Source of the DNA: Trichococcus pasteurii
GTDB taxonomy: Bacteria; Bacillota; Bacilli; Lactobacillales; Aerococcaceae
Assembly (NCBI RefSeq): GCF_900112935.1
Contig: NZ_FONM01000001.1
Location: forward strand, 62,001-126,000
Length of the DNA stretch: 64,000 bases
Direction: 5' to 3'
The translations under genes and the position numbers were made by a program. How positions within the stretch are numbered: the first letter of the stretch is position 1; the number at the start of each line of letters is the position of its first letter. Positions 1-64,000 of this stretch are shown one piece after another. The notes under the pieces are model-generated. The model was given only the letters and a program-made list of their open reading frames with translations, was not told the DNA's origin and did no database searches.

Positions 1-432
1 ATTTCAGGGCTGTTCATGCTCCTGGGCTTTTTTCTGCCGGGGGTGGATTTCCGTTACCAGTGGTCCGATGTTCCGCTTTGGCTGATTGTTGCCAGCGTCA
101 TTGTGTTCGAGTGCGCCTACGCGATGGTGGTCGCCGTATTCGCCCAGAACAGCTATGCCTCCCGGGTCGTCGAAATCCAGGAAGGGCAGCAGCTGATCGA
201 TACCGGGCTCTATGCGATCATCCGCCACCCGATGTATTCGGCATCCATCATCCTGTATCTGTCGATTCCGCTGATGCTCGGGTCCTATGTTGCCGTGATT
301 CCGATGGTTTTGAGCTGCCTCGAAATCATCGCGCGTATAAAAGACGAGGAGGAGATGCTGAAAGCAGGGCTAGCCGGTTACACAGCCTATACCCAGCGAG
401 TCAAATACCGCCTGATCCCCTACATTTGGTGA
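1..432 (+). CDS. Isoprenylcysteine carboxyl methyltransferase (ICMT)-like membrane protein, 5'-truncated
   Basis: The reading frame is open from the first base, so the N-terminus lies outside the window; about 143 residues remain, ending in TGA. Two hydrophobic segments are visible, then the ICMT/PEMT-type core: a GLYAIIRHPMY motif (His-Pro pair) and a C-terminal segment with an acidic EEE cluster followed by GYTAYTQRVKYRLIPYIW. In this family these parts bind S-adenosylmethionine at the membrane face. The family assignment rests on the RHPMY motif and the tail. The substrate cannot be told; bacterial members are mostly uncharacterised. A strong terminator follows at once. Confidence 0.8.
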   Translation: MSGLFMLLGFFLPGVDFRYQWSDVPLWLIVASVIVFECAYAMVVAVFAQNSYASRVVEIQEGQQLIDTGLYAIIRHPMYSASIILYLSIPLMLGSYVAVIPMVLSCLEIIARIKDEEEMLKAGLAGYTAYTQRVKYRLIPYIW

Positions 433-464
433 GTTTGCGAGTCTGGCATGTTCACTCATACAAC

Positions 465-520
465 AAAAAAACAGCCCGCTGACTGGTTCGGATTTTTCCG
501 AATAGTCAACGGGTTGTTTT
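465..520 (+). terminator. Rho-independent terminator after the ICMT-like gene
   Basis: A long imperfect inverted repeat (arms starting ACAGCCCGCTGACTGGTTCGG and ending CCGAATAGTCAACGGGTTGT) is followed by TTTT. It lies between the plus-strand gene and the minus-strand queuosine operon. Confidence 0.8.
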
Positions 521-538
521 GGATTATTGGGTGATTAG

Positions 539-725
539 ATGGCTAGCTTCACGGGTTAGCCCTTCAAAAAATATAAAGGAACCCCTTGTCTCTACGATCC
601 AAGGATACTATTCGACTAACCTGCTGACGCAGGAAGTCTCTCAGCATATTGCGCTCTACGATGCTCAGTCGGCACGATTTCCTAAATTTCTTTCAGGGCT
701 GAGCGAACCCGTTCCGCTTTTCTTA
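539..725 (-). repeat. Copy A of a palindromic intergenic repeat, downstream of queC
   Basis: Read on the minus strand it begins with the queC stop codon itself (TAAGAAAAGCGGAACGGG), runs through TCAGCCCTGAAAGAAATTTAGGAAAT and ends near AAGGGCTAACCCGTGAAGCTAGCC. The same two ends are found at 15541-15697 and 41803-41962. Copy A carries about 50 extra or diverged bases in the middle. The two ends are inverted relative to each other, so the transcript could fold into a long hairpin. No protein is encoded. Confidence 0.85.
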
Positions 726-1391
726 TTTATTCAAATATTCTGTCAGTCCGGCGTTCCGGAGTTTGCAGGAAGGGCATTCGCCGCAACCACCGGGGACACC
801 CATATAACAAGTATGGGTATGTTCCTCGATGTAGGCGAGGCAACCCAGCTGATCGGCCAGCTCCCATGTCTGCGCTTTGGTCAGGTACATCAACGGCGTT
901 TCAACGTTGAAATTGTAATCCATGGCCAAGTTCAGGGTCACGTTCATCGATTTGACGAACACATCGCGGCAGTCTGGATAGCCGCTGAAGTCCGTTTCGC
1001 ACACGCCCAATATGATGGTGCGGATGCCTTTGGATTTGGCGAAAATGCCTGCCAACAACAGGAACAGTGCGTTCCGTCCATCGACGAAGGTGTTCGGATA
1101 GTCTTCGGCATCGGCTTCTTTGATTGTCTGCGACTCATCCATCAATGCGTTCGTCGTGACTTTACCCATGACCTGCGCATCCAAGATGTGGTGTTCGACC
1201 CCCAGATCTTTGGCAATCCATGCCGCCCGTTCCAGTTCGATGCCATGGCGTTGGCCATAGCTGAAGGAAAGCGCCACTGTGTTTGCCGCGCCGTACTTTT
1301 GGATGGCTTGGATCAGGCAAGTCGTGGAATCCTGCCCGCCTGAAAAGATGACCAATGCTTGTTTTTGCGTTGTCCCGTTCACATTTTCCAT
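723..1391 (-). CDS. queC: 7-cyano-7-deazaguanine synthase QueC
   Basis: ATP-dependent conversion of 7-carboxy-7-deazaguanine to preQ0, a cytosolic step towards queuosine in tRNA. The 222-residue protein has the PP-loop SGGQDSTTC near residue 18 and a C-terminal zinc-binding Cys cluster, [17 protein letters not shown], at the usual distance; the length fits the family. Its ATG follows the queF stop directly (TAGATG), so the two are translationally coupled in a queT-queF-queC operon. Other pathway genes (queD, queE, folE) are not in the window. The stop codon is the first base triplet of repeat copy A. Confidence 0.95.
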
Positions 1392-1892
1392 CTAGCGGTT
1401 GTCGACTTTCTCAGGATAAAGATCGTGCTGCGCCAAGCGTTGCCAAGCCACGTCTTCCCATTTTGTGTCGGGTTTGCCGTAGTTGCAGTAAGGATCGATC
1501 GAGATGCCGCCTCTCGGTGTGAATTTGCCCCACACCTCGATGTATTTCGGCGCCATCAACGCAATCAGATCCTTCATGATGATGTTCATGCAATCCTCGT
1601 GGAAGTCGCCGTGGTTGCGGAAACTGAAAAGGTAGAGCTTCAACGATTTGCTTTCGACCATGATCTCTCCCGGGACGTAGGAAATGTAGATGGTCGCAAA
1701 ATCGGGCTGTCCCGTCATCGGGCACAGGCTCGTGAATTCGGGGCAGTTGAATTTCACAAAGTAATCATTATCAGGATGCTTGTTCGGAAAAGTCTCGAGG
1801 ACTTTCGGATCGTAGTCCTGCGGGTATTTAGTCTGTTGGTTGCCCAATTGGGTGATGCCGTTCAGATCGGCTTCATTTCTGCCTGCGGTCAT
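1392..1892 (-). CDS. queF: NADPH-dependent 7-cyano-7-deazaguanine reductase QueF (short type)
   Basis: Reduces the nitrile of preQ0 to the amine preQ1. The 166-residue length matches the unimodular YkvM-type QueF. The catalytic Cys lies in [13 protein letters not shown] and the E-S-K-S-L-K stretch that defines the family follows ([21 protein letters not shown]), with the conserved His-Glu of the reductase active site. The start ATG sits behind GGAGGAAAAGAA. It lies between queT and queC on one transcript and supplies preQ1, which is also the probable ligand of the riboswitch upstream of queT. Confidence 0.95.
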
Positions 1893-1910
1893 TTCTTTTC
1901 CTCCTTGCGC

Positions 1911-2408
1911 TTAGGGTTTCAGAAGCGCGCTTTTATAGAATCGTTTTTCCAGTGCCTGCACCAAAAAGTAGCCGACGAAAGCCGGTACCGATTGGCCGAT
2001 GCAGAGGCTGACGACAAGCGGCAGGAACGGGATGGCCAACAGCTGCGACAGGTAGATCGGCACAACGATTCCCGGAATGAAGATGATCGGTAAAATCAGA
2101 CACCACTTCGGCAGGTTGTATTTGCGGACAGCGTAAACGAGCGAAGCCGTAACGATGCCGACCAGGGTCCCTCCAAGCATGTCAATGATTCCAAGTCCGC
2201 CGAAGAACAGGTTCGACATAAGATTGGCGAGACCTGCCGGGATGATCAGAAACGGGTTAAAATAAGCTAGGGCGTAAAGAGTTGTGGCGATGCGGATTTG
2301 ATATTGTCCAAAAGCGAAAGATTGCGTCAGAGCCATGATGACGATGTACATAGCGATATACATTGCTGAGAAAGTCAATTTTTGTGTTTTTGTGAATGTT
2401 TTTTGCAT
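1911..2408 (-). CDS. queT: QueT-family queuosine precursor transporter (ECF S component)
   Basis: A 165-residue, highly hydrophobic protein with about five to six membrane segments and the QueT (COG4708) pattern: a basic N-terminus, SAMYIAMYIVIMALTQSFAFGQYQIRIA and LANLMSNLFFGGLGIIDMLGG. The family is the substrate-binding S component of energy-coupling-factor importers and is predicted to take up preQ0/preQ1 or queuine; the ECF energising module is not in this window. I chose the ATG at 2406-2408 because AGGAGGTGGATCG precedes it; a longer frame to 2435 would bury that ribosome site. First gene of the queuosine operon, behind a riboswitch and terminator. Confidence 0.92.
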   Translation of the reverse strand: MQKTFTKTQKLTFSAMYIAMYIVIMALTQSFAFGQYQIRIATTLYALAYFNPFLIIPAGLANLMSNLFFGGLGIIDMLGGTLVGIVTASLVYAVRKYNLPKWCLILPIIFIPGIVVPIYLSQLLAIPFLPLVVSLCIGQSVPAFVGYFLVQALEKRFYKSALLKP

Positions 2409-2455
2409 CGATCCACCTCCTAATATTTTTTTCAACGCCTTACAAGAATATGCAC

Positions 2456-2527
2456 AAAAAAAGACGCACGGATGCCGAGAAGGTTGTATCTAAGGATAAC
2501 AAGCCATCTCAAAAAACATTCCTGCGT
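2456..2527 (-). terminator. Leader terminator upstream of queT
   Basis: On the minus strand ACGCAGGAATG pairs with CATCCGTGCGT and is followed by C and seven T. A nested hairpin (GAGATGGCTTGT with ACAACCTTCTC) sits inside. It lies between the riboswitch-like fold and the queT start, where it would stop transcription before the operon. Confidence 0.7.
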
Positions 2528-2548
2528 TTTGATTGCATGATTCTATTT

Positions 2549-2589
2549 CCCTAGTTTTATTTAACGACAGGATGGTTACGAACTGTCCC
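2549..2589 (-). promoter_or_regulatory. Probable preQ1 class I riboswitch of the queT-queF-queC operon
   Basis: Minus-strand RNA: stem GACAG/CTGTC closing the loop TTCGTAACCATC, then an A-rich tail GTTAAATAAAACTAGGG whose AGGG can pair back with ACC of the loop. Small stem, loop with AACC, A-rich tail and the final AGG closely follow the preQ1-I type-2 H-type pseudoknot. The predicted transcription start falls about at its first base and a terminator follows. Assigned by eye; a covariance-model search was not possible. Confidence 0.7.
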
Positions 2590-2593
2590 GAAC

Positions 2594-2622
2594 AGTTTAA
2601 CAAATATCGGCGAAGTTGCCAA
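2594..2622 (-). promoter_or_regulatory. Promoter of the queT operon
   Basis: On the minus strand TTGGCA (2617-2622), 17 bp, then TAAACT (2594-2599). Initiation about 7 bp further would start the transcript with the riboswitch stem. Confidence 0.55.
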
Positions 2623-2652
2623 GGGTGGTTTTCAATGTTCATGGACCCAAGT

Positions 2653-2681
2653 TTGTATAAGGGAATTTATTTTATTATAAT
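2653..2681 (+). promoter_or_regulatory. Promoter of the START-like gene
   Basis: TTGTAT (2653-2658) and TATAAT (2676-2681) are separated by 17 bp, about 75 bp before the start codon. Confidence 0.6.
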
Positions 2682-2758
2682 GAGGATAAAGATAACGCTA
2701 TCACAGTCGCATATGAGGGCAGTAGAGTAGGTTCAATCAGCAGGAAGGATGAATAAAA

Positions 2759-3235
2759 ATGGATTATATCAAGAGTAACATCAAGAAAAGCATTTTTATC
2801 GAAGCGCCGCTGGTAAAGGTATGGCAATATGCCGCCAATGTGGGGAATTGGGAAGAAATCCATGAGGGTCTGAAGATCGTCAAGCAGATCAGCGGGGACG
2901 GCGGCCTGTCCAGTGTCTACAAAGCGGAATACGACATGTTCGGGAAAATGGTGCCGGTGAACATCGAAGTGCAGCAATCGGAACTGTTCCCTGAAGAATT
3001 CGTCATGCGCGCAGCCATCCGGGTGGACACAGTCGATCCGGCCGAAGATTCTTTCGTGCGGCAAAATTACACGGCCAAAGCGGAGGAAGGCGGAACGACG
3101 TTAAACTTGGAAAGCATCCAGAATATTCCTTACGTCGATAAGAATAAAACATTCGACAAAGAAGCTTACCAGGAAAAACGTGATGAACTGGCGCAGCAAG
3201 CAATCGAGCGGATCAGGCTGTTCTGCGAAGAGTGA
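2759..3235 (+). CDS. SRPBCC/START-like domain protein
   Basis: A 158-residue soluble protein. The N-terminal pattern of a short beta strand (KSIFIEAPLVKVWQYAANVGNWEEIHE), followed by alternating strands and a long C-terminal helix (FDKEAYQEKRDELAQQAIERIRLFCEE), is that of the SRPBCC (polyketide-cyclase/START) superfamily, whose cavity binds hydrophobic ligands. No catalytic residue can be named and bacterial relatives of this size are mostly uncharacterised. The start follows AGGAAGGATGAATAAAA and a good promoter lies upstream; a terminator follows at 3257, so it is a single-gene unit. Confidence 0.75.
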   Translation: MDYIKSNIKKSIFIEAPLVKVWQYAANVGNWEEIHEGLKIVKQISGDGGLSSVYKAEYDMFGKMVPVNIEVQQSELFPEEFVMRAAIRVDTVDPAEDSFVRQNYTAKAEEGGTTLNLESIQNIPYVDKNKTFDKEAYQEKRDELAQQAIERIRLFCEE

Positions 3236-3256
3236 ACTGGCGCAAACGGTGATGGT

Positions 3257-3305
3257 GGAACTGGAAGCGGAACCCTTTGCGGGATTCAGATCCAGTTCCG
3301 TTTTT
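3257..3305 (+). terminator. Terminator after the START-like gene
   Basis: GGAACTGGA (3257-3265) pairs with TCCAGTTCC (3291-3299), followed by GTTTTT. Confidence 0.75.
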
Positions 3306-3401
3306 AATTCCGTCCCGCACACTCGATTTCACAAAAACGCGGATTTATTACGTTTTTCCTGTTATACTGAGACGACAAATCAAAAGTGAAAGTAGGACAA
3401 G

Positions 3402-4850
3402 ATGAATTATACAACATTTGAAGACTTCGCAATCAGCGAAGAAATCGTTACGGCACTAAAGGCATTGCGTTATTTCAAACCGACGCAAGTACAACAGGAG
3501 GTCATCCCGCTGACCTTAAAGGGCAAAGATATCATTGTCGAATCGCAGACCGGCAGCGGCAAGACCGTCAGTTTCGGCGTACCGTTGTGCGAAAGTGTGA
3601 GCTGGGAGGAAAACCGTCCGCAGGCGCTGATTTTGGTTCCGACAAGGGAACTGGCTCTGCAAGTGAAAGAGGACATCACCAACATCGGACGGTTGAAGCG
3701 GATCAAGGCTACTGCTGTCTTCGGCAAAACTTCCTTCGATACGCAAAAATCGGAATTGAGACAGAAAAGCCATATCGTAGTCGGCACTCCGGGCAGGGTA
3801 TTGGATCATCTGCAAAAAGGGACAATGAAATTTGACAAGATACGCTACCTGGTACTTGATGAAGCGGATGAGATGCTGAATATGGGCTTCATTGAGCAAG
3901 TGGAAGCCATCATCGATTTCCTGCCGAAACAAAAACAAACGCTGTTGTTCTCCGCGACCATGCCGAATGAAGTGGTGCGTTTGGCCAGCTTCTATATGAA
4001 GAACGACCGCGTATCGGTGAAAATGGAAAGCGACGAGGCATCCAAGCCGAAGATTCTGCAATCCTTCATCCGTGTCCAAGAGTCGGGCAAACCCAAGCAA
4101 CTATTGGATCTGCTGACCGTTGAGAATCCGGACAGCTGCATCATCTTCTGCAATACGCAGGAAGCCGTAAACGGACTGTACACATTCTTGAGCAAAGCCG
4201 GTTTACCGATCGATAAGATGCACGGCGGGATGGTGCAGGATGACCGCACAGCCGTCATGGAAGATTTCCGCAAAGGCAGACTGCGTTATTTGGTGGCTAC
4301 GGATGTGGCTGCGCGCGGGATTGACGTCGATAACGTGACGCATGTCGTCAATTATGATGTCCCCGAGGAGAAAGAAAGCTTCATCCACCGTACCGGCAGG
4401 ACCGGCCGCGCCGGTAAAACAGGGGTAGCCTTGACCTTGGTTACGCCTAGTGAGGAAAGAACCTGGCAGGGAGTGAAAGACTTCGCGCAGCAGGAAATCA
4501 CCGAAATCGATCCGCCGAGCGCACGCTTCGTGCAGCATCACAAAGCGGCTTTCGAAAAGAAACTGCAGGAACGTCCAGTCATCAAACGCGCGCGCAACCG
4601 GGAATTGAACAAGGACATCACCAAAGTCTATTTCAACGGCGGCAAGAAGAAAAAACTGCGCGCCATCGATTTCGTCGGCACGCTGACCAACATTCCCGGC
4701 ATCGATGCGGATGATATCGGCATCATCACGATCCAGGAAAACGTGACCTACATCGAAATCCTGAACGGCAAAGGCCATTTTGTGATTTCCGAGATGCAGA
4801 ACCGCACCGTCAAAGGCAAAGCGTTGAAAGTGCATAAAGCAAAGAAATAG
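3402..4850 (+). CDS. dbpA: DEAD-box ATP-dependent RNA helicase, DbpA/YxiN type
   Basis: The 482-residue protein has the full DEAD-box set: Q motif ([12 protein letters not shown]), Walker [31 protein letters not shown], and [10 protein letters not shown] in the second RecA domain. After about residue 400 comes a C-terminal DbpA RNA-binding domain ([24 protein letters not shown]... GHFVISEM), which in B. subtilis YxiN and E. coli DbpA recognises hairpin 92 of 23S rRNA during large-subunit assembly. Length matches YxiN. It stands alone between two terminators. Confidence 0.93.
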
Positions 4851-4878
4851 ATGCAGCAAAATTGAACGATTGAATGCG

Positions 4879-4926
4879 AAACGACCCGCATGTCTCCGTT
4901 AATTGAGGAGCTTGTCGGGTCGTTTT
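4879..4926 (+). terminator. Terminator after dbpA
   Basis: AAACGACCCG and CGGGTCGTTTT form the arms; the T-run ends the element. A long frame from 4903 would begin inside it, one reason to prefer a later selU start. Confidence 0.8.
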
Positions 4927-5004
4927 GATGCGCTTGCCTCAAGATTTCGGGTGGCATTCCTGACCGACAGGGGCTATACTAAGAAACAGAAAGTGGTGAA
5001 TCAA

Positions 5005-6045
5005 TTGAAACCAGTCGCAACGTATGAAGAAATAGAACAGCAACGCGGAGACAAATCGATTTTGTATGTGGATGTCAGGAGTCCTTCCGAGTATGCGAAG
5101 TCAACCATACCAGGCGCCGTAAATGTGCCAGTCCTGGATGATGAGGATCGGAAAACAGTGGGGACGCTTTACGTCGCCGGCAAGATCGATGATGCTAAAA
5201 GCCACGGTATCCAAACCATTTCCCCAAGATTACCGGAAATGTTCAACCTCTTCCAGGAGTATACAAAAGCCTACGACCAAGTCGTCATCTTCTGCAGCAG
5301 GGGAGGATTCCGCAGCAATTCAATTTTTTCCCTGCTCAAATCCTTGGGGATGAATGTTCATCGGATGGAAGGCGGCTACAAAAACTACCGCAGCACGATC
5401 AATAAGCTGATCCCTGTATTGTTCGAAAAGGTCCAATTTGTGACTCTCTACGGCAATACCGGAACCGGGAAAACAGCCATTCTGGAGGAACTGAAGAAAC
5501 GCGGAGCCAATGTGCTTGATTTGGAGGCCTGCGCCAACAACAGAGGGTCCGTCTTCGGAGGCGTCGGCCTTAAGAAGAAACAGCCGCACAACCAAAAAAT
5601 GTTCGAGAGTCTTTTGGCCGAGAGCGCTGCTGGATGGAAGGAGCCGCTGATCGTCTTTACCGAAGGCGAAAGCAAGCGGATCGGACAAGCCGTATTGCCG
5701 CCTTCGTTGGTGGATGCGATGCAGAAGGGCCTTAACCTGAACATCGAAGCTTCATTGGATTACCGGATCGGACAGATCAAAAAAGATTATCTCCACAGCA
5801 ATGAAACAGAGCTTCTCACAGCGCTTGACCGCTTGAAACCTTATCTGAATGAGGCGCGTGTCGAGGGCTACAAGGAACAGGTGCGCCAGCAGAATTTCGA
5901 CGCGGTCATCGCGGATCTGTTGGTGAAATACTATGATCCCCGTTACAATTTCAACAAAAAGGAATTTGCCGCCATCTTCCGGAACGAAGATGCCGCAACA
6001 ACGGCCGAATCCATTCTGGAATGGATGAAGCAGAGGAACGATTGA
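5005..6045 (+). CDS. selU: tRNA 2-selenouridine synthase (SelU/MnmH)
   Basis: Replaces sulfur by selenium at the wobble uridine of some tRNAs, using selenophosphate from SelD. N-terminal rhodanese domain with catalytic Cys in VVIFCSRGGFRS, then a P-loop (YGNTGTGKT, near residue 150) and the DLEACANNRGSVFGG motif typical of the family. I place the start at TTG 5005, behind AGTGGTGAATCAA; this gives 346 residues and puts the active Cys at residue 97, as in E. coli MnmH. GTG codons at 4993 and 4996 are alternatives. It faces the selD cluster tail to tail, so all selenium genes of the window are neighbours. Confidence 0.9.
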   Translation: MKPVATYEEIEQQRGDKSILYVDVRSPSEYAKSTIPGAVNVPVLDDEDRKTVGTLYVAGKIDDAKSHGIQTISPRLPEMFNLFQEYTKAYDQVVIFCSRGGFRSNSIFSLLKSLGMNVHRMEGGYKNYRSTINKLIPVLFEKVQFVTLYGNTGTGKTAILEELKKRGANVLDLEACANNRGSVFGGVGLKKKQPHNQKMFESLLAESAAGWKEPLIVFTEGESKRIGQAVLPPSLVDAMQKGLNLNIEASLDYRIGQIKKDYLHSNETELLTALDRLKPYLNEARVEGYKEQVRQQNFDAVIADLLVKYYDPRYNFNKKEFAAIFRNEDAATTAESILEWMKQRND

Positions 6046-6052
6046 TCAACCA

Positions 6053-6099
6053 ACAAAACAGAGCAGCTGCCCGTGAATGGGTTGGCTGCTCTGTTTTGT
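6053..6099. terminator. Bidirectional terminator between selU and csd
   Basis: Near-perfect arms CAAAACAGAGCAGC and GCTGCTCTGTTTTG; the A-run and T-run on either side let it serve both convergent transcripts. Confidence 0.8.
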
Positions 6100-6144
6100 T
6101 GTTTTACAAGAAGATAGTCGCTATATTAAGCCGCTCGTGCTGTG

Positions 6145-6180
6145 GTTGTCCGATTGTTTCCGGTTATCGGACAACTTTTT
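6145..6180 (+). terminator. Second plus-strand terminator after selU
   Basis: GTTGTCCGAT (6145-6154) and ATCGGACAAC (6166-6175) followed by TTTTTATTTTT. The T-run is on the plus strand only, so it backs up the first selU terminator just before the 3' end of the opposing csd gene. Confidence 0.75.
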
Positions 6181-6184
6181 ATTT

Positions 6185-7345
6185 TTATCCTTCTTCCGCC
6201 AAGCTCCTCAGCGCTTTGGCTGCGTAGTTGATTTCCTCCACCGTATTGAAGCTGGAGAAGCTGAAACGGACCATGCCGGTTTTTTCTGTCCCAAAAGCTT
6301 GGTGGATGAGCGGAGCACAATGGGCGCCGGGACGTACAGCGATTGCGTAATCCATGAAGAGCGCATCGCTGAGGTCGCCGGAGGACCAACCCTCCAGATT
6401 CAGCGAAACGACCGGCGCACGCTCCACGGTTTCAGCGAAGCTGCCGTAGATGGTGATTCCCGGGATGTCCTTGATCTGTTCATGGAAGCGGAAAGTCAGT
6501 TCCTGCAGTTGCCGGGTGATTTCAGCCAATCCTTTTTGCTCGATGTAATCCAAACCTGCGGAAAGGCCCGCCAAGCCATGGACATTCTGGGTGCCGGCCT
6601 CGAACAGGGTAGGCATCTCTGTCGGATATTGTTTGTCGGAAGAATGGAAGCCGCTGCCGCCGGTGAACACCGGCACGAACGCCAAGGGTCTGTCTCCGAG
6701 GCAGATGCCCCCGGTTCCTTGCGGGCCGTAGAGGCCTTTGTGACCGGTGAAGCAGAGGACATCGATGTGCTGCTTCACCATATCAATGGCGAGGACGCCT
6801 GCGCTCTGGGAAGCGTCGACGATCAAAATCAGATTGTGCTCCCGGCAGAAGCTGCCAATCCGTTCCAGATCCGCCACATTGCCGGTGACATTCGAAGCAT
6901 GGTTGACCACGACTGCACGGGTATCTGTTCGCAACAAGCGCTCGAAATCGGAATAAAGGAGCGTCCCAAATTCATCAACACCGACAAAGGAGAGGGCAGT
7001 GCCCTGTTCTTCAAGTTGATAAAGCGGACGCAGGACGGCGTTGTGCTCCGTCACGGTTGTGATGATGTGGTCTTCCGGCGTCAGCAAGCCCTTCAGGACC
7101 ATGTTCAGCGAGGCGGTCGCGTTGGCCGTAAAAGCGACGTTTGCCGCATCCGGCACGGCGAACATGGCCGCCGTTTTCTGGCGCAACGTTTCCGTCAAAC
7201 GCAATGCGTTCAGGGAAACGGTATGGCTGCCGCGTGCCGGGTTGCCCAGCTGACCGTCGGCGAGGGCGTGATAGACGGCTTCAGCCACCGCAGCCGGCTT
7301 CTTCAGCGTCGTTGCGCTGTTGTCGAAATAATAAAGTTCAGTCAT
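6185..7345 (-). CDS. Cysteine desulfurase-like class V aminotransferase (EF2568 type) of a selenium cluster
   Basis: A 386-residue PLP enzyme. The Schiff-base lysine is K203 in FTGHKGLYGPQGTGG, the pyridine-binding Asp is D177 in LIVDASQSAG, and a candidate catalytic Cys is C343 in RPGAHCAP. This pattern matches the cysteine desulfurase family that sits beside selD, yedF and DUF3343 in bacteria with selenium-dependent molybdenum hydroxylases (E. faecalis EF2568 is the reference). The likely role is mobilising sulfur or selenium from (seleno)cysteine for SelD or for the enzyme cofactor. It overlaps the DUF3343 gene by 8 bp and is last in the operon. Not IscS/SufS by gene context. Confidence 0.88.
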   Translation of the reverse strand: MTELYYFDNSATTLKKPAAVAEAVYHALADGQLGNPARGSHTVSLNALRLTETLRQKTAAMFAVPDAANVAFTANATASLNMVLKGLLTPEDHIITTVTEHNAVLRPLYQLEEQGTALSFVGVDEFGTLLYSDFERLLRTDTRAVVVNHASNVTGNVADLERIGSFCREHNLILIVDASQSAGVLAIDMVKQHIDVLCFTGHKGLYGPQGTGGICLGDRPLAFVPVFTGGSGFHSSDKQYPTEMPTLFEAGTQNVHGLAGLSAGLDYIEQKGLAEITRQLQELTFRFHEQIKDIPGITIYGSFAETVERAPVVSLNLEGWSSGDLSDALFMDYAIAVRPGAHCAPLIHQAFGTEKTGMVRFSFSSFNTVEEINYAAKALRSLAEEG

Positions 7346-7610
7346 GCCATTCCTCCACAGTTTTTATCCGGTTCTCAAAACGTACTTCGTAGCAGCCATC
7401 GTTGGAAATGGTACGCTCCGACAACAATGCTCGGACAGCGTTCAGTTCGGCAAGATGCGTCTGCAGCACAAGGCCGCATCCGGCCGAAATCTGTTCCGGC
7501 ATGGGGATCAGCCGGCATTCGCGCCCGGCATCCAGGACAACGGCTTCTGCGGATGCCGCGGCCTGGGATGTCGGAAACGCGATGATGCCGTAGTGTTTGC
7601 GGTCGATCAT
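7338..7610 (-). CDS. DUF3343 family protein of the selenium cluster
   Basis: A 90-residue soluble protein starting MIDRKHYGIIAFPTSQAAASAEAVV, with a central Cys in ISAGCGLVLQ. The family is repeatedly found with yedF and selD and is usually described only as a putative Se/S carrier; its mechanism is not known. Its ATG overlaps the yedF stop by 4 bp and its end overlaps csd by 8 bp, so all three are tightly coupled. The single conserved Cys would suit a role as persulfide or perselenide acceptor, which is inference. Confidence 0.82.
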   Translation of the reverse strand: MIDRKHYGIIAFPTSQAAASAEAVVLDAGRECRLIPMPEQISAGCGLVLQTHLAELNAVRALLSERTISNDGCYEVRFENRIKTVEEWHD

Positions 7611-8230
7611 GGCGATACGGTCTTGGCTGTGCGCAAGATCTCAACGATGCGGTACATGTTCGTGTAAGCACCGACCGCCAGTTTGTCCTTCACGCCGTAA
7701 AATTCTCCGCAGATGCCGCACGTCAGCACCTCGACGCCGTCTTCATCCAGCGCTTTGAGGTCGTCCAACACGGCCGAACCTTCCGTCGTCAGCAGCGCGC
7801 CGGCATTGTAGCAGAGTACTTTGTCGGGCAGGACTTCCTGCTCCGTCAGGGAGAAAAGGAAACTTTTCATCAGCGTACGGCCCAATTCCTCGTTACCGTT
7901 GCCGATGAAGTCGCTGTTCAATACGACGACATAACTTGTGCCGGATGATGCGACTGTGTCGGTGGCTTGCTCCGGAAGCGCAGTGTGTTCGGCGGCGTGT
8001 GCTTCGTTGCCGGCATTCGGATCCGAAAGCTGGACTTCATAAAGGGAGTCATTGATCTTTTCGACCTGGACTGAAAGTTTCAGCTGCTCCGCCATCTTGG
8101 CAAGGTTCTGCGTCGCGATCTCATTGTCCACGCTGATGAGCACCCTCTCCCCGTTGCTCTCCTTCAAAGCCCGTTTGGTCAAAATGACCGGCATCGGACA
8201 AGCTTGCCCGACTGCATCTATTTTTTTCAT
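7607..8230 (-). CDS. yedF: Sulfurtransferase-like selenium metabolism protein YedF
   Basis: The 207-residue protein has an N-terminal TusA-like domain with the CPMP motif (Cys 11 in AVGQACPMPVI), a low-complexity linker around residues 70-95, and a C-terminal DsrE-like domain (YVVVLNSDFIGNGNEELGRTLMKSF) carrying a second Cys pair, LTCGICGEFYG. This two-domain layout is diagnostic of the YedF family linked to selD. Its probable job is handling the selenium atom between desulfurase and SelD. ATG follows AGGAGGAAACGTG. It lies 38 bp after selD in the same operon. Confidence 0.92.
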   Translation of the reverse strand: MKKIDAVGQACPMPVILTKRALKESNGERVLISVDNEIATQNLAKMAEQLKLSVQVEKINDSLYEVQLSDPNAGNEAHAAEHTALPEQATDTVASSGTSYVVVLNSDFIGNGNEELGRTLMKSFLFSLTEQEVLPDKVLCYNAGALLTTEGSAVLDDLKALDEDGVEVLTCGICGEFYGVKDKLAVGAYTNMYRIVEILRTAKTVSP

Positions 8231-8268
8231 ACACGTTTCCTCCTGGTTAAGTCATATTTTTTCTCTGC

Positions 8269-9309
8269 TCAATGGACAACCGTAATCTTCTTGGCGCCTT
8301 TTTCGGTAACTTCGCCGATGATGCCGCAGGGAAGGCCCAAAGCCTCGATTTCGGCAAGCAGAGCGGCCGCTTCTTCGACAGGGACGCTCACCAGCAGTCC
8401 GCCGGATGTCTGTGGATCGAAAAGGATCTCCTCCAAGGCATAGTCATCGATCTGGAAGTCCACATCGGCTTCCAGGTGGTTCCGGTTGCGCTGCCCGCCG
8501 GCTGTGATCAGGAATTCCTTGGCTCCCTGATAGGCTCCACTCAGGCAAGGCACACTGTCAGCATAGACCGTCGCTGAACAGCGGTCGCTGACCATTTCCG
8601 ACAGGTGCCCCAACAGGCCGAAACCGGTGATATCCGTACAGCTGTGGACTGTGTAATTTTTCAGAACTTCCGCTGCATAACGATTCAACGTCGTCATCGA
8701 GGTGACTGCTTGATCGAAGGAGTCTTGGGCCATTTCTCCGGCGCTGTAGGCCGTCGTGATGATGCCGGTACCTAATGGCTTCGTCAGCAGCAAGACATCG
8801 CCCGGGATGCACGTGTCATTCCGGTAGATCCGATCGGGATGGACTCTTCCCAATACCGAGAGGCCGTATTTAGGCTGGGGGTCGTGGATCGAATGTCCGC
8901 CGACCAGTACGCCGCCTGCCTCCTGGACCTTATTGAAGCCGCCAGCCAAAATTTTCCCGAGTGTATCGGTGCTTTTTGTTTCGGGCCAGCAGACGATGTT
9001 CATGGCCGTCAACACTTCGCCGCCCATAGCAAACACATCGCTCAAGGCGTTGGCTGCAGCGATTTCCCCGAAGAGTGTGGCATCCGCGACCATCGCGGGA
9101 AAGAAGTCCAAAGTCTGGATCATGGCCGTTTCGGCGTCTATCCGGAACACCGCCGCATCATCGGACGAGTCGAAACCGACCAAAAAATTCGGGTTCTCCT
9201 GTTTCGGAAACTGACTGAGCAGGTCGCCCAGAACGCCGGGACCGATCTTCGCATTGCACCCCCCGCAGATAAATAGTTCATTTGATAATTCCTGTTCCAT
9301 ATTGTTCAC
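8269..9309 (-). CDS. selD: Selenide, water dikinase (selenophosphate synthetase) SelD
   Basis: Makes selenophosphate from selenide and ATP. The 346-residue protein keeps the catalytic pair as Cys18 and Lys21 in CGGCNAKIGPGVL; the position that is Cys19 in E. coli is Ala here. It is a Cys, not a selenocysteine, enzyme. Further family landmarks are DSSDDAAVF, the GGHSIHDPQPKYGLSVLG strand and DPQTSGGLLVSV near the C-terminus. The start follows AGGAGTGAACA. First gene of selD-yedF-DUF3343-csd. With no selA, selB, selC or Sec tRNA in view, its visible customers are SelU and possibly the molybdenum hydroxylase at 31-35 kb. Confidence 0.95.
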   Translation of the reverse strand: MNNMEQELSNELFICGGCNAKIGPGVLGDLLSQFPKQENPNFLVGFDSSDDAAVFRIDAETAMIQTLDFFPAMVADATLFGEIAAANALSDVFAMGGEVLTAMNIVCWPETKSTDTLGKILAGGFNKVQEAGGVLVGGHSIHDPQPKYGLSVLGRVHPDRIYRNDTCIPGDVLLLTKPLGTGIITTAYSAGEMAQDSFDQAVTSMTTLNRYAAEVLKNYTVHSCTDITGFGLLGHLSEMVSDRCSATVYADSVPCLSGAYQGAKEFLITAGGQRNRNHLEADVDFQIDDYALEEILFDPQTSGGLLVSVPVEEAAALLAEIEALGLPCGIIGEVTEKGAKKITVVH

Positions 9310-9339
9310 TCCTGTAGGTCATGACGTATTCACCTTATA

Positions 9340-9345
9340 ATTATA
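9340..9345 (-). promoter_or_regulatory. -10 box of the selD operon promoter
   Basis: On the minus strand TATAAT (9340-9345) lies in TGTGGTATATAATTATAAGG. The -35 is weak (CTTATG-like), 16-17 bp upstream. It lies 31 bp before the selD start codon. Confidence 0.45.
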
Positions 9346-9567
9346 TACCACAGGTCAAAACATAAGGCGGATAATCTGCATATTTAATAAGTAGATTCTC
9401 CTATTGAGTCAGAATAGTAACATTTTTTGTGCGAAAAAAGAGGCCGCGGATGTGATATGATGAAGAGGTCATTTCTGACTGTCCGCCATTGCTTTATTGA
9501 GTGCAGGCAGGATCCTTCAGGAATATTCGGTTAACAGGAAAAGATAAACAATTAAGGATGGGTGCAA

Positions 9568-11757
9568 GTGGAGGACAAAGAATTATTGTACGCGACGCTA
9601 AAAAAATATTTCGGATATGACAGTTTCCGGGAAGGCCAAGAGGAATTGATCACGAATACCCTGCAAGGGAAAGACGTGCTCGGAATCATGCCGACAAGCG
9701 GAGGGAAATCGCTCTGTTACCAACTGCCGGCATTGCTGCTGGAGGGCATGACGATTGTCGTATCCCCGCTCGTGTCCTTGATGAAGGATCAGGTCGATAG
9801 CCTGCGGGAAATGGGGATTGCCGCGGCGTACCTGAACAGCACGCTTTCCAGAGAAGAATTCATGCAATTGATGGACGACATGCGTTCCGGCCAGCTCAAA
9901 CTGCTTTACATCGCGCCAGAACGGATCGACAACGAGTCGTTCATGAATGCGTTGCGCTTTGTGAAGGTGCCGTTGCTGGTGGTCGATGAGGCCCACTGCA
10001 TCTCGCAATGGGGCAGCGATTTCCGTCCTTCCTACCAAGGCGTGGCCCGGTTGTACGATGTTTTCGACAGGCGCCCGCGGGTTGCCGCCTTCACCGCCAC
10101 GGCCACCGAACCGGTCCAGGACGATATCTTGGTCCAATTGCGCCTGCAGAATCCGTTCCGCTTGGTGACCGGTTTCGACCGCAGCAACTTGGCCTTCAGC
10201 GTGGAAAAACCCGCCGACAAGTTCAGGTTCCTCGTGAAGGACCTCAATCCGAAGGAAGCGAGCATCATCTATTGCTCGACCCGAAAAAATGTGGAATCGG
10301 TCCAGAAGAAATTGGAACAAAAAGGCTTTGCCGTGACGCTTTACCATGCCGGGCTGCCGGAACATGAGCGCCAGCGGAACCAGGATGATTTCCTGTTCGA
10401 CCGCAAACCGATCATGGTCGCGACCAATGCTTTCGGCATGGGGATAGACAAAAGCAACGTTCGGACCGTTTACCACTACAACATGCCCAAAAACATCGAA
10501 AGCTATTATCAAGAAGCCGGAAGGGCTGGGCGTGACGGAGAAGAAGCGCGCGTCATCCTGCTGTTTTCGACGCAGGACATCATCATCAATCAGTTGCTGA
10601 ACAGCAAGACGAACGACAGCGAAGCGACCAACAAATTGAACAAGATGATCAATTACTGTTACACGAACCAATGCCTGCGCCGGTACATACTGGAATATTT
10701 CGGCGAAACGACAGCGGAGCTTGATTGCCAACACTGCTCCAATTGTCTGCGCCGCACAGAGCAGATCGACATCACTGAAGAAGCCCAAAAAATCCTGTCC
10801 TGCGTCGTGAGGGTGCGCGGGCGTTACGGCGTCCAGAAAATCATCGGCATCCTGACGGGGAGCAAACAGAAGGGCATCACCGATTTCGGCTTGGATCAAC
10901 TGAAGACATACGGACTGATGAGCGCCTATAATGATGGGGAAATCCGTGAAATGATCGGTGTTTTGATTGCGGATGAATACTTGCAGGTGACGGGCGATCA
11001 GTACCCGCTGATCCAAGTCACTCCGAAAGCGCTGGAAATCCTGAAGGAAGGGAAAAAAGTTGGGATGTCCTATGCGGTCGAGAGCGAAAAGGGAACCGCC
11101 AAACAGAGCGGAGGCGGCTTGTACGATACCGAGCTGTTCGACCGGCTGCGCAGTGTGCGCACGGAAATGGCGAATGAGCACGGGATTCCTTCCTATATCG
11201 TCTTTTCGGACAGCACGCTGCATGAGATGGCCCGCAACTTTCCGACCGATGATGACGCCTTCCTGCGTTTGTCCGGGGTCGGCGAGACGAAGCTGGAGCG
11301 CTACGGCGAGGTGTTCATGGGCGTCATTTCCGATTATCTGAAAGAGTTCCCTGATGCCGAAGCGGTTCTGCAGCAAAAACGGCAAGAGCAGAAAGAGCTG
11401 CCAGGCAATCCGGAATCCGCGGGAAAACGCCCGAAACCAGCTCAGAAAAATTACGCCGGCACTACTTTTGAGGAAACCTACCGCCTGTACCAGGAAGGCA
11501 AGACGGTCGAGGAAATCATCGCCATCAGAGGATTGGCGCGGATGACCATAGAAAACCATTTCCGTCATTTGGCTGAACAGTCGGCCTACGAAATGCGTTT
11601 GACGGATTTCGTCACGGCTGAACAGGCGGAGGCCATCAACAGAGCAATCGAGGAAGCCGAGGATCAGCACCTGAAACCCCTCAAGGAAAAGCTTGGGGAC
11701 GACTACAGCTATTTCCAGATTGGGATGGTACTGGCTTTCCGGAAAAGAGAAAATTAA
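9568..11757 (+). CDS. recQ: ATP-dependent DNA helicase RecQ
   Basis: 3'-5' DNA helicase for recombination and fork repair. About 729 residues: Walker A MPTSGGKSLCYQLPAL, DEAH box VVDEAHCISQWG, motif VI YQEAGRAGRDG, a zinc site of four Cys (CLRRYILEYFG...CQHCSNC), a winged-helix RQC domain, an HRDC domain (DSTLHEMARNFPTDDDAFLRL) and a C-terminal helix-turn-helix extension as in YocI/RecQ of Firmicutes. The likely start is GTG 9568, six bases after AAGGATGG; GTG 9562 would touch that site. A terminator follows. A 690-codon open frame on the opposite strand is a shadow. Confidence 0.93.
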   Translation: MEDKELLYATLKKYFGYDSFREGQEELITNTLQGKDVLGIMPTSGGKSLCYQLPALLLEGMTIVVSPLVSLMKDQVDSLREMGIAAAYLNSTLSREEFMQLMDDMRSGQLKLLYIAPERIDNESFMNALRFVKVPLLVVDEAHCISQWGSDFRPSYQGVARLYDVFDRRPRVAAFTATATEPVQDDILVQLRLQNPFRLVTGFDRSNLAFSVEKPADKFRFLVKDLNPKEASIIYCSTRKNVESVQKKLEQKGFAVTLYHAGLPEHERQRNQDDFLFDRKPIMVATNAFGMGIDKSNVRTVYHYNMPKNIESYYQEAGRAGRDGEEARVILLFSTQDIIINQLLNSKTNDSEATNKLNKMINYCYTNQCLRRYILEYFGETTAELDCQHCSNCLRRTEQIDITEEAQKILSCVVRVRGRYGVQKIIGILTGSKQKGITDFGLDQLKTYGLMSAYNDGEIREMIGVLIADEYLQVTGDQYPLIQVTPKALEILKEGKKVGMSYAVESEKGTAKQSGGGLYDTELFDRLRSVRTEMANEHGIPSYIVFSDSTLHEMARNFPTDDDAFLRLSGVGETKLERYGEVFMGVISDYLKEFPDAEAVLQQKRQEQKELPGNPESAGKRPKPAQKNYAGTTFEETYRLYQEGKTVEEIIAIRGLARMTIENHFRHLAEQSAYEMRLTDFVTAEQAEAINRAIEEAEDQHLKPLKEKLGDDYSYFQIGMVLAFRKREN

Positions 11758-11769
11758 TCGTATTTAGAT

Positions 11770-11813
11770 AAATTCCAGGGACGCCTCGACATGAGGTGTC
11801 CCTGGAATTTTTA
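11770..11813 (+). terminator. Terminator after recQ
   Basis: AAATTCCAGGGACGCCTC and GAGGTGTCCCTGGAATTT arms, then a T-run. Confidence 0.85.
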
Positions 11814-11897
11814 GCTAGTCTGATTTTTGGTCAACGGGCACGCTCTTTTGATCAAAAAAGTCCAACTGTTTATTTTTGGTAAGCAGAGTATATTTGG

Positions 11898-11903
11898 TAT
11901 AAT
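11898..11903 (+). promoter_or_regulatory. -10 box upstream of the L,D-transpeptidase
   Basis: TATAAT in TTTGGTATAATAGAGG, about 70 bp before the start codon. The -35 is not convincing. Confidence 0.45.
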
Positions 11904-11974
11904 AGAGGAAAGAGAGCGGTTACGAATGGACGCTCCAATTCTTGTCGCTTTTGCTCCTGCCGGGAGGGATTATC

Positions 11975-13633
11975 ATGAGAAGGAACATTTTGTTTATTCT
12001 GTTAGGGTTGTTCATTGTTGCCGGATTAGCCCCTGCCCGCATCGCCGCTCCAGCATATTCGTTGGAGAACGGTGCTGTTCTCCAACAAAGTTTACTGGAC
12101 CTTTACCATCCAGCGCACATAAAAATAGAGAGCGCGCTTGCCGAAACCGGCAATGATCATATCACGCAGCATACAAGAAGTGTTGTTGCCCTGTTGAGGG
12201 CACTGGATAGCCAGCCTTCAACGCAAACGGCCGGCAACGCTGAATTAGTTTATACGACTTACTTACAGGATAGCGGCTGGCAATCCGAAGTCCAGGAAGG
12301 CGCAATCAGCGGTGGGGCGGCTTTGCCGCTCGAAGCCATCCGGGTGCGCTTGACCCATTTGGCCGAAGCGGGCAGCGTTTCTTATCGGACTTATCGTCAG
12401 GACAGTGGTTGGTCAGGCTATGCCAAAAACGGCGAGACGGCCGGAACGACAGGGGCCGGCGAAGCGGTCGAGGCCGTGCAATTCAAGCTTACGGGTGCTT
12501 TGGCGGCTCAATACGATCTTTATTACCGGGTGCAAACGAGCCGATTCGGATGGCTCGACTGGGCCGGAAACGGAGAAACAGCCGGAACAGATGGTTTCCG
12601 CTATCCGATCGAAGGGATCGAAATCGTTCTGATGAACAAGGAACAGACTTTTTTAGGCAAACGTGAGCAGAGCTTCATCAAACGGACCGAACCTGTTTTG
12701 TCCTACGGCAGCTATCTGACGGGTTCGGGTTGGCAGGAGCCTGTCCTCAATCCGGGACAAAGCGGATCTCCGGATTCTTCGCAATCCTTGGAAGGCTTGC
12801 AGGCGAAATTGGCCTCCCAGCCTTATCCAGGGTCGGTTTCCTACCGAGCCGCCACAAGTGAAAACGGTTGGTTCGAGTGGACGCAGGACGGATTGGAAGC
12901 GGGACTGCCCGGAACAGGCCAACGCATCGAGCGGATCGAAATGCAGTTGACGGATGAACTGGCTGCGCATTATGATATCTATTATCAGGTCCATGTGCCC
13001 GGAGTGGGATGGCTGGATTGGGCCAAGAATGGCGAAACGGCTGGAACACAAGGTTACGACTATGACGTCAGCGCCGTCCAGATGCAATTGGTCCAAAAAG
13101 ATGCCGTAGCGCCGGGGAACACGGCAGTCGCTTTCATGAAATACGTACCGAAACCGCCGCCTGTTCCGGTTGCACCGCCTGTCCCAACCTATCCGACGGG
13201 ACCCGATTGGACTGTCCAGGATGGCAACTTCCGTACGAATGCCGGCACCAACTACCATGTCGGCTCAAGCTTCATCATCATCAGCATCGCCTACCAGCGC
13301 GTCTGGGCTTATATCGGCAACCAGCAGATCGTCAACGCTCCGGTCATAACCGGCCGGCCTTCGATGCCGACGCCGAGAGGGCTGTTCGCGATCCAGCCGT
13401 ATAAGGAATCGCCGAGTGTCCTGATCGGTGAAGATTACGAGTCGCCTGTCCAATATTGGATCCCATTTTTGGGGAATGCCTACGGTTTGCATGACGCCTC
13501 TTGGCAGACCCAAGGCTTCGGCGGCGACCTTTATCTGTATTTGGGATCGCACGGCTGCGTCAACACCCCTTACTATGCGGTCCAAACGCTTTACAATACC
13601 TATTCCGTGGGCACCCCGGTCGTAGTTTATTGA
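11975..13633 (+). CDS. Secreted L,D-transpeptidase with six ChW repeats
   Basis: A 552-residue exported protein. Residues 1-29 form a signal peptide (MRRNILFILLGLFIVAGLAP...APAYS). Two blocks of three ChW-type repeats follow (about 93-220 and 244-373), each with a GW or GWLDWA core and a GETAGT/GIEIQL ending. A Pro-rich linker (391-408) leads to a YkuD catalytic domain ending in the active-site SHGCVN motif with upstream GLHDASW. YkuD enzymes form 3-3 cross-links in peptidoglycan or attach proteins to it; ChW repeats are thought to bind cell-surface or substrate polymers. The start follows GGGAGGGATTATC. Combining the two domains is unusual. Confidence 0.9.
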   Translation: MRRNILFILLGLFIVAGLAPARIAAPAYSLENGAVLQQSLLDLYHPAHIKIESALAETGNDHITQHTRSVVALLRALDSQPSTQTAGNAELVYTTYLQDSGWQSEVQEGAISGGAALPLEAIRVRLTHLAEAGSVSYRTYRQDSGWSGYAKNGETAGTTGAGEAVEAVQFKLTGALAAQYDLYYRVQTSRFGWLDWAGNGETAGTDGFRYPIEGIEIVLMNKEQTFLGKREQSFIKRTEPVLSYGSYLTGSGWQEPVLNPGQSGSPDSSQSLEGLQAKLASQPYPGSVSYRAATSENGWFEWTQDGLEAGLPGTGQRIERIEMQLTDELAAHYDIYYQVHVPGVGWLDWAKNGETAGTQGYDYDVSAVQMQLVQKDAVAPGNTAVAFMKYVPKPPPVPVAPPVPTYPTGPDWTVQDGNFRTNAGTNYHVGSSFIIISIAYQRVWAYIGNQQIVNAPVITGRPSMPTPRGLFAIQPYKESPSVLIGEDYESPVQYWIPFLGNAYGLHDASWQTQGFGGDLYLYLGSHGCVNTPYYAVQTLYNTYSVGTPVVVY

Positions 13634-13681
13634 CCGGAAGATGCCGGCAAAATCAAAAATAATGAACAAGCAGGTGAATGT

Positions 13682-14680
13682 GTGACTAAGAAAAAGATAT
13701 TGATGATCGGAACGGGCGGTACGATCGCCTCCAAAATAACGCCGAACGGACTCGATCCCCAGCTGACATCCGAAGAGATACTGGCTTTTATCCCCGGTAT
13801 CTCCGAAATATGCGAGGTCGATACCCTGCAGATCTGCAATATCGACAGCACCAACATCGCGCCAGACATTTGGGTGCTGATGACGGACACCATCAGGGGA
13901 AAGTATGAACAATATGACGGATTTGTCGTCACCCACGGAACCGACACAATGGCTTATACGGCTGCCGCGCTTTCCTATATGATCCAGGATTCCCCCAAAC
14001 CGATCATCATTACCGGTGCCCAAAAGCCGATCAATATGGAAATCACCGATTCGAAGACGAATCTCTTCGATAGTTTCCTGTACGCATCGTCCGATTCCGC
14101 CAGTGGTGTCCAGATCGTCTTCAACGGGAAGGTCATCCTCGGAACACGGGCAAGGAAGACGCATTCCAAAAGCTTCCAGGCTTTTTCCAGCATCAATTAC
14201 CCTTATTTGGCGATCATCCAGGACGGCCGCGTGATCTCCTACATCACGAAGGAAAAAGCGGGAGCACCGCGTTTCTATGATAGTCTGGATGCGAAGGTCG
14301 CTTTGTTCAAGCTTACGCCGGGAGTGGATTCGGATATTCTTGCTTACATGCTTGAGCGGAACGATGCCGTCATCATCGAAAGCTATGGAGTGGGCGGCAT
14401 CCCTTCGGCGCCCGAGTATGGATATTTCAAGGTCATCAATCACTGGATCGGAAAAGGCAAGACGGTTGTCATGACGACGCAGGTCCCGAATGAAGGCAGC
14501 GACATGGAAATCTACAAAGTCGGACACGAACTGAAGGCCCGGGTCAATATTCTGGAAGCCTACGACATGATTACGGAAGCGGTCGTATGCAAACTGATGT
14601 GGATCCTGGGCCAGACGCAGGATCCGGCCCGGATCAAGGAGCTGTTCTACACCACGATCAGCAACGATATCCTGTATTAA
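13682..14680 (+). CDS. ansA: L-asparaginase, type I (cytosolic)
   Basis: Hydrolyses L-asparagine to aspartate and ammonia. The 332-residue protein has both catalytic threonine motifs, MIGTGGTIASK near the N-terminus and VVTHGTDTMAYTAAALSY around residue 83, plus ITGAQKPI. There is no signal peptide, which points to the cytosolic type I form. The start is GTG after GCAGGTGAATGT. It lies 48 bp after the L,D-transpeptidase with no terminator between, so the two may share a transcript. A strong terminator follows. Confidence 0.92.
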   Translation: MTKKKILMIGTGGTIASKITPNGLDPQLTSEEILAFIPGISEICEVDTLQICNIDSTNIAPDIWVLMTDTIRGKYEQYDGFVVTHGTDTMAYTAAALSYMIQDSPKPIIITGAQKPINMEITDSKTNLFDSFLYASSDSASGVQIVFNGKVILGTRARKTHSKSFQAFSSINYPYLAIIQDGRVISYITKEKAGAPRFYDSLDAKVALFKLTPGVDSDILAYMLERNDAVIIESYGVGGIPSAPEYGYFKVINHWIGKGKTVVMTTQVPNEGSDMEIYKVGHELKARVNILEAYDMITEAVVCKLMWILGQTQDPARIKELFYTTISNDILY

Positions 14681-14725
14681 AAGAGCGGAAAAGCCATCCA
14701 CTGCGAGGGCTTTTCCGCTCTTTTC
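14679..14725 (+). terminator. Terminator after ansA
   Basis: Perfect arms AAAAGAGCGGAAAAGCC and GGCTTTTCCGCTCTTTT, starting at the ansA stop codon. Confidence 0.85.
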
Positions 14726-14798
14726 CATTTATGTGATGTCATTTATTCTTGTCGGTATCTAAGCAGCCGCACCTGAACCTGATTCATCCCTAGTCAAT

Positions 14799-15362
14799 CT
14801 AAAACCCGTAGCTTCCGGTCGGTGTGTCCAGAAAGAGCGGCAGGGCGGGGGGCTGGAAACTGAACAGCACAAACGCAATTGTGAAAAGAAGCCAGAGAGC
14901 GGCTGCCACTCCAAGCAAAATGCGGCGAGGCTCGACATATCGATAGGTGCGGAAAGCCAACAGTTGACCGCTGGTGATGCCGAAAATGAACAGCAGCCCG
15001 TCAGTGAAAAGGGATTCGATGCCGAAAGCGCCTTTGAGCGTGTAGAATCCGGTGACGATTAGGAGCGGGCAGAACAGCATGGACACGATTCCCGCCAGCA
15101 ACCAGCGGGATGGCGAAAGCAGGTGCTTTTTTCCGAAAAAGAGGAAGATGAAGAAAAACCACAGGAAGGTGGACCAGTAACTCATTTTCAGATGTTCCCA
15201 GACACTCTCGTTCACGGGGACGAAAGGTGCTGCCCATTCCGCATTCCCTAACCATGCGAATGCGAAATGGGACAGGCCGCCGAACATCAGAATGAATGGG
15301 ATGCCGGCAACAAAGGAACGGATCACGAATGCATCTGATCGGAAAACTCTCTTTTCAGTCAT
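14799..15362 (-). CDS. DUF6512-like integral membrane protein
   Basis: A 187-residue protein with about six hydrophobic segments. The stretch IPFILMFGGLSHFAFAWLGN...VPVNESVWEHLKM is the signature I associate with the DUF6512 family of Firmicutes; no function is established. The start chosen is the ATG at 15360-15362 after AGAGGTCCTTGCG; a longer frame to 15440 has no ribosome site. It ends 40 bp beyond a hydrophobic PLFLDTPTGSYGF tail. It lies alone between two terminators. Confidence 0.7.
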   Translation of the reverse strand: MTEKRVFRSDAFVIRSFVAGIPFILMFGGLSHFAFAWLGNAEWAAPFVPVNESVWEHLKMSYWSTFLWFFFIFLFFGKKHLLSPSRWLLAGIVSMLFCPLLIVTGFYTLKGAFGIESLFTDGLLFIFGITSGQLLAFRTYRYVEPRRILLGVAAALWLLFTIAFVLFSFQPPALPLFLDTPTGSYGF

Positions 15363-15477
15363 CGCAAGGACCTCTTTCTCTCGGGCCGGCAATCGGCAGA
15401 TGCCAGGTGGATGAATCATCCTTCGTGATAATTTTACCACGCGCTGCTCCTTGTTTCATCTAAATTGGCTGCATGAC

Positions 15478-15533
15478 AAAACACCCCACAGAATGGCAGT
15501 TCCTACTCGGAGCGCCCATTCTGCGGGGTGTTT
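15478..15533. terminator. Hairpin between the repeat and the DUF6512-like gene
   Basis: AAACACCCCACAGAATGG and CCCATTCTGCGGGGTGTTT are near-perfect arms with A- and T-runs outside. It lies just beyond repeat copy B and would end the minus-strand ABC operon transcript. Confidence 0.75.
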
Positions 15534-15540
15534 CACATGT

Positions 15541-15697
15541 TTGTAAAGCGTTCCATGCATCCAAAAATGATGGCTAGCTTCACGGGTTAGCCCTTCGGAA
15601 ATTAGATAAATCTGACCCATTGCGCTCTGCGATGCTCATTCAGGGCCAGATTTCCTAAATTTCTTTCAGGGCTGAACGAACCCGTTCCGCTTTTCTT
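15541..15697 (-). repeat. Copy B of the palindromic intergenic repeat, downstream of the first ABC exporter operon
   Basis: Read on the minus strand it starts TAAGAAAAGCGGAACGGG 8 bp after the stop codon of the ABC gene, continues TTCAGCCCTGAAAGAAATTTAGG and GAGCATCGCAGAGCGCAATG, and closes with AAGGGCTAACCCGTGAAGCTAGCC and GGATGCATGGAACGC. It aligns over its whole length with copy C (41803-41962) and at both ends with copy A. Arms of roughly 45 bases are inverted around a short centre. Confidence 0.88.
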
Positions 15698-15704
15698 AAA
15701 TGCT

Positions 15705-17591
15705 TTATTCGAGCTCGAATGCTCCTGTATAAAGCTGATAATATTTTCCTTGCTCGCCGATCAATTTCTCGTGATCGCCGCGTTCGATGATGCGGCCTTG
15801 TTCCATCAGCATGATCACATCGGCATTCTGGATCGTGGACAGGCGGTGGGCGATGACGAATACGGTGCGTCCGTGCATCAAAGCATCCATGCCGCGCTGA
15901 ACAATCGATTCCGTCCGCGTATCGATGCTGGAAGTCGCTTCATCCAAGATCATGACGGGAGGATCGGCAACAGCCGCACGGGCAATCGAAAGCAATTGCT
16001 TCTGCCCTTGGGATAGGCCTTCACCGTCGCCGGAAATGACTGTTTGGTATCCCAACGGCAAACGGGAGATGAAATCATCGGCATTTGCCAAGCGTGCTGC
16101 CGCATAGATTTCTTCATCGGATGCGTGCAGATTGCCGTAACGGATATTTTCAAGAATCGTTCCGGTAAAGAGGTTGGTATCCTGCAACACGATACCCAGG
16201 GAACGGCGCAGGTCATTTTTCTTGATGTCTGAGATGTCGATGCCGTCATAAACGATTTTTCCGTCCTGGATATCGTAGAAACGATTGATCAGGTTCGTTA
16301 TGGTCGTCTTGCCGGCGCCCGTCGATCCCACGAAAGCGACCTTCTCGCCGGGATGGGCATAGAGGCTGATGTCATGCAGAATCTGTTTGTCGGGATTGTA
16401 GGAGAAGTCGACGTCAAAGAATCGGACATCACCGGTCAGTTGCGTATAGCGGACCGATCCGTCTGCTTGAGGCACTTTCCATGCCCAAAGTCCGGTATGG
16501 TTTTCGGCTTCCTTGACTTCATCACCGACCATGGTTGCATTCACCAAGGTTACGGTGCCTTCATCCAACTCCGGTTGTTCATCCATCAATTCGAAAATCC
16601 GCTCAGCACCCGCCAAAGCCATCACGATCGATGAAACTTGTTGGGAGATTTGGTTGACCGGCATCGTGAAGGAACGGCTCAACTGCAGGAAGGAAGCGAT
16701 CGCCCCCAAGGTCAGGCCGCCGAAACCTGATACAGCCATGGCTCCTCCGAACATAGCGATCAGAGCATATTGCAGGAAGCCCAGATTCCCCAGGATCGGC
16801 ATCAGGATATTTGCGTAGATGTTTGCGTTCGTCGCGCTCTCGCGCAACTCGTCATTGAGTTTATCGAAACGTTCCTTGGATTCCGTTTCGCGTCCGAAGA
16901 CTTTCACTTCTTTTTGCCCATGCATCATTTCCTCGATATAGCCATTCACTTTACCGAGCGTCTGCTGCTGCTTGACGAAGTTGACGGAACTCTTGCCGCC
17001 GATCGTTTTCGTGACTGTGATCGACAAAGCGACCATCAGGACGACGATTAGCGTCAGCGGCAAACTTACCGCCAGCATCGCAGCGAATACGCTGATGATC
17101 GTGACCAGGGAAGAAAAGGCCATCGGGATGCTTTGCGAAAGCATCTGGCGCAAAGTATCGATATCATTGGTGTAGCGGCTCATGACATCCCCGTGCGCAT
17201 GAGTATCGAAATATTTGATCGGCAAGGTCTGCATATGCGCGAACAGCTCATCGCGGATTTTTTTCTGGATTCCCTGGGAAATGGAGACCATCAGGATGTT
17301 GTAGACATAAGTCGCCACGACACCGACCATGTAAATGCCGGCCATCATTGCGATTGCACGGTACATGCTGGTGAAGACTGGGTTGGTTACCCCCAATAAA
17401 GGCGTGATATATTCATCAATCAGCGTCTTAAGGAAAAGCGAACCCACAACATTGGCAAGGGCGCTTATGAGGATACAGATCAATACAAGGCTAAAGGTGA
17501 ATTTGTGGCCTTTGGAAATATAGGACAGGAGGCGTTTTGTCGTTTTGCCGGCATCTTTGGCTCCGCGCCGTTTTGGTTGATTAGGCTTCAT
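15705..17591 (-). CDS. Heterodimeric ABC multidrug exporter subunit with canonical catalytic site (EfrB/BmrD-like)
   Basis: A fused TMD-NBD exporter half of about 628 residues. Six membrane helices precede an NBD with Walker A GSTGAGKTT, signature LSQGQKQ and Walker B VMILDEATSS, so the catalytic Glu is present. Its partner at 17581 has Asp at that place, the usual asymmetric pair of EfrAB, BmrCD and LmrCD. The start is the ATG at 17589-17591, 11 bp inside the partner gene, after AAGGGGGAAAAATTGCTG; a longer frame to 17681 overlaps the partner more deeply. Repeat copy B begins just after the stop. Substrates are likely drugs or lipids, not determinable here. Confidence 0.9.
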   Translation of the reverse strand: MKPNQPKRRGAKDAGKTTKRLLSYISKGHKFTFSLVLICILISALANVVGSLFLKTLIDEYITPLLGVTNPVFTSMYRAIAMMAGIYMVGVVATYVYNILMVSISQGIQKKIRDELFAHMQTLPIKYFDTHAHGDVMSRYTNDIDTLRQMLSQSIPMAFSSLVTIISVFAAMLAVSLPLTLIVVLMVALSITVTKTIGGKSSVNFVKQQQTLGKVNGYIEEMMHGQKEVKVFGRETESKERFDKLNDELRESATNANIYANILMPILGNLGFLQYALIAMFGGAMAVSGFGGLTLGAIASFLQLSRSFTMPVNQISQQVSSIVMALAGAERIFELMDEQPELDEGTVTLVNATMVGDEVKEAENHTGLWAWKVPQADGSVRYTQLTGDVRFFDVDFSYNPDKQILHDISLYAHPGEKVAFVGSTGAGKTTITNLINRFYDIQDGKIVYDGIDISDIKKNDLRRSLGIVLQDTNLFTGTILENIRYGNLHASDEEIYAAARLANADDFISRLPLGYQTVISGDGEGLSQGQKQLLSIARAAVADPPVMILDEATSSIDTRTESIVQRGMDALMHGRTVFVIAHRLSTIQNADVIMLMEQGRIIERGDHEKLIGEQGKYYQLYTGAFELE

Positions 17592-19320
17592 CAGCAATTT
17601 TTCCCCCTTTCGTTTGTGAATAGTAGACTTCTTGGTAAATCGTGTTTGTTGCCAGCAATTCATCGTGCGTTCCGATGCCATTGACGCTGCCGCTCTCCAT
17701 CACAATGATCTTGTCGGCATCCTGCACGGAAGAGACGCGCTGGGCGATGATGAATTTGGTTGTGTTCGGGATTTCTTGCTTGAAAGCGGTCCGGATCAAG
17801 GAGTCCGTCCGCGTATCCACGGCGCTGGTCGAATCATCGAGAATCAGGATTTTTGGTTGTTTAACCAAAGCGCGGGCGATGCAGAGCCGTTGTCTTTGCC
17901 CGCCGGAAACGTTTGTGCCGCCTTCTTCAATATAAGTGTCGTATCCATCAGGAAGGCGTTGGATGAATTCATCGACTTGCGCTTGTCTGGCCGCTTTCAT
18001 CAGCTCTTCATCGGTAGCGGCGGGATTGCCCCAGCGCAGATTGTCTTTGATCGTTCCTGAGAACAGGATATTTTTTTGGAGCACCATAGCGACTTCGCTA
18101 CGCAATGTTTGCATATCATAATCGCGTACATCGATGCCGCCGACTTTCACCGTACCACCGGTTGCATCATACAGACGCGGAATAAGGTGGACCAATGATG
18201 TTTTGGCACTGCCGGTACCGCCGATTATGCCGACCGTCTCCCCTGATTTGACGGAAAAACTGACATTTTTCAAAGCAAGCTTCTTCGGATCGTTGGTGTA
18301 ACTGAAATCCACCTGCTCGAAAGTTACCGATCCGTCAGGAATGACCACGATTGGATTGCTGCCGTTCTTCAGGTCGCTGTCCTCACTCAGTACTTCCACA
18401 ATCCGCTCCGCTGAAGCGCGGGAGATCGTGACCATAACAAAGACCATCGAAATCATCATCAAGCTCATCAGAATTTGGGAAGCGTATGTGATCAGACTCA
18501 TCAGTTGGCCTGTCGTCATCGAACCGGAGACGATCATGCGCGCACCCAATAGGGACAACGTCAGAATGCTTGCGTACATCGTGAACTGCATCAACGGGCT
18601 GTTGAAGGCCAAGATTTTTTCAGCTTTGGTGAAATCAGTGTAGATTTTCTTGGAGACCGACTTGAATTTCTCGGTTTCGTGCTCTTCACGGACAAAGGAC
18701 TTGACGACCCGGATGCCGTAAAGATTTTCCTGTACGACACGGTTCAGCTTGTCATAGGTGCGGAACACTTTCTGGAAAATTGGGAAAGCTTGTGACATGA
18801 TCAGGTAGAGACCGAAGCCCAGGAACGGGATCGCGCCAAGGAAGACCATTCCGAGTTCGCTGTTGATGCTCAAAGCCATCATCAATGAGAACACGAGCAT
18901 AAGTGGCGCCCGGACCATGATCCGGATGATCATCTGGTAGGAGTTCTGGACGTTTGTGATGTCCGTCGTAAGACGTGTGATCAGACTGGACGTCGAGAAC
19001 TGATCGATATTCGAAAATGAGAAATCCTGGATATTGTAGTACATGTCCTTGCGGATGTTTTTTGCGAATCCGGCCGAAGCTTTTGCCGCATGCAAACCGG
19101 ACAAAACTCCGAAACCTAAGGAAAAGAGGGTGGAGACAATCAAAATCAGTCCGATTCGGATGATGAACGGCATGTCTCCTTCTCCGATCCCTTTATCGAT
19201 GATCATAGACATCAGATAAGGGATAAGCACTTCAAGGACGACTTCCAAAGTGACATATATAGGGGCAAGGATCGAGTCCTTTTTATACTCGCGTATGCTG
19301 CCCATGAGTTTTTTTATCAT
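17581..19320 (-). CDS. Heterodimeric ABC multidrug exporter subunit with degenerate site (EfrA/BmrC-like)
   Basis: A 579-residue exporter half: TMD with six helices, then an NBD with Walker A IIGGTGSAKTSLV, signature VSGGQRQRLC and Walker B ILILDDSTSAVD. Asp instead of the catalytic Glu marks the non-hydrolysing site of a heterodimer, and Ala for the second-last Gly of Walker A is a further departure that relatives of EfrA also show in variant forms. The gene follows the MarR regulator by 56 bp and overlaps its partner by 11 bp, so regulator and exporter form one operon. Confidence 0.9.
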   Translation of the reverse strand: MIKKLMGSIREYKKDSILAPIYVTLEVVLEVLIPYLMSMIIDKGIGEGDMPFIIRIGLILIVSTLFSLGFGVLSGLHAAKASAGFAKNIRKDMYYNIQDFSFSNIDQFSTSSLITRLTTDITNVQNSYQMIIRIMVRAPLMLVFSLMMALSINSELGMVFLGAIPFLGFGLYLIMSQAFPIFQKVFRTYDKLNRVVQENLYGIRVVKSFVREEHETEKFKSVSKKIYTDFTKAEKILAFNSPLMQFTMYASILTLSLLGARMIVSGSMTTGQLMSLITYASQILMSLMMISMVFVMVTISRASAERIVEVLSEDSDLKNGSNPIVVIPDGSVTFEQVDFSYTNDPKKLALKNVSFSVKSGETVGIIGGTGSAKTSLVHLIPRLYDATGGTVKVGGIDVRDYDMQTLRSEVAMVLQKNILFSGTIKDNLRWGNPAATDEELMKAARQAQVDEFIQRLPDGYDTYIEEGGTNVSGGQRQRLCIARALVKQPKILILDDSTSAVDTRTDSLIRTAFKQEIPNTTKFIIAQRVSSVQDADKIIVMESGSVNGIGTHDELLATNTIYQEVYYSQTKGGKIADEA

Positions 19321-19376
19321 AGCGTTAATCCTTTCCGTAAATAATTATTGGGTGTTCTTAGAAATTGTTGAGGCAA

Positions 19377-19817
19377 TCAACCTTCTGCATTTTTCGAGAT
19401 TTTTTCGAGAATGCTCAAAAAAGTCGTGATTTCTTCTTCGGTTAAGCCTTTGGACAACTGGCTCTCCACGGAATCAATCACTTGTTCCGTATTTTCTTTT
19501 GCATGCAACGCCTTATCCGTCAGGATCATTTTCCGCAGTCTGGCGTCATAAGGAACGGTTTCCCGAAGCAGCAAACCATCCCTCTCCATCGTATTCAGGA
19601 TGCCTGTGACGGTCGATTTGCGGATGTCGAATTTCTGCTCGAGATCTTTCTGGAAGACGTCCCTCTCTGCGGATTCTTTCGCGATGTAGGAAACGATCGC
19701 AAATTGCATGCCGGTCAGGCCATACCCATCATTTTCGGTCAAGTGCCTGTTCATAAGGCGCTTAACTTGTTGCCAAACCGATCTGATCCGGAATCCCAGC
19801 AGGTCTGTGTTGCTCAT
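19377..19817 (-). CDS. MarR-family repressor of the first ABC exporter operon
   Basis: A 146-residue winged-helix regulator. The recognition region DIRKSTVTGILNTMERDGLLLRE and the basic wing YDARLRKMILTDK are standard for MarR. First gene of marR-ABC-ABC. Its own promoter overlaps an inverted repeat (19833-19856), so autoregulation together with the exporter is likely, relieved by the exported compound. The start lies behind GGGTGGTGAAAAATA. Confidence 0.9.
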   Translation of the reverse strand: MSNTDLLGFRIRSVWQQVKRLMNRHLTENDGYGLTGMQFAIVSYIAKESAERDVFQKDLEQKFDIRKSTVTGILNTMERDGLLLRETVPYDARLRKMILTDKALHAKENTEQVIDSVESQLSKGLTEEEITTFLSILEKISKNAEG

Positions 19818-19832
19818 TATTTTTCACCACCC

Positions 19833-19881
19833 ATATAGTTCGTGCCCTAACTATATTATGCCTGTTACAATGGATTGTCAA
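19833..19881 (-). promoter_or_regulatory. Promoter and MarR operator of the first ABC operon
   Basis: On the minus strand TTGACA (19876-19881), 17 bp, TAATAT (19853-19858). The inverted repeat ATATAGTT-8 bp-AACTATAT (19833-19856) overlaps the -10 box, where a bound MarR dimer would block RNA polymerase. Confidence 0.7.
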
Positions 19882-19933
19882 TCATCTTGCTTACTTTTAA
19901 ATCTTTTTTATTTACTAATAATACCGGGTGGGG

Positions 19934-19939
19934 TATAAT
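19934..19939 (+). promoter_or_regulatory. -10 box upstream of trxA
   Basis: TATAAT in GGGGTATAATACG, with TTTACT 17 bp upstream, about 60 bp before the trxA start. Confidence 0.45.
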
Positions 19940-19999
19940 ACGTTTTGTTGATAAGAAATTAAAGTAAAAATATACAGTTTAAGGAAGGACAGATAAAAA

Positions 20000-20314
20000 A
20001 TGAGCACACAAGTAACAGACGCAACATGGCAGAGTGAAGTACAAGAAGGTTTGACATTGATGGATTTTTGGGCGCCTTGGTGCGGACCTTGCCGCATGCT
20101 AGGACCAGTTTTGGAAGAAATCGAAGAAGAGATGGACAACAAAGTGAAAATCGTCAAACTGAACATCGATGATAACCAAATGACGGCTTCACAATTCGGC
20201 ATCATGAGCATTCCGACAATGGTTCTGTTCAAAGACGGACAACCGGTGGAAAAACTGACCGGCTACCATCCGAAAGATGTTTTGGTTGATTACCTGGAGA
20301 CTAAACTAGCGTAA
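20000..20314 (+). CDS. trxA: Thioredoxin
   Basis: General cytosolic disulfide reductase. The 104-residue protein has the WAPWCGPCRM active site near residue 28-37, the cis-Pro loop MSIPTMVLFKDGQ and the C-terminal GYHPKDVL region, all normal for TrxA. The start lies behind AAGGAAGGACAGATAAAAA. Monocistronic as far as can be seen, facing away from the MarR regulator. Confidence 0.95.
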   Translation: MSTQVTDATWQSEVQEGLTLMDFWAPWCGPCRMLGPVLEEIEEEMDNKVKIVKLNIDDNQMTASQFGIMSIPTMVLFKDGQPVEKLTGYHPKDVLVDYLETKLA

Positions 20315-20329
20315 TATAGTATGAATGGA

Positions 20330-20355
20330 GGGCTGTCTCGTTTTCGGGGCGGCCC
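20330..20355 (+). terminator. GC-rich hairpin after trxA
   Basis: GGGCTGTCTCG and CGGGGCGGCCC can pair over 11 positions (three G-U), but no T-run follows, so termination would be weak. Confidence 0.4.
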
Positions 20356-20420
20356 CTATTCTGGTCGCCCAGCGCCTGATACCCCTGAAGACGCGATTGT
20401 TTGACGCCTTCCCGCTGTGA

Positions 20421-20426
20421 TATAAT
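20421..20426 (+). promoter_or_regulatory. -10 box of the budA promoter
   Basis: Extended -10, TGATATAAT, with TTGTTT 18 bp upstream, about 60 bp before the start. Confidence 0.5.
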
Positions 20427-20484
20427 GGGCTATCATGATCAGTCAAAAAAATGATTGCATAAGGGCAAAAAGGGGCGGGAGCAG

Positions 20485-21198
20485 ATGGGCGAAAGTATAT
20501 TGTATCAGCATCAAACGCTAGGGGATCTGATGGCGGGGGTATTCGACGGGACCCTGACATTCGAAGAACTATTGAAGCATGGGGACATCGGGATCGGAAC
20601 TTTCCATGATTTTGAAGGGGAACTGATCCTGCTGGACGGCATCGCCTACCAAGCGAAGGAGGACGGTTCGATTTCAAGCGTGGATCCATCGCAGACAACG
20701 CCGCATGCCGCGGTGACGTTCTTCCGACCGGACCGCGAATACGACATCGACCGGCCGATGACGCTGAGAAAAGTACGCTCGGACATCGTCAAGCGCGTGC
20801 GCAGCCGGAATGTGTTCTCGGTCGTTAAGATTACTGGGCATTTCGAGTACATGCATACGCGGGCGGTGCCGAAGCAGCAGAAGCCCTATCCGCGCCTGAT
20901 TGAAGCGACACGCGTCCAGCCGGAGTTTGAGGCCTACGATATGCAGGGAACCGCAATCGGCATCTATACGCCGGAATTGTTTGACGGGGTAGCCAAAGGG
21001 GGCTTCCATTGCCATTTCATCAGCGACGACCGTAAATTTGGCGGACACATCCTCGATTACATCGTTGACGAAGCAAAATGCGAAATCCAAACCATCGAAA
21101 GCATCACGCAACATTTCGCCGTCCAATCCGATGATTTCATGGACAAAGAAATCGAATACCACAACCTGGCGGAAGAAATGGCCGAAGCAGAAGGCTGA
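20485..21198 (+). CDS. budA: Alpha-acetolactate decarboxylase
   Basis: Converts acetolactate to acetoin, draining pyruvate to a neutral product. The 237-residue protein shows the family pattern: YQHQTLGDLMAGVFDGTLTFEELLKHGDIGIGTFHDFEGELILLDG split over the N-terminus and the zinc-binding GGFHCHFISDDRKFGGH near residue 182. The ATG at 20485 follows GGGCGGGAGCAG. The acetolactate synthase gene (alsS) is not adjacent, so this is a lone gene with its own promoter and terminator. Confidence 0.93.
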   Translation: MGESILYQHQTLGDLMAGVFDGTLTFEELLKHGDIGIGTFHDFEGELILLDGIAYQAKEDGSISSVDPSQTTPHAAVTFFRPDREYDIDRPMTLRKVRSDIVKRVRSRNVFSVVKITGHFEYMHTRAVPKQQKPYPRLIEATRVQPEFEAYDMQGTAIGIYTPELFDGVAKGGFHCHFISDDRKFGGHILDYIVDEAKCEIQTIESITQHFAVQSDDFMDKEIEYHNLAEEMAEAEG

Positions 21199-21213
21199 TA
21201 AAAAAGATGAACA

Positions 21214-21262
21214 GAAAAGCGTACCCAGTCCTCTAAACGAGGACTGGGCACGCTTTTAAATT
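21214..21262. terminator. Bidirectional terminator between budA and the PfkB kinase
   Basis: AAAAGCGTACCCAGTCCTC and GAGGACTGGGCACGCTTTT arms with a short loop and flanking A- and T-runs. Confidence 0.85.
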
Positions 21263-21269
21263 TTGTATG

Positions 21270-22184
21270 CTATTCGATTTTTTCCAGGACAACGCGGCCC
21301 AATTGCGCCTCGATTTCTTCAGTGGTTGCGATATCCGGGGAGAAGGCGGTCGCGGTTCCGGCGGCTACGGCTACCCGGAAAGCTTCCGAAGCGTCCCCTG
21401 TCCGGATGAAGGTGCCGACGAACCCGGCCACCATGGAATCTCCGGATCCGACCGGGTTGGCGACTTTCCCGGATAAAGGCGGCGCATAGATGACTTCATT
21501 CGCTGTGAAGAGTAAAGCGCCATCCCCGCCCAAGGAAACGATGGCATGCTGCGCGCCCAATTCAACCAGTTGTTTGCCGTAAGGGACAACCTCCTGCCAA
21601 GTGGTGAAAGTCCGTCCGAAAAATTCGCCGACTTCCTTCTGGTTGGGTTTCACAACCAAGGGATGGTACTGCAAACTGTTCCGCAATTCATCCTTCGTGA
21701 TATCGCAGGCAAAAGGAACACCTTCCTCATGCAAGGAGCGGATCAACTGTTCATAAAAATCCTTCGGCATGGAAGGGAGCTTGCTGCCCGACATCACTAC
21801 AAAATCCTGCGTCGAGATGTCCTCGAAGCCTTTCAGGAAACGGGCGACCTCCTCATCGGTTGCGCTGGGACCGTAGTCGCTGATTTCGGTATCCTGGTCT
21901 GACTTCAGGACGAGATTGATGCGGGTGCGCTCCTTGATCACAGTGAATTGGTTGAGGATATTCAGTTCCTCCATGTAGTCGCGCACAAAGTCACCGGTGA
22001 AGCCCCCGCGGAAGCCCAGCGCGATCGAGGGAATCCCGAGTGCTTTAAGGACGCGCGAAACCATGATGCCTTTCCCTCCCGGCGTGATCAGTTCATCCTG
22101 CATGTGATGGGAATGGCCCAAAGTCAATTGAGGGACAGTGACGATATAATCGATGGTCGGATTCAGTGTGATCGTGTAAATCAT
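21270..22184 (-). CDS. 1-phosphofructokinase / tagatose-6-phosphate kinase family (PfkB)
   Basis: A 304-residue sugar-phosphate kinase. TLNPTIDYIV at the N-terminus, TPGGKGIMVSRVLKALG, TRINLVLK and the catalytic NPVGSGDSMVAGF motif place it in the FruK/LacC branch, which phosphorylates fructose-1-phosphate or tagatose-6-phosphate. Neither fruR/fruA nor lac genes are adjacent, so the substrate is open. Two usual residues differ: GGKGIN is GGKGIM and GAGDS is GSGDS. The ATG at 22182-22184 follows CTGGAGGAGTTATAT; the longer frame to 22376 has no support. Confidence 0.82.
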   Translation of the reverse strand: MIYTITLNPTIDYIVTVPQLTLGHSHHMQDELITPGGKGIMVSRVLKALGIPSIALGFRGGFTGDFVRDYMEELNILNQFTVIKERTRINLVLKSDQDTEISDYGPSATDEEVARFLKGFEDISTQDFVVMSGSKLPSMPKDFYEQLIRSLHEEGVPFACDITKDELRNSLQYHPLVVKPNQKEVGEFFGRTFTTWQEVVPYGKQLVELGAQHAIVSLGGDGALLFTANEVIYAPPLSGKVANPVGSGDSMVAGFVGTFIRTGDASEAFRVAVAAGTATAFSPDIATTEEIEAQLGRVVLEKIE

Positions 22185-22418
22185 ATATAACTCCTCCAGT
22201 CTGGGATGGCACGCAGTTCTTTTCGCTTTCAACCAAAGTATAACCCTGTCGGAAGGCAAACTCAAAAGATAGCCTTTTTGGGCAGATACCCTGGCCAGAA
22301 CGGAAAAGCCGTAAGCATAAACGCATGAAAAGGGACGGAATTGTGCTAAAATAAAGGGCATCGTGAAAAGGTCCATTTTAAATAAAAAGAATATACGAAC
22401 GGAAGGAAGAAGCTTCGG

Positions 22419-24806
22419 ATGACAGACGAGAACTTAACTGAAAACATAGACGAGAGGCTGAAAGGGATCGAAAACAACATCAGGAAAAACATGTCCTTGA
22501 GCAGCGTCCCTGTCCTGATGGAAGCCATCCGGACGCATCCGGATCATCCGCATGTGAATTATTTGCTGGGGCTCAGCCACTACAAGAACCGCAATCTCGA
22601 AAAAGCGATGCATTATGCATTGCGGGCAGTGGAATTGGACGGCACCGGCGATTCCTATCTGACATTGCTGGCGAAACTGTATACGGAGGACGGAGACGAC
22701 AAGGCAGCGGAGAGCTATGCGCAAGCCGCCTTCACCCGCAACCCCGCCAATTGGGAAGCGGCCCTCGTCCTGGCGAAGATGGCCTTCGAAAAGAACGATT
22801 TGCCTCGGGCACTGGAACTCGTCGATCAGGTGCTGGAGCACAGTCCGAAATCTTTCGCGGCTCTGCGTTTGAAATCGAAGATCTACCTGCAGCAGGAAGA
22901 GGAACTGGAAACGATCCTCGCTTCCATCGAAGAATCCGAGAAATACGGCTATGACGATGCCATCGAGTACGATCGCGTCTATGCCTACTACATCCACGGC
23001 CGTTTCGATGAATGCCGCCGCATCCACAAGGAATTGGAGCGGACACGGCCGCTTTCGCACAGCACCGAAAAAGTCGGCAAGCTGATTGCGACCATGCAGT
23101 CAAGCCGGCTGGCAAGAAGGGTACCGCATGCCGATTATTTCCATATGGATGCCGCCCATTCCAACAGGAAAGTCAAAGTCTCCTTGGAAGAGTCCCTGGC
23201 CGAACTGAATGAGCTGATCGGTCTGGCGGAAGTGAAGGAGACCATCAACCGGATCGTGAAGCTTGTCGAATACGACAAAAAACGGGCCTATATGCTGTCG
23301 ATCGAGAAGAATGAACAGCCTTCCTATCATTTCGCCTTTTCCGGCAATCCGGGCACAGGGAAAACGACGGTCGCCAGGATTCTGGGGGATATCTTCTATT
23401 CCCTGGGCATCCTTGAATCGGGACAGTTGGTGGAAGTCGATCGCTCGGATCTGGTCGGTGGTTATGTTGGGCAGACCGCCCAGAAGACAAAGGCCGTGAT
23501 CGAATCGGCCATGGGCGGCGTGCTGTTCATTGATGAAGCCTATTCCTTGGCGTCCTCGGACAGCGATTCGCTCGATTACGGCTCCGAAGCCATCGATACT
23601 CTGATCAAAGCGATGGAAGATCACCGCAATGATTTCATTGTGATCCTTGCGGGTTATGATACCGGCATGAAGCAGTTGCTGAAATCGAACCCGGGCTTGT
23701 CGAGTCGCATCAACATGCAGATCGATTTCGAGGATTTTTCCGATCAGGAATTGCTGGAAATCGCCAAGGCACAAGCCAAGGATAACCATTATACGCTGAC
23801 CGAGGAAGCCGAGCAGGCTTTCAAGGTCAAAATCAATCAGGAAAAAGTCGTTCCGCAATTCGCCAATGCCCGTGCCGTCCGGAACATTATGGAAGAAGCG
23901 ATGCGGGAACGGGCCTTCCGCCTCAGCGAAAAGTCCGTGACGAAGGCTGATCTGGTCATCCTCGAGCCGCTCGATTTCGGCATCGATCCCAACCAACTGT
24001 TCGGTGACAACATTGAAGACTTGATGGCGCAGCTGCGCAATTTGGTTGGGTTGAAGGATGTCAAAAAACAAGTCAGCTCGATCATGAATTATGTACGCGC
24101 CGAAAAGCGCCGCGAAAAGATGGGGCATCCGATGAACGATTTGTCCTTGCACATGGTCTTCACCGGGAATCCCGGCACAGGCAAGACAACCATCGCGCGG
24201 CTGATCAGCCAAATCCTGAAATCCATCGGGGTGCTGAAGCGCGGACACATGATCGAAGTCACAAGGGAAGATCTGGTCGGGCAGTACGTCGGCCAGACCG
24301 GACCGAAGACATTGGAGAAAATCAAGGAAGCTTACGGCGGCGTCCTGTTCATCGATGAGGCCTATTCCCTTTATTCCGCCTCCGAAAACGACTTCGGTTA
24401 TGAAGCCATCAGCGCTTTGATCAAGGAGATGGAGGACAACCGCGACAAGTTGGTCGTCATCATGGCAGGCTATCCGAGCGAGATGGAGCAGATGCTCAGC
24501 ATGAACTCCGGCATCCGCAGCCGGATCGCCTACACGGTCGATTTCCCGGATTACGACAGCGAAGAACTGACGGAAATCTTCCACATGGCTGCCACCCAGC
24601 AAGGTTTTGTGTTGACGGAGGAAGCCCAAGAGAAAGTGAAGAACCTGTTCGTGCAGTCCTATACAACGCGCGACAGCCATTTCGGTAATGCCCGCACAGC
24701 CAGGAGCCTCTTCGAGAAGGCGAAGCTGCACCAAAGCAACCGCTTGGCCGAAGACGAGGACGCCGATCTTTTCACGATCCTTCCCGAGGATATCGAAGAA
24801 ATTTAG
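22419..24806 (+). CDS. TPR protein with two tandem CbbX/SpoVK-type AAA+ domains
   Basis: A 795-residue cytosolic protein with no membrane segment. Residues 1-225 form degenerate TPR-like helical repeats. Two AAA+ domains of the CbbX/SpoVK kind follow: Walker A GNPGTGKTT at 309-317 and again at 583-591, pore-type YVGQT motifs at 349-353 and 622-626, and Walker B VLFIDEAYSL in both. Both ATP sites look intact. EccA of type VII secretion joins TPRs to one such AAA domain; here there are two and no esx or ess genes nearby. The role is unknown; a remodelling ATPase is the safe inference. The start lies behind GGAAGGAAGAAGCTTCGG. Confidence 0.85.
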   Translation: MTDENLTENIDERLKGIENNIRKNMSLSSVPVLMEAIRTHPDHPHVNYLLGLSHYKNRNLEKAMHYALRAVELDGTGDSYLTLLAKLYTEDGDDKAAESYAQAAFTRNPANWEAALVLAKMAFEKNDLPRALELVDQVLEHSPKSFAALRLKSKIYLQQEEELETILASIEESEKYGYDDAIEYDRVYAYYIHGRFDECRRIHKELERTRPLSHSTEKVGKLIATMQSSRLARRVPHADYFHMDAAHSNRKVKVSLEESLAELNELIGLAEVKETINRIVKLVEYDKKRAYMLSIEKNEQPSYHFAFSGNPGTGKTTVARILGDIFYSLGILESGQLVEVDRSDLVGGYVGQTAQKTKAVIESAMGGVLFIDEAYSLASSDSDSLDYGSEAIDTLIKAMEDHRNDFIVILAGYDTGMKQLLKSNPGLSSRINMQIDFEDFSDQELLEIAKAQAKDNHYTLTEEAEQAFKVKINQEKVVPQFANARAVRNIMEEAMRERAFRLSEKSVTKADLVILEPLDFGIDPNQLFGDNIEDLMAQLRNLVGLKDVKKQVSSIMNYVRAEKRREKMGHPMNDLSLHMVFTGNPGTGKTTIARLISQILKSIGVLKRGHMIEVTREDLVGQYVGQTGPKTLEKIKEAYGGVLFIDEAYSLYSASENDFGYEAISALIKEMEDNRDKLVVIMAGYPSEMEQMLSMNSGIRSRIAYTVDFPDYDSEELTEIFHMAATQQGFVLTEEAQEKVKNLFVQSYTTRDSHFGNARTARSLFEKAKLHQSNRLAEDEDADLFTILPEDIEEI

Positions 24807-24815
24807 TGGACAAGC

Positions 24816-24862
24816 AAAAAAACTTCTGCACGGGAATAATTCCGTAATGCAGAAGTTTTTTC
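24816..24862. terminator. Bidirectional terminator between the AAA gene and degV
   Basis: AAAAAAACTTCTGCA and TGCAGAAGTTTTTTC arms with loop GGGAATAATTCCG (itself partly paired). Confidence 0.85.
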
Positions 24863-24864
24863 TT

Positions 24865-25731
24865 TTATTCGGCGTTTGCTGATTTTTCGATTCCGGCAAT
24901 CCCGAAAGCTCCGGGACCGCCATGGGAAGTGATGACGCCGCCGGTCTGGACCCAAGTGACGTCCTGGAAACCTTTTTCCTTCGCGTAGTTTTCCATTTGG
25001 GTCATGATTTCTTCATCCAAGCCGAGCGATTGGATGAGGTACAGCTTATTGTCTTCGATGGCGTAAGCCTTCAGGTAGTCATCAAAAAAATCGACAACGA
25101 CGCGGCTCATCTTGCCGCGGTATTTTTTTGTGGAAACCAATTTGCCGTCGATCAATTCGATCGTCGGTTTTATCTTCAGGAGGGATGCACCCAAATAAGC
25201 TGCGTTGGAGACGCGGCCGCCTGCCCTCAGGAACTCGAGACCGGATGGCATGAACGAGAAGTGCGCGCGCGGCACTGCTGCTTCGATGGCGGCAACCAGT
25301 TTTTCCACTGCGATATCCGGCTCCTGTTCAAGCAAATCGGCGGCATAAAGCACGATCGCGGCCAAGCCGCCGGATACGTTCAGGGCGTCGATGAGGTGGA
25401 TGTTCTCGAAATCTTCCGCCGCCAACACGGCACTCTGGAATGAGGAAGAGGCTTTGGAGGTGTAGCCGATATGCACGATGATGCTGTCGGGCTGCTCAGA
25501 GCGGATCTTTTCGAAAAAAGCGGTATATTCGTTCGGATTGGTTGCGGTAGTGGAAGGTATTTTTTTGGTCCGCTCGTAATAATCATACAGATCCGTGACC
25601 GGAAAAGATCCATCAAGATGATCGATATCATCCATGATGACGTGCATCGGGACAATCTGGATATTGTGTTTCTTTGCCAAATCAGCCGGGACATCCGCAC
25701 CGCTTTCAGTCGTAAGGATTACTCTGCTCAT
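24865..25731 (-). CDS. DegV family fatty-acid-binding protein
   Basis: A 288-residue protein with the DegV layout: VILTTESGADVPADLAKKHNI at the N-terminus, the KIPSTTATNPNEY motif, HIGYTSKASSSFQSA, and a C-terminal HGGPGAFGIAG. Members bind a fatty acid, and FakB proteins hand it to the kinase FakA for phosphorylation. No fakA is adjacent. The ATG at 25729-25731 follows CGGAGGAATAGT; the longer frame to 25818 lacks a ribosome site. Confidence 0.9.
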   Translation of the reverse strand: MSRVILTTESGADVPADLAKKHNIQIVPMHVIMDDIDHLDGSFPVTDLYDYYERTKKIPSTTATNPNEYTAFFEKIRSEQPDSIIVHIGYTSKASSSFQSAVLAAEDFENIHLIDALNVSGGLAAIVLYAADLLEQEPDIAVEKLVAAIEAAVPRAHFSFMPSGLEFLRAGGRVSNAAYLGASLLKIKPTIELIDGKLVSTKKYRGKMSRVVVDFFDDYLKAYAIEDNKLYLIQSLGLDEEIMTQMENYAKEKGFQDVTWVQTGGVITSHGGPGAFGIAGIEKSANAE

Positions 25732-25866
25732 ACTATTCCTCCGTCTCCAATGGTCAAATTTGTTATTGCCAATGGACTTAATTTGTTGGTTCCAATATAC
25801 CACACTTTTAGTGCCCAACCAAAAAGTGTTATGATTGAATCAGAAACAGGAAGGGAAGAATGAGGC

Positions 25867-26205
25867 ATGGCAAAAAATGGGAAAAACCGGAAATCGGATA
25901 TCGTCACGATGCTTGCGGTTGCGGGGTATGTGCTGTTCTTGGTGGTTGGCTTTCCTGCGGCTGAGAGAGCAGGCGGCTTTTATCCGGCGTTGATGATTTT
26001 GGCTGGAATCGCTGCGTTGTTCGCGATCGTCTACTACCATTCGTGCGTGAATGCGTACGAATGCCCACAGTGCCGGCGCAAATTCAAAATCAAATTCCTT
26101 ACGGATCTGATGTCGTTGAACGGAGGCAAGCAAGGCAAACGGTTGACTTGCCCACATTGCGGATTCAAAGGTTGGATGCAGGAGACCGCTCCTGATGAGG
26201 AGTAA
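25867..26205 (+). CDS. Small membrane protein with a zinc-ribbon tail
   Basis: A 112-residue protein: short basic N-terminus, two membrane segments (about 13-29 and 37-56), then a cytosolic zinc ribbon with CPQC near residue 66 and CPHC near residue 99. The start follows AAGGGAAGAATGAGGC. I know no named family with certainty. The four Cys and topology suggest a membrane-anchored metal-binding or nucleic-acid-binding module. It is a single-gene unit between degV and rlmN. Confidence 0.7.
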   Translation: MAKNGKNRKSDIVTMLAVAGYVLFLVVGFPAAERAGGFYPALMILAGIAALFAIVYYHSCVNAYECPQCRRKFKIKFLTDLMSLNGGKQGKRLTCPHCGFKGWMQETAPDEE

Positions 26206-26207
26206 CT

Positions 26208-26240
26208 AAAAAAGCAACCTCATTTTCCGAGGTTGCTTAG
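26208..26240. terminator. Bidirectional terminator between the zinc-ribbon gene and rlmN
   Basis: AAAAGCAACCTC and GAGGTTGCTT arms with a seven-base loop; a T-run follows on the minus strand. Confidence 0.75.
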
Positions 26241-26251
26241 TGAAAGGTCAA

Positions 26252-27316
26252 TTATTTAGCTGCTTTTTCCAGATGCTTGCTGCGCAGTTGGCCGCAGGCG
26301 GCATCGATGTCGGTGCCGTGTTCCTTACGGATGACGCAGTTGATGTTGTTCTTTTTTAGGATATCATAGAAAGCCAAAATATCCTTTTTGGTGCTGCGTT
26401 CATATTTGATATGCTCGGCAACCGGATTGTAAGGGATCAGGTTCACGTAGGAAAGGTGACGCTTATCCTTCAATAAGGCAACCAATTCTTGCGCCTGCTC
26501 AGGTCTGTCGTTCACACCTGAAATCATGATGTATTCGAAAGTGATGCGGCGGTTTGTTTTCTCCAGATATTCGTCGATAGCGGACATGACTTCCTTCAGC
26601 GGGTGTTTGCGGTTGATGCGCATCATGCGGCTGCGGATTTCATCGTTCGGTGCGTGCAGGGACAACGCCAAGTTGACTTGCAGGCCGTTTTCCGCGAATT
26701 CGCGGATCTTCGGAGCCAATCCGCTTGTGGAAACGGTGATGTGGCGCGCGCCGATTGCCAAACCTTTGGCATGGTTGACGATGTTCAGGAAAGCCATGAC
26801 ATTGTCGTAGTTGTCGAACGGTTCGCCGATGCCCATCACGACGATGTGGCTGACGCGTTCACCATTGCCTTTTTGATCCAAGTAGTGCTGGATCTGCATG
26901 ATTTGCGCGACGATTTCGCCGGCAGTCAGATCGCGTTGTTTGCGTTTCAGGCCGCTTGCGCAGAACGTGCAGCCGATATCGCAGCCGACTTGCGTCGTGA
27001 CGCAGACGGACAGCCCGTATTCCTGACGCATCAGGACGGTTTCGATCATCAGTTTGTCTTCCAGTTGGAAGAGATATTTAGTGGTGCCGTCCGCTGATTC
27101 TTGGACGACCACTTGATTCAGGGGCTGCAGCAGGAAGTTGTCGGAGAGAAGGGCAACCAAATCTTTTGACAAGTTCGTCATTTCCGAGAATTCCAGGACC
27201 CGTTTGATATATAGCCAGTCCCAGATCTGTTGGGCGCGGAATTTTTTCTGGCCTTGTTCCAACAACCAAGCTTCCAGCTGATCCAAAGTCAATCCATAAA
27301 TAGAAGGTGTGTTCAT
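26252..27316 (-). CDS. rlmN: 23S rRNA (adenine2503-C2)-methyltransferase RlmN
   Basis: Radical-SAM enzyme that methylates C2 of A2503 in 23S rRNA and A37 of some tRNAs. The 354-residue protein has the [11 protein letters not shown] iron-sulfur motif, the [14 protein letters not shown]-binding motif, an N-terminal DNA-binding-like accessory domain and the second catalytic Cys in [12 protein letters not shown] near the C-terminus. No sign of the Cfr subtype. The start lies behind AAAGGAAAGTATA. Confidence 0.95.
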
Positions 27317-27436
27317 TATACTTTCCTTTCTTTACCGTTCAAATTTTCAATCCATATCATACCACATATTTTTGAAAATGGAATTACTTCCTGAAAAGAA
27401 GTGAAATGGTGCAAAAACGGCAACCTGATTGCTAGG

Positions 27437-28714
27437 CTATAAGCCAAAGAAATCCTTCAAGAACAGTAAGCCGATGCCAAACATCACCAACGTTGCAATG
27501 CCGCCGACCACATTTCCCAAACGGCGATTCGTATGGCTGCCCATCACTTTTTTGTTGTTCCCGATGAAGAGGATCAGCAGCATCAGGGGCGGGGCCATCA
27601 AGCCATTGATGGCTGCGGAATAGTACAAAGCCCTCATCGGATCGATCCCGATGAAATTGATCGTCAGTCCGATGAGCGTGGCGATGGTGATGACGCCGTA
27701 GAAGCCATGCGCCTCCTTCAGTTTCTTACCCAGACCAGTCTCCCAACCGAAAAATTCGGAAATGGCGTAGGACGAGGATCCGGCCAAAACAGGCACACCA
27801 AGCAGGCCTGTTCCGATGATGCCCAAAGCGAACAACCAATAGGCGAAGTCTCCCACCAAGGGACGAAGCGCTTGAGCGGCTTCCGCCGCGGAATTGATGG
27901 TGGTGATGCCGCTGAGGTGAAGGGTTCCTGCTGTCGTCAGCACAATCATGAAAGCAGTGACTGTCGTAAAAAACATCCCGACAATCGTATCAATCTTCAT
28001 ATCCTGGATGTCCTTGACAAAGATGCGGGGTTTCCCGATGCCTATCCCTTTGATTTTATGCTCGACAATCTCTTTTTCCACTTCTTCATCCGCTTGCCAA
28101 AAAAACAGGTAAGGGGAAATCGTCGTACCTAAAAAGGCCACCACATTGAGCGTGAATTCCCGGGAAGGGTAAAAGGTTGGGATGAGGGTATGCTGAAGGA
28201 CAGCTCCCCAATCCTGGCGGACCGTGAATGCCGTGAAGAAATAAGCGAACAGGGAAAGCGTCAACAGCATCAGGAATTTCGAATAGTTCTTGTAATCCAT
28301 AAAAATTTCCAGGACCAAGGTCAGGGCAGTCATGATTAGGATCCAAAAAATGAACGGCAAACCGAGCACCATCTGGGCCACCGCGGCCATCGCGCCTAGA
28401 TCGGCACCGATGTTGATCGTATTGGCGATGAACAGAAGGGAGATTGCCGGATAGCTTATCCATTTAGGGTAAGACTGTTTCATGATCCCTGTCAGCCCTT
28501 TACCCGAAACCATCCCGATCCGTCCGCACATTTCCTGGATGGCAATCGCAAAGATGCACGAAATCGGAGAAAGCCACAACAGATGAAGGCCGAACATGGC
28601 ACCAGTCTGCGAGTAGGTGACGATGCCGGATGGATCGTCATCAGAGGCTCCGGTGATGACGCCGGGTCCAAATTTTTTGAGGAATTTTTTGGTTTTTTTA
28701 AGAATATTGCGCAT
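27437..28714 (-). CDS. NRAMP-superfamily metal transporter, NRMT-like variant
   Basis: A 425-residue protein with about 11 membrane helices. The canonical NRAMP metal site DPGN in helix 1 is DDDPSG here (about residues 25-30) and the helix 6 MPH is SPY (GTTISPYLFFWQ). Loss of the helix 6 methionine is the change reported for NRAMP-related magnesium transporters, so Mg2+ or Mn2+ rather than a soft transition metal is plausible, though not shown. I chose the ATG at 28712-28714 after AAGGGAGTGAGAAAG; a GTG 9 bp upstream sits in the ribosome site. It stands alone; no metal regulator is adjacent. Confidence 0.85.
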   Translation of the reverse strand: MRNILKKTKKFLKKFGPGVITGASDDDPSGIVTYSQTGAMFGLHLLWLSPISCIFAIAIQEMCGRIGMVSGKGLTGIMKQSYPKWISYPAISLLFIANTINIGADLGAMAAVAQMVLGLPFIFWILIMTALTLVLEIFMDYKNYSKFLMLLTLSLFAYFFTAFTVRQDWGAVLQHTLIPTFYPSREFTLNVVAFLGTTISPYLFFWQADEEVEKEIVEHKIKGIGIGKPRIFVKDIQDMKIDTIVGMFFTTVTAFMIVLTTAGTLHLSGITTINSAAEAAQALRPLVGDFAYWLFALGIIGTGLLGVPVLAGSSSYAISEFFGWETGLGKKLKEAHGFYGVITIATLIGLTINFIGIDPMRALYYSAAINGLMAPPLMLLILFIGNNKKVMGSHTNRRLGNVVGGIATLVMFGIGLLFLKDFFGL

Positions 28715-28761
28715 CTTTCTCACTCCCTTATTGGGTTGTGAATCTGCAACCAGACTTTCCG

Positions 28762-28767
28762 ATTATA
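28762..28767 (-). promoter_or_regulatory. -10 box of the NRAMP-like gene
   Basis: TATAAT on the minus strand in CAACTATAATCGG, about 48 bp before the start codon. The -35 is weak. Confidence 0.4.
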
Positions 28768-28965
28768 GTTGCGTTAGTCAGAATCAGTGTCTGTAGGCAT
28801 TGGGATTAGGGAGCGGGCTTGTCCAGTTTTTTTCTCTTCTTTTTCTCTTCTTTGACATCATCATACCTACTATCCGCCAAGCTTGCAAGCACTTGCATCG
28901 CCATATGATATACTAGTGACAGGAACGCAAACAACGAAAAATCCAGACTGTTGAGGTGGATAAAA

Positions 28966-29346
28966 ATGGAAGAATCAGCTATAAAAATTGAAACGATTGA
29001 TGCATACATCAGCCGCTATGATCGGGATATCCAGGCAATCCTGCAGGAGTTCCGCCGGGTGATAAAGGAAGAAGCGCCTGATGCGACCGAGAAAATCAGC
29101 TATCAGATGCCGACCTTCTATCAGAATGGGAACCTTGTGCATTTTGCAGTGCAGAAAAATCATATCGGGTTCTATCCCGCACCGAGCGGCGTTGCGGCTT
29201 TCAAGGAAGAATTGACGGATTACAAGACTTCAAAAGGCGCGATCCAATTTCCCTTGACGAAGCCTATCCCTTACGAAATTGTGCGCCGGATAGTCCGCTT
29301 CCGGGTCGAAGAAGCAAAGCAAAAAAAGAAACAGAGCAAAAAATGA
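28966..29346 (+). CDS. DUF1801 family protein (YdhG-like)
   Basis: A 126-residue soluble protein starting IETIDAYISRYDRDIQAILQEFRRVIKEEAPDATEKISYQMPTF, split here by position only; the KISYQMPTFYQNG and HFAVQKNHIGFYPAPSG stretches are the DUF1801 signature. Related proteins have been called frataxin-like iron chaperones, which is not established for this one. A Lys-rich tail follows (EEAKQKKKQSKK). The start at 28966 follows GAGGTGGATAAAA. Confidence 0.82.
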   Translation: MEESAIKIETIDAYISRYDRDIQAILQEFRRVIKEEAPDATEKISYQMPTFYQNGNLVHFAVQKNHIGFYPAPSGVAAFKEELTDYKTSKGAIQFPLTKPIPYEIVRRIVRFRVEEAKQKKKQSKK

Positions 29347-29389
29347 ATCGTTCCGCTGGAGTATCTCAAGTACATAAAGGAGGCGTATC

Positions 29390-29725
29390 ATGAATCTGCA
29401 TGCAGTCTTAACCGAAGTCATCCCAACACTTGCGAGCCTGATCGAGGGCATCGGCGTCCTGATAATCCTTTATGGATGCGTCAAGTCGTTGTATCTGTTC
29501 ATTGTGGACAAGCTGAATCTGAACAACAATCAACCGAAACTCGAATTGGCCAAAGCGTTGGCGTTCAGCCTGGAGTTCAAACTGGCAGCGGAAATACTGA
29601 AGACGGTCATCATCCAGACAATCGATGAATTCATCGTGCTCTCGGCCATCGTCATCCTGCGGGTTGTGCTGACGGTCGTCATCCATTGGGAAATCAAAAG
29701 CACCAATTCAGAAGAAGGGGAGTGA
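29390..29725 (+). CDS. DUF1622 family membrane protein
   Basis: A 111-residue protein with two or three membrane segments (about 16-38 and 75-98). IEGIGVLIILYGCVKSLYLF and the RxxLAxxLxFSLEFKLAAEILKT-like stretch (here KLELAKALAFSLEFKLAAE) fit DUF1622, a family of unknown function. The start follows AAAGGAGGCGTATC. It lies 43 bp after the DUF1801 gene on the same strand, probably co-transcribed. A hairpin at its stop codon ends the unit. Confidence 0.78.
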   Translation: MNLHAVLTEVIPTLASLIEGIGVLIILYGCVKSLYLFIVDKLNLNNNQPKLELAKALAFSLEFKLAAEILKTVIIQTIDEFIVLSAIVILRVVLTVVIHWEIKSTNSEEGE

Positions 29726-29745
29726 CTTTCACACTCTTCTTTTCT
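29713..29745 (+). terminator. Terminator overlapping the DUF1622 stop codon
   Basis: AGAAGGGGAGTG and CACACTCTTCT arms around ACTTT, followed by TTTC. Confidence 0.6.
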
Positions 29746-29864
29746 TGACGTTGAAAACGTTCTCTTTCTGCCCTGATTTTGCCATGCTTTCGACATACTT
29801 CTTTCCTATACTGAAACTGTAGAGAAGAAGATCACGTAGCATACAAAAAAGGGAGCGAATCAAA

Positions 29865-30407
29865 ATGAAAAAATGGATGAACGGAATTGTGGGTGGGGCT
29901 TTGGCAGTGTTATTGTTAAGTGGCACCGGTGTCATGGCATCCGAGGATGAAGAATTATATGGCGCAGCAGCGGTCAGCGAAGGCGAAACGTATACAATAG
30001 AAGAAATGTTGGTTTACGCTATCCAGGATGAATACATGGCCGAAGCGGCCTACGAAGCAATCATGGATGCATACGGGACAGTCAAACCATTCACAAGCAT
30101 CGCCAAGGCGGAAGGCACACACATTTCCTTGCTTTTGCCGCTGTTCGAAACTTACGGATTTGAGGTTCCGGAAAATGAAGCGGAAGCCCGTATTGAATTG
30201 CCGGCGTCCTTGGCTGAAAGCTTTGAAGCAGGTGTGGCCGGCGAAATCAAAAACATCTCTGTTTATGGGCAATTCCTTGAGGCCGAAGATTTGCCGGATG
30301 ATGTCAGAAGCGTCTTTGAACGTCTGATGGCAGCTTCCGAAAACCATTTGGCCGCTTTTGAACGCGGCGTCACCGGAAATCCCGACGGAGCCGGCAGGAA
30401 AAAATGA
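29865..30407 (+). CDS. Secreted DUF2202 (ferritin-like) protein
   Basis: A 180-residue protein with a signal peptide (MKKWMNGIVGGALAVLLLSGTGVMA). The mature part is helical with Glu/His spacing of the ferritin-like DUF2202 family: EEMLVYAIQDEYMAEAAYEAI, SIAKAEGTHISLLLPLF, and ENHLAAFERG near the end. The E...E..H ligands of a di-iron site appear present, but metal binding has not been shown for the family. No lipobox Cys is present, so it is released or loosely held. The start lies behind AAAGGGAGCGAATCAAA. Confidence 0.82.
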   Translation: MKKWMNGIVGGALAVLLLSGTGVMASEDEELYGAAAVSEGETYTIEEMLVYAIQDEYMAEAAYEAIMDAYGTVKPFTSIAKAEGTHISLLLPLFETYGFEVPENEAEARIELPASLAESFEAGVAGEIKNISVYGQFLEAEDLPDDVRSVFERLMAASENHLAAFERGVTGNPDGAGRKK

Positions 30408-30418
30408 TACAAAACCAT

Positions 30419-30463
30419 AGAACAAGCCACGCGCATAATCAACTTGCGCGTGGCTTGTTTTGT
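30419..30463 (+). terminator. Terminator after the DUF2202 gene
   Basis: ACAAGCCACGCGCA and TGCGCGTGGCTTGT arms followed by TTT. Confidence 0.85.
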
Positions 30464-30629
30464 AAAGGAGGACGCAAAAGCAAGAATGCTTCCCTGACAA
30501 TTTTCCTTTCCGTTCTCAACCTGTCCATTGGGAAGCAGAACAATCGGGTGTATAATGGATGTATAGGTTAGAACAAACCAGTTCGTAAATGTAAGCGATA
30601 TCTTTTTTGTTTTGGGAAGGGATGATGTA

Positions 30630-31214
30630 ATGGGAACCGAAGGCGTCATCTTGGCCGCCGGGAAGTCCTCCCGGATGATGGGAAACTCAAAAATGACGAT
30701 GGACCTGAACGGCAGGACCGTAATCGAAAGAAGCATCGATAGCCTGCGTCCGTTCTGCAACCGTATCATCGCGGTGACGGGGTTTCATGTTGAAGCTGTG
30801 CTGGTTTCGGCCGGACACTGCCGGGAAGTCGTCTTCGTTCACAATCCAGCCTGCGAAAAAGGCATGTTCTCCTCCTTGAAGATGGGCTTGGAGCATACAG
30901 AAGGGGAGCGTGTCCTCATCCTGCCCGGCGACTGCCCTTTCATTACCCATGAAGTCTCCGACAAGCTGCTGCAGGATAAAGGGGATATCGTCCTGCCGGC
31001 CTATCAGGGGAAATGTGGGCATCCGGTCCTATTGAGCCGCCGTGCGATTGAAGGCCTGTTGGCGGATGATCGCTGCCAAAGCCTGCAGGAATACATAAGC
31101 TCAAACAATGCGGAAATCATCGCGGTGGATTGTCCGGAGATTATTTGGGATATCGACACGCCTGAGGATTATGCCAAGGCAGTGGACTATTTTCAAGCGA
31201 AAGAAGCGAGGTGA
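30630..31214 (+). CDS. MocA-like molybdenum-hydroxylase cofactor nucleotidyltransferase
   Basis: A 194-residue NTP transferase. GVILAAGKSSRMMGNSKM is the nucleotide-binding start of the MobA/MocA fold; LPGDCPFITHE and GKCGHPVLLSRR complete it. MocA adds CMP to molybdopterin for xanthine-dehydrogenase-type enzymes, and this branch (YgfJ-like) sits in molybdenum-hydroxylase gene clusters. It is first of six genes running to 35800, with a 4 bp gap to the Mo subunit, so it most likely matures that enzyme's cofactor. I chose the ATG at 30630 after GGGAAGGGATGATGTA. Confidence 0.85.
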   Translation: MGTEGVILAAGKSSRMMGNSKMTMDLNGRTVIERSIDSLRPFCNRIIAVTGFHVEAVLVSAGHCREVVFVHNPACEKGMFSSLKMGLEHTEGERVLILPGDCPFITHEVSDKLLQDKGDIVLPAYQGKCGHPVLLSRRAIEGLLADDRCQSLQEYISSNNAEIIAVDCPEIIWDIDTPEDYAKAVDYFQAKEAR

Positions 31215-31218
31215 AGGG

Positions 31219-33345
31219 ATGGAAAACATCAGCAAATCCATAAGGCGTTTCGATTTTGACGACAAGGTGGAAGGGAAAGCCAAATACTGCGCCGATCTGC
31301 ATCCGGAAGGCATGCTGTATGCAAGGACGTTGCGCTCCGAAGTGCCGCGCGCAAAAATACGCGCGGTCCGTTTGCCGGATCTGCCGGAAGGGTACACGAT
31401 TATCGATCACAATGATATCCCCGGCAAAAACATCGTGCCAATCGTCTATGAGGATCAGCCGTTCCTTGCTGTGGATGAAGTCAATTACATCGGACAACCG
31501 ATCCTACTCGTTGTCGGGGCGGAGAAGGAAATCATCCTCGACATCATCGGAAAAATTGAAGTGGACTACGAATTGCTGCCGCCGATCCTTTCAATCGAGG
31601 ACGCGATGAAGCAGGCAGGCTCCTTTATTTTCGGCGACAAACCTTATTTTGTGGGTTATGAATATGCAAAAGGCGATCCGGATGCGGCCATCGCCCAATC
31701 AGTCCGGGTAATCGAAGATGAACTCCGCACCGGCTACCAGGAGCATGTCTATATCGAGCCGCAAGCGATGCTGGGCAGCTATGATGGTGAGCGCGTCTCT
31801 GTTTACGGCTCGATGCAATGCCCCTATTATATCCACAGCGGGCTGAAGCAGGCGCTCGGCTGGGAGGATGAACGGGTGCGTGTCGTCCAGCTGCCGACGG
31901 GTGGAGGCTTCGGCGGCAAGGAGGAATATCCTTCGATTCCGGGAGTCCACGCTGCTTTGGCAGCCATCAAGACGGGAAAACCGGTCCAATTGCTGTTCGA
32001 CAGGCCAGAGGACATCCGCGCCTCGACCAAGCGCCATCCCAGCATCATCCGGATCAAGAGCCATCTGGATGCGGAAGGCCGCATCATCGCCCGGGAAATC
32101 GACGTCAAATTGGATGCCGGAGCCTATGCGGGCCTCTCAAGCGTTGTGCTGCAGCGGACGATCTTTTCGGTTTGCGGCGTCTATGGCATCCCGAACCTGA
32201 AAGTGACGGGGAAGGCCTATGCGACCAACAACATCGTGACCGGCGCGTTCCGGGGCTTCGGCGGACCGCAGGCATTTTTTGCCATCGAAATGCATATGGC
32301 GCATATCGCGACCGAATTGGGTGTCGATCCGCTTGAATGGCGAAGGAGTTACTTCCTGAAAAAAGGGGACACATCTTCGACCGGCGGCGTCTTCCATTCC
32401 GACATCAAACTGCCTGAAATCACCGAAGCCGTGAACAGACTGTCCAGTTATCAGGAGAAGCATAGCGCATTCGGCTCCGATAATAGTTACTGGAAGGGAA
32501 TCGGTTGCTCGTTCTTCTTCCATGGCTGCGGCTTCACTGGATCTGGCGAGGCGGAACTGCTTAAATCACGGGTGAAACTGAAGAAATATGCGGACGATAC
32601 AGCAGGTATTTTTGTATCGAGCACAGAAATTGGCCAAGGAGCACTGACCACTTTGCGCAAAATTGTCTCCCAAACCTTGGAAATCCCGATCGAACAAGTC
32701 AAACTAACTTATCCGGACACCGCGGACTGCCCCGATTCCGGCCCTACTGTCGCATCCCGGACTGTCATGATCGTCGGACGCCTGTTGCAGGAATGTGCCA
32801 TCGAAATGAAACAGCGTTGGACTGAGGAAACATTTGAAGTGGTGAAGGATTACGTTTATCCGGAACATTTGTCTTGGGACAGCGAAAAATTGGCCGGGAA
32901 TGCTTATCCTGAATATTCCTGGGGAGCCAACGTTGTCGAAGTGGCAGTCGATCCAATTACATATGAAGTCGAAACCAAAGGCGTTTGGGCGGTTTACGAC
33001 ATCGGAACGCCAATAGATGAAAAAATCGTACAAGGGCAGATCGAAGGCGGCATCGTGCAGGGCTTGGGATACGCAGCCATGGAAAGGCTGCAGACCAAAG
33101 AAGGCAAACTGCTGCAGGACAGTCTTTCCGAGTATCTGATCCCCGCGGCTGTGGACTTTCCGCGGATTGCGTTTGAATTGATTGAAAACCCTTATGCTGG
33201 AGGCCCGTTCGGAGCCAAAGGATTGGGTGAATTGCCGATGATCGGTGCCGCTCCGGCATTTGCGGCCGCTGTAGAACAGGCAATCGGCAAAAAAATCGAC
33301 CGTATCCCGGTGACCCCGGAATACATCAGGGAGTTGATGACATGA
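31219..33345 (+). CDS. Molybdenum hydroxylase, Mo-cofactor-binding large subunit (xanthine dehydrogenase type)
   Basis: A 708-residue catalytic subunit. LPTGGGFGGKEE (about 225-236) and TGAFRGFGGPQ bind molybdopterin, and the base Glu lies at about residue 671 in FGAKGLGELPMIG. It oxidises N-heterocycles or aldehydes with water-derived oxygen; the substrate is unknown. The FeS and FAD subunits follow as separate genes, unlike the fused selenium-dependent XDH. Whether its Mo site carries the labile selenium known in E. faecalis relatives is an inference from the nearby selD-yedF cluster. The start follows GAGGTGAAGGG, 4 bp after the nucleotidyltransferase. Confidence 0.9.
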   Translation: MENISKSIRRFDFDDKVEGKAKYCADLHPEGMLYARTLRSEVPRAKIRAVRLPDLPEGYTIIDHNDIPGKNIVPIVYEDQPFLAVDEVNYIGQPILLVVGAEKEIILDIIGKIEVDYELLPPILSIEDAMKQAGSFIFGDKPYFVGYEYAKGDPDAAIAQSVRVIEDELRTGYQEHVYIEPQAMLGSYDGERVSVYGSMQCPYYIHSGLKQALGWEDERVRVVQLPTGGGFGGKEEYPSIPGVHAALAAIKTGKPVQLLFDRPEDIRASTKRHPSIIRIKSHLDAEGRIIAREIDVKLDAGAYAGLSSVVLQRTIFSVCGVYGIPNLKVTGKAYATNNIVTGAFRGFGGPQAFFAIEMHMAHIATELGVDPLEWRRSYFLKKGDTSSTGGVFHSDIKLPEITEAVNRLSSYQEKHSAFGSDNSYWKGIGCSFFFHGCGFTGSGEAELLKSRVKLKKYADDTAGIFVSSTEIGQGALTTLRKIVSQTLEIPIEQVKLTYPDTADCPDSGPTVASRTVMIVGRLLQECAIEMKQRWTEETFEVVKDYVYPEHLSWDSEKLAGNAYPEYSWGANVVEVAVDPITYEVETKGVWAVYDIGTPIDEKIVQGQIEGGIVQGLGYAAMERLQTKEGKLLQDSLSEYLIPAAVDFPRIAFELIENPYAGGPFGAKGLGELPMIGAAPAFAAAVEQAIGKKIDRIPVTPEYIRELMT

Positions 33346-33818
33346 TGGAGGCCATTTCTTTCAAACTGAACGGGCAAGCAGTCGAACTGAAGGCAGAACC
33401 TGCCAGAAGGCTGCTCGATATCATAAGGGAGGATTTTGATTGCAAAGGGGCCAAGGAAGGTTGCGGGGAAGGCGAGTGCGGCGCCTGCGCCGTGCTGCTG
33501 GATGGCCGTTTGGTCAATTCCTGCCTGATCACGGCAGCGATGGCAGCCGGAAAAAACATCTGGACCATCGAAGGCTACCGGGAAACGGAACGGTTCCAAC
33601 TGCTGAAGAACAAACTGGCGGATCACGGCAGCATCCAATGCGGATTCTGCACGCCAGGCATTATCATGGCGGCTGAAGCGTTGCTCTCGAAAAATCCCCA
33701 TCCGACTGAAGCTGAAGTTAGGGAGGGGATTTCGGGCAACCTATGCCGCTGCACCGGCTATACGATGATCGTCGATGCCATCCTGTCCGCAGCACGGGAG
33801 GGGGATGGATTATGGTGA
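33342..33818 (+). CDS. Molybdenum hydroxylase, [2Fe-2S] subunit
   Basis: A 158-residue electron-transfer subunit. The plant-ferredoxin cluster is C-x4-C-x2-C-x11-C ([15 protein letters not shown]...NSC) and the second cluster is QCGFCTPG with LCRCTGY. Electrons pass from the Mo subunit through both clusters to the FAD subunit. Its start overlaps the Mo-subunit stop by 4 bp (ATGATG), and its end overlaps the FAD-subunit start, which signals strict co-translation. Confidence 0.93.
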
Positions 33819-34660
33819 ACATATTCATTCCGGATACCTTGGCGGAGGCGCTGCGGATCAGAGGACAACATGAGACCCTAGTCATCAATGGCGGAACCGA
33901 TGTGATGGTGAAATACAGGCGTTGGAACGGTATGCCGCCGGATTTTCCGCTGGATGTGCTCCACATTGGAAACCTTGCGGAGCTTAAGCGCATCAAAATC
34001 GTAGAAGAAAAACTTATGATTGGCGCAGCTGTAACGCTTGCTGAACTTCTGGAGCATCCTATGGTGCCGGACTACATCAAACTACCGATTCGTCAATTGG
34101 CTTCGCCCGCCATCCGTAATATGGGCACGCTGGCTGGAAATCTTTGCAACGCCTCTGCATCGGGTGACAGCCTGCCGATGCTCTATGCGCTCAATGCGGA
34201 GATTACTTTGGCATCCGCGCACGGGACGCACAAGCTTCCCGTCAGACAATTCATCACCTTTGCCAAACAGACGCTGCTTCAACCCGATGAACTGGTGACG
34301 GAGATTGCGATACCGCTTGTCGATTATACGGTATCTCATTATCGGAAGATCGGTGGCAGGCAAGTCAACGCCATCTCCAAGGCGAGTTTCTATGCAGTGG
34401 CGATCAAGAAGGACGGCATAATCGAAGACGTGCGGATTGCATTCGGTTCCGTAGCTCCGACTGTCGTCAGGGACAGGGCTTGCGAAGAGATTTTGATAAG
34501 GACAGCGGAAACGGAACTGGATGGAAAAATAGAAACGTTGCGCACGCGATATGGGGAGTTGCTTGCGCCGTTGGACGACACCCGTTCTACGGCAGACTAT
34601 CGGCGACACGTATCGCTGCAGTTGTTGGAGGATTTCATCGGGAGGGGGATGGAGACATGA
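33812..34660 (+). CDS. Molybdenum hydroxylase, FAD-binding subunit
   Basis: A 282-residue subunit of the CoxM/XdhB family: INGGTDVMVKYR and SPAIRNMGTLAGNLCNASASGD are the FAD-binding motifs, with a CO-dehydrogenase-flavoprotein C-terminal domain. The ATG at 33812 lies inside the end of the FeS gene, behind GGGAGGGGGATGGATT. Together with the two preceding genes it forms a complete three-subunit hydroxylase. Confidence 0.92.
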   Translation: MVNIFIPDTLAEALRIRGQHETLVINGGTDVMVKYRRWNGMPPDFPLDVLHIGNLAELKRIKIVEEKLMIGAAVTLAELLEHPMVPDYIKLPIRQLASPAIRNMGTLAGNLCNASASGDSLPMLYALNAEITLASAHGTHKLPVRQFITFAKQTLLQPDELVTEIAIPLVDYTVSHYRKIGGRQVNAISKASFYAVAIKKDGIIEDVRIAFGSVAPTVVRDRACEEILIRTAETELDGKIETLRTRYGELLAPLDDTRSTADYRRHVSLQLLEDFIGRGMET

Positions 34661-35271
34661 ACAAGAAAGCCATTCAGATTGTCTACTGGGGTTCGCTGTG
34701 GGGGATAGCCGAGGCGACGTTGGGATATGTGCTGCATATGGTCGCAATCCAACTTCCCGGACTTCCCGGGTTCGTGATGTTCCCTGTCGCCTTTTATTTT
34801 ATGAGGAAAGCTTACTTGGCGAACGGGAAGGCCGGTGCGGTCTTTCAGGTGGCGCTGGTTGCGGCGTTGATCAAGTGTTGCGATTTCCTGATTCCGGGGA
34901 ACATCCCGATCAGGATACTCAATCCCGCCCTGTCCATCCTGTTGGAAGGGCTGGCGGTGGCGCTTGTATTCGCCTATTCCGAAAGGAAAAGTATTGCTGT
35001 TGGCTTCGCGTCGGTTTTTGCGATGGGCATCCTTTGGCGGGCAGTCTTCCTCTTCTATTTGTTCCTGATTTCGCTCATCGATTTGCCGGCTGCGCTTGTG
35101 ACGGACGGACTGCAGGTCAGCCTACGCTTCCTATTTTTGGAAAGCCTTGTGAATGCGAGCCTGATGATTGCTTATCTGAAAATAGAAAAGACAGCGCGCG
35201 TTGTTGCGGTGCCCCCGATGGTTGCCTATGCGGCGCTGGTGACGGCCATCATCCTGACGCTTGCGTTTTAG
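34657..35271 (+). CDS. Six-helix membrane protein of the molybdenum-hydroxylase operon
   Basis: A 204-residue hydrophobic protein with about six membrane segments. It opens MNKKAIQIVYWGSLWGIAEA and contains GLPGFVMFPVAFYFMRKAYL. Its start overlaps the FAD-subunit stop (ATGA), so it belongs to the operon. Size and helix count resemble an ECF transporter S component, which would make sense as an importer of the hydroxylase substrate or a cofactor, but I see no diagnostic motif. Function unknown. Confidence 0.72.
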   Translation: MNKKAIQIVYWGSLWGIAEATLGYVLHMVAIQLPGLPGFVMFPVAFYFMRKAYLANGKAGAVFQVALVAALIKCCDFLIPGNIPIRILNPALSILLEGLAVALVFAYSERKSIAVGFASVFAMGILWRAVFLFYLFLISLIDLPAALVTDGLQVSLRFLFLESLVNASLMIAYLKIEKTARVVAVPPMVAYAALVTAIILTLAF

Positions 35272-35281
35272 GAGGGACGGC

Positions 35282-35800
35282 ATGGGACGCGTGACTATCA
35301 TCACAGGTGAAATGGACACCGGAAAGACAACGGAGCTGATCCGGCTCTACCATGGGATGCCGGTCGGTACGGCCGACGGTTTCGCGAGCATCAAAGCTTT
35401 TTCGAAGCAGGGTGCGTTCGAAGGATATGACTTGAAGAGACTGGCGACCGGAACAACAGCTCCTTTCATAAGACTGAGCAAGTCTGATGAAGCTCCCCTT
35501 CAGCAGGACAACTTCGATTTCGATCGTTTCACTTTCCTGCGGGAGCCTTTTGAGGCTGCCGAGCAAGCCGTCCGGGAAATGATTTCCGATCCGTTGATCC
35601 GGACCGTGCTGCTGGATGAAATCGGTCCAGTAGAACTTCAGGGTTACGGGTTCTGCAGGGCGTTGAAGGATCTGTTGGCGAGCGATAAGGATCTGTACCT
35701 TTGCATCAACAGAAAGAACTTGGATCCGGTGGTGAAAAAGTTCGAAATCGGGTCATATCGCCTGATTGAAGTTGAAAATCAAACATTTCCCTCGCGCTGA
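35282..35800 (+). CDS. P-loop nucleoside-triphosphatase (THEP1-like) of the molybdenum-hydroxylase operon
   Basis: A 172-residue NTPase: Walker A ITGEMDTGKTTELIR at residues 6-20 and Walker B TVLLDEIGPVELQG around residue 110. This matches the small THEP1/DUF2478-like NTPases that occur in Mo-enzyme gene clusters, with no established role. The ATG at 35282 follows TAGGAGGGACGGC, 10 bp after the membrane protein. Last gene of the six-gene operon; a terminator overlaps its 3' end. Confidence 0.75.
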   Translation: MGRVTIITGEMDTGKTTELIRLYHGMPVGTADGFASIKAFSKQGAFEGYDLKRLATGTTAPFIRLSKSDEAPLQQDNFDFDRFTFLREPFEAAEQAVREMISDPLIRTVLLDEIGPVELQGYGFCRALKDLLASDKDLYLCINRKNLDPVVKKFEIGSYRLIEVENQTFPSR

Positions 35801-35824
35801 TGCAAACGAGGGGAATGTTTTTTT
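35781..35824 (+). terminator. Terminator of the molybdenum-hydroxylase operon
   Basis: AAACATTTCCCTCG and CGAGGGGAATGTTT arms then a T-run; it begins inside the last codons of the NTPase gene. Confidence 0.8.
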
Positions 35825-35909
35825 CTCAAATGATGAGGCTTGCGTCCCGTCCCTTTTCCGCTTAAAATGGAAGGACTGCAAAATAACGGAACAGAAAGGA
35901 TGAGGATAG

Positions 35910-36629
35910 ATGCGATTGGACAAACTGCTCAGCGAATGCGGCTACGGTTCTCGAGGACTAGTTAAAAAATTGATCAGAAGCAAACAGGTCAGCATCGACG
36001 GAGAAATCGTCCTGGCGGAAAACCGCAATGTCGATCCGCAGCTCCAGAAGGTCATGGTTTCGGGAAAGATGCTGACGCACCAGACTAATGTGTACTACAT
36101 GCTGCACAAACCGGCGGGCGTCGTGACTGCGGTATCCGATGAAGGCAACCGCACCGTCATCGATCTGATCGACCCGTCCGACCGCAGACCGGGCCTCTAT
36201 CCTGTGGGACGGCTGGACAAGGATACGGAAGGTCTGCTGTTGATCACGGACAACGGGCAGCTGGGCTATCAGCTGTTGCTGCCGCACAAAAAAGTGATGA
36301 AGAGCTATGAAGTAGTCGTAAACGAGCGCGTGACCACCGCCGATCAGGAAGCCTTCGCTGAAGGAATCGTCTTCCACGGAGGGACGACCTGCAAGCCGGC
36401 CCATTTGACCATCCTCAGCCACGGGGACGATGAAAGCCGCGTACTGCTGGATATCAGCGAGGGGAAATTCCACCAAGTTAAGAAGATGTTCCTCTCGGTC
36501 GGCAAGAAAGTCACTTATCTGAAACGTTTGACGATGGGACCGATCGAACTGGATGAATCGATTCCGCCAGGGAGCTATCGGCCTCTCAACGAAGCGGAAT
36601 TGGAACAACTGAAGCCATTTTTCCGCTAG
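35910..36629 (+). CDS. 16S rRNA pseudouridine synthase, RsuA/RluB family
   Basis: A 239-residue protein with an N-terminal S4 RNA-binding domain (MRLDKLLSECGYGSRGLVKKLI) and the catalytic GRLDKDTEGLLLITDNG motif, whose Asp attacks the uridine. The spacing after the S4 domain and the short length point to the RsuA branch (16S U516, B. subtilis YtzG) rather than RluB. Reads as a single gene ending at a bidirectional terminator. Confidence 0.9.
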   Translation: MRLDKLLSECGYGSRGLVKKLIRSKQVSIDGEIVLAENRNVDPQLQKVMVSGKMLTHQTNVYYMLHKPAGVVTAVSDEGNRTVIDLIDPSDRRPGLYPVGRLDKDTEGLLLITDNGQLGYQLLLPHKKVMKSYEVVVNERVTTADQEAFAEGIVFHGGTTCKPAHLTILSHGDDESRVLLDISEGKFHQVKKMFLSVGKKVTYLKRLTMGPIELDESIPPGSYRPLNEAELEQLKPFFR

Positions 36630-36645
36630 GAAGAAGGCAAATCAA

Positions 36646-36687
36646 CCAAAAAGAGGAGGAGCTAATCAAAGCTCTTCCTCTTTTTGG
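36646..36687. terminator. Terminator between the pseudouridine synthase and the YjbR gene
   Basis: CCAAAAAGAGGAGGAGCT and AGCTCTTCCTCTTTTTGG arms. It includes the last 22 bp of the minus-strand YjbR gene. Confidence 0.8.
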
Positions 36688-37052
36688 CGTGCCAAGGCTT
36701 TTTTCCTAGGTTTAGTCTGCGTCAACCGATAGCTTTCCGTGATTATCCGGTCGGCAATCGGGTAAAGCTCTTCGGATACTAGGCGCAAAGTGATCCAATG
36801 GGTCTTGTTCATATGATAGGCTGGCATGATTTCCGGAATCGTCTCGCGCAGATACTCGTTCCGCTCGGGGGTGTTCTTCACATTGAGCCAGATTTCATTA
36901 TTCCGTTCATAGATGTAGGCGAAGGTTTTGCGGTTGCCTTCGTGGCGCATGACTGTCCATTCCGAGTCTCCGAAAGGATAGTCTTCGATGACGTGCGCGT
37001 GCTCTTGGCAAACGGCAATCAGCCGGCTTCGGACAGTGGGTGTGATTTCCAT
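36666..37052 (-). CDS. MmcQ/YjbR family protein
   Basis: A 128-residue protein of the double-wing fold family: DYPFGDSEWTVMRHEGNRKTFAYIY and NEIWLNVKNTPE, then PAYHMNKTHWITL. Family members bind DNA in some cases; the role is not known. A Lys/Arg-rich tail (KPRKKALARQKEEEL) overlaps the shared terminator. The start follows GAAAGAAGGTTCATAA. Confidence 0.88.
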   Translation of the reverse strand: MEITPTVRSRLIAVCQEHAHVIEDYPFGDSEWTVMRHEGNRKTFAYIYERNNEIWLNVKNTPERNEYLRETIPEIMPAYHMNKTHWITLRLVSEELYPIADRIITESYRLTQTKPRKKALARQKEEEL

Positions 37053-37136
37053 TTATGAACCTTCTTTCCAATTCATTTGATGCTCCCTCCATTATATTAA
37101 ATTTTCCCGAAATTGGCTTGTATCGTGTCGGATCTA

Positions 37137-37178
37137 TTGACATATGGATGGATAATGCGATAATAGATAGCATGCTAT
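37137..37178 (+). promoter_or_regulatory. Promoter and palindromic operator of the second ABC operon
   Basis: TTGACA (37137-37142), 17 bp, ATAATA (37160-37165). The perfect 12 bp palindrome ATAGCATGCTAT (37167-37178) lies at the expected transcription start, a fitting MarR site. It differs from the operator of the first ABC operon. Confidence 0.65.
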
Positions 37179-37207
37179 GTATAAATTTCCGGAAAGGAGG
37201 AGACATT

Positions 37208-37687
37208 GTGATATCACGAGAGATGATGGGAGTCTATATCCCGATGCTCCATAACCAATTTAAGGAACAGATGAACCGTTTGGTGGGTAAAATCGACCTG
37301 ACCACTTCCCAGATCCATGTCCTTTTTTACCTGAAGGGGCGTGGCGATGAGGAAGTGATCCAAAAAGACATCGAAGAGACGTTCAACCTTACCAATCCGA
37401 CCGTGACCGGAATCATCAAACGGCTAGAAGCGAAGGGATTCGTCACACGCACGGTCAGTTCGAAGGATGCCCGTTCCAAGAGTATCCATCTGACCGAAAA
37501 AAGCATCGCCGCATCGGAAGAGATGAAGCGGGCTTTGTATGAAGCCAATAAAAAAGTTTTCGAAGGCTTCACCGATGAGGAGCTGGACGTATTAGAAGGG
37601 TGCTTCAAAAGGATGCTGCACAATCTGGAAGGCAGCTGCGTCCACCAACACGGACACGGGCTTGTGCATAAAAAAGAAAACAACTAA
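37208..37687 (+). CDS. MarR-family repressor of the second ABC exporter operon
   Basis: A 159-residue winged-helix regulator. The recognition region TFNLTNPTVTGIIKRLEAKGFVTR and wing SSKDARSKSIHLTEK are typical of MarR. A His-rich tail (HQHGHGLVHKKENN) is unusual and could bind metal, which is speculation. The GTG at 37208 follows AAAGGAGGAGACATT. First gene of marR-ABC-ABC, the same order as at 15.7-19.8 kb. Confidence 0.9.
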   Translation: MISREMMGVYIPMLHNQFKEQMNRLVGKIDLTTSQIHVLFYLKGRGDEEVIQKDIEETFNLTNPTVTGIIKRLEAKGFVTRTVSSKDARSKSIHLTEKSIAASEEMKRALYEANKKVFEGFTDEELDVLEGCFKRMLHNLEGSCVHQHGHGLVHKKENN

Positions 37688-37711
37688 ATTAGGAAAGAAA
37701 AGGGATTGCAC

Positions 37712-39940
37712 ATGAAAGTCATAATGAAATACTTAAAACCTTTTGCCGGCACGATACTGATCAGCCTACTGATTTTGTTCGGTCAGGCAATCGGCGAATT
37801 GAGCCTGCCGAATCTGATGAGTGACATCGTCAATACAGGCATCCAAAATGGAGGCGTCGAACAGGAAGCGCCTCAAGCGCTGCCTTTGGATGGCTTCGCA
37901 CTTATGACGTTATTCATGGATGAAAAAGACAAGGAAACGTTCCAGAACAGCTATCAGTTGATTGAGGGCGGATCGGCGGAAGCCGAAGCCTACAGCGCAG
38001 ACTTTCCGGAAAGCCAGGAAACGGATTTCTACGTGCTGGATGAAACCGATGCGGAACAACTGGCCTCGTTGGAGAGCATCTTCAGCAAGGCAAGCTACAG
38101 CTTCGTGACGTTTATGCAGGAAATGGGCGGACAGCAAGGCAATGCCGCATCAGTCGATGCCGAGAGCGGCTTCGAAGATGCAGATATGAACCAACTTTAC
38201 GCGCTGTTGCCGCAATTGCAACAGCTGCCGCAGGAAGCTTTCACGGCGTCCATGGATGTTGCCGATGATGCTGAACCGATGCTCTACAGCCAAATCGGGA
38301 TCCTGTTTACGAAACTCTTCTATGAAGATCTGGGAGCGGATATGGATGCGCTCCAGAACCAATACATTATGACGAAAGGCGCACAGATGCTCGCTATCGC
38401 AGTCGCGGTGTCCGTTGCTTCCGTAGCTGTAGCGTATTTCTCTTCGCGGATCGCCGCGAAAGTTTCCGGCCGGATGAGAAGGGATGTCTTCGCCAAAGTC
38501 GAAAGTTTTTCCAACACTGAGTTCGATAACTTTTCGACCGCATCCCTGATTACGCGCACGACCAATGATGTGCAACAGATCCAGCAACTGATCACGATCG
38601 GAATCCGCATGCTGTGCTATGCACCGATCTTGGCCACTGGTGGTCTGATTATGGCGATCGACAAGAGCGTCTCGCTGGCGTGGACAATCGCCGTTGCGGT
38701 TATTGCCCTCGTCGGCATCATGATGACGATTCTGTCGATTGCGATGCCGAAGTTCAAAGTGCTGCAAAGCTTGACGGACAGATTGAATCTGGTCAGCCGC
38801 GAGAACCTTTCCGGCATGATGGTCATCCGCGCTTTCGGGAATGAACCGTTTGAAGAAAACCGCTTCAACGACGCCAATGAAGACTATACCTTTACTAACC
38901 GCTTTGTGCAGCGTTTGATGTCACTCTTGATGCCGGCGATGATGCTCGTCATGAACGGCGTTTCGCTGCTGATCATCTGGTTCGGCAGCCAGCAGGTCGC
39001 TGATTCTGCCCTGCAGATCGGGGATATGATGGCCTACATCCAATATGTGATGCAGATCATTATGGCCTTCTTGATGATTTCGATGATGTTCATCTTCCTG
39101 CCGCGTGCTTCTGTATCGGCTATACGGATCGGGGAAGTGTTGGATACGGATCTGAGCATCACTGATCCAATCGATGCGCAACCAAGCTTAAAGAACGAAG
39201 GTCTCATCAGCTTCAACAATGTCTCTTATCATTATCCGAAGGCGAGCGAGAATGTCTTGACCGACATTTCCTTTACCGCCAGGCCTGGCGAAACGACGGC
39301 AATCATCGGTTCGACTGGTTCCGGAAAATCGACGCTGATCAATCTGATTCCGCGCTTCTACGATGTGACGGACGGCTCAATCGAGATCGACGGCATCGAC
39401 ATCCGGAAAATGACGCAAACCGATCTGCGCCGCAACATCGGCTACGTTCCGCAAAAGGGGATGCTCTTCTCCGGAGACATCGCCTCAAACGTTCTGTACG
39501 GAAAAGACGACGCTTCGATGGATGAGATCATGAAAGCCATTGAAGTTGCCCAAGCGAAGAACTTCGTATCGGAGATGGAAGACGGCATCGAAACAGCCAT
39601 CGCACAAGGCGGCGGCAACGTCAGTGGCGGGCAGAAACAGCGCTTGGCCATTGCCCGCGCGTTGGTCAAAAAAGCCCCGATCTATATTTTTGACGACAGC
39701 TTTTCGGCGTTGGACTTCAAAACGGATGCGGCATTGCGTTCCGCTTTGCATGCCTACACGGACAACGCAACTGTCCTGATCGTGGCGCAGCGGATCAGCA
39801 CCATCATGGATGCGGAACAGATCATCGTCCTCGATAAAGGCAAAATCGTCGGGATAGGGACTCACGATGCGTTGATGAAAAACTGTGAGACTTACCAAGA
39901 AATTGCTAAATCTCAGCTTTCAGAGGAGGAATTAGCATGA
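37712..39940 (+). CDS. ABC exporter subunit with degenerate site and a large extracytoplasmic insert
   Basis: A 742-residue exporter half. After the first membrane helix (about 8-30) comes an acidic, soluble stretch of about 175 residues (48-220) before helix 2 (GAQMLAIAVAVSVASVAVAYF), where most exporters have a short loop. The NBD has Walker A GSTGSGKST, VSGGQKQRLA and Walker B YIFDDSFSALD; Asp replaces the catalytic Glu, the degenerate site of a heterodimer. The partner at 39937 has Glu. The ATG at 37712 follows AAAAGGGATTGCAC. An extracytoplasmic domain here could gate or recognise substrate. Confidence 0.9.
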   Translation: MKVIMKYLKPFAGTILISLLILFGQAIGELSLPNLMSDIVNTGIQNGGVEQEAPQALPLDGFALMTLFMDEKDKETFQNSYQLIEGGSAEAEAYSADFPESQETDFYVLDETDAEQLASLESIFSKASYSFVTFMQEMGGQQGNAASVDAESGFEDADMNQLYALLPQLQQLPQEAFTASMDVADDAEPMLYSQIGILFTKLFYEDLGADMDALQNQYIMTKGAQMLAIAVAVSVASVAVAYFSSRIAAKVSGRMRRDVFAKVESFSNTEFDNFSTASLITRTTNDVQQIQQLITIGIRMLCYAPILATGGLIMAIDKSVSLAWTIAVAVIALVGIMMTILSIAMPKFKVLQSLTDRLNLVSRENLSGMMVIRAFGNEPFEENRFNDANEDYTFTNRFVQRLMSLLMPAMMLVMNGVSLLIIWFGSQQVADSALQIGDMMAYIQYVMQIIMAFLMISMMFIFLPRASVSAIRIGEVLDTDLSITDPIDAQPSLKNEGLISFNNVSYHYPKASENVLTDISFTARPGETTAIIGSTGSGKSTLINLIPRFYDVTDGSIEIDGIDIRKMTQTDLRRNIGYVPQKGMLFSGDIASNVLYGKDDASMDEIMKAIEVAQAKNFVSEMEDGIETAIAQGGGNVSGGQKQRLAIARALVKKAPIYIFDDSFSALDFKTDAALRSALHAYTDNATVLIVAQRISTIMDAEQIIVLDKGKIVGIGTHDALMKNCETYQEIAKSQLSEEELA

Positions 39941-41799
39941 GCGAAATGAAACAAAGAAGACCGCAAGGCGGCCCGGGCGGAGGCCACGGTCCGATGGCCG
40001 GCATGAGCGCGCCGGTCGTGAAAGCGAAGGACTTCAAAGGCGGATTCAAAAAATTGGCCGCATACCTGTCGCCTTTCAAATGGCTGATGGCAGTCGTCTT
40101 CATATTGGCGATCGCTTCCTCCCTGTTTGGGATCGTCGGACCAAAAATCATGGCTTTGGCCATCGACAAATTGGTCGCCGGCGTCATGCTGAAGTTCACA
40201 GGCGGATCCGGCGAAATCGATTTCGATTACATCGGAACAGTCCTGTTGGGGCTCTTGGGCTTGTACGTGCTGAGCGCCACTTTCTCTTATCTGCAAGGAT
40301 TTCTGATGTCGGGTGTTTCCGCAAAAGTTTCCTATAAACTGCGCAAAGACATCATGGAGAAAATAAACAAATTGCCGCTGGCCTATTTCCACAAGAACAG
40401 CCAAGGGGATGTGCTTTCCAGGATCACGAATGATGTGGACACCCTGAATACCAGCCTGAACCAGAGCTTAACCCAGATCATCACATCGATCACGACGCTG
40501 GTGGGTGTCTTCATCATGATGCTGACGATCAGCTGGCCGCTGACGCTTGTCATCCTTGGCGTGCTGATCGTGTCCATGATGCTACTGATGCTGATCATGT
40601 CGAAGTCGCAGAAGCACTTCGCCAACCAGCAGAAATACTTGGGTGCGGTCAATGGCCATGTCGAAGAAATGTACGGCGGGCATGTGGTCATGAAAGCCTT
40701 CAACGGGGAAGAAAAATCCGTTGCCGCTTTCGATAAAGAGAACGATCAGTTGATCGAAGCCGGTTTCAAGGCCGAATTCCTTTCCGGTTTGATGATGCCG
40801 TTGCTGAGCCTGATCGGAAATCTTGGGTATGTCGTGGTCTGTATCATGGGTGGCGCGATGGCTGCTGCCGGAAACATGACGATCGGGGATATCCAAGCCT
40901 TCCTGCAATACGTGCGTAACTTCACTCAACCATTGACGCAAGTCGCGCAAGTGGGGAGTCAATTGCAACGGATGGTTGCTGCCTCTGAACGAATCTTCGA
41001 GTTCCTCGAAGAGGAAGAAGAGACAGTGACCGAAGCGAAAATCGAAATGGCGACCGCTGATGTCAAAGGGAACGTCCGCTTCGATCACGTCAAGTTCGGC
41101 TATGAACCGGATAATCTGGTCATCAAGGACTTCTCCGCGGATATCAAAGAAGGACAAAAAGTCGCGCTCGTCGGTCCTACGGGCGCCGGCAAGACGACGA
41201 TGGTAAAATTGTTGATGCGTTTCTACGACTTGACGGGTGGAGCCATCTACATCGATAACCACAACCTTACCGATTTCACGCGCAGCGATCTGCGGACGGA
41301 ATTCGGGATGGTGTTGCAGGATACGTGGCTGTACAACGGCACCATCATGGAGAACATCCGCTACGGGAAACTGGATGCGACCGATGAAGAAGTCATCGCC
41401 GCCGCAAAAGCCGCGCAAGTGGATCACTTTGTCCGGACATTGCCGGATGGCTATGATATGGTCCTGAACGAGGAAGCCAACAATGTTTCTCAGGGAGAGA
41501 AACAATTGCTGACGATCGCGCGGGCAATCCTTGCTGATCCGCAGATCATGATCTTGGATGAAGCGACGAGCTCAGTGGATACGCGGACGGAAGTGCTTAT
41601 CCAGAAAGCGATGGATACGCTGATGCAAGGCAGAACCAGCTTCATCATCGCGCATCGTCTGTCGACCATCAAGAATGCCGACCTGATCCTCTGCATGAAC
41701 AACGGGGATATCGTCGAACAAGGAACCCACGAAGAATTGCTGGCGAAAGGCGGCTTCTACGCCGACCTCTACAACAGCCAGTTCGACGAAGGCGAATAA
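39937..41799 (+). CDS. ABC exporter subunit with canonical catalytic site, second pair
   Basis: A 620-residue exporter half with a Gly/Pro-rich N-terminal tail (QRRPQGGPGGGHGPMAGM), six helices and an NBD: Walker A GPTGAGKTT, signature VSQGEKQLLT, Walker B IMILDEATSSVD with the catalytic Glu. Its start overlaps the partner stop by 4 bp (ATGA) after CAGAGGAGGAATTAGC. It corresponds to the 15705-17591 subunit of the first operon; the two gene sets are paralogous but well diverged. Repeat copy C begins 3 bp after its stop codon. Confidence 0.92.
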   Translation: MSEMKQRRPQGGPGGGHGPMAGMSAPVVKAKDFKGGFKKLAAYLSPFKWLMAVVFILAIASSLFGIVGPKIMALAIDKLVAGVMLKFTGGSGEIDFDYIGTVLLGLLGLYVLSATFSYLQGFLMSGVSAKVSYKLRKDIMEKINKLPLAYFHKNSQGDVLSRITNDVDTLNTSLNQSLTQIITSITTLVGVFIMMLTISWPLTLVILGVLIVSMMLLMLIMSKSQKHFANQQKYLGAVNGHVEEMYGGHVVMKAFNGEEKSVAAFDKENDQLIEAGFKAEFLSGLMMPLLSLIGNLGYVVVCIMGGAMAAAGNMTIGDIQAFLQYVRNFTQPLTQVAQVGSQLQRMVAASERIFEFLEEEEETVTEAKIEMATADVKGNVRFDHVKFGYEPDNLVIKDFSADIKEGQKVALVGPTGAGKTTMVKLLMRFYDLTGGAIYIDNHNLTDFTRSDLRTEFGMVLQDTWLYNGTIMENIRYGKLDATDEEVIAAAKAAQVDHFVRTLPDGYDMVLNEEANNVSQGEKQLLTIARAILADPQIMILDEATSSVDTRTEVLIQKAMDTLMQGRTSFIIAHRLSTIKNADLILCMNNGDIVEQGTHEELLAKGGFYADLYNSQFDEGE

Positions 41800-41802
41800 G
41801 TA

Positions 41803-41962
41803 TAAGAAAAGCGGAACGGGTTCGCTCAGCCCTGAAAGAAATTTAGGAAATCTGGCCCTGAATGAGCATCGTAGAGCGCAATGGGTCCGATTTATCTAAT
41901 TTCCGAAGGGCTAACCCGTGCAGCTAGCCAATGCTTTGGGATGCATGGAACATTTTGCAACT
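41803..41962 (+). repeat. Copy C of the palindromic intergenic repeat, downstream of the second ABC exporter operon
   Basis: Starts TAAGAAAAGCGGAACGGG just after the ABC stop codon, centre GAGCATCGTAGAGCGCAATG, end AAGGGCTAACCCGTGCAGCTAGCC and GGATGCATGGAACATT. The left arm (41814-41860) and right arm (41881-41919) are inverted over about 45 positions with gaps, so the transcript can form one long hairpin. It aligns along its length with copy B. Confidence 0.88.
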
Positions 41963-42042
41963 CTATGAAGCACCTACGGTGATGCACTTTTGATTCTATA
42001 AAAGTTCTCTATTATGACAATAAAACTGCATCATGCAACCTA

Positions 42043-42090
42043 AAGAAGATGATCCTGATACGCAATCGGGATCATCTTCTTTATTTTTTT
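42043..42090 (+). terminator. Terminator-like hairpin 240 bp after the second ABC operon
   Basis: AAGAAGATGATCCTGAT and ATCGGGATCATCTTCTT arms followed by TATTTTTTT. With the preceding ATCATGCAACC it resembles the element at 44043-44100 on the other side of the first GPH gene. Confidence 0.8.
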
Positions 42091-42112
42091 GCCCATTTCC
42101 CAAAGAATAGTT

Positions 42113-42241
42113 ATGAAAGCGGATTTGTCAATACCGAATATAAAAAAACTTCATCGAAGAGTATCAAAATGGACACAGGAGCATGCTCAAGAGGAGGTTG
42201 AAAATTTAACGGATGCCATCACAGCACACTTATTCAAGTAA
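42113..42241 (+). CDS. 42-codon open frame, doubtful, possibly a gene remnant
   Basis: ATG to TAA encodes 42 residues, MKADLSIPNIKKLHRRVSKW and on, helical and charged, ending TAHLFK. The upstream CCCAAAGAATAGTT is a poor ribosome site. I recognise no family. It could be the tail of a decayed gene in the 630 bp between the ABC operon and the GPH symporter. Confidence 0.25.
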   Translation: MKADLSIPNIKKLHRRVSKWTQEHAQEEVENLTDAITAHLFK

Positions 42242-42279
42242 ACATGATAGCGTTCACAAATTATTAACAATAAAAAAGT

Positions 42280-42293
42280 TGTAACCGGTTACC
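42280..42293 (+). promoter_or_regulatory. cre-like / LacI-type operator upstream of the first GPH symporter
   Basis: TGTAACCGGTTACC matches the CcpA consensus TGWNANCGNTNWCA except at the last base and is palindromic, so either CcpA or a LacI-family sugar repressor could bind. Confidence 0.5.
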
Positions 42294-42370
42294 GCCGATG
42301 GTATTATTTCCTTAGTTCTTACAACCGAGTTTTATTAAACGTTCTGCGGTTTCTTTTATAAGCAACAAAG

Positions 42371-42412
42371 TTTCACGATGCGATAATAAAGATTATTTTG
42401 TAAGCGCTAAAT
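42371..42412 (+). promoter_or_regulatory. Possible promoter with a second cre-like site before the first GPH symporter
   Basis: TTTCAC (42371-42376), 17 bp, TATTTT (42394-42399), overlapped by TGTAAGCGCTAAAT (42399-42412), a partial cre match with the AAGCGCT core. The layout suits catabolite repression. Confidence 0.4.
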
Positions 42413-42435
42413 TTCATAATATGGAGGGGATTTTT

Positions 42436-43953
42436 ATGTCAAAAAATGATCCAATGGTTCTAAGTGAAACGAAACTCAATCGTGCCAAACTATGGCAAAT
42501 CGTTTTATTCACTTTGAATAACTCATCAACAAATATTTATATGTTCGCTTTTGGGTTTGTCACCTATTATTCAACGGGTCTTGTTGGTTTAGCCGCACTA
42601 TTCGTAAGCCAAATTATGGGGTACATCCGTATCTTTGATGGGCTCATTGACCCGGCTATCGGGGTTTTGATCGATAAGACAGACACTAAATTCGGTAAAT
42701 ATCGTCCCATCATGGTTCTAGGTAACGTCATTACTGTTCTTTCATTCTTGATATTATTTAATATTCATAGCCTAGGCGATGGAATGAAAATTCCAATTTT
42801 CCTACTTTCGTTAGTCGTGCATAAAATCGGTTATTCGTTGCAAGCGACGGTTACAAAAGCCGGTCAAGCAGCATTGACAAGCGATCCAAAACAACGTCCC
42901 ATCTTCAATATCGTTGATGGTTGGGTAACAACTTTATTGTTTACTGGTGGTCAAATTGTGGTCGCAAACTTCTTGGTGCCAAAATATGGCGGCTTTACTC
43001 CGGAATTCTTCAAAGTGTTTATCCCAGGTGTCATGGTCATCTCAGCTATCCTCGGAATTTTGGCAGTCATCGGTATTGCCCAAAAAGACAACAAACAATA
43101 CTTTGGTATTGGTGAAAAAACGACCAAAACCTCGTTCAAAGATTACTGGGAAATTATCAAAGGCAACAAACCTTTGCAAATGTTAACCATGGCAGCAGCT
43201 TTTGTGAAGTTCAATTCAGCAATGTTCGGTGACCAAATTGTGTTGATGATCCTATTCGGTATCATCTTTGGTAATTTCGGTCTATCAGGAACGATTTCTT
43301 TAGTGCTGATTTTGCCTAACCTTATGTTCACTACTTTTGCTGCAACCATTGCTCAAAAAAGAGGGTTACGTTACTCGTATGTTCGATACTTGCAAGGTGG
43401 CGTTATCTCATTAGCGCTATTAGGTGGTTTACTTTTCTTTGCGAACCCAGGAGATTTGAGCTTCTCTAATCCATCCTTATGGACAGTTGCCTTCGTAATC
43501 GTTTTTGCTTGTGCGAAAGGATTTTCATCTACACCAACAGGCTTAGCCTTGACGATGGCAGCGGATGTCTCCGACTACGAAACAAGTGTTTCCGGACGTT
43601 ACGTTTCCGGAATGTTGAGCACCATGTTCTCATTGACCGACTCAGTCGCATCATCATTCGCACCAATGTCGATTGGTTGGGTCTTAGCCGCTGTAGGTTT
43701 TGCAAAAGTATTCCCAACGGCTGACACGCCACTTTCGCCACAATTGCGTTTGGCTGGTATTGTATTGCTTGCAGTGTTGCCTTTAGTCGGTACTCTGATT
43801 GCTCTAGCGTTTATGAAATTCTACCCATTGAATAAAGAAACAATGGAAGGCATTCAAATAAAAATTGCAGAAATGAAACAGGGTAATCCAAGTGATGGTG
43901 ATGCAGAAATGCCTCAAGCAATCCCTAATACAATCCCTGCAATGAATGACTAA
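42436..43953 (+). CDS. GPH-family (glycoside-pentoside-hexuronide) sugar symporter, first copy
   Basis: A 505-residue MFS protein with 12 membrane helices. The cytoplasmic loop GLIDPAIGVLIDKTDTKFGKYRP is the GPH signature (D-P-x-x-G...D...T...G+x+P). Members import oligosaccharides, glycosides or glucuronides with Na+ or H+. No glycosidase lies beside it to name the sugar. The ATG at 42436 follows TATGGAGGGGATTTTT. Codon use (TTA, GGT, ATT) and A+T are visibly higher than in the surrounding genes, as in the next two genes. Confidence 0.88.
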   Translation: MSKNDPMVLSETKLNRAKLWQIVLFTLNNSSTNIYMFAFGFVTYYSTGLVGLAALFVSQIMGYIRIFDGLIDPAIGVLIDKTDTKFGKYRPIMVLGNVITVLSFLILFNIHSLGDGMKIPIFLLSLVVHKIGYSLQATVTKAGQAALTSDPKQRPIFNIVDGWVTTLLFTGGQIVVANFLVPKYGGFTPEFFKVFIPGVMVISAILGILAVIGIAQKDNKQYFGIGEKTTKTSFKDYWEIIKGNKPLQMLTMAAAFVKFNSAMFGDQIVLMILFGIIFGNFGLSGTISLVLILPNLMFTTFAATIAQKRGLRYSYVRYLQGGVISLALLGGLLFFANPGDLSFSNPSLWTVAFVIVFACAKGFSSTPTGLALTMAADVSDYETSVSGRYVSGMLSTMFSLTDSVASSFAPMSIGWVLAAVGFAKVFPTADTPLSPQLRLAGIVLLAVLPLVGTLIALAFMKFYPLNKETMEGIQIKIAEMKQGNPSDGDAEMPQAIPNTIPAMND

Positions 43954-44056
43954 AGCTACGACTTTTCATTTTTGAGCAATAGGAAAAATAATAATGTTAG
44001 CGGTTGCGTGGATAGTTAGCCTGAACTAGACACCAAAAAAATCTATCATGCAGCCC

Positions 44057-44100
44057 GATAAGATGATGCCGATAAACTATCGGGGTCATCTTATCTTATT
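44057..44100 (+). terminator. Terminator after the first GPH symporter
   Basis: GATAAGATGATGCCGATA and TATCGGGGTCATCTTATC arms followed by TTATT; preceded by ATCATGCAGCC. Nearly the same element as 42029-42090. Confidence 0.8.
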
Positions 44101-44202
44101 AATACCATGATGCTTAGTGGGAGAGTTAGCTGATTTGAAAAATATAAATTCAACTTATATAGAATAGTTCACCAAGTAAAAGAGAGAAAAGAGGAAAATC
44201 TT

Positions 44203-45675
44203 ATGGCAGAAGAAAAAGTTGTTAAGCAGCAAAATTCAGCAAACGAAATGAAAAGCAGTCTAACCCTGAAGCATAAATTGGGTTATGGTGCCGGAGATGC
44301 CGGTGGGGTTGCTACCCTGGTCTTGATCGGAACATTTATGAACCGATATCTTACAAACGTATTAGGCATACCATTTGCAACGCTATCTATACTGTTGCTC
44401 GTTTGGAATATTTGGGATATGGTCAATGACCCGATGATGGGTACTATCATGGATAAGTCCTTCTCTAAGGCACATGGCCAAAAAGATAAGTTCCGTCCTT
44501 GGATGTTGCGCTCTATTCCTTTGATTGTTATCGGTCTTATTGCATTCTTCTCTGTTCCTTCAATGTTTGATGGTATGATGCGTTTAGTAGCTATTTTTCT
44601 ATTAAAAGTTATCTACGAATTAGGTTACACTATGATGAACATTGCCATGGGATCAGTTCTTGGGGTTATGGCCTTAAACGATAGAGAAAGAACTACTTTA
44701 TCTTCGGCTCGTGGTATGGGATCAACAGTCGGTGGTTTAATCAGTTCAATGATTATACCGGTGATTCTTTCGCGTTTAGGTGAAAACACAACCGGTTATA
44801 TGGTTTCAGGTATCTTCGCGGCTATCTTAGGTGGTGCACTGATCTTCTTCCACTATTGGGGAACTGAAGAACGGAATGTTGCAGCGAAACTTGCCGCAGA
44901 AGAACAAACAGAACCGACAAAAGTCACAGATATTTTTATTACATTAGCTAAAAACAAAGCGTTCTTGTCACTTTGTTTACACTCGATTGTAATCGTTTTC
45001 GGTTCAACCTTATTCAATACAACGCTTCCTTATATTTATGGCGATGTATTTGGTGATATTGGTTTAATGGGAACTGCTGCTTTAATCGGTCAAGGGTTAC
45101 CAGTAGTGCTGTTACTTATCGCTCCATACTTGGTAAAATTCATTGGATCTACAGTTAAAGTAATCCGTACTTATTTACTATTGAGTGCCGCTATCTTTAT
45201 TGGCTTGTACGTCTGGAAATTAGTGGGTGACTTGCCACCATTCCTATACATGGTTTCTGCCAGTGTCGGTATTGCTTTCATGCTGATGTCCGTTCAACTT
45301 CAATGGGGTCTTGTTTCAGAATCCATTGACTACAACGAATACATCACTGGCAAACGTTCCGAAGGTTCCATCTACGGTAACTTCTCGCTGACAAGACGTC
45401 TTGGCCAAATGTTGGCGCAATCCCTTGTTGTCTTGATGATTGGTTGGATTGGTTACAGCCAACAGGCCGCTCAAGCTGGTCAAGCGCAATCAGCTCAAGC
45501 TGTTGAAGGATTAGTTCTAATGAACCTTGTTGGTCCAGCCGTTTGTGCTTTATTATCATGGGTTTCATTCAAATTCATTTGGAACATTACTGATGAAACA
45601 CGTGAGGCGATGACTTCAGCTCGTCTGGCAAGACTTGAGGAATTTGATAAGAAAAATGATGAACCAGAAGTATAA
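44203..45675 (+). CDS. GPH-family sugar symporter, second copy
   Basis: A 490-residue, 12-helix transporter. GYGAGDAGGVATLV at the N-terminus and WDMVNDPMMGTIMDKSFSKAHG...FRPWML are GPH signatures. It is clearly different in sequence from the symporter at 42436, so the two likely carry different substrates or are an old duplication. The start follows GAAAAGAGGAAAATCTT. The creatininase-family gene begins 15 bp later, so the pair is probably one transcript and the hydrolase may act on the imported compound. Confidence 0.88.
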   Translation: MAEEKVVKQQNSANEMKSSLTLKHKLGYGAGDAGGVATLVLIGTFMNRYLTNVLGIPFATLSILLLVWNIWDMVNDPMMGTIMDKSFSKAHGQKDKFRPWMLRSIPLIVIGLIAFFSVPSMFDGMMRLVAIFLLKVIYELGYTMMNIAMGSVLGVMALNDRERTTLSSARGMGSTVGGLISSMIIPVILSRLGENTTGYMVSGIFAAILGGALIFFHYWGTEERNVAAKLAAEEQTEPTKVTDIFITLAKNKAFLSLCLHSIVIVFGSTLFNTTLPYIYGDVFGDIGLMGTAALIGQGLPVVLLLIAPYLVKFIGSTVKVIRTYLLLSAAIFIGLYVWKLVGDLPPFLYMVSASVGIAFMLMSVQLQWGLVSESIDYNEYITGKRSEGSIYGNFSLTRRLGQMLAQSLVVLMIGWIGYSQQAAQAGQAQSAQAVEGLVLMNLVGPAVCALLSWVSFKFIWNITDETREAMTSARLARLEEFDKKNDEPEV

Positions 45676-45690
45676 TAGCGAGGTGCACTT

Positions 45691-46545
45691 ATGAAATTAA
45701 GAAGTCACTTATTGAATGTTTTGGTCAATGATGAAGTGGAGGCTTACTTAAAGGAGAACGATGTCATCATCGTGCCTTTTGGACCAACCGAACTACATGG
45801 GGGCCTACCCTTGGATTGCGAAACAATATTGGCTGAGGGGATTGCCTTATTGATGGCTGAAAGGACAAATTCACTTGTCCTTCCGCATGTGCCTTACATT
45901 TATTCAGGGGCAACCGCCTCAGGTAAGGGAACCATCCAATTGACCGTCAGGGAAAGTGCCGATATGCTGTATGGTCTGGCACAGTCCTTATTACGGTCAG
46001 GCTTCAAAAAGCAGATCTATATTAGCCTGCACGGCCCAGCCCATATCTCCATCCATCCGGTTGTGCGTGATTTCTTTGATGAAACAGGGGTAGCCATCCT
46101 CTATATTGATGGCATGATAACCGCCCAGAAATCCGGCGTCTTTTCAGATCCGAAAGAGATGATGCTCAATTTGGATAAGATGATTCTTGGGGCTTACAAG
46201 TTACGTAATCGTTTGGATGATATATTGCTGACCTCCGATTATGCAGAGCCAGTTACCCAGACACCATCGGTTTTCGGTAATCTAAGTGCCCAAGCCTTCC
46301 AATCTGGAGCAACAGGTTATTATTTCAAGGAACATTCAGACCATATGGCAACCTCTGCTGTACCTGATATTGAAACGCGAGACCGCATGGCAGAAGAGGG
46401 ACTGGTACTGCTTAATAAGATGGTGGATACAATTGATTTTCCAACTTTACTTAAGGAAATGGCGATTCAAGAAGATTATCTTGAAGAGGTTTACGAACGT
46501 TATCCACACGTGCCAGCTGCCTACAATCGACACAAAAACAGTTGA
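45691..46545 (+). CDS. Creatininase-family amidohydrolase
   Basis: A 284-residue protein with the creatininase-fold metal motif in variant form: PFGPTELHGGLPLDCET (Glu, His and Asp ligands) and YISLHGPAHIS in place of the usual NGHGGN. It belongs to the family of creatininase, mycofactocin MftE and FAPy deformylase, which cut C-N bonds in small amides or lactams. The substrate is not evident; the GPH symporter upstream suggests something brought in from outside. The ribosome site AGCGAGGTGCACTT fits. The AT-rich stretch ends after its terminator. Confidence 0.82.
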   Translation: MKLRSHLLNVLVNDEVEAYLKENDVIIVPFGPTELHGGLPLDCETILAEGIALLMAERTNSLVLPHVPYIYSGATASGKGTIQLTVRESADMLYGLAQSLLRSGFKKQIYISLHGPAHISIHPVVRDFFDETGVAILYIDGMITAQKSGVFSDPKEMMLNLDKMILGAYKLRNRLDDILLTSDYAEPVTQTPSVFGNLSAQAFQSGATGYYFKEHSDHMATSAVPDIETRDRMAEEGLVLLNKMVDTIDFPTLLKEMAIQEDYLEEVYERYPHVPAAYNRHKNS

Positions 46546-46555
46546 ATAGTTTCAC

Positions 46556-46590
46556 AGACTGCTCCTCGTAATGTGGGGGCAGTTTTTTTG
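46556..46590 (+). terminator. Terminator after the creatininase-family gene
   Basis: ACTGCTCC and GGGGCAGT arms followed by TTTTTTT. Confidence 0.75.
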
Positions 46591-46616
46591 TGGAATGCTC
46601 AAACCGATAAAAATGT

Positions 46617-46645
46617 TTGACAAGGTGTGAAACAGATGCTATATT
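46617..46645 (+). promoter_or_regulatory. Promoter of the metY T-box transcript
   Basis: TTGACA (46617-46622), 17 bp, TATATT (46640-46645). Confidence 0.75.
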
Positions 46646-46664
46646 TAATTAAATTTTAATAGAA

Positions 46665-46943
46665 GAGCGATGAAGAGAAGAGTACCTTTCGATCGTCATT
46701 CCAGAGAGCCCCGGCAGGTGAAAAGGGGTATGATGAAAAAAAGCGAAGATGGTCTCGGAGCAAAGCAATGCGGATAGTGTTGCTTCGGTTTGTGCACGAT
46801 AACGCACAAGAGTATAACAAGCAGGAGCTTGCGTACTTTTTAAGGTATGGATCGCGAGGTCTCTACGAACATGGGTGGTAACACGAAGAGCTTTCGTCCC
46901 TGTATTTCAATCAGTTGGAATATAGGGACGAGGGCTTTTTTCT
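46665..46943 (+). promoter_or_regulatory. T-box leader of metY, methionine specifier
   Basis: Stem I landmarks GAAGAGAAGAGTA and CCAGAGAGCC, the antiterminator T-box GGGTGGTAACACG (46873-46885) and the terminator arms GTCCCTGTATTTC/GAATATAGGGAC with GAGGGCTTTTTT are all present. The specifier is probably ATG at 46749-46751 (GCGAAGATGGTCTC), meaning uncharged tRNA-Met switches the gene on. The UGGU of the T-box pairs with the ACCA end expected for tRNA-Met. Confidence 0.88.
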
Positions 46944-47053
46944 TTTTGCAAAATCAGAGAAATGAACAGAAGCAACCTCGGCTAATCGGAAATGACCCAG
47001 AAGAGCAACTGCCATGCAAGAATAGATCGAAAATCAGAAGGGAAAGATGACAA

Positions 47054-48334
47054 ATGACAGAGAAAAATTACAGTTTTGAAACGTTGCAAGTGCATGCAGG
47101 CCAAGTGCCGGACCCCGTTACCGGAGCCCGTGCGGTGCCGATCTACCAAACTACCGCTTTCGTCTTCGACAGCGCGGAACAGGCTGCCGGCCGCTTCGCT
47201 TTGACGGATGCCGGAAATGTCTACACCCGTTTGACGAATCCGACAACCGCAGTCGTTGACGCGCGGGTTGCAGCGCTTGAGGGCGGCACCTCCGCTGTTA
47301 CAGTCGCTTCAGGTTCGGCTGCGATCACATACGCAATCTTGAACGTAGCGAATGCAGGCGATGAGATCGTCGCAGCCAGCACACTCTACGGCGGAACTTA
47401 CAATCTTTTCAGCGCGACTTTGCCTAATTTGGGCATCAAAACAACTTTCATTGATCCTGAAGATACGGACAATTTCGAAGCTGTCATCACGGAAAAGACG
47501 AAAGCCATCTTCATCGAATCGATCGGAAACCCGAGCACCAACCTGATCGATATCGAAAAAGTCGCTGAAATCGCGCACAGCCACGGCATCATTTTGATCG
47601 TGGACAATACTTTCGGCACGCCTTACCTGATCCGTCCGTTCGAATTTGGTGCTGATGTTGTGGTCCACTCCGCTACGAAATTCCTGGGCGGACACGGCAC
47701 AACTATGGGCGGGGTCATCGTCGAATCCGGCAAGTTCGATTTCGCCGCCAGCGGAAGATACCCTGGCTTCACGACGCCGGATGCGCATTACAACGGGTTG
47801 GTCTATACCGATTTGGGAGCGGGAGCGTTCACGACCAAAATCCGCGTTCAGTTGCTGCGTGATACGGGAGCCTGTATCGGACCGATCGATTCCTTCCTGT
47901 TGCTGCAGGGGATCGAAACTTTGTCATTGCGCGTTGAACGCCATGTCGAAAATACCCGCAAGGTTGTCGCTTATCTGGCGAACCACCCGAAAGTTTCCTG
48001 GGTGAACTATCCGGAACTTCCGGATAGCAAGTACAAGGGTCTTGCCGATAAATACTTCCCTAAAGGCACCGGATCGATTTTCACTTTCGGCATCCAGGGC
48101 GGCAAGCAAGCCGGCATCGAGTGGATCGATAAGTTGGAGTTGTTCTCGTTGCTTGCGAACGTTGCCGACGCAAAATCATTGGTCATCCATCCGGCCAGCA
48201 CGACCCACGCGCAATTGAGCGACGAAGACCTCATTGCTGCGGGCGTTTCCGGGGACATGATCCGTCTGTCCATCGGGATCGAAAATGCCGATGACATCAT
48301 CGCCGACTTGGATCAAGCTTTCGAACAAATCTAA
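47054..48334 (+). CDS. metY: O-acetylhomoserine aminocarboxypropyltransferase (sulfhydrylase) MetY
   Basis: PLP enzyme joining O-acetylhomoserine with sulfide to give homocysteine. The 426-residue length and [14 protein letters not shown]...[11 protein letters not shown] start are typical of MetY; the Schiff-base Lys is in [18 protein letters not shown]. Control by a methionine T-box fits a methionine-biosynthesis gene. metA/metX and metE are not adjacent. The start lies behind GAAGGGAAAGATGACAA. A strong terminator follows. Confidence 0.93.
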
Positions 48335-48342
48335 AACATGCG

Positions 48343-48388
48343 AAAGCCGGTCTGTCAGAACCCAAATTCTGACAGACCGGCTTTTTTT
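48343..48388 (+). terminator. Terminator after metY
   Basis: AAAGCCGGTCTGTCAGAA and TTCTGACAGACCGGCTTT arms with a six-base loop and T-run. Confidence 0.88.
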
Positions 48389-48464
48389 CGGTCCAATATT
48401 TGCTGACCAAATGTCGGAATGCTATACTATTCCTAGTTATGATTACTAAGGGAGGAGAGCGGTC

Positions 48465-48596
48465 ATGAGAGCGAAATTGAGAATTTTTTTGACATTGATG
48501 CATGGTATTTTTTCCGATGCGGCAATTCAAGGGGTGGAGTCTGCCCAAAAATCAAAAAAATTCAAACAACAATACGCTTCTTGCTGCTTATCCTGA
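48465..48596 (+). CDS. Leader peptide (43 aa) of the MFS transporter, likely attenuation control
   Basis: ATG behind a near-perfect AAGGGAGGAGAGCGGTC starts a 43-codon frame, MRAKLRIFLTLMHGIFSDAA and on, ending SCCLS. It lies between a promoter-like TATACT (48422-48427) and a terminator that precedes the transporter start. An alternative hairpin, CTTATC (48587-48592) with GATAAG (48604-48609), spans the leader stop codon. The layout is that of translation-coupled attenuation as in antibiotic-inducible efflux genes. The peptide resembles no leader I can name with confidence. Confidence 0.65.
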   Translation: MRAKLRIFLTLMHGIFSDAAIQGVESAQKSKKFKQQYASCCLS

Positions 48597-48613
48597 ACAA
48601 AGAGATAAGTCCG

Positions 48614-48642
48614 GCTATGGGCCTCCCATAGCTATTTTTTTT
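48614..48642 (+). terminator. Attenuator terminator in front of the MFS gene
   Basis: GCTATGGG and CCCATAGC arms, loop CCT, then TA and eight T, ending 24 bp before the transporter start codon. Confidence 0.8.
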
Positions 48643-48665
48643 GCAAGAAAAGAAGGGACTATCAA

Positions 48666-49868
48666 ATGGAAAATCACATAGCATTACATAAAAATATCTC
48701 GCTGGCGAAAAAATATGCCTTCATCCAATATTTTGGCATCACCTCGTTATGGCTCCTTTACCTGAGTTCATTCAAAGGGATGACCTTGGTGCAGATCGGT
48801 TTTCTGGAAGCCATCTTCCATATCACGAGTTTTGTCTTTGAAGTGCCTTCAGGTGCATTGGCGGACCGTTTTGGCTTCAAAAAAATCCTGCTGTTCGGGA
48901 AAGTGATGGCCATCATCAGCTCAATCTGGATGATCTATGGACAAAGTTTCTCGCATTTTGCGGTTGCATTTGTATTCTCTGCGCTTTCATACAATTTCAA
49001 CTCGGGAACCTATGAAGCGCTGGTCTTCGAAACCATGAAGGGGTTGGACGAGGAAAGCGGCTATCTGGACAAGCTGGCCCATATCAATTTCCTGATCGAG
49101 ATCAGTGCCCAAAGCGGTGTGATCCTTGCCGGAATTTTGGCCGATACTTATTTTCCGGCCGTATATATGGTTAATATCGTGCTTTGCTTACTGAATATGT
49201 TCCTGATTTACCGCATGGTAGAGCCAATCAAGCGACTGGACTCACAATCGGATGAAACAGTCGGGTTATCAAAAAAAGTGGGGCAATCCTATACCCGGAT
49301 ATTGGGCAATGCCTGGCAGTTGCTGAAGCGGCATAAAGAACTTCGGGGATGGATTCTTTTTTTTGTCTTGCTGGACAGCTTTGCAGCGACTTACTATTTC
49401 TATTTCCAGAACTACTTGTCGGTGCTGGGATACAACGGTAAAGCTACGAGCTTCTATCTGTTTGCGGCTGCCCTGTTCGGCATCTTTGGAGCAAAATTTT
49501 CTCCATCCATCGAGCAGAAAATACGCAAAAACCGCATTCCTTATGCCTTTCCGATAGTTGTTTCGTTATCGTTGCTATTGTCATCTTTGGGTAATCAGTT
49601 GCTGATTTTTGTTGGATTTGTACTTTCGATCATTTTTTCCGCGGTGTCGCCGACCATCGCGAGCGCCTACATCAATCAGTTGATTCCTTCCGAAGAACGG
49701 GCGACGCTTTTGAGTGCGAACAGCATGGCCTACAGCCTCTGTATGATCATTCTTTTTCCGGGGATTGGCGGCGTCATCGATCTGTTGGATTTTCGGATTG
49801 CCTATCTTACGATGGGGCTAGCGATTATGGTTGTAGGTGGAACTTTCGCGGTGGCCGCAAAAAAATAA
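48666..49868 (+). CDS. MFS transporter, probable drug efflux
   Basis: A 400-residue protein with 12 predicted helices. FEVPSGALADRFGFKKILLFGK is the MFS loop 2-3 signature, and INQLIPSEERATLLSANSMAYS is typical of drug:H+ antiporter-like members with N-terminal MENHIALHKN. The leader peptide and terminator upstream suggest induction by a translation-blocking compound, which would make it an antibiotic efflux pump; this is inference. The start lies behind AAAAGAAGGGACTATCAA. Confidence 0.82.
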   Translation: MENHIALHKNISLAKKYAFIQYFGITSLWLLYLSSFKGMTLVQIGFLEAIFHITSFVFEVPSGALADRFGFKKILLFGKVMAIISSIWMIYGQSFSHFAVAFVFSALSYNFNSGTYEALVFETMKGLDEESGYLDKLAHINFLIEISAQSGVILAGILADTYFPAVYMVNIVLCLLNMFLIYRMVEPIKRLDSQSDETVGLSKKVGQSYTRILGNAWQLLKRHKELRGWILFFVLLDSFAATYYFYFQNYLSVLGYNGKATSFYLFAAALFGIFGAKFSPSIEQKIRKNRIPYAFPIVVSLSLLLSSLGNQLLIFVGFVLSIIFSAVSPTIASAYINQLIPSEERATLLSANSMAYSLCMIILFPGIGGVIDLLDFRIAYLTMGLAIMVVGGTFAVAAKK

Positions 49869-49898
49869 TTTTACCGAAAATGAGATGACAAATTAATT

Positions 49899-49936
49899 GA
49901 AAGAGTCGGGCGCTTCGAAGCGGCACCCGACTCTTC
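49899..49936. terminator. Bidirectional terminator between the MFS gene and the glycosylase
   Basis: AAGAGTCGGGCGC and GCACCCGACTCTT arms. Confidence 0.78.
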
Positions 49937-49937
49937 T

Positions 49938-50423
49938 TCATAAAAGATATTCCTTCAACACCGACCAGGCTTCCAGCTTTTCCGGCAGCGTTTTGACATG
50001 TTTGCCGCGCATGGGGCTGGTCGAGGGGAGTGGGAGGTAAACCAATCCGGAGTCCTCATCCAGACCGAAGTGCTTTTTGTAGCTGCGGTAAGCTTTTCCG
50101 CCGTTGAAGGCGACTGCCTTGATCTGGGGATGTTCGCGCAGAAGAGTCTTCAAGTCGTTCGGATATTCCTCTTTGATGGCCGAATCGAGGCTGCCTTCGC
50201 GGTAACAGGAGTGGATGACGTCCCAGAGGGCGATGTGATGCTTTTTCAGCAGTGAAAGGCGGTCCTCATAGGTGACCGGATCCTCTTCTCCGAGCAAGGA
50301 GAAAATGATTTCCCAGAAATGGTTCCTGGGATTCCCGTAGTAGTGCTGTGCCTCCAGCGACTTCGCGCCGGGCATCGATCCCAGAATCAGGACCTTGGCA
50401 TGCGGATCGATGACAGGTGCCAT
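49938..50423 (-). CDS. DNA-deoxyinosine glycosylase (UDG family 6, HDG type)
   Basis: Removes hypoxanthine from deaminated DNA. The 161-residue protein has the family motif LILGSMPGAKSLEAQHYYGNPRNHFW near the N-terminus (read in two halves, GSMPGAKSL and QHYYGNPRNHFW) and PLPSTSPMRG near the end. The ATG at 50421-50423 has no clear ribosome site, so the start is less sure than the family. Alone in its unit. Confidence 0.85.
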   Translation of the reverse strand: MAPVIDPHAKVLILGSMPGAKSLEAQHYYGNPRNHFWEIIFSLLGEEDPVTYEDRLSLLKKHHIALWDVIHSCYREGSLDSAIKEEYPNDLKTLLREHPQIKAVAFNGGKAYRSYKKHFGLDEDSGLVYLPLPSTSPMRGKHVKTLPEKLEAWSVLKEYLL

Positions 50424-50548
50424 CGAGTAAAGTTTGTCGGATTGTTTCAGTCGGAAAACATCCTTTCAAAGTTATTGTGTATCCATTCTACCAAAACCGC
50501 GCCGGAGCAGGAAACATTCGAGCTTGCCAAACTATTTAAATAAAACAG

Positions 50549-50577
50549 TTGACGGAAGGATAACGATGCGTTAAAAT
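50549..50577 (+). promoter_or_regulatory. Promoter of the trp operon
   Basis: TTGACG (50549-50554), 17 bp, TAAAAT (50572-50577), ahead of the T-box leader. Confidence 0.7.
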
Positions 50578-50639
50578 AATCCCAACATTAAGAAATCGTT
50601 AGAAAAATCATTTCCATCTAATAAAACCGATAATCAAGA

Positions 50640-50890
50640 GGAGTACGCATCATACCTTGTTTCCAGAGAGTCGCCGCCAGTGAGAGTGCGATAGCGAAGG
50701 GGATGCCGAATGGACTTGAGAGGGTTGCCTTGAAAAGAGTAGGGGCAAACGGGGAACCTGGTCCGTTAACAGACAGGCACATATGTTGGTATGTGAACGA
50801 GTGGGCGATTCATTTCGTCAATTTGGGTGGTATCGCAGGAGAATGCAAGCTCTTGTCCCTTTAAAGGGGGGACAAGGGCTTTTTTTGTAC
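50640..50890 (+). promoter_or_regulatory. T-box leader of the trp operon, tryptophan specifier
   Basis: CCAGAGAGTCGCC marks Stem I, GAATGGACTTGAG holds the probable specifier TGG (50711-50713), TTGGGTGGTATCGCAGG (50823-50839) is the T-box, and CTTGTCCC/GGGACAAG with GGCTTTTTTT is the terminator. Uncharged tRNA-Trp would allow readthrough into trpD. The T-box has UGGU; a G-discriminator tRNA-Trp would pair it by a G-U. Confidence 0.9.
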
Positions 50891-50914
50891 ACAAAAAATG
50901 ATGAGGTGAATGAA

Positions 50915-51982
50915 ATGCTAGAGATAAAAGAGACGAAACAGACCGAAGAAATTTTCCCGCAAGACAGCATGAAAGCCGCTATCGATAAACTAGTGAAAAA
51001 AGAAGAACTTTCCCCGCAATTGACGAAGACCATCATGCACCAGATCATGAGCGGTCAAGCCAGTCCGGTTCAGATCGCATCTTACCTGACTGCTATGCGT
51101 ATGAAAGGCGAAACGGCCGGAGAAATCAGCGCTTCCGCTGAAGTGATGCGGGATTTTTCCAATAAAGTACGGACCAAGACGACGGCATTGGACATCGTCG
51201 GAACCGGCGGCGATCAAGCCTTCACTTTCAACATCTCAACCGTCTCATCCTTTGTCATCGCAGCCGCAGGGATCCCGGTGGCGAAACACGGCAACCGCAG
51301 CTCCTCAAGCAAATGCGGCAGCGCGGATGTGCTGGAAGAACTAGGTGTCAACATCGAAGCCAGCGCACAGCACAGCGAAACGATGCTGGAAGAAATCGGG
51401 ATGTGTTTCATGTATGCCCAAAAATATCATCCATCGATGAAGCATGCGGCACCCGTCAGGAAAGAAATGGGCGTCCGGACGATCTTCAACGTCCTTGGGC
51501 CATTGGCGAACCCGGCCAATGCGAATATGCAATTGCTCGGTGTATACGATGTCGCGCTAGTGGACACGATGGCTGAAGTGCTGAACCAATTGCAGATGGA
51601 ACGGGCTTTGGTGTTCGGCGGCAATGACGGTCTGGATGAAATCACTTTGACCACAACATCGGAAGTCGCGGAGCTCCGCGACGGCAAGGTCACCCACTTC
51701 ACATTCGATCCGAAAGATTACGGTTTCGAGTACTGCACGAACGAAGATCTGGTGGGCGGGGAACCGGCTGAGAATGCCGCCATCGCCTTGGCAATCTTGA
51801 GCGGCGAAAAAGGGCCGAAGCGCGACACTGTGTTGTTGAACGCCGGCATGGCCATTTATCTGGCCAACGACGACTATACGATCGCTGACGGCATCAAACG
51901 CGCTGCCGAATTGATCGACAGCGGAGCGGCACTGGGGAAATTAAAGCAATTCATCACAGCATCACAGGAGGCGACAAAATGA
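50915..51982 (+). CDS. trpD: Anthranilate phosphoribosyltransferase TrpD
   Basis: Joins anthranilate to PRPP, first step of the operon in view. The 355-residue protein carries DIVGTGGDQAFTFNIST (PRPP site), AKHGNRSSSSKCGSADVLEELG and IFNVLGPLANPAN. The ATG at 50915 follows GATGAGGTGAATGAA; a longer frame from 50783 runs through the T-box. First gene after the T-box. No trpE or trpG precedes it, unlike most trp operons, so anthranilate must come from genes elsewhere or from outside. Confidence 0.93.
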   Translation: MLEIKETKQTEEIFPQDSMKAAIDKLVKKEELSPQLTKTIMHQIMSGQASPVQIASYLTAMRMKGETAGEISASAEVMRDFSNKVRTKTTALDIVGTGGDQAFTFNISTVSSFVIAAAGIPVAKHGNRSSSSKCGSADVLEELGVNIEASAQHSETMLEEIGMCFMYAQKYHPSMKHAAPVRKEMGVRTIFNVLGPLANPANANMQLLGVYDVALVDTMAEVLNQLQMERALVFGGNDGLDEITLTTTSEVAELRDGKVTHFTFDPKDYGFEYCTNEDLVGGEPAENAAIALAILSGEKGPKRDTVLLNAGMAIYLANDDYTIADGIKRAAELIDSGAALGKLKQFITASQEATK

Positions 51983-52761
51983 TATTGGATGACATTATAG
52001 CAGCAACAAGGATAAGGGTGGAAAAAGCCAAACAGGTCATACCGCTGGAAGAAATGAAGCAAGCCGCCTTGGCGCTGCCGATCAATCAGGATTTCCCATT
52101 CGAAAAGGCGCTGACCGGCGAAGGGATCCGCTTCATCTGCGAATGCAAGAAGGCGTCCCCTTCGAAAGGCGTGATCGCGGAGGATTTCCCTTACCTCGAA
52201 ATCGCAAAGGCGTACGAAAAAGCAGGCGCATCCGCAATCTCGGTATTGACCGAGCCCGATTTTTTCAAAGGCGAAAACCGCTTCCTGACGGAAATAAAAC
52301 AGGCAGTATCGCTTCCGGTCATCCGCAAAGATTTCATCATCGATGCCTATCAGATCTATGAGGCGAAGGTCATCGGCGCGGATGCCGTGCTGTTGATCGC
52401 GACCATACTGACGGAGGAAGAATTGGATACCTTCCAACGCTTGGCCCGCGAACTGGGGCTTTCTGCCCTGGTGGAGGCACACACCGAAGAAGAGCTCCTG
52501 AAAGCGTTGCGGACGAATCCGAAGATCGTCGGCGTCAACAACAGGGACTTGAAGACTTTCAAAGTGGACATCCAGCAGTCCATCAGGCTGCGCGCACTGG
52601 TGCCGGATGACATCCTTTTCGTGGCCGAAAGCGGCATTTCGGAAAGACAGCAAGTCATCGAATTGGAAGAGGGCAACGTCGATGCCATCCTGATCGGCGA
52701 AACGATGATGGTTTCGCCAGACAAAAAAGGCATGCTCGATCGCCTGCGGGGAATCGGCTGA
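51979..52761 (+). CDS. trpC: Indole-3-glycerol-phosphate synthase TrpC
   Basis: Closes the ring of the ribulose-phosphate intermediate. The 260-residue TIM barrel has ICECKKASPSKGVIAEDF with the catalytic Lys, VIRKDFIIDAYQIYEAK and VGVNNRDLKTF, all family signatures. It starts ATGA across the trpD stop, with ribosome site CAGGAGGCGACAAA just before. Length normal; monofunctional, with trpF separate. Confidence 0.95.
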   Translation: MILDDIIAATRIRVEKAKQVIPLEEMKQAALALPINQDFPFEKALTGEGIRFICECKKASPSKGVIAEDFPYLEIAKAYEKAGASAISVLTEPDFFKGENRFLTEIKQAVSLPVIRKDFIIDAYQIYEAKVIGADAVLLIATILTEEELDTFQRLARELGLSALVEAHTEEELLKALRTNPKIVGVNNRDLKTFKVDIQQSIRLRALVPDDILFVAESGISERQQVIELEEGNVDAILIGETMMVSPDKKGMLDRLRGIG

Positions 52762-53366
52762 TGGTCAAGGTGAAAATCTGCGGCCTGAAGCGAGTAGAGG
52801 ATGCCGAAATGCTGAACGAGCTGCGCCCGGATTTTGCAGGCTTCATTTTCGCCCCCAGCAAGCGCCAGATTTCGTTGGAGCAGGCGCTGCAGATCAGGGA
52901 AGCCTTGATTGATGCCATTCCGGCAGTCGGCGTCTTCGTCAACGAACCGATCGAAAACATCGTCGCCATCGTAGAGAGCCGGGCCATCCAAGTCGTGCAG
53001 CTCCACGGCGATGAGGATAACACTTATATAGAAGAGTTGGGCAAGCGAATCACACTTCCGATCATCAAAGCGGTCGCAGTCAAGGACACCGCCGATGTCA
53101 AGAAGGAATACGCTGCCGATATCCTCCTCTATGACACGTACCAAAGCGGCGTGGCAGGTGGGACCGGAAAGACATTCAACTGGGATTTGCTGAAGGAAGC
53201 AACGCACCCATTCTTCCTGGCGGGCGGCCTGCATGCAGGCAACCTCGAATCGGCAATCCAAAAGGTGAAACCATACGCAGTGGACATCTCGAGCGGCGTC
53301 GAAACGGACGGCGTGAAGGATTTTGAAAAAATCAGAGCAGTAATGAAAATCATTGGAGGTCAATAA
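52761..53366 (+). CDS. trpF: Phosphoribosylanthranilate isomerase TrpF
   Basis: The 201-residue TIM barrel opens [15 protein letters not shown], with the catalytic Cys, and ends in [14 protein letters not shown] and [14 protein letters not shown], the Asp and phosphate-binding parts. Its ATG overlaps the trpC stop by one base (TGATG). Operon order D-C-F-B-A is the usual order in Firmicutes. Confidence 0.94.
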
Positions 53367-53367
53367 A

Positions 53368-54549
53368 ATGGAAAGTTATTTTGGAGCACATGGGGGACAG
53401 TTCATTCCCGAAACCTTGATGAACGCTTGCTTGGAACTGTCGGAAGCTTTTTTCCGATTCAGTAAGGATCCGGAATTCAAAAAAGAATTGAACGATCTGT
53501 TGGACAACTACGCAGGCCGGCCATCCCGCCTCTATTACGCGGAAAAGATGACAAAGAACCTCGGCGGGGCGAAAGTCTACCTGAAACGCGAAGACCTGAA
53601 CCACACGGGCTCGCATAAGATCAACAATGCGCTAGGCCAAGTGTTGTTGGCCAAGAAGATGGGCAAGAAACGGATCATCGCTGAAACCGGTGCCGGCCAG
53701 CATGGTGTGGCAACCGCCACAGCAGCTGCGCTTCTGGATATGGAGTGCGTCGTCTACATGGGCGAAGAAGACACCCAACGTCAAGCTTTGAATGTGTTCC
53801 GGATGGAATTGCTGGGCACGAAAGTGATTCCCGTGACGAGCGGTACAGCCACTCTTAAGGACGCGGTCAACGAAGCGATGAAGGATTGGGCTTCCACGTT
53901 TGAAGAATCGCATTACTGCATCGGATCGGTCATGGGTCCGCATCCATTCCCTACAATGGTCCGCGATTTCCAGAAGATCATCGGAGAAGAAACCAAAGCC
54001 CAGATGGCCGAGGCGGAAGGCAAGCTGCCGGATGTCGTGATGGCTTGCGTCGGCGGCGGTTCGAATGCAATCGGGACTTTCTATGACTTCATCGGCGACG
54101 AAAGCGTGCGTCTTATCGGCTGCGAAGCTGCCGGCAGAGGCATCCACACACAAGACACTGCTGCAACGATCGCAACCGGTACGCCGGGCATTTTCCACGG
54201 CATGAAATCCTATTTCTGCCAGGATGAATACGGCCAGATCGCTCCCGTTTACTCAATATCGGCTGGACTGGACTACCCGGGCATCGGGCCTGAACATGCG
54301 GATCTCTATGACCGCGGCCGCGCCGAGTACGTTTCAGTGACGGATGACGAGGCTGTCGCGGCCTTTGAATACCTGGCGCGAATGGAAGGGATTATTCCAG
54401 CCATCGAAAGTTCGCATGCGATCGCGCATGCCATGGTTTTGGCGCCGACGTTGGATCCGGAAAAGATCATCGTCATCTGTCTGTCGGGCCGTGGCGACAA
54501 GGACGTCGCCGCAATCGCAAGATACAAGGGAGTGGACATTCATGAATAA
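53368..54549 (+). CDS. trpB: Tryptophan synthase beta chain TrpB
   Basis: PLP enzyme making tryptophan from indole and serine. The 393-residue protein has [19 protein letters not shown] with the PLP Lys, [12 protein letters not shown], and [14 protein letters not shown]. It is the ordinary TrpB1 type, not TrpB2. The ATG at 53368 follows ATTGGAGGTCAATAAA. Confidence 0.96.
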
Positions 54550-55318
54550 AATCACAGCTGCCTTCAAGCACAAGGCATTCATCCCGTTCGTGACTGCAGG
54601 GGATCCAGACCTGGAAACCACGAAGGAACTGATCAGGGAAATCGTTGCGAACGGTGCGGACATCGTCGAAATCGGCATCCCGTTCTCCGATCCCGTTGCG
54701 GAAGGCCCGGCCATCCAAAAAGCCGATGAGCGGGCTTTGGCGAACGGCATCAATACCGACGATATTTTCCAAATGGTGACTGAATTGCGCACCGAAATCG
54801 ATACGCCTTTCGTCTTCATGACCTACATCAATCCGGTGTTCGTCTACGGCATCGATAAATTCATGGCGCGCTGCAAAGAGACCGGCGTCGACGGCGTCAT
54901 CATCCCGGACGTTCCGTTCGAGGAGAAGGGCTTCATCCAGGAAGCCTGCCGGGATCATGGCATCACCTACATTTCCATGGTGGCACCTTCCTCTGCGGAA
55001 CGGATCGCCATGATCGCCAAAGAAGCTGAAGGCTTCCTGTATGTCGTTTCTTCCTTAGGAGTCACCGGCGTGCGCAGCGACATCACGACCGATATCGGCA
55101 GCATTTTGGCGGAAATCCGCAAAATCAGCGACATCCCTTGCGCCATCGGCTTCGGGATTTCCAACGCGCAACAAGCCAAAGCCATGAGCGAAGTCGGTGA
55201 TGGCGTCATCATCGGTTCCGCAATCATCAACATCATGGAACAGTACGGGAAGGATTCGCCCAAACCGGTCGGAGCCTTCGTGGCGGAAATGGTGGGGGCC
55301 ATCCGCAGCGGTAACTGA
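54542..55318 (+). CDS. trpA: Tryptophan synthase alpha chain TrpA
   Basis: Cleaves indole-glycerol phosphate, passing indole to TrpB. The 258-residue barrel has [33 protein letters not shown] with the catalytic Glu and Asp, and [13 protein letters not shown]. It overlaps trpB by 8 bp (ATGAATAA). Last gene of the T-box operon; no clear terminator follows at once. Confidence 0.95.
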
Positions 55319-55386
55319 AGTCCTTAAACGTGAACCAGACCGCTTGTAGCAGTATAATGAAAGAAAAATACAGGCGGAAAGTAGTG

Positions 55387-56079
55387 ATGGTGATGAGGAA
55401 AATCATTTTGATTCGTCATGGCGCAAGCGAGTGGAATTTATTGAACCTGTTTACGGGCTGGACGGATGTCGATTTGAGTGAACAGGGCGTTAGGGAAGCG
55501 AGAGAAGCCGGACGGAAACTCAAGGAAGCCGGGATTGAATTTGATATGGCGTTCACGTCCGTGTTGCAGCGGGCGATCAAAACGTGCCATATTGTTCTGG
55601 ATGAAATGGATCAATTATGGATACCGGAAGTGAAGAGTTGGCGGCTCAATGAACGGCACTATGGCGATCTGCAAGGACTGAACAAACAGGAAACGGCCGA
55701 AAAATATGGAGAAGACCAAGTCCTGAAATGGCGACGCTCCTACAACACCTTGCCTCCGTTGATGGATCCGGATAATCCTCAGTCGCCGGTCAAGGATCGC
55801 CGGTACGCCAACCTGCAGAAACGGGTCATTCCGATGGGGGAAAATTTGGAGACCACGTTGGAACGTGTCATTCCATTCTGGGAAGATCAGATAGCTCCAG
55901 CGGTTCTGGACCGAAAAACGGTACTGGTGGCGGCCCACGGAAACTCGTTGCGGGCTTTGATCAAATACATCGAAGAGATACCCGATGATCAGATCATGGC
56001 CTTGGAAATCCCTACCGGACAACCATTGGTTTATGAGTTGAATGATGACCTGACGATCATCAGAAAATACTATTTATAA
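55387..56079 (+). CDS. gpmA: 2,3-bisphosphoglycerate-dependent phosphoglycerate mutase
   Basis: Interconverts 2- and 3-phosphoglycerate. About 230 residues: catalytic His in [25 protein letters not shown], and [15 protein letters not shown] with the second His. The usual ATP-free, cofactor-dependent type. Start at ATG 55387 or 55393 (two in-frame codons); GGCGGAAAG lies 5 bp before the first. A TATAAT about 35 bp upstream suggests its own promoter after trpA. Confidence 0.93.
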
Positions 56080-56082
56080 TAA

Positions 56083-56125
56083 AAAAGATGCGGCCGGGAA
56101 TTGGAATTCCGGCCGCATCTTTTAT
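56083..56125. terminator. Bidirectional terminator between gpmA and the NRDE gene
   Basis: AAAAAAGATGCGGCCGG and CCGGCCGCATCTTTTA arms, loop GAATTGGAATT. Confidence 0.85.
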
Positions 56126-56129
56126 TGAA

Positions 56130-56906
56130 TCATTTTTCTTCGGACATCAATTGAAAGCTGAAACGGACATCGCTGCTGGTCCCGTCCGGCAGATAGGATC
56201 TTTCCACAAAAGTAACCTGATCGGAATGGTCGATGAGTATCAAAGTGGTGGAGCGGGTGCCGTAGCGTTCAGTTTGGATGAAATTGGCGGAAACGGCCCG
56301 CAAAATCGGCAAAGCCAGCGGCAGATCAGGCAGTTGGTCATCCGGCGGGGGCATCCGATCCGCCATGATGCGGAAGATGGTCTCTTCGTCCAGCGGGGAT
56401 GAACTCGTCAGTTCGGCCATTGCCGCTTTGGTGCGGGTGACTTTCGGCCAGGGCGTATCAAGCGTGGCATTGCTGACGGCGTGGTTGCCTGTTTGAAGGA
56501 CGCTGTGCTCGTCCAAAATGTTGTTGTAATGATGGAGGCTGTCAGTCGAGCCGACGATCAGATTGAAGCCGTTGTAATCGCTGCGCTGTTGCCTGACCTG
56601 CTCCAAATATTCGTTTGGGCCCATGCTGCCGGTCAGGTAATCCATCACAAGGTTGCCGCGGGACATTTTTTGGTCGGATTCCTGGGTGGTCGTCAAATAA
56701 CTGTTGGTCACGGCAGCAATCCTGCCTTGTTTGGTGATTCCTAACCAAGTGCCGTTTTCGCTCAAATCTTTCCCCGCAAGTATATTTGGATGATCCAGCC
56801 AGAAATGTGCAGGCAACGATGGCCGGTCATATTGCTCGTCCCGATTAGCTACGAGAATCAATTTGTACGACGTGTGTTGGCTGTGTTGCATCGAAATCAG
56901 ACACAT
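56130..56906 (-). CDS. NRDE family (TANGO2-like) protein
   Basis: A 258-residue cytosolic protein starting MCLISMQHSQHTSYKLILVA, then NRDEQYDRPSLPAHFW, the signature that names the family. The N-terminal Cys2 could act as an Ntn-type nucleophile. Eukaryotic TANGO2 has been linked to heme or lipid handling; the bacterial role is unknown. The start follows CTGGAGGAATAGCT. Single gene. Confidence 0.88.
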   Translation of the reverse strand: MCLISMQHSQHTSYKLILVANRDEQYDRPSLPAHFWLDHPNILAGKDLSENGTWLGITKQGRIAAVTNSYLTTTQESDQKMSRGNLVMDYLTGSMGPNEYLEQVRQQRSDYNGFNLIVGSTDSLHHYNNILDEHSVLQTGNHAVSNATLDTPWPKVTRTKAAMAELTSSSPLDEETIFRIMADRMPPPDDQLPDLPLALPILRAVSANFIQTERYGTRSTTLILIDHSDQVTFVERSYLPDGTSSDVRFSFQLMSEEK

Positions 56907-57051
56907 AGCTATTCCTCCAGTAAGCTGTTGTTCTTTTGTTTAGTATAGCATGCGCAACCTTCTGGGTTGAAGTGAAAAAACTTCGTCGGGCAAGTCCTGT
57001 TGATTGCTGCTGGACCGCTCACTCTAAATTTCAAAACGCGCCAGATATGAG

Positions 57052-57057
57052 CTATAA
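57052..57057 (+). promoter_or_regulatory. -10 box before the lipoprotein gene
   Basis: TATAAT in GAGCTATAATAAGG, about 80 bp before the start codon; the -35 is not clear. Confidence 0.4.
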
Positions 57058-57134
57058 TAAGGTTGAAAGTAACACCGCCGCGCCAATCGGAGATGCAGCG
57101 ACAGGATCAACACTATTCGAAGGGGTTGTTTAGG

Positions 57135-57857
57135 ATGCTAAAAAATAGAAAAAAATATTGGACAGTCCTGCTGATCAGTCTTTTTCTGGCAAGTTGCAAC
57201 CAAACGCAGGAAACATCTGAAGAAGAAAGTTCCTCTCAAGCGACAGCACAGAGCAGTTCGGCAGCCAGTACCGCGAGCAGCGAAACGGAAGAAGCCTCGG
57301 TTGAATCCACTGAAGTAGGTGATCGACTCGGCAAATTATCAAAAAGCTACATAGAAATCATGGGAAGCGGCAATTACTATATGGCTTTCCGCTCCACCAC
57401 AACATTTGAAGGCGAAATGATGGAAGCCGAGACGATGATGACCGTTTCTGGCGACAGGACTGCGATGCATTCAAAATCCGCAGAGACCGATACCGTAATG
57501 GTGATGATGGACGGCAATATCTACATGGTCGACCATGCCAGCAAAACGGTGATCGTAATGCCCCAGACAATGACTGAAGGGGATGAGACCCTACCGGAAA
57601 TCCCGAAATCAACCGAGCCGGTCGAAGTGGATGATATCGAATACATCGGCAGCGGTGAGGAAGACGGCTTGGTGTACGAGGAATATCGTACGGAGAGCGG
57701 TACGCAAATCTTCTACTATTTTGATGGCTCCGACCTGAAGAAAATCAAGACGATTGATGAATCATTTGAATCGGTCATGGAAATACTGGAATTGTCCGAT
57801 AACGTGTCGGAGGATGCTTTTGAAATCCCGGCAGACTATCAGCAAGTGACTTACTGA
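57135..57857 (+). CDS. Ser/Glu-rich lipoprotein with a LolA/LppX-like fold region
   Basis: A 240-residue exported protein. A signal peptide ends in the lipobox LASC, so Cys 20 or so is lipidated. A 45-residue Ser/Thr/Glu-rich linker follows, then a domain with two-stranded repeats (YYMAFRSTTTFEGEMMEAETMMTVSGD, in part) like other low-complexity Gram-positive lipoproteins of unknown function. The methionine-rich strands (MVMMDGNIYMV) are notable. The start follows GAAGGGGTTGTTTAGG. Confidence 0.72.
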   Translation: MLKNRKKYWTVLLISLFLASCNQTQETSEEESSSQATAQSSSAASTASSETEEASVESTEVGDRLGKLSKSYIEIMGSGNYYMAFRSTTTFEGEMMEAETMMTVSGDRTAMHSKSAETDTVMVMMDGNIYMVDHASKTVIVMPQTMTEGDETLPEIPKSTEPVEVDDIEYIGSGEEDGLVYEEYRTESGTQIFYYFDGSDLKKIKTIDESFESVMEILELSDNVSEDAFEIPADYQQVTY

Positions 57858-57896
57858 TTGCGAGAACCAACTCCGTAGGAAAGGAAGTGGAGGCAC

Positions 57897-58895
57897 GTGA
57901 CTGCTTTATTGGATCAAGCGGACAGTTATATACTGATGGTCTTATTGATCCTCTGCATCTGGGTGCTGTCCAAGGCGACGGATATCTTGGTGGATGAGGC
58001 GATTTCACTCTCTTTGGATTGGGGAATATCCGAATTGGTGATCGGTGCCACGATTGTTTCCTTAGGGACCTCTTTGCCGGAATTGGCTGTATCCGTTTTG
58101 TCCGCTTACCAAGGAAACAGCATCGTCGCGCTGGGGAATGTCATCGGTTCAACAATCGTGAACACAAGCTTTATCCTCGGCATCGGTGCGCTTTACGGCA
58201 GCATCCCCGTCAACCGGAAAACCGCAAATAAGCATGCGGTGCTGTCCGGAATCTCCTTTTTTTTGATTCTGTCCGCATTGCCTTTTTTCTATTCAGACGG
58301 GCAGGGCAAGATACCACAGTGGATCGGCGTCCTCTTTTTGTTTTTGAGCCCTTTGTATTTTGTGTGGATGCTGCGGGAAGGGAAACAGCATCATCCGGAA
58401 ATCGATGCCGTCACATCCGACAAGGAGGAAAGGGAACCGACGCTGATGAAAGTATTGAAGTTATTGGTCAGCGCAGGTTTCGTGATTATGAGTGCTTCGG
58501 TTCTTGTGACAACGGTTGAAATCGGTGCTGGCAGGATCGGCATCCCTGACTCTATCATAGCTTCCACAATTGTGGCTTTCGGGACCGGGTTGCCGGAAAT
58601 CAGCACGACCATCGTGTCCGTAAAAAAAGGCTACGGGGCTTTGGCTATGGGCAACATCATGGGCTCGAACCTTTTGAATACGCTACTTATACTCGGAACA
58701 GCAATAAGCTTGACTCCAGGAGGAATTATCGTCAGTCCGGATTTCTATCAGATACATTTCCCTGCATTGGGGGTGCTGTTGGCAGTTTTGGGTTATTTTT
58801 CATATAATAACAAACGCGATGTCGTCAGCAGAAAAGAAGGGCGACTCTTGGTGCTGTTCTACCTCCTGTATCTGATATGGAACTATTTACTATAG
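57897..58895 (+). CDS. CaCA-family sodium/calcium exchanger
   Basis: A 332-residue, about 10-helix protein with two inverted alpha-repeats: GATIVSLGTSLPELAVS in the first half and STIVAFGTGLPEISTTI in the second. These acidic G-T-S/G-L-P-E motifs hold the Ca2+/Na+ sites of YrbG/NCX-type exchangers. The GTG start follows AAAGGAAGTGGAGGCAC. It lies 39 bp after the lipoprotein and may share its transcript. Confidence 0.87.
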   Translation: MTALLDQADSYILMVLLILCIWVLSKATDILVDEAISLSLDWGISELVIGATIVSLGTSLPELAVSVLSAYQGNSIVALGNVIGSTIVNTSFILGIGALYGSIPVNRKTANKHAVLSGISFFLILSALPFFYSDGQGKIPQWIGVLFLFLSPLYFVWMLREGKQHHPEIDAVTSDKEEREPTLMKVLKLLVSAGFVIMSASVLVTTVEIGAGRIGIPDSIIASTIVAFGTGLPEISTTIVSVKKGYGALAMGNIMGSNLLNTLLILGTAISLTPGGIIVSPDFYQIHFPALGVLLAVLGYFSYNNKRDVVSRKEGRLLVLFYLLYLIWNYLL

Positions 58896-58939
58896 AAAAA
58901 AGGTTCGTGATCCCCACAAGGGTCACGAACCTTTTTTGA
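58893..58939. terminator. Bidirectional terminator between the CaCA and AI-2E-family genes
   Basis: AAAAAAGGTTCGTGATCC and GGGTCACGAACCTTTTTT arms. Confidence 0.85.
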
Positions 58940-58941
58940 TG

Positions 58942-60219
58942 CTATTCTTCTGGCTGGTTATCGTTTTCCGGAACATCCCTTGCCACATCCACAGTCGCGA
59001 AATCCTTAACGGGTGTGGATCTGTCCACTAAGTCAGGCTCTTCCTCGTCCAGTTCGAAAGCACCGGCCACTTCGCCAAAGTAACGATTGTAACGTAGCTT
59101 GAATTTCTCGAGGACATGTTCGAGCAGGATCTTCAGCATCGCGAACAATGGCACACCCAGGATCATCCCGATAAAACCGAGCAGATTGCCCATGATCAGC
59201 AAAACGATGATGATCGTCAGCGGGTGCATTTTCAAATTTCGGCCCATGATGCTCGGTTCGATGATGTTGCCTTGGATGAATTGCGCCAAAGCCCAGACGA
59301 CGGCCATTTTCAGGAGCATGGCCGGAGACGTGAAGGCAGCGACGAACAAGGCCGGGATGACCCCGATGGTGGCACCGATGAATGGGATGACCGCCGTCAA
59401 GGTAGCGATCAAGGCAAGGACGAAAGCATAATCCAAACCAATGATCAAATAACCGACTATCAGCAAGGCACCGAGGCTCAAGGCAACGAGCAACTGGCCT
59501 TGGACATAGGAACCGACCTGAAGCGACATCTGTCTGGAAATCTTTTCGATATCAGCGCGAAAAACAGGCGGTATATTCTTCATGACAAAAGGTTGGAACT
59601 TTCCTTGGTCCTTCAGCATGAAGAAAAGGATGACCGGGAAAGTGACTGTCACGACCACCACGCTGGAAATGGTGGAAAAGATGTTCATGATTTTTTCACT
59701 CGAGTTGCCGATCCAGGCCAGAATCATCTCAGGGATACTGCCCACTGTGCTGTCCAGCCAACTTTGCGCTTGTTCATAATAATCCTTGAATGTAGTGTTC
59801 GCGAGCAGTCTGTCGAAATAGGCGTTCATTTGTTCGATATAGGTAGGAAATTCATTGACCAAATTAGTCAGTTGGCTGGACAAAATCGGAACCAATAGGC
59901 CAACCCCATAGACCAGCATAAAAATGAAGAGTACAAAGACGATTGATGTCGCCATTCCCCGGTTGATTTTCCTTCTTTCAAGGAAGGTCACCATCGGATT
60001 GAATATATAATAGAAGACGATTGCTAAAATCACAGGTGCCACTATGGTCGAAAAAATGACCTGCAGCGGTTTGAAAATGAATGAAATGGTATCCATCGTG
60101 AAGATAAGCACACCGATCAGAATCAGGGTGGACAGGATATAGATAATTGTCTTGCCGCCCAAAAAGGAGATGAGGCGCGTATCTTCTGGAATTGTTTTTT
60201 TCGTTTCTTTCTTTTGCAT
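58942..60219 (-). CDS. AI-2E family transporter (YdiK/PerM-like)
   Basis: A 425-residue protein with about eight membrane helices and the family pattern NPMVTFLERRKINRG...ATLTAVIPFIGATIGVIPALFV...GNIIEPSIMGRNLKMHPL. The name comes from one reported autoinducer-2 exporter; most members have no proven substrate. A 50-residue acidic C-terminal tail follows the last helix. The start follows AAGAAAGGACAGCCT. Confidence 0.86.
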   Translation of the reverse strand: MQKKETKKTIPEDTRLISFLGGKTIIYILSTLILIGVLIFTMDTISFIFKPLQVIFSTIVAPVILAIVFYYIFNPMVTFLERRKINRGMATSIVFVLFIFMLVYGVGLLVPILSSQLTNLVNEFPTYIEQMNAYFDRLLANTTFKDYYEQAQSWLDSTVGSIPEMILAWIGNSSEKIMNIFSTISSVVVVTVTFPVILFFMLKDQGKFQPFVMKNIPPVFRADIEKISRQMSLQVGSYVQGQLLVALSLGALLIVGYLIIGLDYAFVLALIATLTAVIPFIGATIGVIPALFVAAFTSPAMLLKMAVVWALAQFIQGNIIEPSIMGRNLKMHPLTIIIVLLIMGNLLGFIGMILGVPLFAMLKILLEHVLEKFKLRYNRYFGEVAGAFELDEEEPDLVDRSTPVKDFATVDVARDVPENDNQPEE

Positions 60220-60435
60220 AGGCTGTCCTTTCTTACGCCGTCATCGAAGCGGAACCATATAACGGCATACTGGTTTTCTGTTTTAAGTTTACCAGAGTTA
60301 CGGTTGAATGCCATACTGCAAAGGTCCTATTTCTGAAAATTCTGTCGTTCGATTGTTGGGTTGTTCGGGTGAGAATGCTTGGCTCGGATGTGTTAGAATT
60401 ACAGAACAAGAAGCAATACCAAAGGAGACAACTAT

Positions 60436-61041
60436 ATGAAACACAGTATCTATACACGCACCGGCGACAAAGGCAACACCCGCATCGGAGGCGGAAAAGC
60501 TCTTCCGAAAAATGACGAGAGAATCGAAGCTTTCGGCGCGCTGGACGGGCTGAACTCATGGTTCGGGCTGGTCCGCACGAAAAATGATTGCGGAGAGGAT
60601 ATCCAGGAGGACATGGCGCTCATCCAACAGTTCCTGTTCGATTGCTCCTCAGATCTGTCAATTCCGAAAGGGCACCGGGAGTACAAGCTCGCGCAGGATC
60701 ACATCGACTGGCTGGAGAAGAAAATCGATAAATTCAGCGAAGAACCGGAGGAAACGCAATATTTCATCATACCCGGCGGAACGGAACTGGCAAGTTGGTT
60801 CCACATTTTGCGGACCACAACCCGTGACGCAGAACGCCGGATCGTCACCTTCATGGAAGCAGAGCCGGAAGAAGTGAATCCGTTCGTCCTGAAGTTCATC
60901 AACCGGCTTTCTGATTATCTGTTTGTCGTGGCCCGGGTCGCCAATGCCCGCAAAGGCGTTCCCGATGTGCCTTACGAGCGCAGCGAAAAAGTGTTCCACA
61001 TTTCAAAAGAGCAGGACAGCTCCAAGGGGAAATCGGAATAA
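60436..61041 (+). CDS. PduO-type ATP:cob(I)alamin adenosyltransferase
   Basis: Forms adenosylcobalamin from ATP and cob(I)alamin. The 201-residue protein opens YTRTGDKGNTRIGGG and has the FGALDGLNSWFGLVR and LRTTTRDAERRIVT motifs of PduO/MMAB, with ATP and corrin contacts in the R-x-x-x-R-D-A-E-R region. No B12-dependent enzyme or other cob gene lies in the window, so it may serve a distant diol dehydratase or ribonucleotide reductase. The start lies behind AAAGGAGACAACTAT. Confidence 0.9.
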   Translation: MKHSIYTRTGDKGNTRIGGGKALPKNDERIEAFGALDGLNSWFGLVRTKNDCGEDIQEDMALIQQFLFDCSSDLSIPKGHREYKLAQDHIDWLEKKIDKFSEEPEETQYFIIPGGTELASWFHILRTTTRDAERRIVTFMEAEPEEVNPFVLKFINRLSDYLFVVARVANARKGVPDVPYERSEKVFHISKEQDSSKGKSE

Positions 61042-61100
61042 AAGGGTAGGACAGGAATCAGTTTTTCCTCCGGAGAAGAGAATCCCACCAAACAACAACG

Positions 61101-61147
61101 CCCAAGGATCCCGGCAGCAGACTGCCGGGATCCTTGGGCGTTTCGTT
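61101..61147. terminator. Terminator between the PduO gene and nnrD
   Basis: CGCCCAAGGATCCCGGCAG and CTGCCGGGATCCTTGGGCG arms followed by TTT. Confidence 0.85.
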
Positions 61148-61163
61148 ATTTCACATTAAATAA

Positions 61164-62711
61164 TCAGCGCAATACCGCTGGCAAAGCTTCGATGAGATCC
61201 GAAGCCATCAAGCTGTATTCGGATTTTTCCTGGGCTGCGATATCGCCAGCCAAACCGTGGATGTAGACGCCCAGTTTGGCCGCCTCGGAAGGTAACAAGC
61301 CTTGGGCCAACAAGCCGGCGATGATGCCGGTCAGGGCATCGCCCGAACCGCCTGTCGCCATGCCGTTGTTGCCGGTCGCGTTGATGAAACGCTCATCCCG
61401 ATGAGCCACGACAGTCCGGGCATCCTTCATGACGAAAGTCAGATCAGAATCAGCCGTGCAAAAGTCCGCAGTTCCCAATAGATCCGCTTTTATTTCCGCC
61501 AGATCCTTATCCAAAAGACGCGCCAGTTCCTTCAAGTGAGGGGTCAGGATGCTTCCCTCCGGAACGTTCTGCGCCACTTCACTGATGCGGACACGGGAAC
61601 CGTCCCCCGCCAAAGATGCTTCATTGAAACGATCTGAAAGGATATTCAAGGCATCCGCATCGATGATCAAAGGGATCTGACTGTTTTCGAGAACCAGATC
61701 GACTACCGTGCGGGCTGCATCGGATTTCCCGATTCCGGGTCCGAGGACGATCGCATCGGCGCAGGATAACGCCGCGATGATTTTCAAGCGTTCGCTTTCC
61801 TTAACCAATCCTTCCGGTTGGTAAGTCGTCAGGATGGCTTCAGGCAGCTGCATCTGAAGGATAGCGCGATTCTCATCAGGCGTGACGATATGGACCAGAC
61901 CTGCGCCGGTACGGTAGGCGGCTTTTGCCGAAAGGAAGGCCGCGCCGCTCATGTTTGCGGACCCGGCGATGATCACTACCCGGCCGTAAGTGCCTTTATT
62001 CGAATAGGCCGCGCGTCTCGGCAACGAAAAAAGATCGCTCTCATCATAAAACAGAACGTTTGAAGAAATGACATCCATCGCGTTTGGCGGGAAACCGATA
62101 TCGCTGACGATCAGTTTTCCTGTGTGCAAAGAACCTGGGTAGAGCAACTGGCCGATTTTTTCGATCCCGAAGGTGATGGTCACATCCGCCCGGACGGCGG
62201 TTCCCAGCACTTGCCCATTGTCGGCGGAGATGCCGGATGGGATGTCGACAGCGAAGACATATCCGTGGAACTCGTTCATGAGTTCAATCGTCTCCGCGTA
62301 TTTCCCTTCTGCCGGCCTGTCCAATCCGATGCCGAAAATCGCATCGACCAAGACGGTGTAGCCTTTGAAATTGATTTCGCGGACGTCATCCCAGATGACC
62401 ATGTCCAAGTTTTCGATGATGTCGAGTTGTTTTTTTGACTCAGCAGACAATTTTTCGCGTTCGCCGATCAGAAATACATCCACTTGGAAGCCGTGGTTCA
62501 ACAAAATGCGTGCTGTTGCCAGTCCGTCGCCGCCGTTGTTGCCTGAACCGCAGATCACCAGGATGATGTCCTCTCTTGAGATGCGTTCTTCCATGGCTGT
62601 GACGACCTGATTCGCCGCATTTTCCATCAGCACCATGGCTGGGATGCCGATCTCATCGATCGTAAAGGCGTCGATTTTCTTCATCTGTTGGCTGTTGACA
62701 AGTTTTTTCAT
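61164..62711 (-). CDS. nnr: Bifunctional NAD(P)H-hydrate epimerase / ADP-dependent dehydratase
   Basis: Repairs hydrated NAD(P)H. The 515-residue protein joins an N-terminal epimerase (GSGNNGGDGLATARIL, the NNGGDG motif) to a C-terminal dehydratase (YSNKGTYGRVVIIAGS, IVLGPGIGKSD, LTPHLKELARLL and GNNGMATGGSGDALTGIIAGLLAQG). The ATG at 62709-62711 follows TCAGGAGGAATATTCA; the frame extends to 62744 without support. Single gene. Confidence 0.92.
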   Translation of the reverse strand: MKKLVNSQQMKKIDAFTIDEIGIPAMVLMENAANQVVTAMEERISREDIILVICGSGNNGGDGLATARILLNHGFQVDVFLIGEREKLSAESKKQLDIIENLDMVIWDDVREINFKGYTVLVDAIFGIGLDRPAEGKYAETIELMNEFHGYVFAVDIPSGISADNGQVLGTAVRADVTITFGIEKIGQLLYPGSLHTGKLIVSDIGFPPNAMDVISSNVLFYDESDLFSLPRRAAYSNKGTYGRVVIIAGSANMSGAAFLSAKAAYRTGAGLVHIVTPDENRAILQMQLPEAILTTYQPEGLVKESERLKIIAALSCADAIVLGPGIGKSDAARTVVDLVLENSQIPLIIDADALNILSDRFNEASLAGDGSRVRISEVAQNVPEGSILTPHLKELARLLDKDLAEIKADLLGTADFCTADSDLTFVMKDARTVVAHRDERFINATGNNGMATGGSGDALTGIIAGLLAQGLLPSEAAKLGVYIHGLAGDIAAQEKSEYSLMASDLIEALPAVLR

Positions 62712-62959
62712 TGAATATTCCTCCTGAGGGTTGGTGGATGTCAATCCATTTTCACATTTGACATTATACCATTCTTAGTGCGGGAAAGAATACGGGGAGC
62801 CTGATATAGCTCTATCCAAGGCGGAATCTAATGATTGCTTTAACAAATCGTGGCGTTTTTGCACAACAATTTTCTGAAAACTTAGGGAAAACAGTCATTC
62901 ACTTTTTATAAGCAATGTGATAATCTTATCAAGGAACTCGAATAAGGGAGGAATGTATG

Positions 62960-63880
62960 ATGATCGAGCTGATTGCAACAGCCGAGTCAGTAGCGCAAGC
63001 CAAGGAATTGGTGGATTGCGGAATAGACATAATATATATAGGAGAGGATGAGTACGGACTCCGTTTGCCGTATTCCTTCACCAGAGAGGAACAGCGCGAG
63101 GTCATTGCCTATGCGCAGGAAAAAGGCGCGCAGGTCAGTGCCGCGGTGAATGCGATTTTCCATAACGATCGGATCAACCAAGTGGCCGAATATCTGGCTT
63201 TCCTGCGTGAAGCGGAAGTCGACAGCATCACGTTGGGCGACCCTGGCGTAGTGCAGGTGATGCGGGAACAGGATTTGTTCATTCCGTACCGTTATGACGC
63301 ACAAGTCATGGTGACCTCAAGCGGACAGATCAATTTCTGGGCGAAAAGGGGAGCTGTCGGTTCCGTGTTGGCCCGTGAAGTGCCTTTCGAGGAAATGAAG
63401 AAGCTGATCCCGGGCGCTTTGGTGCCGGTCGAAGTGCTGGTGTACGGGGCCACTTGCATCCACCAATCGAAACGTAACCTGCTTGAAAATTATTTCAATT
63501 TCATCGAGAAAGAGGAAGCGGTGAACAAAGAACGCGGATTGTTCATCTCGGAGCCGAAAAAAGTGGATTCCCATTATTCCATCTATCAGGACCGCAACGG
63601 GACGCATATCTTCGCCAACAATGACCTGGATCTGATGCCTCATTTGGGCGAACTGACGGCTATCGGCGTTTCGCAATGGATGTTGGACGGTTTGTTCACC
63701 CCAGGAGAAAATTTTGTCGCAATCGCGAAACTGTTCGTGGAGGCGCGTGAAGCCCTCGCGGAAGGGAACTGGACGGAAGAATTGGCTGAACGTTTGGATG
63801 CCGAACTGCACGCTCTGCATCCCGCCAACCGTGAACTGGATTCCGGGTTCTATTCCAAGGATCCGAACGAAGTCGTCTGA
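62960..63880 (+). CDS. Peptidase U32 family protein, TrhP/YrrN-like
   Basis: A 306-residue protein of the U32 family. It opens IELIATAESVAQAKELVDCG and has the U32 hallmark EVLVYGATCIHQSKRNLLENYF with Cys near residue 170. In B. subtilis YrrN and YrrO act together as tRNA U34 hydroxylases (TrhP1/TrhP2), and here the second U32 gene follows at 63917, so a tRNA-modification role is likelier than proteolysis. Two ATGs stand in tandem (62957 and 62960) after AAGGGAGGAATGT. Confidence 0.85.
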   Translation: MIELIATAESVAQAKELVDCGIDIIYIGEDEYGLRLPYSFTREEQREVIAYAQEKGAQVSAAVNAIFHNDRINQVAEYLAFLREAEVDSITLGDPGVVQVMREQDLFIPYRYDAQVMVTSSGQINFWAKRGAVGSVLAREVPFEEMKKLIPGALVPVEVLVYGATCIHQSKRNLLENYFNFIEKEEAVNKERGLFISEPKKVDSHYSIYQDRNGTHIFANNDLDLMPHLGELTAIGVSQWMLDGLFTPGENFVAIAKLFVEAREALAEGNWTEELAERLDAELHALHPANRELDSGFYSKDPNEVV

Positions 63881-63916
63881 TACTTTGATACCGAAAGAAA
63901 GAGAGTGTACACACAC

Positions 63917-64000
63917 ATGCGAACAATAACAAAGAAGCCCGAGGTCTTGGCCCCGGGCGGAACATTGGAAAAATTGAAGACAGCCATCCACTACGGAGCT
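63917..64000 (+). CDS. Second peptidase U32 family gene (TrhP/YrrO-like), 3'-truncated by the window
   Basis: The frame opens MRTITKKPEVLAPGGTLEK and runs to the last base without a stop. KPEVLAPGGTLEKLK is the N-terminal signature of the larger U32 paralogue (YrrO, about 420 residues) that partners YrrN. It starts 36 bp after the first U32 gene. Only 28 codons are visible. Confidence 0.8.
   Translation, partial: MRTITKKPEVLAPGGTLEKLKTAIHYGA

What the first reader, a model, noticed from the sequence alone, without database searches (positions are those of the whole stretch)
41803..41962. Three-copy palindromic intergenic repeat (about 155 bp) fixed just after gene stop codons
Copies at 539-725, 15541-15697 and 41803-41962 share both ends: TAAGAAAAGCGGAACGGG on one side and AAGGGCTAACCCGTGAAGCTAGCC on the other. 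The arms are inverted, so RNA from any copy can form one long hairpin. Every copy starts 0-10 bp after a stop codon and has the same orientation relative to that gene, on either strand. This suggests a mobile or amplified 3'-UTR module (terminator, RNA stabiliser or small-RNA source) rather than a random insertion. Copy A has an altered middle, as expected of a loop free to diverge.
Basis: partly seen in the sequence, partly recalled or inferred. Interest (0 to 1): 0.72.

Follow-up and report, generated by a model that had tools for sequence, protein, structure and literature searches.

The report
Modular hairpin repeats beside gene terminators
Three copies of a mosaic, hairpin-forming DNA repeat sit between genes and their transcription stop signals in a Trichococcus genome; the repeat recurs dozens of times per genome, swaps internal parts between copies, and belongs to an apparently uncatalogued RNA-like family found in several families of lactic-acid bacteria.

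Summary
The window is Trichococcus. A covariance model places it at the three stated sites and nowhere else in the window (E 1.8e-32, 4.1e-32, 7.8e-14). I read about 40 loci in this genome; 13 of 13 Trichococcus genomes match. A ~119-nt stem plus a tail is the constant part; up to four structured modules of ~60-67 nt are added in many combinations. Core and module M3 show compensatory change.
24 of 120 orthologous positions in other species are filled. Elements lie against the A-tract and hairpin of an existing terminator (terminator 16 of 24, A-run 23 of 24; non-coding control 0.142 and 0.488), so they are not themselves terminators. The stop-codon rule holds for 17 of 34 own copies; eight are antisense. 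At 8 of 12 shared sites module content differs between species.
Best reading: a non-autonomous mobile RNA-like repeat inserting beside terminators, its copies reshuffled by recombination. It works like BOX elements; no sequence kinship was detected. Mobilising enzyme and host benefit are unknown.

The parts
520..722 (-). Copy A: class I outer stem, core and module M2; tail truncated (far end approximate)
   Evidence: R2 match 545-721; ends by comparison with empty alleles
578..641 (-). Module M2 inside copy A
   Evidence: BLAST of the M2 unit, L019:1431-1494:-, converted to window coordinates
463..519 (-). Native terminator hairpin and T-tract of queC, beyond copy A
   Evidence: sequence; terminator scan; the same hairpin follows the stop in empty alleles of G005 and G009
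723..1391 (-). queC, the gene whose 3' end carries copy A
   Evidence: ORF; NCBIfam TIGR00364
15530..15695 (-). Copy B: class I core without modules, tail truncated (far end uncertain by about 10 bases)
   Evidence: R2 match 15576-15694; repeat arm I1; empty alleles
15479..15533 (-). Native terminator-like hairpin beyond copy B
   Evidence: sequence, by eye; retained in empty alleles such as G009. The scan lists no - strand hit here
15705..17681 (-). ABC transporter gene upstream of copy B
   Evidence: ORF, NCBIfam
41806..42012 (+). Copy C: class I core without modules, with full tail; right end inferred from empty alleles
   Evidence: R2 match 41807-41925; empty alleles L031 and L036
41807..41925 (+). 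Core stem of copy C (119 nt)
41926..42012 (+). Tail of copy C
   Evidence: tail alignment of 23 own copies; empty alleles
42041..42083 (+). Native intrinsic terminator of the ABC gene, beyond copy C
   Evidence: 19-pair stem followed by a T-tract; present in empty alleles L031 and L036
39937..41799 (+). ABC transporter gene upstream of copy C
   Evidence: ORF, NCBIfam

Best explanation
These are copies of a non-autonomous, mosaic mobile repeat. On the strand that usually runs with the upstream gene it can fold as an RNA: an outer stem, an internal core (UAGGAAA/UUUAUCU with a G-U pair beside a bulged base; UGAGC/GCGCA) and up to four extra hairpin modules. SHOWN: dispersal, presence/absence at orthologous sites, position against the A-tract and hairpin of a pre-existing terminator, covariation, and different module content at the same site in different species. 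INFERRED: an unknown enzyme inserts the element next to terminator A/T-tracts, which puts it between stop codon and terminator (sense) or beyond the T-tract of an opposite gene (antisense); these places are tolerated because neither coding nor termination is lost. Once in place, copies exchange internal modules by recombination or gene conversion while the tail stays locus-specific; some are lost by deletion, leaving short scars. Any effect on mRNA 3' ends or stability is secondary and untested.
For: About 40 loci in the own genome (65 matching pieces, read); matches in 13 of 13 Trichococcus genomes. Empty and filled alleles at 12 sites, 24 of 120 positions in other species filled, plus the site of copy C. 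Terminator-like hairpin starting 82-114 nt after the core in 16 of 24 copies, against 0.084 of random positions and 0.142 of non-coding windows; A-run in 23 of 24, against 0.339 of random positions (23 of 23 copies) and 0.488 of non-coding windows. Changes on both sides in 13 of 36 core pairs, 11 of 24 M3 pairs and 23 of 36 pairs in a 17-sequence alignment over four families. Element lengths fit 119 nt plus units of 64, 60, 67 and 66. At 8 of 12 sites filled in two or more species the modules differ; tail identity 0.883 within and 0.770 between sites, while M1 and M2 are about as alike between as within sites. G-U 42 against A-C 2 cells on the + strand; + strand folds better in 57 of 71 copies. 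Deletion scars at two sites.
Against: No mobilising enzyme or autonomous copy found. A test for a 3-bp target duplication was negative (7 of 23, shuffled mean 6.09, P 0.40); only three sites with clean empty alleles look like one (TAA, TAA, CAA). No terminal inverted repeat seen by eye. 8 of 24 copies showed no terminator by my rule. Shared descent of same-site copies is not proven at every site: some differing pairs have tails no more alike than unrelated copies (0.71-0.75 at L113 and L022). The + strand is not favoured in the largest forms (five copies with all four modules average -143.6 on + and -150.3 on -), and 38 of the 42 G-U cells come from two columns. The number of pair types does not exceed shuffles (499, 499 and 182 of 500 reach it), and the alignment was fitted to the model. 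Deep conservation could instead mean a host function.
Confidence: 0.7

Rival explanations
1. Host-maintained 3'-UTR RNA module: retained because the structured RNA protects or processes mRNA 3' ends (stabiliser, RNase substrate or source of a 3'UTR-derived small RNA).
For: RNA-like covariation across families; sense and close to a stop codon in 17 of 34 copies; relatives of module M3 next to tRNA genes and in the 23S-5S spacer.
Against: 96 of 120 orthologous positions show no class I/II element by my patterns; deletion scars; 8 of 34 copies antisense and 4 in divergent regions; module content turns over.
Confidence: 0.2
2. The element is itself an intrinsic terminator.
For: It is a stable hairpin after a stop codon; terminator-like hits inside 7 of 34 copies, six of them where M2 lies.
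Against: A separate hairpin with T-tract follows and exists without the element in empty alleles; the element's stem is followed by a mixed tail, not a T-run.
Confidence: 0.03
3. Derivative of an IS200/IS605-type transposon (single-strand transposition, subterminal hairpins).
For: Possible subterminal hairpins at the left end and in the tail; folding favours one strand in most copies; six Y1-transposase matches in the own genome, two of them cut by contig ends.
Against: I saw no transposase reading frame inside an element; flanking genes were not annotated and ends were not compared with those of any IS. A 3-bp duplication, if real, would not fit.
Confidence: 0.1
4. The compensatory changes come from template switching between palindrome arms (quasi-palindrome correction), not from selection on a fold.
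For: Arms are inverted repeats, and class I to class II is a whole-stem swap seen in few events.
Against: Imperfections are kept: a G-U pair in 17 of 17 cross-family sequences (21 of 22 in Trichococcus) beside a bulged base, A in 16 of the 17, and tandem G-A mismatches in the outer stem of many copies of both classes (by eye).
Confidence: 0.15

Closest known systems
BOX elements of Streptococcus pneumoniae and BOX-type repeats of S. suis (PMC3049150, abstract part and passages)
   Same: Modular interspersed repeat: flanking modules with variable internal modules, predicted stem-loop RNA, length varies at a locus between strains, parasitic interpretation; in S. suis two kinds of flanking modules enclose the same boxB modules, like class I/II here.
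   Different: BOX is described with terminal inverted repeats and target duplications, neither established here. No terminator targeting appeared in the passages read. No BOX sequence was compared; model R2 gave only one or two weak hits per genome in genus g24 (streptococci by my guess).
bcr repeats of the Bacillus cereus group (PMC3446304, passages)
   Same: Multi-copy intergenic elements, 40-51% of all bcr copies transcribed, often in UTRs or operon spacers; some with conserved RNA structure.
   Different: No module shuffling in the passages read; no sequence comparison made.
ERIC of enterobacteria (PMC2267715 section 11; PMC3049150 passages)
   Same: [quoted passage not shown] similar length and longer forms with inserts are recalled, from no call.
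   Different: Different phylum; no sequence comparison made.
Efa-1 of Enterococcus faecalis (PMC2267715, passages and section 11)
   Same: Structured intergenic family (163 nt, 65 members, pair of hairpins) in what I take to be the same order.
   Different: Its sequence is only in a figure, so identity with this family or with module M3 could not be checked.
STAR elements of staphylococci (PMC3532100, abstract and outline)
   Same: Intergenic, locus-specific sequence, loci expand and contract.
   Different: Described as interspersed direct repeats; no sequence comparison made.

Membership tests
BOX element | Modular architecture with variable internal modules between conserved flanks | tested here: met
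   Census of 87 elements in the loci I held, four of them spurious left-end picks; 8 of 12 sites vary
BOX element | Sequence relatedness to boxA/boxB/boxC | tested here: inconclusive
   No BOX sequence was fetched; R2 gave one or two weak, uninspected hits per genome in g24, whose identity as Streptococcus is a guess
BOX element | Terminal inverted repeats and target duplication | tested here: inconclusive
   No terminal repeat by eye; duplication 7 of 23 against 6.09 expected
MITE | Short, without a transposase gene, multicopy, with empty sites | tested here: met
MITE | Terminal inverted repeats shared with an autonomous transposon | tested here: inconclusive
   By eye only: the inverted repeat is subterminal on the right (75-100 nt tail); the ends were compared with no transposon
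MITE | Target site duplication | tested here: inconclusive
   Looks like 3 bp at L012, L014, L024; not significant overall
IS200/IS605-derived element | Ends matching a Y1-transposase IS of the genome | not tested
   Y1 genes located, ends not compared
Intrinsic terminator | Hairpin directly followed by a T-tract | tested here: not met
   Stem followed by a mixed tail; terminator lies beyond; hits inside 7 of 34 copies
Rfam family | Match to any of 4227 curated RNA families | tested here: not met
   No match at gathering score within an element in the window or, in the listings of 20 further loci, within an element; a few overlapping matches lie far below their gathering scores
Efa-1 (E. faecalis) | Sequence identity | not testable with these tools
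   Sequence is only in a figure

The most novel reading that the evidence does not exclude
A family of selfish structured RNAs runs through the Bacilli. It docks on transcription terminators, its conserved RNA core rather than DNA ends is what its mobilising machinery recognises, and it evolves by domain swapping; one of its domains (M3) also settled beside tRNA genes and between 23S and 5S rRNA genes, making it a bacterial counterpart of SINEs.
Probability: 0.17. Interest if true: 0.87.

Novelty: new variant of a known kind. Interest (0 to 1): 0.66.

Why it matters
It is an apparently uncatalogued, covariation-supported repeat family shared by several families of lactic-acid bacteria and perhaps other Bacilli. 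It lengthens the 3' UTRs of many genes, seems to choose terminators as landing sites, and offers a natural series of empty, filled and module-swapped alleles. That makes two open questions directly testable: how non-autonomous repeats of this sort move, and what structured 3' UTRs do in Gram-positive bacteria.

Tried and rejected
Terminator reading: rejected (see rivals). A simple palindrome: rejected; copy A's odd middle is a recurring module. Rfam: nothing within an element at gathering score. Plasmids and phages: the Trichococcus element matched no plasmid; queries from G063 (L277) and from G126 (L312) matched only Aerococcus tenax CP127381; L310 matched no plasmid; L312 matched no phage. 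The g38 query matched one plasmid and one phage record over query bases 1-54 only; these are almost wholly flanking gene and are not used. Target duplication: a by-eye list of eight copies did not survive a shuffled test (7 of 23 against 6.09, P 0.40); a first version of that script found no left ends and gave no result. SINE-like priming on the A-tract was considered; the apparent order element-duplication-A-tract does not suit it. One RT domain with an internal stop and six Y1 matches exist in the genome; nothing links them to the element. That the 121-bp E. faecium VNTRs are this family (recalled, from no call) could not be checked; the one passage read did not help. Controls: those use random positions, mostly coding; one search repeats them on non-coding windows and gives weaker but clear enrichment (P 6e-9 and 9e-7). 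Rows dropped: one search found 126 orthologous flanks outside the own genome and I fetched 120; one search kept 87 unique of 101 elements, four of them spurious; 16 of 87 whose length did not fit were left out of the energy comparison (71 left); own copies without a full tail were left out (24, 23 and 23 used). score only 9-13 candidates per genome, so copy counts there are floors.

Full report
OBSERVATION. Model R2, built from 22 Trichococcus cores, places the element at these three sites only; two weak reverse-strand matches lie on the same sites. Model R1 of module M3 finds nothing in the window. Copies B and C fold into one long hairpin with 0 of 200 shuffles as stable. The genome is Trichococcus: the ABC protein before copy C is 91-99% identical in eight Trichococcus records and 98% in a ninth labelled Sedimentibacter. 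BLAST of copy C gives 65 matching pieces in the own genome, which I read as about 40 loci, and all 13 genomes of the genus held here match. In the family, DNA similarity is otherwise seen in 1 of 63 genomes of other genera.

ANATOMY. An element starts GAAAAGC, followed by an outer stem, a core and the closing arm ending near GCTAGCC, then a tail of about 75-100 nt. The tail often holds TTATAMTTTCCTA: 11 of 23 own copies within 3 mismatches against 5% of shuffled tails, 9 of the 11 at 74-75 nt after the core; 5 of 13 copies from other genera have it nearer the stem, against 6%. Two alternative outer stems exist, class I and class II, with the same inside. Longer copies carry extra units: M1 (+64), M2 (+60), M3 (+67) and M3' (+66), in many combinations; a further insert, M4, sits within M3 in several copies. 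M3 and M3' are homologous (alignment A1); M1 resembles them by eye. A copy with M3, M1 and M2 folds with z = -5.4 (0 of 100 shuffles). A shorter hairpin of the same kind occurs at site L005 in several species.

STRUCTURE. In 22 cores 13 of 36 pairs have changes on both sides and 95.2% of cells pair, against at most 50.1% when slid. In 15 M3 units from Trichococcus and a second genus 11 of 24 pairs do, though 50 of 500 shuffles reach that count; the covariation score and percentage paired were reached by 0 of 500. In 17 cross-family matches (fitted to the model, so biased towards it) 23 of 36 pairs do, against at most 7 when slid. The number of pair types exceeds shuffles in none of the three. 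One G-U pair is kept in 17 of 17, beside a bulged base that is A in 16. G-U cells exceed A-C cells 42 to 2, but 38 of the 42 come from two columns. The + strand is more stable in 57 of 71 copies, not in the largest forms. This points to folding of one strand, as RNA or single-stranded DNA.

POSITION. Flanks orthologous to 12 own sites were sought in the genus and 120 of 126 fetched. Class I/II elements are present in 24 of 120. Where flanks align, empty alleles run from the gene into a terminator-like hairpin and filled ones have the element before its A-tract (some outputs were cut, so not every allele was read). A terminator-like hairpin on either strand starts 82-114 nt after the core in 16 of 24 copies, against 0.084 of random positions and 0.142 of non-coding windows; an A-run in 23 of 24, against 0.488 of non-coding windows. 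In the antisense copies that I read, the A-tract is the T-tract of the opposite gene's terminator. Sense placement within -6 to +10 of a stop codon holds in 17 of 34 copies, 4 are sense but further off, 8 antisense, 4 divergent, 1 unresolved. Short remnants at L018 (three genomes) and L113 (two) look like deletion scars.

MODULE EXCHANGE. Of 12 sites filled in at least two species, 8 differ in module content. At the site of copy A one genome has M2, another M1+M2, a third M3; at the site of copy C two have the bare core, one M2, one M3+M1+M2+M3'. Tails are locus-specific on average (0.883 within, 0.770 between sites), whereas M1 and M2 are about as alike between as within sites (0.966 and 0.945 with 4 and 41 pairs; 0.931 and 0.951 with 3 and 33 pairs; small numbers). 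At L012 two species have identical tails but only one has M1, with a changed left half of an inner helix. Recombination or gene conversion between dispersed copies explains such cases most simply. At L022 and L113 some differing pairs have tails only 0.71-0.75 alike, so independent insertion or divergence is possible there.

DISTRIBUTION. R2 matches 102 of 395 Lactobacillales genomes and 18 of 80 genera at E 1e-4. By my count 36 of the 102 are genus g24 with one or two weak, uninspected hits. Nine inspected loci from four families are clear relatives; two of them hold arrays of period about 122. In a class-wide sample 8 of 398 genomes match at 1e-6; three of the five outside Lactobacillales were read and have similar ends (AAAAGC; GCTAGACA or variants), which suggests but does not prove a wider family. 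M3 alone matches 52 of 395 Lactobacillales genomes (14 of 80 genera; 11 of the 52 are g24 with one weak hit) and 7 of 398 in the class, all Lactobacillales. M3 relatives lie in other 3'-UTR elements that begin GAGAGTGGGACAAAAG or variants, in the 23S-5S spacer (L285, L314, L316; Rfam confirms 5S and the end of 23S in L285) and beside tRNA genes (L309, L317, L319; tRNAs read by eye). In the GAGAGTGGGACA elements the helix UGAGC/GCGCA appears in permuted order (by eye).

WHAT IS KNOWN. No Rfam family reaches its gathering score within an element. Nine paper searches, seen as listings, showed no title or abstract start on repeats of this kind in Trichococcus; the library lacks most subscription papers, so this is weak evidence of novelty. 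The nearest analogue is BOX: modular, variable at a locus, with alternative flanks around shared inner modules in S. suis. Efa-1 of E. faecalis might be a relative; its sequence could not be read.

VERDICT. An ordinary kind of thing (small interspersed mosaic repeat) in an unusually well-marked form: RNA-like, modular, terminator-seeking and phylogenetically broad. What moves it and whether hosts use it remain open.

Noticed in passing
window 50621-50863 (+): T-box leader (Rfam RF00230, 111.8 bits) at a trpD gene (ORF 50783-51982), so probably the leader of the trp operon.
   Followed up: no
window 15705-17681 (-) and 39937-41799 (+): The genes before copies B and C are both ABC transporter permease/ATPases and share DNA similarity.
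   Followed up: no
L277, L279-L284, L286 (genome G063): A second multicopy 3'-UTR element, starting GAGAGTGGGACAAAAG or a variant, carries module M3; in some copies another internal hairpin is missing.
   Followed up: partly
L285, L314, L316; L309, L317, L319: Module M3 relatives in the 23S-5S rRNA spacer and next to tRNA genes in other genera.
   Followed up: partly
L345-L349 (genus g24): A single weak M3-like double hairpin per genome near a gene that looks like rpsU, with an L13 leader elsewhere in L345; may be an unrelated conserved RNA.
   Followed up: no
L134 (G004): A Trichococcus element whose M3 holds a further insert resembling the GAGAGTGGGACA-type element in reverse, by eye: nesting of two families.
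   Followed up: no
L294 (Aerococcus tenax CP127381, 591-kb record called a plasmid): A GAGAGTGCGACAAAAG element between two genes, similar to the G063 type.
   Followed up: no
L342 and L344 (genus g38): Head-to-tail arrays of three cores with a period of about 122 bp.
   Followed up: no
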